From: a bacterium
GTDB taxonomy: Bacteria; UBA4055
NCBI GenBank assembly: GCA_029559475.1
Contig: JAKQBN010000047.1
Location: 1-32,770 of the forward strand
Direction of reading: 5' to 3'
DNA length: 32,770 nucleotides
Positions within the stretch are counted from its first letter, which is position 1, and the number at the start of each line of letters is the position of its first letter. Shown piece after piece: positions 1 to 32,770 of this stretch. A model generated the notes under the pieces. That model was not told the DNA's origin. It saw only the letters and a program-made list of their open reading frames with translations, and did not search any database. The translations under genes and the position numbers were made by a program.

Positions 1-2030
1 CCGAAAGGAAGAAGTTTGTCTTCACCGTCAGAAGTGTTTCCGTAGATATCGGTAATAGAAGAAGAGAAATCTGTCAGGATAAAATCGCTTTCTCCTTCGT
101 CAGGTCCGGGATAATCAGAATCGTACCACCAGCACCCGATATCTCCTCTAAGCTCGCCGAACAGTCCGTCCATGCCCACATCCTCACCGTACCAGCCGTC
201 TGATTTAACCGCTCCATTCCTGTTCACAGGCGTGTCGAACATAGGTATGTCATAGACTCTTTCAGCCCATACGACGTTGTATAAAGCATCGTACCATCCT
301 TTTTCGTAAAGATCCGTGTTAAGGCCGTCCTCCGTATCTACTATTCCGTCGTTCGAATAATTAGGATCCTGATCGAGCGACGTGTGAAAGTAGTCATTTG
401 CGATAAAAGCTATTGTGAGCTTCAGGGAGTCCCCGTGGGCGAATCTCCAGACTTTCTTATTAATATAATCTTCAAAAGTTCCGTTTTGATCAAGGTCAAC
501 GGCAATATCTTCAAAAGAATCATATCCTAAAGGTCCGAAAGACAACAGATATCTTTCGTCCATACCGTTCGCTATGTCGTTAAGGCTGCTTATGGGTCCG
601 TCAGCTATCTCACCGCCCTGCTGCTCTCCGTCAGCTATCCATTTCTGCCATTTATCAGCCTGTGCGTACCATGTACCGGCCATATAATCGGGGTCTTCGA
701 AAGTTCCAAGGTAGACGTCTCTTATCTGTGTCTGGTTATAATCGAATTCGTCGTTGGACATTACCATATATTTGCCTTTATCACCTGCAGGATAGCCTTC
801 TGTACGGCCGTTGTACATCTGCTGGTTTGACGCGTTAAAAAGTTCATCGTGGTTAGTGTCGTCGTATCCTTTCTGCTTTGGAGTGAGATCGTACTGCCAG
901 TCAGAGTGCAGACCTGTCTTCCAGTGCGGACCCCAGTCCAGACTTTCGTCATTGCTGTCGCATACATATATGTTGAAAGAATATCTCAGATTGGGATTCG
1001 GATTTCTGAGCACTCGGAGAGAAGCTACTCCTCTCGCACCGGACAATGGGCCGTTGTGAGGCTCGTTTATATCTAATGACGAAGGATCGAAACTTAACGG
1101 ATCCCTGCCATCATTATCCGCCGACCACGCCATGTTAAGATCGACCGTTTTTATCTCGCCTGTTGCAGGATCCACATATCTGTCCCATTTCTGCACAAAA
1201 CCGCACAGATCGTCCATATACCAGCCTTCAGATCTTTCTTTCATCCCGACATCTGAATCTACATAAAAACCCATGAAAAAATCATATATATCTTTATTAT
1301 CTTCGTTCCTGTTATATAATGTAAAATCCGCAATAATGAACTTCCTTGCATAATCATACGACCATGCATAGCTTTTCTGCCTAACCTCGATCCCCAGAGG
1401 TATATGTTCGCGCTGATCATATGTATCGAAGCCTGTATAAACTTTACTGACATATTTATCAGTATAGCAGACATTGAACTGCTCCTCAGCCGTAGCGCGG
1501 GGATCGTAAACGTCCTCGAAAAGACAGCTCAGTTTTCCTTCAATATTGGAAGTTTCATGAATGTGGCCGAGAGTCGCACCTGACAGATCTTCATCGAACT
1601 TAGCAGGCCATAATTCCATAGGCATAGGATCGCCGTTCCAGCCTTCGTATGCCGTAGTTACGAACGGTCCGTCAAAAAGAGCGGCGCTATGGCCTTTTAA
1701 GTCAATGGTGGATGCATGCAAATATCCTCCGAACATCAGCGCACCAAGCCAGATGAACTCAGTACCTGTTCCTCCCGGCATTTCGCCGGATACTGCAGGT
1801 TTGCCGGTGCAGGGATCTTTTAAAAACAGCCAAGGCTCTCCGAAAAAACCCATATTGGAAGTGTTCAGCCAGAACATGCCGGCCCTGTGAACCCGGTATT
1901 CCATCGCCGGTTTTGCTGCCTTTATACTTTCCTGAGCGTATTTGTCAGCATCGTAAAAGGGAGACGGCCTTGAAAAGGCAGAAAAAAACAGAGCGGTCGC
2001 AATAAGAATTATATATTTTTTTGAATTCAT
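1..2030 (-). CDS. Large secreted protein of unknown function (C-terminus cut by window edge)
   Basis: An open frame runs from an ATG at 2030 to the left edge without a stop, giving 676 visible residues. The start has GGAG about 8 bases upstream. Residues 1 to about 20 form a Sec signal peptide (basic MNSKK, then a hydrophobic stretch ending near AFSRP). The mature part is rich in Asp, Gly, Trp and Tyr and has no transmembrane segment. Around residues 225-290 it has the pattern 'ADFTLYN...FYVDSDVG...DDLCGF', which I associate with large extracellular proteins of FCB-group bacteria, often exported by type IX secretion. That link is recollection, and the sorting domain would lie outside the window. 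It follows the rlmD-like gene by 37 bases on the same strand and may be co-transcribed. No enzymatic domain is recognisable. Confidence 0.85.
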   Translation of the reverse strand, partial: MNSKKYIILIATALFFSAFSRPSPFYDADKYAQESIKAAKPAMEYRVHRAGMFWLNTSNMGFFGEPWLFLKDPCTGKPAVSGEMPGGTGTEFIWLGALMFGGYLHASTIDLKGHSAALFDGPFVTTAYEGWNGDPMPMELWPAKFDEDLSGATLGHIHETSNIEGKLSCLFEDVYDPRATAEEQFNVCYTDKYVSKVYTGFDTYDQREHIPLGIEVRQKSYAWSYDYARKFIIADFTLYNRNEDNKDIYDFFMGFYVDSDVGMKERSEGWYMDDLCGFVQKWDRYVDPATGEIKTVDLNMAWSADNDGRDPLSFDPSSLDINEPHNGPLSGARGVASLRVLRNPNPNLRYSFNIYVCDSNDESLDWGPHWKTGLHSDWQYDLTPKQKGYDDTNHDELFNASNQQMYNGRTEGYPAGDKGKYMVMSNDEFDYNQTQIRDVYLGTFEDPDYMAGTWYAQADKWQKWIADGEQQGGEIADGPISSLNDIANGMDERYLLSFGPLGYDSFEDIAVDLDQNGTFEDYINKKVWRFAHGDSLKLTIAFIANDYFHTSLDQDPNYSNDGIVDTEDGLNTDLYEKGWYDALYNVVWAERVYDIPMFDTPVNRNGAVKSDGWYGEDVGMDGLFGELRGDIGCWWYDSDYPGPDEGESDFILTDFSSSITDIYGNTSDGEDKLLPF

Positions 2031-2066
2031 CTAAATGTCTCCGAGAAATATTTCAAGAAGGCTCAT
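2031..2066 (-). CDS. Possible 11-codon leader peptide
   Basis: An ATG at 2066 opens an 11-residue frame (MSLLEIFLGDI). It is preceded by AAGGA at good spacing inside the end of the upstream methyltransferase gene. Its TAG stop directly abuts the ATG of the secreted protein at 2030. The arrangement would allow translational coupling. So short a frame can arise by chance, and there is no independent support. Confidence 0.15.
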   Translation of the reverse strand: MSLLEIFLGDI

Positions 2067-2067
2067 T

Positions 2068-3321
2068 TTATTTCCTTTTTAATATCGCCAGCGACTCAAT
2101 ATGAACGGTGTTCGGGAACATATCATAAGCAGTAATGTTTTCAATATAATAGTTCGTCAGAAGATCAATATCCCTTTTTTGTGTTTCGGGTTCACACGAG
2201 AGGTAGATAAACGTGTGGGCTTTCGAACTGTTAACTGCGCTTATAAGATTGGCACAGATCCCTTTTCTTGGCGGATCAGCAATAATTATGCCGTAGTCAT
2301 CGTTGTCAATTCCGTTTATTATGCCTGAAGCATCAGACACAACAAATTCAGTCAGTTCGTTTTTTTCAATAGACCCGAATGCCGATCCGTTCGATTCTAC
2401 GCAGGTCCTTTTAATTCCCGGATGGTCGGACAGAACACCGCAGCCTGAATACAGGTCGAGAATTTTTTCATCAGGAGATTTTATAATCTCTGCTCTTACA
2501 GCCTTAAGTATTTTATTCAAAGTGTAAATATTAGCCTGAAAAAATGCGGTGGGGAACATTCTGTAGGTCGCGAAATCAGTTTTCAATAGAACTGTTCCTG
2601 TTCCATTTGTATAAACAGGCTCTTTTACAATGACGGAATTTGTACCAGCTGACGCGGAATAAAAAGTAGAGACTATATTCTGGTCGGCATGATAAAGAGC
2701 GTCAAGAATTAATTTGACGGATCTGTTCCCGCTTTTGATAATGAAACCTGCCTGATAACCTTCGCTTCCGCCTCTTATATAAAGCTGTTCTATAGATCCT
2801 TTTTCATCGTATTTCTCGACAAGCTGCCTGACCGTTCTGATAATCGAGTTTATTCCTTCAGGTACTACCCGGCAGCTGTGCGTCCAGTCCGAAATGTCAT
2901 GGCTGTTCTTTTTGTAAGTACCTATCATGAATTTTCCGCTTACTCTTTTTACAGGCAGAACGATCTTGTTCCGGTATCCGAACTGGTTAGAGCCGGATAT
3001 TTCTATCTTCCTGCCAAAAATAGAGGATACCCATTCAGTCTTGAGTTGAAGCTGATAATTATAGTCCGCACATTTTAACTCGCAAGAATCGCAGGATCCG
3101 TTCAGGCATATCGGATCAATTCTGGAGATGCTTCTTTCTTTGACGTTCACTATCTTGCCGAAACTTATATTTTTACCGGCTTTTATGATTTTCACTTCGG
3201 CAATTTCTCCGGCAAGCAGCTTCGGGACGATAACTCTGCAGTTATCAATAACAGCTTCCGCTTCTCCAAAATGATTGACAGATGCAGCAGTGTATTCTAT
3301 TATCCCGTTTTTTTTGAGCAT
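2068..3321 (-). CDS. rlmD: 23S rRNA (uracil-5-)-methyltransferase, RlmD/TrmA family
   Basis: A 417-residue SAM-dependent enzyme predicted to make 5-methyluridine in rRNA or tRNA. An N-terminal TRAM-like beta domain covers about residues 1-62. Cys72, Cys77 and Cys80, plus a later Cys in 'THSCRV', match the 4Fe-4S ligand pattern of RumA/RlmD. The catalytic domain has FFQAN, the SAM motif 'LDLYSGCG', 'ADPPRKG', 'YLSCEP' (catalytic Cys) and the terminal 'MFPNTVHIE'. All hallmark motifs are present, so it should be active. Its ATG shares one base with the TamB stop (TGATG), which indicates translational coupling. The Fe-S cysteines favour RlmD/RlmC over TrmA. Which uracil is modified cannot be read from sequence. 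Confidence 0.85.
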   Translation of the reverse strand: MLKKNGIIEYTAASVNHFGEAEAVIDNCRVIVPKLLAGEIAEVKIIKAGKNISFGKIVNVKERSISRIDPICLNGSCDSCELKCADYNYQLQLKTEWVSSIFGRKIEISGSNQFGYRNKIVLPVKRVSGKFMIGTYKKNSHDISDWTHSCRVVPEGINSIIRTVRQLVEKYDEKGSIEQLYIRGGSEGYQAGFIIKSGNRSVKLILDALYHADQNIVSTFYSASAGTNSVIVKEPVYTNGTGTVLLKTDFATYRMFPTAFFQANIYTLNKILKAVRAEIIKSPDEKILDLYSGCGVLSDHPGIKRTCVESNGSAFGSIEKNELTEFVVSDASGIINGIDNDDYGIIIADPPRKGICANLISAVNSSKAHTFIYLSCEPETQKRDIDLLTNYYIENITAYDMFPNTVHIESLAILKRK

Positions 3322-6300
3322 CAGCGCTTCCTCAGCTTCATATATGCGTTCCTAAGATAGTTGTAGGGTTCTGATATATTCATAAAACGGTATCTATAGG
3401 TAAGCGCCAGATTATATCCGTATTCGTCTTTTATCGAATCGTACTGATACCCTGCGGATGTAAACAGAAAATTACTGAGCCTGTAATCAAGACTCAGGCT
3501 GTTCTTATAGCCGTAATCCCTTTCGGTTATTTCAGTATATTCTTCAGAACCTATGTATTTTGAGTTCCATGTAAGCGCGATATTGTCGGTTATGAATTTT
3601 GAAATGTAGAATTCGCTGCCCACAAAATATTCAGCGTAATTTTCAGGCACTTCAAGCATTCCCAGCTCGTCATTGACAAAATTTCCGCTTATGCTCGGTC
3701 TTATTGATACATGCGCTCCCAAAGCTCTTCCTATGGCTGTTTCTAAAGGGGAAAGGATAGGGCTTAGAAGTCTGGTGTCAACGGCCTCTTCGAACAACTG
3801 CTGCGCAGTTCCCTTTGTATCTATCTCATATATTTTATCATCTCTATCGAACCACGGATTTCCGTAAGCATCCGTCAGGATAACGGAAAGCTCGCTTATT
3901 CTTGCTCCTTCAGAATCAATTATCTGATCATCCTCTTTTGTGACGGCTTTAAGATAAATGTTCTCATATGTAGAAAATCCTGTTGAATCTACCATTGTCT
4001 TGATAGTTGTTACCGCCGAGCCTTTCAGATAAGGATCAGTAAATCCCCGGGCATTCTTCGCTCCGTCGAATCTGACCGAAAAATCATCTACTTTAAAAGA
4101 AAAAGCAGAATAATTACAGGTTCCTTTATTTCCTGTTAACTCTCCGAATATTTCTATCTCTTTAGCTTTATTTACAGGTCCTTTTATAGAAAGCCCCTTG
4201 CTGTTGGGGGAAATTGCTATGTTAACATCGCTTAGATTTCCTTCTATCTGAGAAAAAGATCGGAGGAACCTGTCCCAGATATCCTTTTCCTCTGTGTCGG
4301 TATTGAAAAAATACGTATTATTCGAAGCCGGTATTACTTCCAGATCTAGCCAGAGATCCGAGAAGATATTTGAAGGATTCTCTTTTTCCTCTGATTTCGA
4401 TTCAGACCGAGTCTCGCTTAAGAAAGGATATGTGATCCTGCTGTTCCTCAAATACAGCTTTCCTTCGAGCGCAAAGGCATCACCTTTTTTATAGATCCTG
4501 AATTTATCATCGTTAATTCCGGACAGGACAAAATTCCCGAAATCTTTAGGAAGCATCATGTTGAAAGCATGAAAATCAATTCCTTTATCGCTTGACTTAA
4601 TTGTAATATGGCCGAGATTAAATCCCCCGGGAAGAATAATGTCATTATACTTCGGATCGTTCCTAGAATTTAAGATCTGGAGAGTGCCTTCAGAATATAC
4701 AGATCTCATTTTCAGCCGGAGAATGTCGATGTTCAGAGCTTCATCGACCGTTATAAACGCCCGAACATTTTCAAACCCTTCTGCCGATCCTTTAGGAATA
4801 AATTTTCCGTCATCGATCTCGAGCTCAAGACTCTTAAGTTTAGGTTTTCTGAATTTACCTCCGGCAGTGAATTTGCCCCTGCTTGACGAAGATCCTTTTG
4901 ATATAAGTTTTGTTTTTTTATCAGCGTAACTGATGAAGTCACCCGTGAAATCCCCTGTCAGAAAGATCTCTGAAGCGCTGTCATAGGGGATAAAACCTTC
5001 AGCGTTAAGTTTGAGATAATTACCTACATCGATAAGGAATTTCGTTATTAGAACGCCCGAACTGTCGAGCTCGGATGTGGCGAACTCGAATTTTTTTATA
5101 CTGTCCCCGTTAACAGAACCGTTAATCAGTTCTATAGCAGATTTTTTCAGTTTTAAGTCGTTCAGGTTCCCGGCAAGGTCCGCGTTAAAGTCAAGATCGC
5201 CTGAAAGTTTTACTTTTTTCAGGAAAGGATTAAAATATTCCGCACCGAATTTTCCGTGAGCCGATAATTCTGCTCTTTTAAAATCTCTTACAGTACCCGA
5301 AAGTGTCGCTATTTTTTCCGCACCATCGTAAATTATTACTTTTTCAATTCGGAGCTTTTTGTTCTCAAGATGAACTTCAGCTTCTCCGGAGACAGAAATG
5401 CTGTCACTTTCACTGTCTTCGTAAACGAGCTTATTTTCATTAATATAAAGATCAGCGTAAGGGGCGGAAATATTTCCTTTCAGCATTAAAACTATATCAG
5501 TATTGGATCTGAGGCCTCCTATACCAAAAAAATCGCCAAAATCCATATTCATGTTCTCCAGCCTGCCCGAAATACTTCTGCTTTTAAGATCTATAGCCGC
5601 GCGGCCGGGAATGTGCTTTGAATCAAAATAAACGTTCGAAACAGAAAGAGAATCGCCGGCTTTTTTAATACTGAAATTAATAGGCCGGATGAGTATATTG
5701 CTTTTTGCCGGCGTCCAGTTTACTGTTGAATGAAGCGAATCGTTGCCCAGCTTTATATCGGCGCTCAGGTTGCCGTAAAATAAAGAGTTTTTATCAGCTG
5801 AACCCGTTCTGATTAAAAGATGACCGTGATCTCCCGAGAGTTCATAAAAAAGGCTGTCTTCATTTTCAAAAAGATCACTACCGTAATACAGTCTGTAAAG
5901 ATACATCAGGTCGTTACCTTTCAGCATATACCTTTTCTGTTTTACATCATAAGTTCCTGTCGCGGCATTTATCTTATTTTTTCCGCCGATCGAACAGCCG
6001 GCGATCCCGTTATGAAACGATAAGCCGCAGAATATTTCCGCATTTCTGCCTTTTTCAACTGAACTGAAAGTTGTAATGTTCGCTTTTACCTCCGGGAGGC
6101 TGCCTATAGATCCCGAAGCTATTCCTTCGATAACTCCGGACTGACTTTTTAAATGTTCAGATGCGGCTTCAAAAGACGAAAAGACAGGTCCGGAGCTTTT
6201 AAAATTAAACTCATATTCGGGTTCGGAGGAAAATATACGCTTAATATTTCCCGATGCGGTAATCTCGTTTTCTCTAAATGACATTTCCGCTTTCTCTATA

Positions 6301-7511
6301 GAAACAGATCCAGAACTGTAAGATCCCTCGATGCTTATATCCGAGACAGTATAATCCGAATATGAAATAGAACCTGACTTTAGTTCGAATTTCGCGAGCG
6401 GATCTCTGAACCCTCCTGATACGTGAAGACCGAGAGAGTTATCATCTCCAATATCAATGCTATTCAAAATGGTTTTGTCTATACCGGCCGGAGTTAGCGC
6501 ATTTATGATATCTCTGCCGCCGACATTTTTAATATCAAAGAAAATGTCTCCTTCAGGATCAAGGATATGCAGTATCTTTCCCTGTCCGATGTAGGGAATT
6601 CCGTTAAGTCTGCCTTCGATCTTATTTAAAACGACGGTGCCGTTATAATAAGACATATCGAACCCTGTGTTTGTTAAATACACTTTTTTCCCGAATTCCG
6701 CATCAAGATCGGACAGCTTAAAGTCGCCTGTAAGGTCAATGGTTTTACTGTTTCCGGAGTTAATGTCAAGCTTAGCTCCGCCTGAGTATCTTCCGCTGTT
6801 GATTTTATATAATCCGAAAGGCGATCTGAAGTCCTCAAGTCCTCCGCCGCTGAAATCGAGGTTAATATCGGCCGAGTGAACGTTATTGTCAAGATAGCCT
6901 TTCAATGTAATGTTATCATCAAAGGAATTTATAAATCGTCCGTTCAGCATTAAATTTATCCCGCCCTCATCTGTATAGGCGGCAGAACATTTCATGCCGG
7001 AGATCAAAGGTAGGCGCATTTTTGGAGAATAAATAAGGTTCACGTCAGAAATAGCGATTGATTTTATAAAATCGTATTCTTTAAGAAATACAGATATGTT
7101 CTGAAAATCCTGATAACTGAATTTCCATGGTTTTTCTGTGTCAGCCTTTATTTCGGGATCGATCACAATGTCGCAGCCCCGGATATCAACTGTTTCCGCT
7201 TCAAAAAACCAGCCTTTGAGTTTAATCAGATTTAGAAGAGAGCCTTTAACCGAAAAATCTATATCCAGCCTTTCGATAAGAGCTTTAGTATTAGCTTTCT
7301 GGTAAAGTATATTATTGAGTCTCAGCCTTGTCAGAGAAAGATTCATGCTTTCGATGTCGAATCTGTCGGCCTGCAAAACGGGACCGATCTTTTCCACAAT
7401 GCTTTTACGGATCATCGGGGAAATAACCGCTTTCTGAATAAAATTGTATGCAGCATACAGGATCAGGACTGAAAGAACTGCGTAATAAAATATTCTGTTG
7501 CGGATTTTCAA
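3321..7511 (-). CDS. tamB: TamB/YtfN-like translocation and assembly module protein
   Basis: A 1396-residue protein with one N-terminal membrane anchor (about residues 5-28), followed by over 1000 residues of repetitive alternating beta-strand pattern. That is the signature of AsmA/TamB-type proteins that form a groove across the periplasm for lipid or outer-membrane-protein transport. The C-terminal part (about 1000-1396) fits the TamB DUF490 domain: 'LLSPILSPLETAIGRALGA', then strands ending in aromatic residues such as 'LALTYRYRF'. The start appears to be TTG at 7511 with GGAG upstream. An ATG-free N-terminus is acceptable because the anchor begins at once. The gene lies between prfA and the methyltransferase. 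No TamA-like partner is visible in the window. Confidence 0.8.
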   Translation of the reverse strand: MKIRNRIFYYAVLSVLILYAAYNFIQKAVISPMIRKSIVEKIGPVLQADRFDIESMNLSLTRLRLNNILYQKANTKALIERLDIDFSVKGSLLNLIKLKGWFFEAETVDIRGCDIVIDPEIKADTEKPWKFSYQDFQNISVFLKEYDFIKSIAISDVNLIYSPKMRLPLISGMKCSAAYTDEGGINLMLNGRFINSFDDNITLKGYLDNNVHSADINLDFSGGGLEDFRSPFGLYKINSGRYSGGAKLDINSGNSKTIDLTGDFKLSDLDAEFGKKVYLTNTGFDMSYYNGTVVLNKIEGRLNGIPYIGQGKILHILDPEGDIFFDIKNVGGRDIINALTPAGIDKTILNSIDIGDDNSLGLHVSGGFRDPLAKFELKSGSISYSDYTVSDISIEGSYSSGSVSIEKAEMSFRENEITASGNIKRIFSSEPEYEFNFKSSGPVFSSFEAASEHLKSQSGVIEGIASGSIGSLPEVKANITTFSSVEKGRNAEIFCGLSFHNGIAGCSIGGKNKINAATGTYDVKQKRYMLKGNDLMYLYRLYYGSDLFENEDSLFYELSGDHGHLLIRTGSADKNSLFYGNLSADIKLGNDSLHSTVNWTPAKSNILIRPINFSIKKAGDSLSVSNVYFDSKHIPGRAAIDLKSRSISGRLENMNMDFGDFFGIGGLRSNTDIVLMLKGNISAPYADLYINENKLVYEDSESDSISVSGEAEVHLENKKLRIEKVIIYDGAEKIATLSGTVRDFKRAELSAHGKFGAEYFNPFLKKVKLSGDLDFNADLAGNLNDLKLKKSAIELINGSVNGDSIKKFEFATSELDSSGVLITKFLIDVGNYLKLNAEGFIPYDSASEIFLTGDFTGDFISYADKKTKLISKGSSSSRGKFTAGGKFRKPKLKSLELEIDDGKFIPKGSAEGFENVRAFITVDEALNIDILRLKMRSVYSEGTLQILNSRNDPKYNDIILPGGFNLGHITIKSSDKGIDFHAFNMMLPKDFGNFVLSGINDDKFRIYKKGDAFALEGKLYLRNSRITYPFLSETRSESKSEEKENPSNIFSDLWLDLEVIPASNNTYFFNTDTEEKDIWDRFLRSFSQIEGNLSDVNIAISPNSKGLSIKGPVNKAKEIEIFGELTGNKGTCNYSAFSFKVDDFSVRFDGAKNARGFTDPYLKGSAVTTIKTMVDSTGFSTYENIYLKAVTKEDDQIIDSEGARISELSVILTDAYGNPWFDRDDKIYEIDTKGTAQQLFEEAVDTRLLSPILSPLETAIGRALGAHVSIRPSISGNFVNDELGMLEVPENYAEYFVGSEFYISKFITDNIALTWNSKYIGSEEYTEITERDYGYKNSLSLDYRLSNFLFTSAGYQYDSIKDEYGYNLALTYRYRFMNISEPYNYLRNAYMKLRKR

Positions 7512-7567
7512 GAACCGGCTCCGAAGTTTAGATAGCCTTCAGCTTTTAACCCGGAAGCATCATAAGA

Positions 7568-8632
7568 TCAGACTCCGCTCTTCAGCTTTTCGGCTTTGTC
7601 TTCCAGTATCAAAGCTTCGATAATATCGTTTATATTGCCATCCATTATAGAATCGAGTTTGTAGAGGGTAAGTCCGATCCTGTGATCGGTCATTCTGCCC
7701 TGCGGAAAATTGTAAGTTCTTATCTTAGCACTTCTGTCACCAGAACCCACCTGAAGTTTTCTGGTCTCGGATTCTTTGTCGCGGGCTTTCTGATTTTCCA
7801 TCTCCTGAAGTCTGGAGGCTAATATCTTCATCGCGGAATGCTTGTTTTTGAGCTGAGACCTTTCGTTCTGGCACGTTACGACAAGGCCTGAAGGCAGATG
7901 TGTTATCCTTATAGCGGAATCGGTTTTATTTACATGCTGCCCGCCCGCGCCTGAAGATCTGTATGTATCAATTTTTAAGTCGTTCTGATCTATCTCGATC
8001 TCCTCGAACTCAGTCATCGGGAGAACTGCGACAGATGCGGCCGAAGTGTGAACTCTTCCCTGAGTCTCGGTTTCCGGAACTCTCTGAACTCTGTGGACGC
8101 CTGATTCGAATTTCATTTTTCCGTAAACTTCTTCTCCGGATACTTCAACTATGACTTCCTTTATGACGTTAGGTCCGGTTTCGTTATAATCGACAGTATC
8201 GAACGTCCATCCCATCTTTTCGGCGTATCTCTGATACATTCTGTAAAGTTCACCCGCGAACAACCCGGCTTCGTCCCCTCCGGTTCCGGCCCTTATCTCG
8301 AGATATATATCTTTGTCGTCGTTCGGATCTCTCGGTACAAGCAGAAGCTTAAGGTCTTCGATTATTTTTGTCTGTTCAGGTTCAAGTTCATCTATCTCCG
8401 TCCTGGCCATCTCAGACAGATCTTTGTCGCCTGAAGCGAGGATCTCTTTCGCCTGTTTAATATTGTCGTCGATCTTTAGAAGATCCAAATATTTGTTTAC
8501 TATTGGTTCAAGTTTAGCTCTCTCTTTACCGACGGTTTTCATTTTATCCCTGTCGGTAACTATATCGGGTTCAGACATCATTCCGGTAAGCTGGTCGAAC
8601 CTGTCTTTTATGCTTTTAAGTTTTTCGTACAT
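7568..8632 (-). CDS. prfA: Peptide chain release factor 1 (RF1)
   Basis: A 354-residue class I release factor reading UAA and UAG. The tripeptide discriminator at residues 186-188 is PET (RF1-type PxT, not the SPF of RF2). The GGQ motif that triggers peptide release is at residues 230-232, in 'SGAGGQHVNKTDSA'. Length matches the family. This factor should not compete at UGA, which matters because two genes in this window use UGA as selenocysteine. The competitor there would be RF2, which is not in the window. The start lies one base after the stop of the SsnA-like gene and has no clear Shine-Dalgarno site, so translation is probably coupled. Confidence 0.97.
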   Translation of the reverse strand: MYEKLKSIKDRFDQLTGMMSEPDIVTDRDKMKTVGKERAKLEPIVNKYLDLLKIDDNIKQAKEILASGDKDLSEMARTEIDELEPEQTKIIEDLKLLLVPRDPNDDKDIYLEIRAGTGGDEAGLFAGELYRMYQRYAEKMGWTFDTVDYNETGPNVIKEVIVEVSGEEVYGKMKFESGVHRVQRVPETETQGRVHTSAASVAVLPMTEFEEIEIDQNDLKIDTYRSSGAGGQHVNKTDSAIRITHLPSGLVVTCQNERSQLKNKHSAMKILASRLQEMENQKARDKESETRKLQVGSGDRSAKIRTYNFPQGRMTDHRIGLTLYKLDSIMDGNINDIIEALILEDKAEKLKSGV

Positions 8633-8633
8633 T

Positions 8634-9965
8634 TTATTTCAAGTTCAGTTCTTTAGCGTATTCGATGAATTTGTTGTTGAGTTCTTTTTCGTCAATGCCT
8701 ACAAGCTCGAAGTCTCTCATAACTATGTTGCCGTTGATGATCGATGATGCCGTTCTTGACTGCAGGATGCCGAATATAAGATGGGTGTGCAGATTGTTCT
8801 CAGTGATCTCGTGTTCGGGCAGATAGTCAACGAATATCAGGTCCGCAGCTGAACCGAGTTTGATCTCTCCGATCGATTTGGAAACAAAGCTGTTCGCCAG
8901 TTTATAGTTCGACTTTGTCAGCACATCGCAGATCTCTTTATTGCCTGATGTAAACCCTTTCAACTTCTGTCTTAGAATTCTGTGCGCAAAAGAAGCTTCG
9001 GAAGCTATTGAATGGTAGATCCCGTCCGAACCGAACCCTATAGGAATGTCCTTTTCGATCAGAGTTTCTATCGGCGAGAATTCAAGGCCCTTGTAATAAG
9101 CCGAAGACGGCGTCAGAGCCACTCCGCAGCGGGTCTCTTTGATAATATCCATGTCGGTCTCGTCGATGTAGTTCGTCGCGGCCAGTATTGTTTTCTGAGT
9201 AAGAAGTCCTATGTCATAAAGCCTGTCCAGACAGTATTTTTTATCGTAGTGTTTCACCGAATATTCGTCTTCATCTTCGGTCTCTGAAAGATGGATCACG
9301 GCGCCGGCTTTTGTTCTGTCAACGAACTTCGCTACAGCCCTGAGCAGAGGATCAGATGCTTCGTTCGCGCTGTAAACGCCTATCATTCCCGTAATAAGCG
9401 GATTGTTCTTGTATTCTTCTACGAATTCAGTGTTCATTTTGAACATTTTCTCAGCTTCTTCGGCTCCTGTCCTGTTGCTGATCTCGTAGCCTATCACGCC
9501 TCTCATTGAAAGTTCTTCGAAAGCTTCGGCGATATCGTTAAGAGAATCATCGATGCAGCCCGGGCTTGAATGCAGGTTGAAGATGGTTGTGACGCCCGAT
9601 TTAATCGAGTTTACTATACCTTTGACTGCAGAATAATATATCCCGTCCGAAGACATTCTGTTCGACAAAGGCCACCAGTATTTATTCATAAAATCGCCAT
9701 AGTTCGATTCAGCTTTGATGTTCAAAGGAATGTTCTGAAAAAATCCGCTGTAGAGATGGTTGTGGAAATCAATGTATCCAGGCATAACTATCCTGCCCTT
9801 AGCGTCTATCCTGTTCGTTTCATTCGAGTATTTAGGAAGAATGTCTTTTTCGGGTCCGAAATCCAGAATAGTTCCCCTTCCGATGTAAAGCGCGCCGTTG
9901 CGTATATTCTTAGGTTTTGCTCCGAATGTAAGGATGTTGGCGTTGTGAATTATGAAGTTTTCCAT
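8634..9965 (-). CDS. ssnA: Amidohydrolase of the SsnA / chlorohydrolase family
   Basis: A 443-residue metal-dependent hydrolase of the cytosine-deaminase/ATZ-TRZ type. The N-terminal beta domain ends in 'GYIDFHNHLYSG', where His68 and His70 are the HxH metal ligands. Later come 'FNLHSS', 'VIHLSETEDED' (metal His) and 'GFGSDG' (catalytic Asp). The HNHLYSG motif and overall length resemble SsnA, which in E. coli sits with ygfK, ygfM and xdhD, genes tied to selenium-dependent purine metabolism. No such partners are present here, so the substrate is unknown. A full AGGAGGT ribosome site precedes the ATG. It is the first gene of the block running down to position 1. Confidence 0.8.
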   Translation of the reverse strand: MENFIIHNANILTFGAKPKNIRNGALYIGRGTILDFGPEKDILPKYSNETNRIDAKGRIVMPGYIDFHNHLYSGFFQNIPLNIKAESNYGDFMNKYWWPLSNRMSSDGIYYSAVKGIVNSIKSGVTTIFNLHSSPGCIDDSLNDIAEAFEELSMRGVIGYEISNRTGAEEAEKMFKMNTEFVEEYKNNPLITGMIGVYSANEASDPLLRAVAKFVDRTKAGAVIHLSETEDEDEYSVKHYDKKYCLDRLYDIGLLTQKTILAATNYIDETDMDIIKETRCGVALTPSSAYYKGLEFSPIETLIEKDIPIGFGSDGIYHSIASEASFAHRILRQKLKGFTSGNKEICDVLTKSNYKLANSFVSKSIGEIKLGSAADLIFVDYLPEHEITENNLHTHLIFGILQSRTASSIINGNIVMRDFELVGIDEKELNNKFIEYAKELNLK

Positions 9966-10007
9966 ATAATAATACCTCCTGTATTAAAGAACTGTCAAAA
10001 ATATTAA

Positions 10008-10036
10008 AAAATAAGTCTTTTAGCAAGGAATTTCAA
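10008..10036 (-). promoter_or_regulatory. Sigma-70 promoter for the ssnA-prfA-tamB block
   Basis: Read on the minus strand, TTGAAA (10036-10031) is followed after 17 bases by TATTTT (10013-10008). Transcription would begin about 35 bases before the ssnA ATG. It lies back to back with the rpsT promoter. Confidence 0.5.
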
Positions 10037-10064
10037 AGGATAATGAACAATCTGAGAATTCCAC

Positions 10065-10093
10065 TTGACATTGACCGGTGTTTTTTTTATATT
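10065..10093 (+). promoter_or_regulatory. Strong sigma-70 promoter of rpsT
   Basis: A consensus TTGACA (10065-10070) is separated by exactly 17 bases from TATATT (10088-10093). It sits about 50 bases before rpsT, whose start is preceded by AAGGAG. This near-consensus promoter is expected for a ribosomal protein gene. Confidence 0.75.
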
Positions 10094-10141
10094 TACACGC
10101 TCTATTAAGCAAGGCTAAGAAAAAAGGCGAAAGGAGATAAA

Positions 10142-10408
10142 ATGCCTCATCACAAATCAGCAGCGAAAAGACTTAAAAAATCAAAAGTTGAGAACGCTTA
10201 TAACAGACATTACAGAACTATGATGAAGACCGCCCTAAAAAAAGTTAAATCTTCAGCGACAAAAGAAGAAGGCGCAAAAAATCTGGTAACAGCGCAGTCT
10301 ATACTTGATAAACTGGTTATAAAAGGTATTATTAAGAAGAATAACGCGGCGAACAAAAAATCAAGGCTTTCGAAATTTTTGAATAAGATCGAACAAGAGA
10401 AAAAATAA
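10142..10408 (+). CDS. rpsT: 30S ribosomal protein S20
   Basis: An 88-residue, very Lys/Arg-rich helical protein that binds 16S rRNA in the small subunit. The start 'MPHHKSAAKRLKKS' and the tail 'IKKNNAANKKSRLSKFLNKI' are typical of bS20, as is the length. It has its own promoter, an AAGGAG site 6 bases before the ATG, and a terminator directly after the stop, so it is mainly a single-gene transcript. It diverges from the ssnA-prfA block. Confidence 0.97.
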   Translation: MPHHKSAAKRLKKSKVENAYNRHYRTMMKTALKKVKSSATKEEGAKNLVTAQSILDKLVIKGIIKKNNAANKKSRLSKFLNKIEQEKK

Positions 10409-10410
10409 TG

Positions 10411-10436
10411 AAAAAGCAGCCCTGAGCTGCTTTTTT
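10411..10436 (+). terminator. Rho-independent terminator of rpsT
   Basis: The inverted repeat GCAGC / GCTGC (10416-10420 and 10426-10430) is extended by A-T pairs and followed by TTTTTT. It begins 3 bases after the rpsT stop. The next gene starts only about 10 bases further on, so its expression may depend on read-through. Confidence 0.85.
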
Positions 10437-10446
10437 AATTTAGTTT

Positions 10447-11073
10447 ATGAGAACGCTTATTATCGGAGATATTCACGGATGCTATGATGAACTCAGATTC
10501 TTGGTCGATAAATTCAGACCGGAACGGAAGGACAGGATCATTACCGTAGGCGATGTTATCAACAGAGGTCCTGAATCATACAAATGCATCGAGTACATCA
10601 AAGAACTGAAAGCCGTTTCCGTGATGGGCAACCACGAACACTGGTATCTAAAATGCTATCCGTTCAGCGATAATACCGTCACATCCTTCAGTTTCAGACG
10701 GCTGGAAATAGAGGATCATATCGACTGGATAAGATCACTCCCGTATTATTATATTACAGACAGTTTCGTAGTTGTTCATGCCGGTTTCAATCCGGTTCTG
10801 GCTTTTCAGGATAATCAGCACGATCTTCTCGTTTCTGTCAGAACACTCGAGCGCACATCTGCACCCTGGTTCGACGATTATCACGGCGCAAAGCATATAT
10901 ATTTCGGACACTGGGCGAAACTGGGTCTTTTTTTCGGAAAGAACGTAACGAATCTTGATTCAGGCTGCGTTTACGGCGGGTCGCTGTCCGGATACATAGT
11001 CGAGGAGAACAGGCTGTTGCAGATCCCTGCTAAAAAAGTCTATCATAGCATTTACGATGAAACACTTCAATAA
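10447..11073 (+). CDS. Calcineurin-like metallophosphoesterase (PPP/ApaH type)
   Basis: A 208-residue phosphoesterase with the full set of di-metal motifs: GDIHG (residues 7-11), GDVINRG, GNHEHW, VVHAGF and a late GHW. The order and spacing fit the Ser/Thr protein phosphatase / ApaH-like family, which acts on phosphoproteins or dinucleoside polyphosphates. Which of these it does cannot be decided from sequence. The ATG at 10447 has no Shine-Dalgarno site and lies about 10 bases after the rpsT terminator. GDIHG is too close to the N-terminus for a later start. The gene ends 16 bases before selD and is probably co-transcribed with it. Confidence 0.88.
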   Translation: MRTLIIGDIHGCYDELRFLVDKFRPERKDRIITVGDVINRGPESYKCIEYIKELKAVSVMGNHEHWYLKCYPFSDNTVTSFSFRRLEIEDHIDWIRSLPYYYITDSFVVVHAGFNPVLAFQDNQHDLLVSVRTLERTSAPWFDDYHGAKHIYFGHWAKLGLFFGKNVTNLDSGCVYGGSLSGYIVEENRLLQIPAKKVYHSIYDETLQ

Positions 11074-11089
11074 TTACCGGATATAGAAA

Positions 11090-12142
11090 ATGAATGAGCA
11101 ATTTCAGAACTATTCAGTTCCAAGACTGACAAAGCACGTTAGAGCTGCGGGCTGAGCGGGCAAGGTAAGTCCGGAGGACTTAAATCTTATAATCGGAGGG
11201 TTAAATTTTCCCACCAATGCGAATGTTCTGGTAGGTTTTGAAGGAAGCGATGACGCGGGTGTTTACCGCATTTCAGATGATCTGGCGATAGTTCAGACGG
11301 TGGATTTTATAACTCCTGTCGTGGATGATCCTTACACTTACGGATGTATTGCCGCAGCCAACAGCCTGAGCGACGTTTTCGCTATGGGAGGGAAAGTAAT
11401 TACAGCAATGAATCTTGTCGCTTACGATTCCTGTAATGTATCGAAGGAAATGCTTTCAGCAATACTTCAGGGCGGGATCGATAAAGTAAAAGAAGCGGGC
11501 GGAGTTATACTGGGCGGTCACACTATTGCTGATATTGAGATGAAATACGGGCTTTCAGTAACAGGTACGGTTCATCCCGATAAAGCGCTGAGGAATAATT
11601 CTGTTAAGGCCGGAGATAAGCTGATCCTGACTAAACCTATCGGTGCGGGAGTGATAACGACAGCATGGAAAGGCGATGCTGCAGAAAAGATCCATTTAGA
11701 TAAGGCTGCGGAATGGATGGCTCAATTAAATAAAAGAGCTTCCGAGATCGCTGTATCGCTCGGTGTCAACGCCATGACAGATGTAACAGGCTTCGGTCTT
11801 ATTGGACATATTTGCGAGATGATTAGCGACAGGCACGGTATAACTCTGGATTTTTCAGTTTTACCTTTCATGGACGGTGCAAAGATATATGCGGAACAAA
11901 TGCTTTTCCCGGGCGGATCAGTAAGAAATCAGAAATACTTCGGAACGAGAATAAGAAATAATAAGCTTTCGCATACAGATCTTATGCTTCTTTTTGATGC
12001 GCAGACTTCGGGCGGTCTTTTAATATCGGCCGATCCCAAAAAAGCCGATGAACTTCTTAAAAGGCTTCATGACAGTGGTGTCGAAGCCGCTGCCGTCATA
12101 GGTGAATTCAGCGACGATAAAGGGTTTATTTCAATAGTATAA
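11090..12142 (+). CDS. selD: Selenide, water dikinase (selenophosphate synthetase), itself a selenoprotein
   Basis: SelD makes selenophosphate, the selenium donor for selenocysteine and selenouridine, from selenide and ATP. The frame opens at ATG 11090 and continues through an in-frame TGA at 11153-11155 (codon 22) to the stop at 12142, giving 350 residues, the normal family length. The context is 'RAAG-U-AGK': Sec22 and Lys25 keep the Cys17-x2-Lys20 spacing of E. coli SelD, so the TGA sits on the catalytic Cys position. Downstream are 'GSDDAGVYRI', 'LSDVFAMGGK', 'GGHTI' and 'DVTGFGLIGH', ATP- and metal-binding regions of SelD. A SECIS hairpin follows the TGA. A conventional caller would start at GTG 11300 and lose 70 residues. 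The ribosome site is weak and the metallophosphoesterase lies just upstream. Confidence 0.95.
11166..11182 (+). promoter_or_regulatory. SECIS element of selD
   Basis: A perfect 7-bp stem TAAGTCC / GGACTTA closes a GGA loop (11173-11175). The loop starts 18 bases after the TGA and contains guanines, which fits the usual bacterial SECIS rule (apical loop about 16-37 bases after UGA, G near the loop start). It would recruit SelB with Sec-tRNA to recode UGA. Confidence 0.75.
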
Positions 12143-12198
12143 TTTATTTTTAAAATAAAAGAAACCTCATTCCGTTTACATAAAAAAATGGAGTCCGT

Positions 12199-12858
12199 AT
12201 GAAAACTTTCAATATTTTTTTATTCCTATCACTCATTTTATTCGTATCAGCAGGTTATTCGCAGCCTCATAGAGATAGAGATTGCATCGTTCAAAATGAT
12301 GACAATTTTGAAAACCCGCCTGATTTCCCGGACGGGCCTCCTCCGGATTTCGACGGTCCTCACGGCATGAAAGGCATGCACGGAAAGATGAGCGATGAAA
12401 AGATCGAAATGATCATGGATAGAATTTCCAAAAAACATCCCGAATTCCATAAAAAGCTTGTTGACCTGAAAGACAAATATCCAAGAGTTTTCGATATGAC
12501 TTTACAAAAACTCAGAAGATTTGTAAAGAATGATAAAAAAGGTCCCGAGAACAAGGCAGGTATTCTAGCCATACTTTCAGATGAGATCGATCTTGATCTT
12601 CTTATTGAAAAATATACGGCTGAAAAAGATCCAAAGCAAAAAGAGCTGATCAAATCAGATCTGATAAAGAAAATGTCCGCGATCTTTGACAAAAAAGAAC
12701 AGATGAAACAGAATGTTATAGCGGATATCGAGAAAAATCTTGAAAAGAAGAAAGCTGAAGCCGCAAAGAGAAAAGATGATAAAGAAAAAATAATTAAAGA
12801 AGATATCGAAAAAATTTTAAAATTCCGCGATAAAATGGAAAAAGACCGCGACAAATAA
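12199..12858 (+). CDS. Exported Lys/Glu-rich helical protein, unknown function
   Basis: A 219-residue protein with a Sec signal peptide (residues 1 to about 21, 'MKTFNIFLFLSLILFVSAGYS'-like core). A Pro/Asp-rich stretch follows ('NPPDFPDGPPPDFDGPHG'), then a Gly/His/Met patch ('GMKGMHGKM'), then about 160 residues of charged amphipathic helix, probably coiled coil. The length, the Met/His patch and the helical body loosely recall Spy/CpxP periplasmic chaperones, but I see no LTxxQ motif, so I do not assign it. GGAG lies upstream of the ATG. It follows selD by 56 bases and converges with the mrp operon. Confidence 0.75.
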   Translation: MKTFNIFLFLSLILFVSAGYSQPHRDRDCIVQNDDNFENPPDFPDGPPPDFDGPHGMKGMHGKMSDEKIEMIMDRISKKHPEFHKKLVDLKDKYPRVFDMTLQKLRRFVKNDKKGPENKAGILAILSDEIDLDLLIEKYTAEKDPKQKELIKSDLIKKMSAIFDKKEQMKQNVIADIEKNLEKKKAEAAKRKDDKEKIIKEDIEKILKFRDKMEKDRDK

Positions 12859-13030
12859 CAATTTTATGTCCAATAAATAGCTAATAACGCTTCCCAAAAG
12901 CTGATTTCAGGGCTTCCGGTTTTTTTCCTAAAAATCCAAATGCTCCACAAAAACGGAACGATGGATTTTTTTAACGGCAAAAAACATTCGCGCCTTATTC
13001 AGAAATCACTTTACGGTCAGCTTGCATTAT

Positions 13031-13849
13031 CTATTTATTTAGAACTTTAACAACTTTTGCGGCAAGGTTTTCGTAGATATTATCATTGTCTTTTATAGCA
13101 TACGGTTCACCGATCTCCGCCGAATTCATCATGTCCTGTACGATAGGTATCTGAGCTAAAAGTTCAATACCTGCTTCCTCCGCATATTTCACCACCTGTG
13201 AATCGCCGAAGATGTAATGTTTCTTGCCGCATGAGTCGCAAACAAAGTATGACATATTCTCTACGATCCCAATAACAGGGACATGAACTTTTTCGAACAT
13301 GTCTATCGCTTTAACAACATCGATCATAGATAATTCCTGAGGCGTAGAGACGGCAATAATTCCTGAAATTTTAAGGCTCTGAGCAATTGAAAGCTGAACA
13401 TCACCTGTTCCGGGAGGCAGATCAAGAATAAAATAATCAAGTTCTCCCCATTCTGTGTCCGATATCATCTGAACGAGAGCCGAATGAATTAACGGGCCTC
13501 TCCAGATAGCGGCTTTTCCGGGTTCTATAAGATTTCCGATAGAAAGGGTTTTTACTCCGTGTCTTTCTACAGGAACGATCCTTTTATTTTCAATGACAAT
13601 ATCTTCGAGTCCGGTATCGAATATTTTAGGAATTGAAGGTCCGTAGATATCTGCGTCCAGAAGTCCGACTTTATAATCTAGTTTAGCTAAGGCAACGGCA
13701 AAATTCGCGGCGATAGTGGATTTTCCGACTCCGCCTTTTCCGCTCGCTACAGCTATTATATGCTTAGCTGAAGGCAGGAGATTTTTATATTCTACTTTAG
13801 TTGTTTTCGGCGCGCTCTGGTTTGAAGAGCATGAGCTGCAGTCTGACAT
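13031..13849 (-). CDS. mrp: Mrp/ApbC/NBP35-family Fe-S cluster carrier ATPase
   Basis: A 272-residue P-loop protein that binds and transfers Fe-S clusters in the cytoplasm. Residues 37-44 are the deviant Walker A GKGGVGKS. 'LLDADIYGPSIP' and 'FILDLPPGTGD' are the Mrp switch and Walker B signatures, and 'CDSCGKKH' near residue 203 carries the CxxC that bridges a cluster between two subunits. The N-terminus has an extra Cys pair (Cys4, Cys7) and lacks the DUF59 domain of longer Mrp proteins. It is the last gene of the ten-gene Fe-S operon, 20 bases after the radical SAM gene. Confidence 0.93.
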   Translation of the reverse strand: MSDCSSCSSNQSAPKTTKVEYKNLLPSAKHIIAVASGKGGVGKSTIAANFAVALAKLDYKVGLLDADIYGPSIPKIFDTGLEDIVIENKRIVPVERHGVKTLSIGNLIEPGKAAIWRGPLIHSALVQMISDTEWGELDYFILDLPPGTGDVQLSIAQSLKISGIIAVSTPQELSMIDVVKAIDMFEKVHVPVIGIVENMSYFVCDSCGKKHYIFGDSQVVKYAEEAGIELLAQIPIVQDMMNSAEIGEPYAIKDNDNIYENLAAKVVKVLNK

Positions 13850-13869
13850 AATAGTCTCCGTTAAAAAAT

Positions 13870-14811
13870 TTATTTATTTTCTTTGAAACTGTAAAAAGTA
13901 CCTCTTGGAAGAACCGTATGCTTTATTTTTCCGTCGCTTTCGAGGGTACTCAAATACTTGTTGATCTCATTTTCATTAATGCCGAGAATATCTTTCAGAT
14001 CTGATACTGTGCACGGTCTGCGCATTATCGTTTCCAGTATTACATCTTCAATATCTTTCCTGAATGATCCCACCTTCTTTCTTTCTGAGACCGAAGAAAT
14101 GATTTCAACGTTCTTAAGTTTCCATGATTTAATAATTCCGTCAAGCTGCTCATAGGTCGCGGGTTTTAAGTCCTTAACTGCTCCCGGCCTGTCAAGAGAG
14201 TTCAGCTGAATCAGATCAGGTTTAATCTTAACAATAGCATTTTTCAGCTCTGCAAGGTTCTCCTGATCGTCATTATAACCGGGCAATATAAATATCTCAA
14301 GCCAGATACGTCCTTTGTACTCTTTTCTAAAATCGATCAGTCCCTGAATATATTTATCAAGATCGATAAGCTTTGACGGACGGTTGATCTTCAAAAAAGA
14401 CTTCTGCGTTGCAGCGTCAAGAGAAGGCAGCACCAGGTCTGCTTTGAGAATTTCAGTTCTGACTTTTTTATCGGAAAGCAAAGTTCCGTTCGTCAGTACA
14501 GCTAAAGGGATTCCGGGATATTTTTTCTTAACATAATTTATGATCTTGCCTGCCCCTGAGTGAAGAAGCGGCTCTCCCGATCCAGAAAAAGTAATATAAT
14601 CCGGCGGCAGATTGTTCTGAAGAAAATGATCAAGTTCTTTCAGAACTTCTTCAGTAGGAACATATTCCTTACGCTCCATGATCAGATCAGTAGTTTTTCC
14701 GCACTCGCAGTAAACACAGTTCAGATCGCAGACTTTATGCGGAACGAGATCCACTCCTAAAGACATTTTAAGCCTTCTGGAAGGAACAGGTCCGAAAATA
14801 TGTTTGTACAT
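13870..14811 (-). CDS. Radical SAM protein with C-terminal winged-helix domain
   Basis: A 313-residue enzyme. 'KVCDLNCVYCECG' near residues 26-38 gives the CxxxCxxC site for the SAM-bound 4Fe-4S cluster. 'FSGSGEPLLH' is the GGE-type SAM-binding motif. The start 'IFGPVPSRRLKMSLGVD' marks the COG0731-type group, distant relatives of the wybutosine enzyme TYW1. The last 60 or so residues ('RRPCTVSDLKDILGINENEINKYL') form a winged helix, suggesting nucleic-acid or protein contact. Substrate unknown. It sits between the CGGC protein (10-base gap) and mrp inside the Fe-S operon, so a redox or cofactor role is likely by context. Confidence 0.88.
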   Translation of the reverse strand: MYKHIFGPVPSRRLKMSLGVDLVPHKVCDLNCVYCECGKTTDLIMERKEYVPTEEVLKELDHFLQNNLPPDYITFSGSGEPLLHSGAGKIINYVKKKYPGIPLAVLTNGTLLSDKKVRTEILKADLVLPSLDAATQKSFLKINRPSKLIDLDKYIQGLIDFRKEYKGRIWLEIFILPGYNDDQENLAELKNAIVKIKPDLIQLNSLDRPGAVKDLKPATYEQLDGIIKSWKLKNVEIISSVSERKKVGSFRKDIEDVILETIMRRPCTVSDLKDILGINENEINKYLSTLESDGKIKHTVLPRGTFYSFKENK

Positions 14812-14821
14812 TTTTTCCCCG

Positions 14822-15271
14822 TTAATCGTATTTTAATCTTGTCTTTTTATCCGGCAGAGTCGGTTTTATCAGCTCTTTCCAGAGTTTCGAATCCCAAGTC
14901 ATTAATTTTTTATGGATCAGATTATATTTTTCAGGGATCGGGTGGGTACCGACTACTACTTTCAATCCGAAATTTTCAGGAATGAATTTCCTGAAATAAT
15001 CAACCCTCGGGCATGGAGGATATCCCACAAGCATACCCGTAGCAAGATGAATTACTTCAGCGCCGTTCTTTTTCATTTCTTCAGGTGCGTATTCGATGTT
15101 TCCTCCGGGGCATCCGCCGCAGGTAGTAAATCCTACTACCTCGACATCATCGTTTTTGGAATAAATGTCGAAAGCACCTTCTCTTTCTCTTATAGATCTG
15201 AAGCATTTTCCGCCTGCACAGGTATGATATCTGCCGCAGATTATTATGCCGATCTTGATTTTCTTACCCAT
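14822..15271 (-). CDS. CGGC-domain protein
   Basis: A 149-residue Cys-rich protein. It has 'ICGRYHTCAGGKC' near residues 11-23, 'TTCGGCPGG' (the CGGC signature) near residue 52, and 'PPCPR' near residue 87. The CGGC family is thought to bind metal or an Fe-S cluster and is common in anaerobes, but its biochemical role is not established. GGAG precedes the ATG. It follows the flavin disulfide reductase by 14 bases, so the two may be redox partners. That is inference. Confidence 0.8.
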   Translation of the reverse strand: MGKKIKIGIIICGRYHTCAGGKCFRSIREREGAFDIYSKNDDVEVVGFTTCGGCPGGNIEYAPEEMKKNGAEVIHLATGMLVGYPPCPRVDYFRKFIPENFGLKVVVGTHPIPEKYNLIHKKLMTWDSKLWKELIKPTLPDKKTRLKYD

Positions 15272-15285
15272 TTGCTGAGAACTCC

Positions 15286-16635
15286 TTATTTATTCAGCTG
15301 TATTATAGCACTTTCTACTGCTTTAATCAAGGGATAAGCGGCTGGGGATGCGGTCAAAAGCGGATGAGTTCCGACCTGAGTGATAAATAAAGCATTTATA
15401 TCCATTCTGTTCTGTATAGCTACGCCGATAACATTAATCAGTTCACCCGCTGACAATCCTCCAAAAACCGCTCCGCCCAGTATCACTCCTGAATCTTTTG
15501 CAACCACGAGTTTAACATACTGTTTGTGAGAGTCGCTTAAACTGCCCGGATGCCTGTCGATACCTTCAGCGGTTCCCGTTATGATCTCGAAACCTTCTTT
15601 AATCGCCTGAGCTTCGGTCATTCCGGCAACTCCGAAGCCGTTGTTTCCTATAGCTGTCGAGAAAATGGATATTGTGCCGCTGAAAGTTTTAATAACGGAA
15701 AGTTTGAAAAGGTTCATTCCCGCTATTCTTGCTTCCGCGCATGCAGTTGAAGCGAGCATTATAGGAGCTGATTTGCCGGTTACAAAATCTTTCTTTTCCG
15801 CACAGTCTCCCACGGCGAAAATATGAGTATCGCAGGTTCTCATATATTCGTCCACTTTAATAAAACCCTGATCATTCAGAATAATCCCTGAATTCTTTGC
15901 AAGTTGTGTATTAGGCTTATAACCCATAGAGATTATCACAGCGTCAGCCGCTATTACCGTACCATCACTTAATTTAACACCTTCTACTTTTGTTGTGCCG
16001 GTGATCTCTTTTACCTCGCAGCCTGTTAGAATGTTGACTCCTCTTTCTTTTAAAACAGCCTCGACTTTTTCGGATATGTCCTTATCGAAAGCTAATCCTA
16101 GAATATTTGGAAGCTTTTCTATCAGAGTTACTTTTTTACCTGTCTTAGTCAGCTCATCAGAGATCTCAACGCCTATGAATCCCGCTCCGATAGTAACGAT
16201 ACTATTACAGGCTGAAAGTTTCTGCTGCATTTCATCCAGATAAACTTTGTCTTTAGGAACAAAAAAGACATTCTCTTTATCTTGCCAGTTCAGCCATTTA
16301 GGTTTTACCGGCTCTGAACCGGTAGCGAATACGAGTATCTCAAAACTGATGCTTTCTCCTGAAGCGAGAACTGCGACTTTTGTATTTTTATCTACTGACA
16401 TAACTTCGTCATGAATTACTTCTACGCCTGTTTGTTCATACATTTTCTCAGCAGGCAGAATGTTATTGTCAGATTTTCCGACCGAGCCGAAAATGTAAGG
16501 AATACCGCAGGGGATCATAGACTTGTTCTGCTTTGTAACGACAGTGAATTTTTTGTCGGGGTTGACTCTTTTACCTACTGTAGGAACGACAAGTCCGGCT
16601 GCCGAACTTCCGATCACTAAAACATCAGTTTTCAT
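15286..16635 (-). CDS. FAD/NAD(P)-dependent disulfide reductase of the CoA-disulfide reductase / NADH oxidase group
   Basis: A 449-residue pyridine-nucleotide disulfide oxidoreductase. The N-terminal FAD site is 'VIGSSAAGLVV'. The single redox Cys in 'MIPCGIPYIFG' (about residue 43) is typical of CoA-disulfide reductases, NADH oxidases and NADH peroxidases rather than of two-Cys lipoamide-type enzymes. The NAD site is 'TIGAGFIGVE', the second FAD contact is 'IFAVGDCAE', and a dimerisation domain ends the chain. GGGAGAG precedes the ATG. It lies between the NifX-like and CGGC genes and may feed electrons to thiol or Fe-S partners in the operon. The exact substrate is unresolved. Confidence 0.88.
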   Translation of the reverse strand: MKTDVLVIGSSAAGLVVPTVGKRVNPDKKFTVVTKQNKSMIPCGIPYIFGSVGKSDNNILPAEKMYEQTGVEVIHDEVMSVDKNTKVAVLASGESISFEILVFATGSEPVKPKWLNWQDKENVFFVPKDKVYLDEMQQKLSACNSIVTIGAGFIGVEISDELTKTGKKVTLIEKLPNILGLAFDKDISEKVEAVLKERGVNILTGCEVKEITGTTKVEGVKLSDGTVIAADAVIISMGYKPNTQLAKNSGIILNDQGFIKVDEYMRTCDTHIFAVGDCAEKKDFVTGKSAPIMLASTACAEARIAGMNLFKLSVIKTFSGTISIFSTAIGNNGFGVAGMTEAQAIKEGFEIITGTAEGIDRHPGSLSDSHKQYVKLVVAKDSGVILGGAVFGGLSAGELINVIGVAIQNRMDINALFITQVGTHPLLTASPAAYPLIKAVESAIIQLNK

Positions 16636-16656
16636 TTTTCTCTCCCTAAATTTGTT

Positions 16657-16992
16657 TTAAGTTTTCAGCTTGTTTTCTTTATAAGCTTCATAAGCCTGTT
16701 TTACAGTCATTTCTCCAGCTCCGGTAAAAGTTTTTATACCGGCGGCCGAAATTACTCTTTCGGCGTTACCGCCCGGTCCGTTTCCGGTGATAAGTATCTG
16801 AACGTTCTTTTCAATTATGAGCTGTGCGGTCATAGGTCCGGCTCCGTGAGCATGTTCAGACACTCCGCTGTTGTCTATGGCTTCAAGTATTCCCGATTCT
16901 TCATCAAGAATGACCAGATATTCCGTTCTGCCGAATCTGGGATCTATTACCGCGTCCCAGCCTTCCCCTTTGGTTGTAAATGCAATTTTCAT
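16657..16992 (-). CDS. NifX/NifB-type dinitrogenase iron-molybdenum cofactor-like protein
   Basis: A 111-residue protein of the Nif cofactor-carrier fold: 'MKIAFTTKGEGWDAVIDPRFGRTEYLVI', 'HGAGPMTAQLII' and 'ITGNGPGGNAERV'. Relatives bind Fe-Mo or other metal-sulfur clusters. The two-ferredoxin MinD ATPases next to it recall the Orange Protein (ORP) cluster of Desulfovibrio, where a small NifX-like protein holds a Mo-Cu cluster. Nothing here indicates nitrogen fixation. It starts 2 bases after the stop of the upstream MinD gene. Confidence 0.88.
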   Translation of the reverse strand: MKIAFTTKGEGWDAVIDPRFGRTEYLVILDEESGILEAIDNSGVSEHAHGAGPMTAQLIIEKNVQILITGNGPGGNAERVISAAGIKTFTGAGEMTVKQAYEAYKENKLKT

Positions 16993-16994
16993 TA

Positions 16995-17867
16995 TTACCT
17001 CATTAATTCAGTTATTTTATACCATGCACGCTGAAGCTTTGTTCCTATTTCGTTTGAAAATTCAGCGACTGTTTTTCCTTCGATCATTGCTTTGGTGAAA
17101 GCGTCATCGTAAGGCAGTTCCGTCAGCAGATCGATTTTTTGATCATTCAGAAATTGTTTTATCTCAGCTGTCAGTTTTAAGTTGATATCACATTTATTTA
17201 TTACACAGCCCATCCTGATCTTAAATTTCTTAACAAGCTCTATAACTCTTTTCAGGTCATGAGATCCTGAAACGGTAGGTTCCGTCACAAGTACCACGTA
17301 GTCCGCGCCTGAAAGTGAAGATATAACGGGACATCCTATTCCCGGTGACCCGTCAACAAGCACTGTTTCTAAATTGTTTTCGCGTGCGTACTTTTTGGCG
17401 TTATTTTTTACTTTAGCTACAAGTTTTCCGGAATTCTCAGCGCCGGGACCAAGTTCCGCATGAAACAAAGTTTTGTTCAGCCGCGTTTTTGAGACATAAA
17501 GTTTTCCGTCATTCTGGATCTGCATGTCTATAGCTGCCGAAGGGCAGACTTTCGCGCAGTAGCCGCAGCCTTCGCAGTTTATATTATTGATCCGGAATTT
17601 ATCATCTTCAAAAGATACAGCTTTAAATCTGCAAACTTCAAAGCATTTCCCGCAGGTTACGCATTTATCATAATCTATTACCGCAAGGTAGCTGCTTAGA
17701 AAATTCTCTTCTGTAATTATCTCGGGTTTTAATAGGATATGAAGATCGGAGGCATCAACATCGCAGTCTGCCAGAACCGTTTTTTCAGAGCTTAAATATG
17801 CAAAAGAACCGGTCACGGACGTTTTGCCAGTTCCCCCTTTTCCGGATATAACAACGATCTCTTTCAT
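16995..17867 (-). CDS. MinD/ParA-family ATPase with inserted two-cluster ferredoxin domain (copy 1)
   Basis: A 290-residue ATPase with the deviant Walker A GKGGTGKT at residues 9-16. An inserted ferredoxin domain (about 60-115) carries two CxxCxxCxxxC sets ('CVTCGKCFEVC' and 'CEGCGYCAKVC') for two 4Fe-4S clusters. 'LVDGSPGIGCPVI' is the switch II/Walker B region. Such proteins come in pairs with NifX-like partners in anaerobes, and in Desulfovibrio they belong to the ORP complex. Its ATG overlaps the stop of the paralogous upstream gene by 4 bases (ATGA), so equimolar synthesis is likely. Confidence 0.92.
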   Translation of the reverse strand: MKEIVVISGKGGTGKTSVTGSFAYLSSEKTVLADCDVDASDLHILLKPEIITEENFLSSYLAVIDYDKCVTCGKCFEVCRFKAVSFEDDKFRINNINCEGCGYCAKVCPSAAIDMQIQNDGKLYVSKTRLNKTLFHAELGPGAENSGKLVAKVKNNAKKYARENNLETVLVDGSPGIGCPVISSLSGADYVVLVTEPTVSGSHDLKRVIELVKKFKIRMGCVINKCDINLKLTAEIKQFLNDQKIDLLTELPYDDAFTKAMIEGKTVAEFSNEIGTKLQRAWYKITELMR

Positions 17868-18721
17868 ATGAGCGCTCCGGAGTCTGTAATATATTTTTTT
17901 ATTTTTTCAAGTTCAGATCTGACAAAATCGAACTTATCGTATACAAGATTACCTGTTGAATATTCTTCAGCGATCCTTCTGTCATTATTGATTTTAGCTA
18001 TGACAGGAATGTTCATATTTTCGCAATACCTGAGCGTGTCGTCATTTCCGACACCCCACTTGTTTATTACAACAGCGAATTTCTTTTTTAGAATGATCAG
18101 CGACTTAACCATGAGTTTTAGATCATGAAGACCGAAAGGTGTAGGTTCAGCGGTAAGTATTACAAGGTCGGCGTCTTTTACTGATTCAACGGCAGGGCAG
18201 GCTGTTCCCGGAGGACAATCGCAGATCTTAATGACCTTTTGCAGGTGCGAGGCGGGAAAGTCATTCGTAAGAGCGATTAGAGGAACAGCCTGTTCCTGAC
18301 CTATGTCGAGCTTTCCTTCCACATGATCCAGTTCTTTATATTTATAATGATTAATTATTCCGATCTTTTCATTTTTCATCGGCAGAGAACCTTCCGGGCA
18401 TAATTCAGAACAAGCATAGCAGGAATGACATAGTTCCGGGAACACCATAATTGCGTCTTTTACTTTAAGAACAGCGTGAAAATTGCAGACGCTCTGACAT
18501 TTTCCGCAAAGGGTGCAATTAGTCCTGTCCCATTCAGGTACAGGTTTAAAAACATTCTCAGTTTTTATCAGATCGCCTTTAATGAACAGCCCTGTATTCG
18601 GCTCTTCTACATCAAGATCTATTAATACAACAGGTTCGGTCTCAGATAAAAATGCTGATAAATTAGTGGAGAGGAATGTCTTTCCTGTCCCTCCTTTTCC
18701 GCTTGCAATTGCAATTTTCAT
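17864..18721 (-). CDS. MinD/ParA-family ATPase with inserted two-cluster ferredoxin domain (copy 2)
   Basis: A 285-residue paralogue of the next gene. Walker A GKGGTGKT is at residues 8-15. The ferredoxin insert has 'CTLCGKCQSVC' and 'CHSCYACSELC', and the switch II region reads 'ICDCPPGTACPA'. In CPPGTACP the cysteines flank the switch, as in many members of this pair. The start follows the His-tailed NifX-like gene by 2 bases. The two ATPases probably form a heterodimer that couples ATP hydrolysis to electron or cluster transfer. The physiological acceptor is unknown. Confidence 0.92.
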   Translation of the reverse strand: MKIAIASGKGGTGKTFLSTNLSAFLSETEPVVLIDLDVEEPNTGLFIKGDLIKTENVFKPVPEWDRTNCTLCGKCQSVCNFHAVLKVKDAIMVFPELCHSCYACSELCPEGSLPMKNEKIGIINHYKYKELDHVEGKLDIGQEQAVPLIALTNDFPASHLQKVIKICDCPPGTACPAVESVKDADLVILTAEPTPFGLHDLKLMVKSLIILKKKFAVVINKWGVGNDDTLRYCENMNIPVIAKINNDRRIAEEYSTGNLVYDKFDFVRSELEKIKKYITDSGALI

Positions 18722-18723
18722 GA

Positions 18724-19095
18724 TTAATGGCTGCAGTTATGGTCGTGATCTTCATGGCCGTGATCGCAGAGGTTTTCGCCTGTTTTCAGATCTTTTCTGA
18801 TGTACTGCTCGACAAGTTTTACAGGTTCATCAAAATTTACTCCCATGCATACTTCTATGCAATTCTCCGCGAAAAGATCCTGGGCTTTCTGACCCATCCC
18901 GCCAGCGATAATTGTTTTAACGCCCATATCTGCAAGGAATCTGGGATAAACCCCAGGCTGATGAACAGGCGGTTCTATCATTTTCGAATTTACGATCCTG
19001 TCATCTTCTGTTTCGATTATAGCGAATTTCTCGCAATGTCCGAAATGCTCGCAGAGCTTTCCGTTTTCTGTTGGTACCGCGAATAATTTTCTCAT
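18724..19095 (-). CDS. NifX/NifB-type cofactor-carrier protein with His-rich tail
   Basis: A 123-residue NifX-like protein ('FAVPTENGKLCEHFGHCEKFAII', 'GGMGQKAQDLF'). The motif 'CEHFGHCEKF' near residue 15 and a C-terminal tail 'CDHGHEDHDHNCSH' make it rich in metal-binding His and Cys, unlike the paralogue at 16657-16992. The tail suggests metal storage or sensing. That is inference. It is preceded by a stable hairpin in the 70-base gap after the DUF5320 gene, so it may be expressed at a lower level than the first two genes of the operon. Confidence 0.88.
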   Translation of the reverse strand: MRKLFAVPTENGKLCEHFGHCEKFAIIETEDDRIVNSKMIEPPVHQPGVYPRFLADMGVKTIIAGGMGQKAQDLFAENCIEVCMGVNFDEPVKLVEQYIRKDLKTGENLCDHGHEDHDHNCSH

Positions 19096-19133
19096 TTTTC
19101 TTTCCTAAATATATTAAGTTTTTTAATACAATA

Positions 19134-19158
19134 ACGGGCAGGCGTAAAGCCCGCCCGT
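19134..19158 (-). terminator. GC-rich hairpin inside the Fe-S operon (partial terminator or mRNA stabiliser)
   Basis: ACGGGC (19134-19139) pairs with GCCCGT (19153-19158), and an inner GGC/GCC continues the stem past one mismatch around a 5-base loop. On the minus strand it is followed by TTATTGTATT, a weak U-tract. It sits between the DUF5320 and NifX-like genes in the only gap over 21 bases in the operon. Confidence 0.5.
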
Positions 19159-19165
19159 ACACCGC

Positions 19166-19480
19166 TTACTTCTCTCTGGAGCTTTCTTCAAGCCTTTTTT
19201 CCAAAGAACTAAGCTGATCTTTCAGTATCCTGATGTCGTTCTCAAGAAGTGTTTTTTCGGATACTTCCGGTTCTGAACTGCGATCATATCCCGCATCGTA
19301 ACCCCAGTATCTTCCGTATCCGCGGCCTCTTCCGAAACCGCCGCCATAACAGCGGCTTCTTCCGAAACCTCTGCCTCTGCCGGCTGTATATCCCGGTTCA
19401 TTGTAACCGGCGCAGTAGCCTAAGCCTCTTCCCGTCATTGATCCCGTACCTTCAGGACCTGTTCTATCGCCTCTGGGCAT
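19166..19480 (-). CDS. Gly/Arg-rich DUF5320-type small protein
   Basis: A 104-residue protein beginning 'MPRGDRTGPEGTGSMTGRG', the typical DUF5320 start. A Gly/Arg/Tyr-rich segment with two Cys follows ('GRSRCYGGGFGRGRGYG'), then a charged coiled-coil helix at the C-terminus. I chose ATG 19480 over upstream in-frame codons because GGAGGG lies 5 bases before it and because the DUF134 stop ends one base upstream, which allows coupling. The family is regularly found beside NifX-like and MinD-ferredoxin genes. Its function is unknown. Confidence 0.85.
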   Translation of the reverse strand: MPRGDRTGPEGTGSMTGRGLGYCAGYNEPGYTAGRGRGFGRSRCYGGGFGRGRGYGRYWGYDAGYDRSSEPEVSEKTLLENDIRILKDQLSSLEKRLEESSREK

Positions 19481-19481
19481 T

Positions 19482-19928
19482 TTACCCTCCGTTTCTTTTC
19501 CGGCAGCACCTGCCATGTCCGAACCCACCTGCCAGATTTATCAGTTCATCCGAATTACAAAGCGGACATTTCCGGATGTTGTCTTCCATATTAATATTGA
19601 ACATATGACCGCAACTGCGGCACCTTATGAGATTATGTCTGAAATGTATGTTCCCGCCTTCGATCACAAGCATTTTTCCGTTTATAATGAGTTCCGATAC
19701 TTTTTTTCTCGCAGATTCGATGAGCCTTGTAAAAGTGGGTCTGGATATTTCCATCTCATCGGCAGCCTCTTCCTGAGACATCGCAAGGTGATCCGCCAGT
19801 CTGAAGGCTTCATATTCATCAATTGTGAGAATTACTTTGTCGGCAAGTCTTCCCGGCATACCTGCGGGCTTGAATTCGCTAAAAAGAGGCGGTTCTTTAA
19901 TAAGTCTTTCTTTCTGCGGTCTTGCCAT
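19482..19928 (-). CDS. DUF134-family HTH regulator with zinc-ribbon-like Cys cluster
   Basis: A 148-residue DNA-binding protein starting 'MARPQKERLIKEPP', as in the DUF134 family. The sigma-70 region-4-like helix-turn-helix is 'MSQEEAADEMEISRPTFTRLIESARKK'-like, roughly residues 50-77. The C-terminal part has 'CRSCGH', 'CPLCN' and 'GRCC', a likely zinc or Fe-S site. ATG 19928 is preferred over ATG 19940 because GGAG lies 7 bases before it and family members begin at MARP. It is first in the operon and its promoter holds a perfect palindrome, so autoregulation is likely. The Cys cluster could make it a metal or redox sensor, which is inference. Confidence 0.88.
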   Translation of the reverse strand: MARPQKERLIKEPPLFSEFKPAGMPGRLADKVILTIDEYEAFRLADHLAMSQEEAADEMEISRPTFTRLIESARKKVSELIINGKMLVIEGGNIHFRHNLIRCRSCGHMFNINMEDNIRKCPLCNSDELINLAGGFGHGRCCRKRNGG

Positions 19929-19955
19929 TTTGTTCTCCATTTAACCTACAAAGGT

Positions 19956-19984
19956 AATATAATGAACAAATGTTCAAAACGCAA
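19956..19984 (-). promoter_or_regulatory. Promoter of the DUF134-to-mrp operon with spacer operator
   Basis: On the minus strand TTGCGT (19984-19979) and TATATT (19961-19956) are 17 bases apart. The spacer contains TGAACA-AA-TGTTCA (19963-19976, plus-strand reading), a perfect 6+6 palindrome. A protein bound there would block polymerase. The DUF134 regulator encoded directly downstream is the obvious candidate. Confidence 0.65.
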
Positions 19985-20000
19985 GTGTTTTTTACTGAAT

Positions 20001-22385
20001 TTATATGATCAGCATACCGGTATTGAAAATAATGAAAGAAATTATCCATGCCACTGAAGTTGTAAATGCCGCAGAGAATAAAGCCCATTTCCAGCTGCCT
20101 GATTCATTTTTGATCGCTATTACGGTCGCTATGCAGGGTAGATAAAGGAGCACGAACATCAGAAATGTAAAGGCTTTTAGCTTGTGCGAACCATTATAAT
20201 CAAAAGAGTCTGAATTCTTTAATTTGCTTTCAAGATCATTTCCTTCTTCATTATAGTGAAGTATAGAAAGGGTGCTTACTACGATCTCTTTTGCCGCAAA
20301 TCCCGAAATGATAGCGACATTGCTTTTCCAGTCAAACCCGATGGGATCAAAAACCGGTTCCACGAATTTGCCTATTTTGCCTATGTAAGATTCTTCAAGA
20401 GATGCAAATTTATCATCACTCTGACCGTTCACGGGTCTCGGGAAATATCCCAGAGCCCAGACAATGAGGGATGCTATCAGTATAACACCTCCCATTTTCT
20501 TAAGATACTGAAAGGCTTTATCCCACATATGATAAACCGTAGATTTAAACGTAGGTACTCTGTAAGGGGGCAGTTCCATAACGAAAGGCACGTCTTCTAT
20601 CCTGAAAAGCGTTTTTTTAAGAAGAAGTGCTGAGATCATCGCTATAAAAACACCAATAGAATAAACAACAAAAAGCATAAAAGCCGGGTTGTCGGGGAAA
20701 AATGCGCCGATAATCAGAATATATACCGGAAGTTTAGCTCCGCATGACATAAATGGAATTATCATCATGGTAACAAGCCTGTTATTCCTGCTGTTGATGG
20801 TTCTTGTAGCCATAATAGCCGGGACTGAACATCCGAATCCTATAAGCATAGGGATAAAAGATTTGCCGTGAAGTCCGATCTTATGCATTACTTTATCAAC
20901 GATAAAAACAACTCTTGCCATATATCCCGTATCTTCGAAAAATGATATGAAGAAGAACAGAATAAGAATGTTTGGAAGAAAGACCAAGACTCCTCCGACT
21001 CCTCCGATTATTCCGTCGACCAGCAGATCTTTAAATATTCCGTCTGCAAGAATATTCTGGAAGAATCCCGCAAGCTCAGATATTAAATATTCTATGAACA
21101 TCATGGGATATTCGCCGAGAGTGAAAGTTGATTTGAACATCAGCCACATAAGCGCAATGAAGATAGGGATACCCCATATTCTGTCCGTTGCGAATTCGTC
21201 GATCCTTCGGGTTCTTTTTACGGAAGGACTTGAGCTGGTTATCTGTAAAGTTTCCTTAAGAGCACCGGAAATAAAACCGTATCTCGCATCGGTTATGATG
21301 TCAGCCGCGTTGTCATTATAATGATCCGCTATGACTTTTAATTCTGCGCTTATAGCGGCATCGATTTCGCTGTAATTCGTAGATGATTTTTTCACTCGCG
21401 CCGTAAAATCCGGATCGTTTTCAAGCAGTTTTAAAGAAGTATATCTTGGAGATATTTTGGATACAAAACCTACAGATGTGTCTTTTAAAAGTACCGTTCT
21501 AATGTTTCTGATCGAATCTTCTATAGGATGGCCGTAATCAATATGAATGTGTCTGGTTATGGGTTCTTCGTCATTATAGCAGGAAACGACTTCAGAAAGA
21601 AGTTCGGTTATTCCGATTTTCTTGGATGCCACGGTAGGAATAAAAGGTATCCCTGTCATTTTACTCAGGTATTCATGATCGAATTTTGTTCCAGAACTTT
21701 CAAGTTCGTCGAACATATTAAGAGCGACAATTATCTTCAGGTCCATGTCGATCAATTGAGTAGTTAAGTACATATTCCGTTCAATATTCGATGCATCGAC
21801 TACATTAATTATTATATCGGGAATTTCGTTTATGATAAAATCGTGAACCACTTTTTCATCCGTGCTGAATGAAGTGAGCGAATATGTTCCGGGAAGGTCT
21901 GTAATATTGATCACATATTCACCGAAAACAACTTCCGCGGTTTTTCCTTCAACAGTAACACCGCTGTAATTGCCTACTCTCTCCCTCAGACCTGAAATAA
22001 AATTGAATAGAGTTGTTTTTCCGCTGTTCGGATTTCCAACAAGAGCTACATTAATCCTTTTACACTTTTTTTGAACACAGACTTTACTGCTGCAACTGTT
22101 GCACATAAAAGACTGGATAGCCGGAACTGAGTTATCTGACGAGCAGTTCTTGTATTTGTTTCCGCCTTCTGATACTTCGATGAGTTCCGCTTCTTCTTTT
22201 CTCAGAGATATGTTATATCCCATGATCTTATATTCTACCGGATCAAGAAGAGGAGCGCTTTTTATAACCTCAACTTTCTTGCCCTCGACAAAACCCATTT
22301 CCTTAAGTCTTCTTCTGAAAGATCCAATCCCTCTTACTTTTTTGATTATCGCGCTTTCGCCGGTGTTTAAATCTATTAAATTCAT
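20001..22385 (-). CDS. feoB: Fused FeoA-FeoB ferrous iron transporter
   Basis: A 794-residue inner-membrane Fe(II) uptake protein. Residues 1-75 are a complete FeoA (SH3-like) domain. Residues 76-110 are a Cys-rich linker (Cys81, 95, 98, 103, 108). The G-domain follows, with G1 GNPNSGKT (117-124), G3 DLPG (163-166) and G4 NMFD (223-226). Then come the NFeoB helical part and a polytopic membrane domain with the gate signatures 'GFGCSVPAIMATRTI' and 'PFMSCGAKLPVY' bearing conserved Cys. No FeoC is visible. It has its own promoter and diverges from the selenocysteine peroxiredoxin. Iron supply fits the Fe-S operon downstream. Confidence 0.95.
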   Translation of the reverse strand: MNLIDLNTGESAIIKKVRGIGSFRRRLKEMGFVEGKKVEVIKSAPLLDPVEYKIMGYNISLRKEEAELIEVSEGGNKYKNCSSDNSVPAIQSFMCNSCSSKVCVQKKCKRINVALVGNPNSGKTTLFNFISGLRERVGNYSGVTVEGKTAEVVFGEYVINITDLPGTYSLTSFSTDEKVVHDFIINEIPDIIINVVDASNIERNMYLTTQLIDMDLKIIVALNMFDELESSGTKFDHEYLSKMTGIPFIPTVASKKIGITELLSEVVSCYNDEEPITRHIHIDYGHPIEDSIRNIRTVLLKDTSVGFVSKISPRYTSLKLLENDPDFTARVKKSSTNYSEIDAAISAELKVIADHYNDNAADIITDARYGFISGALKETLQITSSSPSVKRTRRIDEFATDRIWGIPIFIALMWLMFKSTFTLGEYPMMFIEYLISELAGFFQNILADGIFKDLLVDGIIGGVGGVLVFLPNILILFFFISFFEDTGYMARVVFIVDKVMHKIGLHGKSFIPMLIGFGCSVPAIMATRTINSRNNRLVTMMIIPFMSCGAKLPVYILIIGAFFPDNPAFMLFVVYSIGVFIAMISALLLKKTLFRIEDVPFVMELPPYRVPTFKSTVYHMWDKAFQYLKKMGGVILIASLIVWALGYFPRPVNGQSDDKFASLEESYIGKIGKFVEPVFDPIGFDWKSNVAIISGFAAKEIVVSTLSILHYNEEGNDLESKLKNSDSFDYNGSHKLKAFTFLMFVLLYLPCIATVIAIKNESGSWKWALFSAAFTTSVAWIISFIIFNTGMLII

Positions 22386-22415
22386 TTTTTTACAGCATTT
22401 TAATTTAACGGATTA

Positions 22416-22444
22416 AATATAACAACAATTCTAATTAATATCAA
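22416..22444 (-). promoter_or_regulatory. Sigma-70 promoter of feoAB
   Basis: On the minus strand TTGATA (22444-22439) and TATATT (22421-22416) are separated by 17 bases. Transcription would start about 25 bases before the ATG at 22385. Confidence 0.6.
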
Positions 22445-22456
22445 AAGACATTTGAT
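22440..22456. repeat. Inverted repeat between divergent feoAB and peroxiredoxin promoters
   Basis: ATCAAA-N5-TTTGAT is a perfect 6+6 inverted repeat that includes most of both -35 elements. It may be an operator shared by both promoters, or simply the result of two back-to-back TTGAT elements. It does not have the polarity of an FNR box (TTGAT-N4-ATCAA). Confidence 0.4.
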
Positions 22457-22480
22457 TTTTATAAATATTATAATTATCTT
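22452..22480 (+). promoter_or_regulatory. Candidate promoter of the selenocysteine peroxiredoxin
   Basis: TTGATT (22452-22457) and TATCTT (22475-22480) are 17 bases apart. The start would lie about 60 bases before ATG 22547. The -10 is weaker than others in the window. Confidence 0.4.
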
Positions 22481-22546
22481 ATATAAAGTCTGCATAAAGA
22501 AATGAGTAAATAATTATAGGAATTAGTTTTTAACCAGGGAGGTTTT

Positions 22547-23266
22547 ATGGCTGAGGAATTCAAACCGGGATGCGCACGACCGTCAGGCGGACCCGTAGGT
22601 GAAAAACCTAAAATGGAAGTTGAAAAAGAAATTATAACCGTAAAAAAGGAGACAGGCATGATCAAAGTAGGACAAAAAGCTCCGGATTTTACAGCTCCGG
22701 CGTTTCACATTGACAAATTCATTAATGTAAAATTGTCAGATTATATCGGCAAATGGGTGGTTCTGTGTTTCTACCCGGGCGACTTCACCTTCGTTTGAGC
22801 GACGGAAATATCGGCAGTTGCCGCTAAATTTCCGGAATTTCAGAAACTTGGTGTCGAAGTTCTCTCAATGAGCGTTGACAGTGTGTTCGTTCACAAAATG
22901 TGGAACGATAACGAGATCAAAAAAATGGTCGAAGGCGGAGTACCTTACCCGATGATGTCGGACGGCGGCGGAAAAGTCGGTACCATTTACGGAATTTACG
23001 ATGAAAATGCAGGCGTAGAAACAAGGGGCAGATTCATAATTGACCCGGACGGAGTTGTTCAGGCATATGAAGTTCTTACACCTCCCGTAGGGAGAAATGT
23101 GTCGGAAACGATCAGACAGGTACAGGCGTATCAGCTTGTCAGAGAATCGAAAGGGACCAAAGCTACGCCTTCAGGCTGGAAACCCGGTAAAACCGTTCTG
23201 TCTCCGGGAATTGACCTTGTAGGAAAAGTCTGGGAAGTCTGGAAAGTATCAGAAGAAGACAAATAG
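22547..23266 (+). CDS. Selenocysteine-containing AhpC/2-Cys-type peroxiredoxin
   Basis: A thiol/selenol peroxidase reducing H2O2 and organic hydroperoxides. The frame runs from ATG 22547 through an in-frame TGA at 22796-22798 to the stop at 23266, giving 239 residues with Sec84. '[13 protein letters not shown]' replaces the usual FVCPTEI, so the TGA falls on the peroxidatic Cys. P77, T81 and Arg160/162 complete the active site. The usual resolving-Cys motif VCPAGWKPG reads ATPSGWKPG (Thr207), and no Cys follows Sec84. Only Cys9 and Cys74 remain. ATG 22547 has GGGAGG, and an internal ATG 22658 has AAGGAG and would put Sec at residue 47, the common position. I keep the long form because its extension carries Cys9. 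It diverges from feoAB. Confidence 0.93.
22803..22834 (+). promoter_or_regulatory. SECIS element of the peroxiredoxin gene
   Basis: The outer stem CGGAAAT / ATTTCCG and inner stem CGGC / GCCG enclose an AGTT loop (22816-22819). A small asymmetric internal loop separates the stems. The apical loop begins 18 bases after the TGA, the same distance as in selD, and has G at its second position. Confidence 0.75.
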
Positions 23267-23285
23267 ACTGTAATACTGAAAATTT

Positions 23286-23313
23286 AAAAGGCTCGAAATA
23301 TATCGGGCCTTTT
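23286..23313. terminator. Bidirectional terminator between peroxiredoxin and cyclic-nucleotide-binding genes
   Basis: An 11-bp stem (23286-23296 with 23303-23313, one G-U pair) closes a 6-base loop. The stem begins with AAAA and ends with TTTT, continuing into further T residues on the plus strand. It can serve both converging genes. Confidence 0.85.
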
Positions 23314-23811
23314 TTATAATTTTAACGAAAGCGTAAAAGCCGTGATCATTTTGGAAAGCTCTATGTTGCTTGTTTCAAGAGTCCTGGAAAGTTTTAAAGC
23401 GATATTCTTAAGGATGATGACGCCGATATCTTTTCTTTCGGAAAGGATCTTCTCAAAGTCGTCAGCTCTAAGTATCAAAACTTCCGTATCGCTTAAAGCT
23501 TTTATTGTCGCAGTCCGTTTGAGCGTAGGATCGAACAGCGACATTTCTCCGAAGAATATGTTCTGAGAGTCGTTCAATCTGATTATCTTTTTATCATCCG
23601 GTCCGGGCTTGAATCCTTCAATCAGCGGGATAAGCTCTTTCTCGATAGAGATGTCGCCTTTTTTTAATAAGTACATTGTATTCCCGGTAGAATTCTCGGG
23701 TATTATAACTTCTCCGCTTTTAAAAAATTTCTCATCCATCAGAGAAATGACATATTCGGTCTGTTCACTATTCAGTCCGAAAAAAAGAGAATTCTGGCTT
23801 ACTGCGCTCAT
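23314..23811 (-). CDS. Stand-alone cyclic-nucleotide-binding domain protein
   Basis: A 165-residue protein made almost entirely of one cNMP-binding beta-roll (about residues 8-125): 'KSGEVIIPENSTGNTMYLLKKGDISI' and the phosphate-binding cassette 'FGEMSLFDPTLKRTATIKA', with the key Glu and Arg. There is no helix-turn-helix, so it is not a CRP-type regulator. Its start is 3 bases after the stop of the potassium channel gene, which suggests that it regulates that channel in trans, as fused cNMP domains do elsewhere. That role is inference. Confidence 0.85.
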   Translation of the reverse strand: MSAVSQNSLFFGLNSEQTEYVISLMDEKFFKSGEVIIPENSTGNTMYLLKKGDISIEKELIPLIEGFKPGPDDKKIIRLNDSQNIFFGEMSLFDPTLKRTATIKALSDTEVLILRADDFEKILSERKDIGVIILKNIALKLSRTLETSNIELSKMITAFTLSLKL

Positions 23812-23814
23812 AAA

Positions 23815-24960
23815 TTACGCTCCGGATTTTGATTTTCGGTTATTCGTCAGTAAAACAGCAAGCTCGAATTTCTTTATTGTATAAGAATCTTCGGGATTTA
23901 ACAGGATCTTCACCTTATCCAGATCTTTGGTAAGTCTGCCGGCCTCTTCGAACTTTCTTTTTATGAAAGCATCTATCGAGCTTGTATCTTTTGAGTCAAT
24001 ATTCTTCATTTCCAGAACATCATGGATCTGAACAAGAGCTATAAGGATCGCGCCAGATTTCGAACGGAAATGCAACGCAAGTTCACCAAAGTTTTTTCCG
24101 ATAAATTCTTTGGGGATCTCTACAGTTGACATCGCGGTTCCCTCTTCAAAAGACATCATCCTTTTCATAACATCTGAAATTCCGGGATTTACTATTGCCG
24201 AAGTCAGAAAAAACGGTACCGTATTATCAGAAATGAAATAATTGTCGGCTTTAGCTCTTTGTATATACGGTATCGTCTCATTCCTTAGAAGCTGAACATG
24301 AACCTTTATTTTTTCAGATATAGATTTTATTGTCATGGTAGCGAATACTGTTTTCTCATCAGCGCCCTGGGAAGAAGCCATCGAATTATCGGGGATGATT
24401 ATAACCCCCTTCGAGTTCGCGATGCCAGCCTTTTCAAGAATATTTATGTCTGCGAAATCTCCTTTGACGAATTTCACATTCGCATCGGAAAATTTTTCGA
24501 TGACAGCGTTCATTTGTGAAGGATCGGAGTCGTTTATCAGTATTATGTCCTTCATTCCGGTAGATATCAGCGAAGATATCAGCGATTCGGCTTTCCAGTT
24601 CCAGCCGCACAGAATTACGAAGTTTTTCCCTTTAATTTTACTCACCCCCTGACCTTCTTTTAATTTCTTTGATATCAAAATCGACGACATTGTGGCTGTG
24701 AAAGACGAGATCAAGATCATCCCTGAAAAGATAAGAAATATTGTAACTATCCTTCCGGGAACCGTTTTAGGAGTTATGTCACCGTATCCTACAGTTCCGA
24801 CAGTCACTATCGCAAAATAGACAGCCTCGAAAAGTGATTTAATATCTTTTTCGAAATTGACAAAAAGCAGAGCGGCGAGCAGCAGAACGAAAAATAAAAG
24901 AGTACCTATTTTTACAATGTCTTTCTGCCATAATTTATTAACCGACCTGAATTTCATCAA
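23815..24960 (-). CDS. Two-TM potassium channel with RCK/TrkA-N regulatory domains
   Basis: A 381-residue MthK-like ion channel. TM1 is about residues 17-36. The pore helix leads to the K+ filter TVGYGD (56-61), and TM2 is about 70-92. From residue 111 an RCK domain begins ('FVILCGWNWKAESLI'), with 'GDFADINILEKAGI' typical of TrkA-N, followed by an RCK-C-like tail. The usual GxGxxG nucleotide motif is replaced by GWNWKAE, so ligand binding may differ from NAD-type RCKs. The gene follows yoeB by 11 bases and precedes the cyclic-nucleotide-binding gene by 3, so all four genes may form one transcript. Confidence 0.92.
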   Translation of the reverse strand: MMKFRSVNKLWQKDIVKIGTLLFFVLLLAALLFVNFEKDIKSLFEAVYFAIVTVGTVGYGDITPKTVPGRIVTIFLIFSGMILISSFTATMSSILISKKLKEGQGVSKIKGKNFVILCGWNWKAESLISSLISTGMKDIILINDSDPSQMNAVIEKFSDANVKFVKGDFADINILEKAGIANSKGVIIIPDNSMASSQGADEKTVFATMTIKSISEKIKVHVQLLRNETIPYIQRAKADNYFISDNTVPFFLTSAIVNPGISDVMKRMMSFEEGTAMSTVEIPKEFIGKNFGELALHFRSKSGAILIALVQIHDVLEMKNIDSKDTSSIDAFIKRKFEEAGRLTKDLDKVKILLNPEDSYTIKKFELAVLLTNNRKSKSGA

Positions 24961-24971
24961 GTTTTCCTGAT

Positions 24972-25232
24972 TTACTTATCGTAATGATATCTGCAGGCGA
25001 AAATATATATTTCTTCATCTTCAACTTTATAAACAAGCCTGTGTTCGCGGTCGATGCGCCTTGACCATAAACCCGACAGGTCATATTTTAAAGGCTCGGG
25101 TTTTCCTTTTCCTTCAGTAGGATTTGCTTTGATATCTTTTATCAGATCATTTATTTTAACAATGATTCTACGATCGTCTTTCAGCCATGATGTATAGTCG
25201 TCCCATGCGATATTTGAAAAAATGATTTTCAT
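24972..25232 (-). CDS. yoeB: YoeB-family mRNA interferase toxin
   Basis: An 86-residue RelE-fold toxin that cleaves mRNA on the ribosome. It aligns end to end with E. coli YoeB ('EGKGKPEPLKYDLSGLWSRR', 'EHRLVY', 'ACRYHY'). The catalytic residues Glu46, Arg65, His83 and Tyr84 are all at the same numbers as in E. coli, so it is probably functional. Its ATG overlaps the antitoxin stop by 4 bases (ATGA). Confidence 0.96.
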   Translation of the reverse strand: MKIIFSNIAWDDYTSWLKDDRRIIVKINDLIKDIKANPTEGKGKPEPLKYDLSGLWSRRIDREHRLVYKVEDEEIYIFACRYHYDK

Positions 25233-25486
25233 TTTATTTCAAGAAAACTTTTCGTGACCGTTTTTCCCGATCTCATCTGTTCAATGGATTCAAATAATCT
25301 TTCGGCGTTAGCTTTCGAACTTAGAATGTGAACAGTCTCCATTATGGAATTGAACTCATCAAGAGATATCAGGACAGCTCCTTTACCTTTGCTTCTTTTT
25401 ATGACAAGCGTGTCATTGTTCTTTTCAACATCATCCAAATATTTCTTGAGACCAACACGGAATTCTGTAAAATTAGCTGCTAACAT
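25229..25486 (-). CDS. yefM: YefM/Phd-family antitoxin
   Basis: An 85-residue antitoxin that neutralises YoeB and represses its own promoter. 'MLAANFTEFRVGLKKYLDDV' is the N-terminal Phd/YefM dimerisation and DNA-binding fold, 'GKGAVLISLDEFNSIMETVHIL' the conserved core, and the C-terminal tail is the toxin-binding region. GGAGAG precedes the ATG. A promoter with repeated TACTAAT lies directly upstream. Confidence 0.93.
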   Translation of the reverse strand: MLAANFTEFRVGLKKYLDDVEKNNDTLVIKRSKGKGAVLISLDEFNSIMETVHILSSKANAERLFESIEQMRSGKTVTKSFLEIK

Positions 25487-25502
25487 AAACTCTCCTCTTA
25501 GG

Positions 25503-25547
25503 TTACTAATTAAGTACTAATATAAGTAATTGTTTCTACGATTGCAA
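25503..25547 (-). promoter_or_regulatory. Promoter and operator of yefM-yoeB
   Basis: On the minus strand TTGCAA (25547-25542) and TATATT (25524-25519) are 17 bases apart. Two direct TACTAAT repeats (25504-25510, 25515-25521) lie 11 bases apart, one helical turn, across the -10 and start region. TTACT (25503-25507) and AGTAA (25525-25529) bracket a central AGTACT, giving an imperfect palindrome suited to YefM autorepression. Confidence 0.55.
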
Positions 25548-25560
25548 GAAATAAAAACTG

Positions 25561-26016
25561 CTAGTTTTCTTTCAGCTCTTTTGAGAACTCATATATCTTT
25601 GATCCTATTTCATCCCTTATCTTTCTGATACTTTCAAGCTTTTCTTCATAAGTGCCTTCAAGTTTTGAAGGATCATCGAACGACCAGTGAAGTCTTTTAT
25701 AGGCGTTTCCGGGAAAGAACGGGCATCTTTCGCCTGAGGTCGCATCGCAGACTGTGATCACATAGTGATAATGCCTTCCTTCTTTTATAAAACCGTAAAC
25801 CGTCTTTGTTTTATTACTCGAAATGTCAATGCCGATCTCCTTCATAGCATCAACGACGATCGGGTTCAGTTTACCTTCCTCTAGACCGGCGCTTTCAGCT
25901 TTCACATTTTTAAGCCCGAGTGAGTTAATAAAAGCTTCGGCCATCTGGCTTCTTGCCGAGTTGTGAACGCATACGAACAGTATCTTTATCATTTCATTTC
26001 CTGAATTTTCCTGCAA
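25561..26016 (-). CDS. arsC: Arsenate reductase, thioredoxin-coupled ArsC
   Basis: A low-molecular-weight-phosphatase-fold enzyme reducing arsenate to arsenite. The CX5R loop is 'CVHNSARSQMAEAF'. The two further cysteines of the disulfide relay are in 'VCDATSGERCPFFPG', and 'WSFDDPS' supplies the general-acid Asp. Two starts are possible: TTG 26016 with a strong GGAGG (151 residues), or ATG 25992 with AGGAA (143 residues, 'MIKILFVC', the usual family start). I list the longer one. It is the last gene of the arsR-acr3-arsC operon, 50 bases after acr3, and provides arsenite for export. Confidence 0.94.
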   Translation of the reverse strand: MQENSGNEMIKILFVCVHNSARSQMAEAFINSLGLKNVKAESAGLEEGKLNPIVVDAMKEIGIDISSNKTKTVYGFIKEGRHYHYVITVCDATSGERCPFFPGNAYKRLHWSFDDPSKLEGTYEEKLESIRKIRDEIGSKIYEFSKELKEN

Positions 26017-26066
26017 TTTACGCCTCCATTGTTAGAGAATTATTATTGTTTAGTTAGTCTAATGTT

Positions 26067-27128
26067 TTATTTTAAGCTGTGAAGTTCATCCGGGAACCAG
26101 TTCTTGGTCCGGTTGGCTATCTTTACAAGGGTGAGCATGACAGGGACTTCTACGAGAACTCCGACTATTGTAGCCAGAACGACCGGGGAAGATGGGCCGA
26201 AAAGCGATATTGCTACGGCTACGGATAATTCAAAGAAATTCGATGCTCCGATCATTCCTGCAGGCGCGGCGATGTTATGGCAGAGTTTCCATTTTTTACT
26301 CCAGAAATAGGCGATGAAGAATATCAGGAAAGTCTGAATTGTAAGAGGAATTCCGATAAGGATTATATGAAGCGGATTGGACAGGATCACATCGCCCTGG
26401 AACGAGAATATGAGAACGAGTGTCAGCAGAAGGCCTATGATGGTTATGTTATTGAATTTAGGTATGAATTTACTATTGAAATACTCTTCGCCTTTTACTC
26501 TGATGACATGAGTTCTCGTGTAAATACCGCCGGCGAGGGGAATGACGACGAACAGCACGACTGAGAGAAGTAATGTTCCCCACGGGATAGTTATCCCGCC
26601 GATACCGAGTAGCAGAGCGACTATGGGCGTGAACGCGATCAGAATGATAAGGTCATTCGTGGCCACCTGCACCACTGTGTAGGCAGCATTTCCTTTTGTC
26701 AGGTGGCACCACACAAACACCATTGCAGTGCAGGGAGCGGCTCCGAGCAGTATCGCGCCGGCGAGATAGTCCTTCGCGAGTTCGGGCGTCATTAAAGATT
26801 TAAAAACCACATAAAAGAAAAACCATGCGATCCCGAACATCGTGAACGGCTTGATCAGCCAGTTCGTCACCCATGTAACATAAAGTCCCCGCGGATTCCT
26901 GCCGACATTTTTGATGCTTGCAAAGTCAACCTTCATCATCATCGGATAGATCATCAGCCAGATCAGAATGGCGATAGGCACCGAGACCTGTTCGTATTCA
27001 AATTTCCCGAGAAATTGAGGAATTGCAGGCAGATAAACTCCGATCATTACGCCTGCCGCCATACACAGAACGACCCACACCGTCAAATATCTTTCAAAAA
27101 AGCTGATTCCTGTATTTTTTTCTTTCAT
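26067..27128 (-). CDS. acr3: ACR3-family arsenite efflux permease
   Basis: A 353-residue inner-membrane carrier with about 10 transmembrane helices that exports As(OH)3. 'LLGAAPCTAMVFVW' contains the conserved catalytic Cys of Acr3, followed by 'YTVVQVATNDLIILIAF'. A second Cys in 'VFVWCHLT' is less usual. The C-terminal 'GASNFFELSVAVAISLFG' is a family signature. The ATG overlaps the arsR stop by 4 bases. With ArsR and ArsC it makes a complete arsenate-resistance operon. Confidence 0.96.
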   Translation of the reverse strand: MKEKNTGISFFERYLTVWVVLCMAAGVMIGVYLPAIPQFLGKFEYEQVSVPIAILIWLMIYPMMMKVDFASIKNVGRNPRGLYVTWVTNWLIKPFTMFGIAWFFFYVVFKSLMTPELAKDYLAGAILLGAAPCTAMVFVWCHLTKGNAAYTVVQVATNDLIILIAFTPIVALLLGIGGITIPWGTLLLSVVLFVVIPLAGGIYTRTHVIRVKGEEYFNSKFIPKFNNITIIGLLLTLVLIFSFQGDVILSNPLHIILIGIPLTIQTFLIFFIAYFWSKKWKLCHNIAAPAGMIGASNFFELSVAVAISLFGPSSPVVLATIVGVLVEVPVMLTLVKIANRTKNWFPDELHSLK

Positions 27129-27478
27129 TTTTTACCGCCTTTATTCTTTGTCCCGCAGTAAATATCTTCAGTTTCAGTATAGTATAGGCACTGTTCAGTG
27201 TCCGAGCCGATTTTTTCGATCTCTTTTAATAGCGCATTAAAGTTCTCACGGTCAAGCGAATAATGCATCCATGTGGCTTCTTTTTTGGTCTTCACGAGTC
27301 CGTTCTCCGAAAGAATTTTCATGTGATGCGAAAGAGTGGATTGGGTCACCGGAAGAAATTTCAGTATTTCGCAGGCGCACATCTCGCGGCAAGATATAAT
27401 ATCAACTATTTTAAATCTGACAGGATCGCTTAAAACCTTTAAGAGCTTTGCCGTATTTTTATATTTATCATCGTCCAT
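27125..27478 (-). CDS. arsR: ArsR-family arsenite-responsive repressor
   Basis: A 117-residue winged-helix repressor released from DNA by As(III). The metal site is 'SCREMCACEIL', a variant of the ELCVCDL motif with the Cys pair and an extra Cys upstream. The recognition helix is 'VTQSTLSHHMKIL'. A further Cys (in 'EQCLYY' and 'IYCGT') lies near the C-terminus. I chose ATG 27478 ('MDDDKYKNTAKLLK') because CGGGAG lies 8 bases before it and the family begins here. Upstream in-frame codons would run into the promoter. An operator is visible upstream. Confidence 0.94.
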   Translation of the reverse strand: MDDDKYKNTAKLLKVLSDPVRFKIVDIISCREMCACEILKFLPVTQSTLSHHMKILSENGLVKTKKEATWMHYSLDRENFNALLKEIEKIGSDTEQCLYYTETEDIYCGTKNKGGKK

Positions 27479-27506
27479 AAAGACTCCCGGATTGATTTTC
27501 GAGTGT

Positions 27507-27539
27507 AATATAAGTGTAATATTGATATATGTCAATATT
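27507..27539 (-). promoter_or_regulatory. arsR promoter with ArsR operator
   Basis: On the minus strand a consensus TTGACA (27535-27530) and TATATT (27512-27507) are 17 bases apart. A 22-base near-perfect palindrome (27518-27539, arms AATATTGA / TCAATATT) covers the -35 and spacer, a classic ArsR site. A second perfect palindrome, ATATTC-GT-GAATAT, lies next to it at 27541-27554. Confidence 0.8.
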
Positions 27540-27566
27540 TATATTCGTGAATATATCAGAATTGTT

Positions 27567-28475
27567 TTAGGCAGGTTTCCAGTCTCTACATTTTTTATTC
27601 CATGTTAAAGATAGATCTGAAGGTTTTATAGCCGGTAATATAAATTCCGATACGGATATTGCGACTATTGAAAAGTCCGGAACTTCAATCGTAGGCTCAG
27701 ATTTTTTTATAAAACTGATCCATTGCCTGATCTTTTGATCATTTAAAACAAATTCATCTCTAAAACAAGTCGGTAATGATGTCGGAATCATAGTACCTCT
27801 TCTTTTGAATGTTTCATAAATGGCTTTTGAAAGTTCTGATATTTTATAGTCGAACAACTTAGAGAGATACCAGATGTCGAAAAAGTCTTTCATTCTGCTG
27901 TTGCTCATATCCAACTGAACCATGGCTTCAAATTTTTCTGCAATGGAAGTATATCGCGAATAGGCTTTAAGCTGAGGTTTCTCCATATTAAGAATTACCG
28001 GATAAGTTACATTTTCAAATGGAGGATAGACAGAATCTCCAAAACCGATATCAATCTGCATATTTGTTACTGCACTATGGATAAACGAAGAAATTAAAAC
28101 TCTTACACCACCGTAAATTTGATTTTCTCTGATTTCTTCAACCGATATTTTATCCGTATCAAATACAATTCCGTCAGAAATATCCGTTTTATCACATATT
28201 TCCTTAATAATGACTCTGATTTTATTAAGATCAGGAACTATGTTTCCGAGAAGATCAATATCCTTTGTCATTCTGGCATTCTCACCTGTCCATACATAAA
28301 ATAACCCTGCTCCTTTAAGAGCAAAATCATCACTGTATTTAGAAATGCTTAATCTGTGAAGAAACCTTTCATTAGAATATCTTTTTAGAACATAGTTAAG
28401 ATCCAACTTTTCTTTTCGTGCGTAATTTTTGAGTTTTTCGAAGACAGAATGTCCCGCATTGTTTTTTATTTTCAA
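27567..28475 (-). CDS. abiEii: AbiEii-family nucleotidyltransferase toxin
   Basis: A 302-residue protein of the type IV abortive-infection/toxin-antitoxin family. 'LKGAGLFYVWTGENARMTKDID' near residues 53-74 holds the nucleotidyltransferase motif (GG/GA-x-L ... R.T.D.D) with the metal-binding Asp pair. 'AEKFEAMVQLDMSNSRMKDFFDIWYL' is the second family signature. Such enzymes add nucleotides to tRNA or otherwise stop growth, and they defend against phage. It overlaps the AbiEi stop by 4 bases. The complete motifs suggest it is active. Confidence 0.93.
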   Translation of the reverse strand: MKIKNNAGHSVFEKLKNYARKEKLDLNYVLKRYSNERFLHRLSISKYSDDFALKGAGLFYVWTGENARMTKDIDLLGNIVPDLNKIRVIIKEICDKTDISDGIVFDTDKISVEEIRENQIYGGVRVLISSFIHSAVTNMQIDIGFGDSVYPPFENVTYPVILNMEKPQLKAYSRYTSIAEKFEAMVQLDMSNSRMKDFFDIWYLSKLFDYKISELSKAIYETFKRRGTMIPTSLPTCFRDEFVLNDQKIRQWISFIKKSEPTIEVPDFSIVAISVSEFILPAIKPSDLSLTWNKKCRDWKPA

Positions 28476-29089
28476 TTCAAACTCTCCATATAGGGCTGTA
28501 TTACCTTATTTACACTGCAGACTTTCGCTGCTTCATATATTTCTGCTATCGAAGCCTTTTTCCCCCTGATAATTTCTTTAAGTGCTTCAACAGCGACATC
28601 TATTCCTATTTTATTCCTGAATTTAAAACAATCCGCTACCGTTTTTGCCGGTGAATAAACTTTTATTACGACATTTTTAATTTTATGTTCCTCTATCCCA
28701 TAAGAATAACTATCACCAAAAAAAGAATAATACTTTACATCTACAGAATCAATTTGCGGTTTCCATGTATTATTTTGGACTGCAATGTGGATTTTTCCTG
28801 ATATTTGAGTTGTAACATTATGAAAGCTGAGCGCAGAAATCAGGCAGATTACTCCAGAAGGGACTTTTTTTGCGACCTCAACATAGGAATCGTAACCTTT
28901 AAAATCTGCTCCGGGCAAACCATAAAGCCCGCGTGCAACTCTGACAATTAACCCTTTTGTAACCATTCTCGTAAGGTAAATCCTCTCGGTTCCTGCAACT
29001 TCAGCTTCTTTGGCTCTTACAACACCTTTTTTCTTTATAAGATCAATTATTTTTTTTTCTTTGACTGAAATTCTACTCCTTTGTTCCAT
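28472..29089 (-). CDS. abiEi: AbiEi-family antitoxin / transcriptional regulator
   Basis: A 205-residue antitoxin. The N-terminal winged helix ('KKIIDLIKKKGVVRAKEAEV', 'RIYLTRMVTKGLIVRVARGLYGLP') is the standard AbiEi DNA-binding domain, and the C-terminal domain contains 'YSPAKTVADCFKFRNKIG', a family signature. It should repress the pair's promoter and counter AbiEii. No Shine-Dalgarno site precedes ATG 29089, and the predicted transcription start is only a few bases upstream, so the message may be nearly leaderless. Confidence 0.92.
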   Translation of the reverse strand: MEQRSRISVKEKKIIDLIKKKGVVRAKEAEVAGTERIYLTRMVTKGLIVRVARGLYGLPGADFKGYDSYVEVAKKVPSGVICLISALSFHNVTTQISGKIHIAVQNNTWKPQIDSVDVKYYSFFGDSYSYGIEEHKIKNVVIKVYSPAKTVADCFKFRNKIGIDVAVEALKEIIRGKKASIAEIYEAAKVCSVNKVIQPYMESLN

Positions 29090-29099
29090 AAACTACAAC

Positions 29100-29127
29100 A
29101 ATATAATCAATGTTATATAAAATGCAA
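29100..29127 (-). promoter_or_regulatory. Promoter and possible operator of abiEi-abiEii
   Basis: On the minus strand TTGCAT (29127-29122) and TATATT (29105-29100) are 16 bases apart. Within it ATATAA-N6-TTATAT (29101-29118) is a perfect inverted repeat, and CAACAATA occurs twice in direct orientation (29096-29103 and 29125-29132), bracketing the promoter. These are plausible AbiEi sites. Confidence 0.45.
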
Positions 29128-29147
29128 CAATAAAAGTCAAAAATACT

Positions 29148-30983
29148 TCACTTCTCCAGTCCTGACCGCATATTTCTGAGAGATTGTTCATTAATGCCTA
29201 ATTCATCAGCAATTTGCTTTGTATTCATACCTTTACCGGATAAATATTCGATAATCTGAATTCTGAGGCCGTTGCTTAATCCCCTCGAAGTAATAGCCTT
29301 TTGTTTCAACAGCGATATTATACTTTCAAGTGAGTAGAATTTCAGCTCTAGCGTTTCAGCGTTTTCAGTTTTATTTGAAGCAGGTATAATGAATTCTAAC
29401 TCTTTTTTCTTCATATTAGCAAGGAAATTCAGCATAGCCTGATATACGATCTTTTCCAATTCTCTAATATTCCCGGGAAATTCATATTCGTTTAATTTTT
29501 TAAAACTATCTTCAGATATTTTAATTTTACGATCTTCTTCTACATTATTATCTTTGATAAACTTACTTACAAAATACGCAGTCAAAAGCTCAATATCCTC
29601 TTTTCTGTCCTTGAGCGCAGGCGAAACGATCTCCGCGCCGGTGATCCTGTAATAAAGATCCTGCCTGAACTCTTCTTTTTTTATCTGACCCGCCAAATCT
29701 TTGTTGGTCGCGAAAACCAGCCTCGTTTTGCTAACATCTCTTTCGATATTCTCTCCCACGCGAACGATCTTCTTTTCCTGCAGGACCCTGAGCATTTTAC
29801 TCTGCTGATAAACAGGCAAGTCTCCAATTTCATCAAGGAACAGGACTCCGTTCTCAGCCTCTTCAAAAGGGCTTTCTCTTCCTATATCCTTTGCTCCAGT
29901 AAATGCACCTTTTACATAACCGAACATTTCGGCTTCGAATAATTCATGTGGGATCCCCGCACAGTTCTTTGTAACAAATTTTCCTTTACCTTTCCCGAGG
30001 TGGTAAATTGATTTTGCGATAAGCTCCTTTCCCGTACCGTTAGGACCGAGAATAAGAATATTATGCCTGAATTTTGAATACTTTGAAAGTTTCGCGAACA
30101 TATCGAGAGCAGCCGCACTTTTACCGATAATAAGAGGAGCACCGTCCATTCCGATAAGCTCAATTATCCCTTCAAAATACGCCAAATTAAAATTCTTCTT
30201 GGATATAAAATGATCAGCGCCCATAGCGAAAGACTTATAAGCCGCATCGAAACCGTCATGACCGGAAAGCATGATCACCTTAACCGATGAATTGTATCTC
30301 TTCAAAGCCTTAAGAATGTCGAAACCGCTCTTATCCGAACCGGCGAATTCAATATCAAGAACGGCGATGTCGAACCTTTGTTTTTTATCCGTAAGTTCAA
30401 TCACAGACTCAATACTGTTCCCCACTGTCAGCCTGTCAGATGATTTCTGCTCTTTACCGATATCATCATCGGCAAAAAGAATTTTTTCCGGTCTATTCTT
30501 AAGGAAATCAATGATCTGAGAATATTGGTTTTGCTTTAATTTCTGATGTTTCAGATAGTCAGTTTCAGCATTTTTTTTTTCTACACTATCCAGAGATATT
30601 TTAGTGAGCAAAGTAAAGTCAAATTGCGATTTTTCTTTCCAGTGATTCAGAAAATTTGATATGTTTATACAGAAGATTTGAAAATTTATGAAATGCTCTT
30701 TTCCTTCAAATTTATAAGATTTTTCTCCGCCTGAAAAATATACAACATGACCTTTATAATTTTCGATGGATTCATAGAATTTTTCTTCGTATTTTTCCAT
30801 ATCGGTTTTATGAATCAAAACAAGTTCGTAGACATCCCAATTAATTATTTTTGAGCTTTTGTATATAGAATCATAAAAATCAAACAACTCAATTCCGGTT
30901 TTTGATGACGAAATATTTGACTTCAATAAAGAAAAACGGTCTTCATTTTCTTTGGAGTTAAAAACAATACAGATTTTATTCAT
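29148..30983 (-). CDS. Sigma-54-dependent activator with unfamiliar N-terminal domain plus receiver domain
   Basis: A 611-residue enhancer-binding protein (residue numbers here count from the alternative start 30989). Residues 1-130 match no family I know but alternate strand and helix like a receiver without the Asp ('KICIVFN', 'YELVLIH', 'HVVYFSGG'). Residues 168-285 are a receiver with acidic 'ADDD' and phospho-acceptor Asp212. The AAA+ domain has Walker A GPNGTGKE (315-322), the sigma-54 loop GAFTGA (361-366), Walker B FLDEIGD (384-390) and 'FRQDLYYRI' arginine fingers. The C-terminus has an HTH ('MNTKQIADELGINEQSLRNM'). ATG 30983 is chosen because GAGGAG lies 7 bases upstream; ATG 30989 would be one base from it. 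It overlaps the GHKL-like gene by 8 bases. The divergent sigma-54 promoter is its likely target. Confidence 0.92.
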   Translation of the reverse strand: MNKICIVFNSKENEDRFSLLKSNISSSKTGIELFDFYDSIYKSSKIINWDVYELVLIHKTDMEKYEEKFYESIENYKGHVVYFSGGEKSYKFEGKEHFINFQIFCINISNFLNHWKEKSQFDFTLLTKISLDSVEKKNAETDYLKHQKLKQNQYSQIIDFLKNRPEKILFADDDIGKEQKSSDRLTVGNSIESVIELTDKKQRFDIAVLDIEFAGSDKSGFDILKALKRYNSSVKVIMLSGHDGFDAAYKSFAMGADHFISKKNFNLAYFEGIIELIGMDGAPLIIGKSAAALDMFAKLSKYSKFRHNILILGPNGTGKELIAKSIYHLGKGKGKFVTKNCAGIPHELFEAEMFGYVKGAFTGAKDIGRESPFEEAENGVLFLDEIGDLPVYQQSKMLRVLQEKKIVRVGENIERDVSKTRLVFATNKDLAGQIKKEEFRQDLYYRITGAEIVSPALKDRKEDIELLTAYFVSKFIKDNNVEEDRKIKISEDSFKKLNEYEFPGNIRELEKIVYQAMLNFLANMKKKELEFIIPASNKTENAETLELKFYSLESIISLLKQKAITSRGLSNGLRIQIIEYLSGKGMNTKQIADELGINEQSLRNMRSGLEK

Positions 30984-31824
30984 TTTCATTCTCCTCAGCT
31001 ATTTTATCTATAGTATATATTTTTATAACAATAGTACTTCCTTTAATATCGTTTTCCTGTTTTATTATCTTTCCGGAAATTATATCTAGAAAGCGGTCTT
31101 TATTAAAAATTTCTATCGTACCGTAATTTGATATACGCTTGTAAATATTTAAACTGCTGCCTACGGTTATGAAATTATCCAGATCAATTTCTTTCTGGTC
31201 ACTGATGCTGATTATTATTTTATCATCTACTTTTTGGAAATTGAAAACTGCTGAGTCAATGTCCGAGTGTCTTTTTAAGTTATGAATAATTGATGTCCAG
31301 ATATCATTTATAATATTTTTTTCAAGGTAAAATTTCTGGCCTGCACCGGGTGTACTTCTTTTTACATTTAATTCTTTTAGTTTATAGAATTGGAATTCGA
31401 AAGCATTCTTTAATTCTTCCTGTGTCTCTTTTGAAACCGGTCCTTTCTCAAATTCCTCAAAAGTTTTTTCAAAAAGATAAATATTTGATTTTTCGAGCCT
31501 TTCCTTAAAAGAGTTGAATTCCTTTATTATCGAACCAAATAAATCTTTCACAACCTTATAATCCGTATCATGCAGCATATCATGTATTGAATTTTCTCTA
31601 TCTCCGCCGTATATGCGGTAGTTGAAAAACCTGCAAAGTACATTCAACAAACTATTCTTTTTAATTTCAGACTTTGTCTTAGATATAGAAAGTATAGTTT
31701 TTAGTTCATCCGGATCCATACTGTGATTTATTTTTCCGTCTGACAAAATATCAAACTTCGGTGAATCAGTATTTCTTATAAATATCGAATTCTGCTTTAC
31801 TTCTTTATTGTTTTCATAGCTCAT
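30976..31824 (-). CDS. Degenerate GHKL (histidine-kinase-like) ATPase-domain protein
   Basis: A 282-residue cytoplasmic protein (numbers below count from ATG 31836). From about residue 165 the pattern follows a HATPase_c domain: N-box-like 'INDIWTSIIHNLKRH' (Asn186), 'KIIISISDQ' where a kinase has VxDNG, 'GSSLNIYKRISNYGTIEIF' where kinases have GLGLxIVKxIV..HGG, and a final 'KGSTIVIKI'. The G1 glycines and GxGxG loop are absent, and I see no H-box, so kinase activity is doubtful. The N-terminal half is helical and unrecognised. ATG 31824 has GGAG 6 bases upstream and is preferred. Its gene overlaps that of the sigma-54 activator, so the two probably act together. The GHKL call is mine from pattern, not from a search. 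Confidence 0.7.
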   Translation of the reverse strand: MSYENNKEVKQNSIFIRNTDSPKFDILSDGKINHSMDPDELKTILSISKTKSEIKKNSLLNVLCRFFNYRIYGGDRENSIHDMLHDTDYKVVKDLFGSIIKEFNSFKERLEKSNIYLFEKTFEEFEKGPVSKETQEELKNAFEFQFYKLKELNVKRSTPGAGQKFYLEKNIINDIWTSIIHNLKRHSDIDSAVFNFQKVDDKIIISISDQKEIDLDNFITVGSSLNIYKRISNYGTIEIFNKDRFLDIISGKIIKQENDIKGSTIVIKIYTIDKIAEENENE

Positions 31825-31851
31825 TACTTGCTCCATTGACGTGATTGCTGT

Positions 31852-31880
31852 AAAATAATAAACAAATATTAAAAAATCAA
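31852..31880 (-). promoter_or_regulatory. Sigma-70 promoter of the GHKL-activator gene pair
   Basis: On the minus strand TTGATT (31880-31875) and TATTTT (31857-31852) are 17 bases apart, about 20 bases before the predicted start region of the GHKL-like gene. It points away from the sigma-54 promoter. Confidence 0.5.
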
Positions 31881-31900
31881 CTATTAAACATTGAAAAAAT

Positions 31901-31913
31901 AACTATAATAGTT
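31901..31913. repeat. Palindrome, candidate binding site of the sigma-54 activator
   Basis: AACTAT-A-ATAGTT is a perfect 6+6 inverted repeat. The half-site AACTAT recurs at 31879-31884, 22 bases (two helical turns) away. The palindrome lies about 68-80 bases upstream of the expected sigma-54 start, a normal place for an enhancer site. Confidence 0.5.
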
Positions 31914-31954
31914 AAAATTATAATTATAAAACAATTCGTTAGCTATGAAATAAT

Positions 31955-31970
31955 TGGCACGACCATTGCA
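31955..31970 (+). promoter_or_regulatory. Sigma-54 (-24/-12) promoter
   Basis: TGGCAC (31955-31960), five bases, then TTGCA (31966-31970) matches the sigma-54 consensus TGGCAC-N5-TTGCW. The invariant GG (31956-31957) and GC (31968-31969) are exactly 10 bases apart. Transcription would start near 31981, about 35 bases before the ATG at 32016. No other good sigma-54 site was seen in the window. Confidence 0.85.
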
Positions 31971-32015
31971 TTTAAATAAAGCGTTGGACAAAAAACTAAA
32001 AAATGGAGAAACAAA

Positions 32016-32579
32016 ATGAAAACAGCAGAAAACAAAAACCAGAACCAGAAAGTAAACAACACTAAAACAGAAAACCAAACAAAAAGGGAGTTCAAAATGA
32101 AAAGCATGCTGACAATCATCTTCGCAGTAATTCTTACCGCAAATTTAAATGCTCAGTGGAACAACGATTACGATTCTTATGACTCTTACGAATCGAGCAC
32201 CAGCCTGTACAATAACTCAAACAGCATCTACAATAATTCTAACAGTCTTTCTTCAGGTTGGACAACTCAGACAACAACGATCAGACCATATAAAGATGTT
32301 TACGGAAACAGTTACTCGAATCAGAACAATCTTTGGAATGATCAGGATAACGACGGATTAGTTGGCTACTATGATAATAATGACAGAAACAGTAGCTGGA
32401 GTGCTTCAACGAAAATAAATACAAACATCTATAACAACAACTCTTACTATAATTCAACACCGAGTTACGATTACAACTCTAACAAAACAATCCAAACCGG
32501 ATCAAGAGGCGGTCAGTACTACATCAACAGCAACGGAAACAAAACTTATGTAAATAAAACAAACGCATGGGGGTACTAA
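32016..32579 (+). CDS. Secreted Asn/Tyr/Ser-rich protein under sigma-54 control
   Basis: A 187-residue protein from ATG 32016, or 160 residues from the in-frame ATG 32097; both have GGAG 7 bases upstream. The shorter form begins directly with a signal peptide (basic MKSM, hydrophobic core, 'NLNA' then QW). The longer one adds 27 very polar residues before it. The mature chain has low-complexity repeats ('YNNSNSIYNNSNSL', 'DYDSYDSYESS'), a DxDxDG-like calcium-site pattern 'NDQDNDGLVGYYD', and a conserved-looking C-terminus 'GGQYYINSNGNKTYVNKT', which recalls small 'GGxYYINxxGNKxYV' tails seen in other secreted or viral proteins. Function unknown; a surface or extracellular role is inferred. 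A terminator follows. Confidence 0.85.
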   Translation: MKTAENKNQNQKVNNTKTENQTKREFKMKSMLTIIFAVILTANLNAQWNNDYDSYDSYESSTSLYNNSNSIYNNSNSLSSGWTTQTTTIRPYKDVYGNSYSNQNNLWNDQDNDGLVGYYDNNDRNSSWSASTKINTNIYNNNSYYNSTPSYDYNSNKTIQTGSRGGQYYINSNGNKTYVNKTNAWGY

Positions 32580-32596
32580 TCTGGCAGAGAATCAGG

Positions 32597-32618
32597 AAAG
32601 GCCGCTTATGCGGCTTTT
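32597..32618 (+). terminator. Rho-independent terminator of the Asn-rich protein gene
   Basis: GCCGC (32601-32605) pairs with GCGGC (32610-32614) around a TTAT loop, extended by AAAG/TTTT pairs, then TTTTT. It begins 18 bases after the stop, so the gene is a single transcription unit. Confidence 0.85.
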
Positions 32619-32644
32619 TCCGTTTTTAAGAATAAAGAAAGTAA

Positions 32645-32673
32645 TTGAAAAAATACGCAATTATAGTTATAAT
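32645..32673 (+). promoter_or_regulatory. Sigma-70 promoter overlapped by a palindrome
   Basis: TTGAAA (32645-32650) and a perfect TATAAT (32668-32673) are 17 bases apart, upstream of the gene at 32697. AATTATA-GT-TATAATT (32659-32674) is a perfect 7+7 palindrome covering the -10. It contains TTATAGTTAT, the exact reverse complement of ATAACTATAA at 31899-31908. Confidence 0.6.
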
Positions 32674-32696
32674 TAAACATTCGGAGATATCAATTA

Positions 32697-32770
32697 ATGA
32701 AGATTCTGATTTTCAATAAAGATAAAAGACAACTCGATCCGTTCAACGAGAGAATAAAAAAAACTCTGGA
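32697..32770 (+). CDS. Start of an unidentified gene (cut by window edge)
   Basis: ATG 32697 follows CGGAG and a consensus promoter. Only 24 residues are visible ('MKILIFNKDKRQLDPFNERI' then KKTL). The beginning looks like the first strand and helix of a receiver-type fold and resembles the start of the sigma-54 activator at 30983 ('KICIVFNSKENEDRFSLLKS'). It may encode another regulator of the same type, but so short a piece cannot settle this. Confidence 0.6.
   Translation, partial: MKILIFNKDKRQLDPFNERIKKTL

Follow-up and report, generated by a model that had tools for sequence, protein, structure and literature searches.

A compact sigma-54 module in Candidatus Delongbacteria, comprising an activator, a degenerate GHKL partner and a -24/-12 promoter, is likely to act as a lineage-specific switch for cell-surface proteins, one whose target has been swapped and whose partner controls the activator by contact. 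The pair and the site occur in three genera while the surface gene differs, so that pair and site are the constant part of the locus and the divergent gene the variable one. As read from these comparisons, the conserved unit is the regulator pair with its promoter, not the set of three genes. What is new is an activator architecture specific to this lineage, its non-ATP-binding GHKL partner and the change of target. For an uncultured phylum this provides a sigma-54 circuit that is concrete and open to testing, and it links a low-complexity secreted protein, not recognisable by other means, to the control logic of pili.

In the proposed scheme, the activator would bind upstream of the divergent -24/-12 promoter, where its GAFTGA-bearing AAA+ ring would open the RpoN-polymerase. 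The opened promoter would then yield a secreted surface protein, Asn/Tyr-rich in the window and chaperone-usher pilins in the relatives. The partner would act by direct contact, as a co-regulator or an anti-activator in the manner of NifL on NifA, and not through kinase activity. Phosphorylation may enter through the partner receiver and the activator receiver in the relatives, the activator receiver alone being left for this input in the window copy.

Layout of the locus and its promoter

The window, the whole stretch of 32,770 nucleotides analyzed here, is a complete contig (C53) of a 2.28 Mb Candidatus Delongbacteria MAG; a search for a contig overlapping its end beyond position 32770 found none. 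The following features make up the locus:

29148-30989, minus strand: activator gene, ORF of 613 aa (REC-like N-terminal alpha/beta domain, residues ~1-130; receiver, ~165-280; AAA+, 287-522; HTH, ~570-613)
30976-31836, minus strand: partner gene, ORF of 286 aa, overlapping the start of the activator by 14 bases (helical segment and degenerate GHKL, histidine-kinase CA-like domain, lacking the N-terminal receiver of the relatives)
31837-32015: divergent intergenic region, 179 bases, 22% G+C
31955-31970, plus strand: -24/-12 sigma-54 promoter TGGCACGACCATTGCA, pointing towards the exported-protein gene
32016-32579, plus strand: gene for an exported Asn/Ser/Tyr-rich protein, ORF of 187 aa
32595-32620, plus strand: intrinsic terminator of the exported-protein gene, 11 pairs, 6 of them G-C

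These ORFs and coordinates agree with a preliminary description of the window, which had placed the sigma-54 site between an activator operon and a divergent gene for an exported protein with its own terminator. It had also called the near-perfect -24/-12 site the only good one; within the window, TGGCAYNNNNNTTGCW is matched exactly by TGGCACGACCATTGCA alone. The site scores 12/12, a value reached by none of 20,000 dinucleotide shuffles of the intergenic region. A stricter pattern, TTGGCAYRNNNNTTGCA, occurs twice in the whole genome (~0.27 expected from base composition), the other copy lying 43 bases upstream of clpB. Across 13 family genomes this pattern is found 25 times and its reversed control not once. 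Most of these sites lie ~25-125 bases before the start codons of clpB, hsp20, groES, flagellin, pilin and signalling genes, which argues that the pattern marks real sigma-54 promoters in Delongbacteria. The window genome encodes RpoN, and together with the nearby promoter this gives the activator the genomic setting of a sigma-54 enhancer-binding protein. With the -12 GC at 31968-31969, transcription is predicted to start near 31981, the usual distance for sigma-54. Control of the bacterial exterior by sigma-54 is a known general theme (PMC3162934).

The adjacency of activator and promoter could be incidental, with the activator serving other promoters and a different enhancer-binding protein driving the exported-protein gene. 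At least one other sigma-54 activator is present in the genome, a receiver-less protein of 383 aa (C25) that is found across the family, plus a weak third match (C44), and Delongbacteria sites often precede clpB, hsp20 and groES with no activator obviously adjoining. This explanation is quite unlikely, given that the divergent arrangement and its site recur in three genera and that the window genome holds only two strict sites. Since one of the two precedes clpB, for which the 383-aa protein would be a natural candidate, the window activator would be left for the window promoter.

Strict sites before clpB, hsp20 and groES are seen in many Delongbacteria genomes (G000:C47:103831-103847, L059; L055-L079). 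From their positions they appear to constitute a sigma-54 chaperone regulon of the kind reported for Bacteroidota and Planctomycetota; chaperones under sigma-54 control have been reported in other phyla (PMC12316311).

Further genes flank the module. Directly downstream of the activator, positions 27567-29089 encode an AbiEi/AbiEii type IV toxin-antitoxin pair (PADLOC 7e-75 and 5e-89). Upstream of abiEi, at 29110-29140, lies AAATGCAACAATAA, which is also found in the activator-side intergenic region of G011 (L029 near 13012-13027) and is either a common promoter element or a chance match in A+T-rich DNA. At the other end, a gene beginning MKILIFNKDKRQLDPFNERIKKTL (32697-32770) is cut by the contig end. 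What remains of it looks like the start of a receiver domain and might represent the one that the window partner lacks, but the sequence is too short to tell.

An activator with two receiver-like domains

The catalytic motifs of the activator are all intact. GAFTGA, Walker A (GPNGTGKE) and Walker B (LFLDE) are present as first described, and so are the arginine fingers (FRQDLYYR), which completes the AAA+ signature of sigma-54 enhancer-binding proteins. Pfam assigns Sigma54_activat (3.7e-53) and, above its cut-off, Response_reg (5.4e-10). The C-terminal HTH is recovered by the PADLOC RtcR_PspF2 AAA-HTH profile, which spans residues 287-607, and the model is helical at 554-609; Pfam HTH models match weakly, below their cut-offs.

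In the receiver, D174-176, D212 and K264 are invariant among orthologues and position 242 is Ser or Thr. The acidic pocket, phospho-Asp, Ser/Thr and Lys of response regulators are accordingly all in place, helix 1 being shortened and the phosphorylation residues intact. In the AlphaFold model of the preceding N-terminal domain, strands and helices follow one another much as in a receiver; the models of the two proteins are of moderate confidence (pLDDT 66 for the partner, and 62). As a whole, this first domain was found only in three Delongbacteria genomes among the 386 sampled.

Like NtrC/NtrX-type group I response regulators, the activator combines a receiver, an AAA+ domain with GAFTGA and an HTH, and among solved structures NtrX and NtrC4 come closest to it in fold. 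Unlike them, it has an extra N-terminal REC-like domain, a shortened receiver helix 1 and no adjacent cognate histidine kinase. The shortened helix is shared with cREC (PF20274), which matches two of the three activator orthologues, one at 27.7 bits (cut-off 27) and one just below it at 26.2 bits. The window activator reaches only 15.1 bits, and both it and the orthologues score higher with the ordinary receiver family. Cyclic-phosphate processing is the function proposed for cREC (PMC7824862), but nothing at the window locus points to it.

A defence link was considered for the partner and rejected. The partner has no PADLOC match that would link it to defence systems, and the activator hits are RtcR-type AAA-HTH proteins that do not cover its N-terminal half.

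A GHKL-like partner that has lost its ATP-binding boxes

The partner had been described as a degenerate GHKL protein, and both halves of that description are borne out. Residues 113-278 of the predicted model (pLDDT as above) match histidine-kinase CA domains with Z scores of 9-11, giving the CA (Bergerat) fold of GHKL histidine kinases, although sequence profiles detect no CA domain in the C-terminal half. Read in alignment against the textbook boxes, the ATP-binding features of GHKL kinases (N-box Asn, D-box DxGxG, glycine-rich G2) are missing from all four partner copies: Ser or Lys stands in place of the N-box Asn, and neither the glycines of the D-box nor the G2 glycine box is retained. 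Autophosphorylation is consequently unlikely on sequence grounds, and the loss of these motifs in every copy suggests that the partner probably regulates the activator in the manner of NifL, without catalysis of its own. The most economical mechanism would be a direct action of the partner on the activator.

What the locus shares with NifL-NifA of Azotobacter and Klebsiella is an operon that encodes a sigma-54 activator together with a GHKL-bearing partner. The C-terminal domain of Klebsiella NifL lacks ATP/ADP-binding features and yet forms a stable complex with NifA (PMC9866876). In contrast to that system, the partner has no PAS domain of the type carried by NifL anti-activators (no Pfam match in any copy) and the activator no GAF domain. 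Receiver domains are instead present in the activator and in the relatives' partner, and the target is a surface protein rather than the nif genes. The locus thus adds a compact example of a sigma-54 activator paired with a GHKL protein devoid of ATP binding, a situation for which NifL has been the principal model.

In the relatives, the partner consists of a receiver followed by the GHKL-like domain, the receiver carrying D17, D62, S100 and K124 (G011 numbering), which points to phosphorylation as an input. The window copy has lost this receiver. The composition of receiver, helical segment and degenerate GHKL, encoded beside a receiver-bearing activator, is also what a phosphorelay would require. 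The partner would then be a Spo0B/ChpT-like phosphotransferase, a non-ATP-binding GHKL protein in which a conserved histidine relays phosphate from the partner receiver to that of the activator. Catalytic residues are kept in the receivers of both the activator and the relatives' partner, and one histidine (H89 in the window) is invariant in all four copies. In the model, however, H89 is located between two short helices, where a DHp hairpin would present it on a long surface helix, and the window partner has no receiver left to supply it. A phosphorelay through H89 is therefore a live but unlikely alternative, less probable than direct NifL-like control.

The lost receiver and the low identity of the window partner to the other copies (27-32%) might also mark it as a degenerating remnant beside an activator that now works alone. 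This is improbable for a gene whose 286-codon frame is intact, whose 14-base overlap with the activator persists, and whose product keeps the predicted core fold and the 42 invariant columns. Contact-dependent control by a functional partner remains the preferred reading for the window as for its relatives.

A conserved regulator pair with different targets

A complete activator-partner pair is present in three genera of the family, represented by the window, G007 and G011. Compared with the window, the activator and partner are 45% and 31% identical in G007 and 40% and 32% identical in G011. In both relatives the activator gene precedes the partner gene, an order that is reversed in the window. 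G003 contributes a partner alone on a short contig and the 5' fragment of a second partner at another contig edge. In the two other genomes of the window's genus, and in most of the family, no such pair was detected; all of these are incomplete MAGs. Two peptide patterns run against 84,980 species returned three Delongbacteria loci only. Beyond the family, profile searches of the 386 sampled genomes gave receiver-domain matches only; very divergent copies could have escaped either approach.

The divergent gene of G007 and G011 encodes a signal-peptide-bearing, pilin-like protein (46% identity between the two). Each is preceded by a -24/-12 site scoring 10/12, TGGCATACTGTTTGCA in G007 and TGGCATGATAAATGCA in G011, scores reached by 27 and 32 of 20,000 shuffles, respectively, and both sites end 60-61 bases upstream of the gene start. 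In G007 the pilin-like gene is followed by a PapD-like chaperone (PapD_N 3.1e-4, just below cut-off), an usher (Usher 1.2e-14) and a second pilin-like gene. The latter and its G010 counterpart, behind a 67%-identical usher, also carry -24/-12 sites. In the chaperone-usher clusters without the pair (G007 C36 and G003 C338), no site above 6/12 was found in the 350 bases upstream of the pilin genes. The contig of G011 breaks off inside the second pilin gene, and a search of the G011 genome for an usher found none. The G007 targets, with pilins, chaperone and usher, are those of a chaperone-usher pilus operon, whereas the window target is one exported protein and the window genome has no usher match.

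Of the conservation anticipated in the preliminary description, the regulator pair with its -24/-12 site has stood and the three-gene set has not. A conserved three-gene unit is rejected, as the Asn/Tyr-rich gene has no clear relative in the other family genomes and none in the phage records searched. An upstream binding site common to the window and its relatives was looked for and not found; a 14-mer shared by G007 and G011 only could equally be the activator's own promoter. Tentatively, the locus may represent a portable sigma-54 cassette, made up of an activator with two receiver-like domains, a non-ATP-binding GHKL partner and a promoter, that was kept as the surface gene was exchanged, with loss of the partner receiver and reversal of gene order in the window. 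With no more than three complete pairs known, the case for a target swap draws on few genomes.

The best start of the exported protein is a second ATG at 32097, which has its own AGGGAG and stands immediately before the signal peptide. The 27 residues that precede this ATG in the annotated ORF may accordingly be untranslated or form an extended leader. The mature part of 141 residues contains 30 Asn, 23 Ser and 19 Tyr, with short SxYNNSNS repeats and a single EF-hand-like loop, DQDNDGLVGYYD, that fails the strict pattern at its last position only. A C-terminal motif, RGGQYYINSNGNKTYV, weakly resembles PBCV_basic_adap (PF08789; 16.8 bits, cut-off 20.4); a search for this family in the other family genomes gave no match, nor any control match. 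Its composition, and the pilin genes that occupy the same place in the relatives, suggest that the protein is probably a matrix-forming or adhesive surface protein. The "massive expression" once attributed to it found no support.

Further Delongbacteria chaperone-usher clusters with several pilin-like genes lack a sigma-54 site (L091:3626-7572 and L092:5359-9852). A different association with sigma-54 is seen at L090:2329-3378, where a 349-aa ORF joins a sigma-54 DNA-binding-like domain (PF04552, 2e-10) to a GIY-YIG nuclease domain (1.2e-4). It splits what appears to be a single PAS histidine-kinase gene, the halves lying at 344-2311 and from 3408 onward, and may be a mobile nuclease ORF that has acquired its DNA-binding domain from elsewhere.
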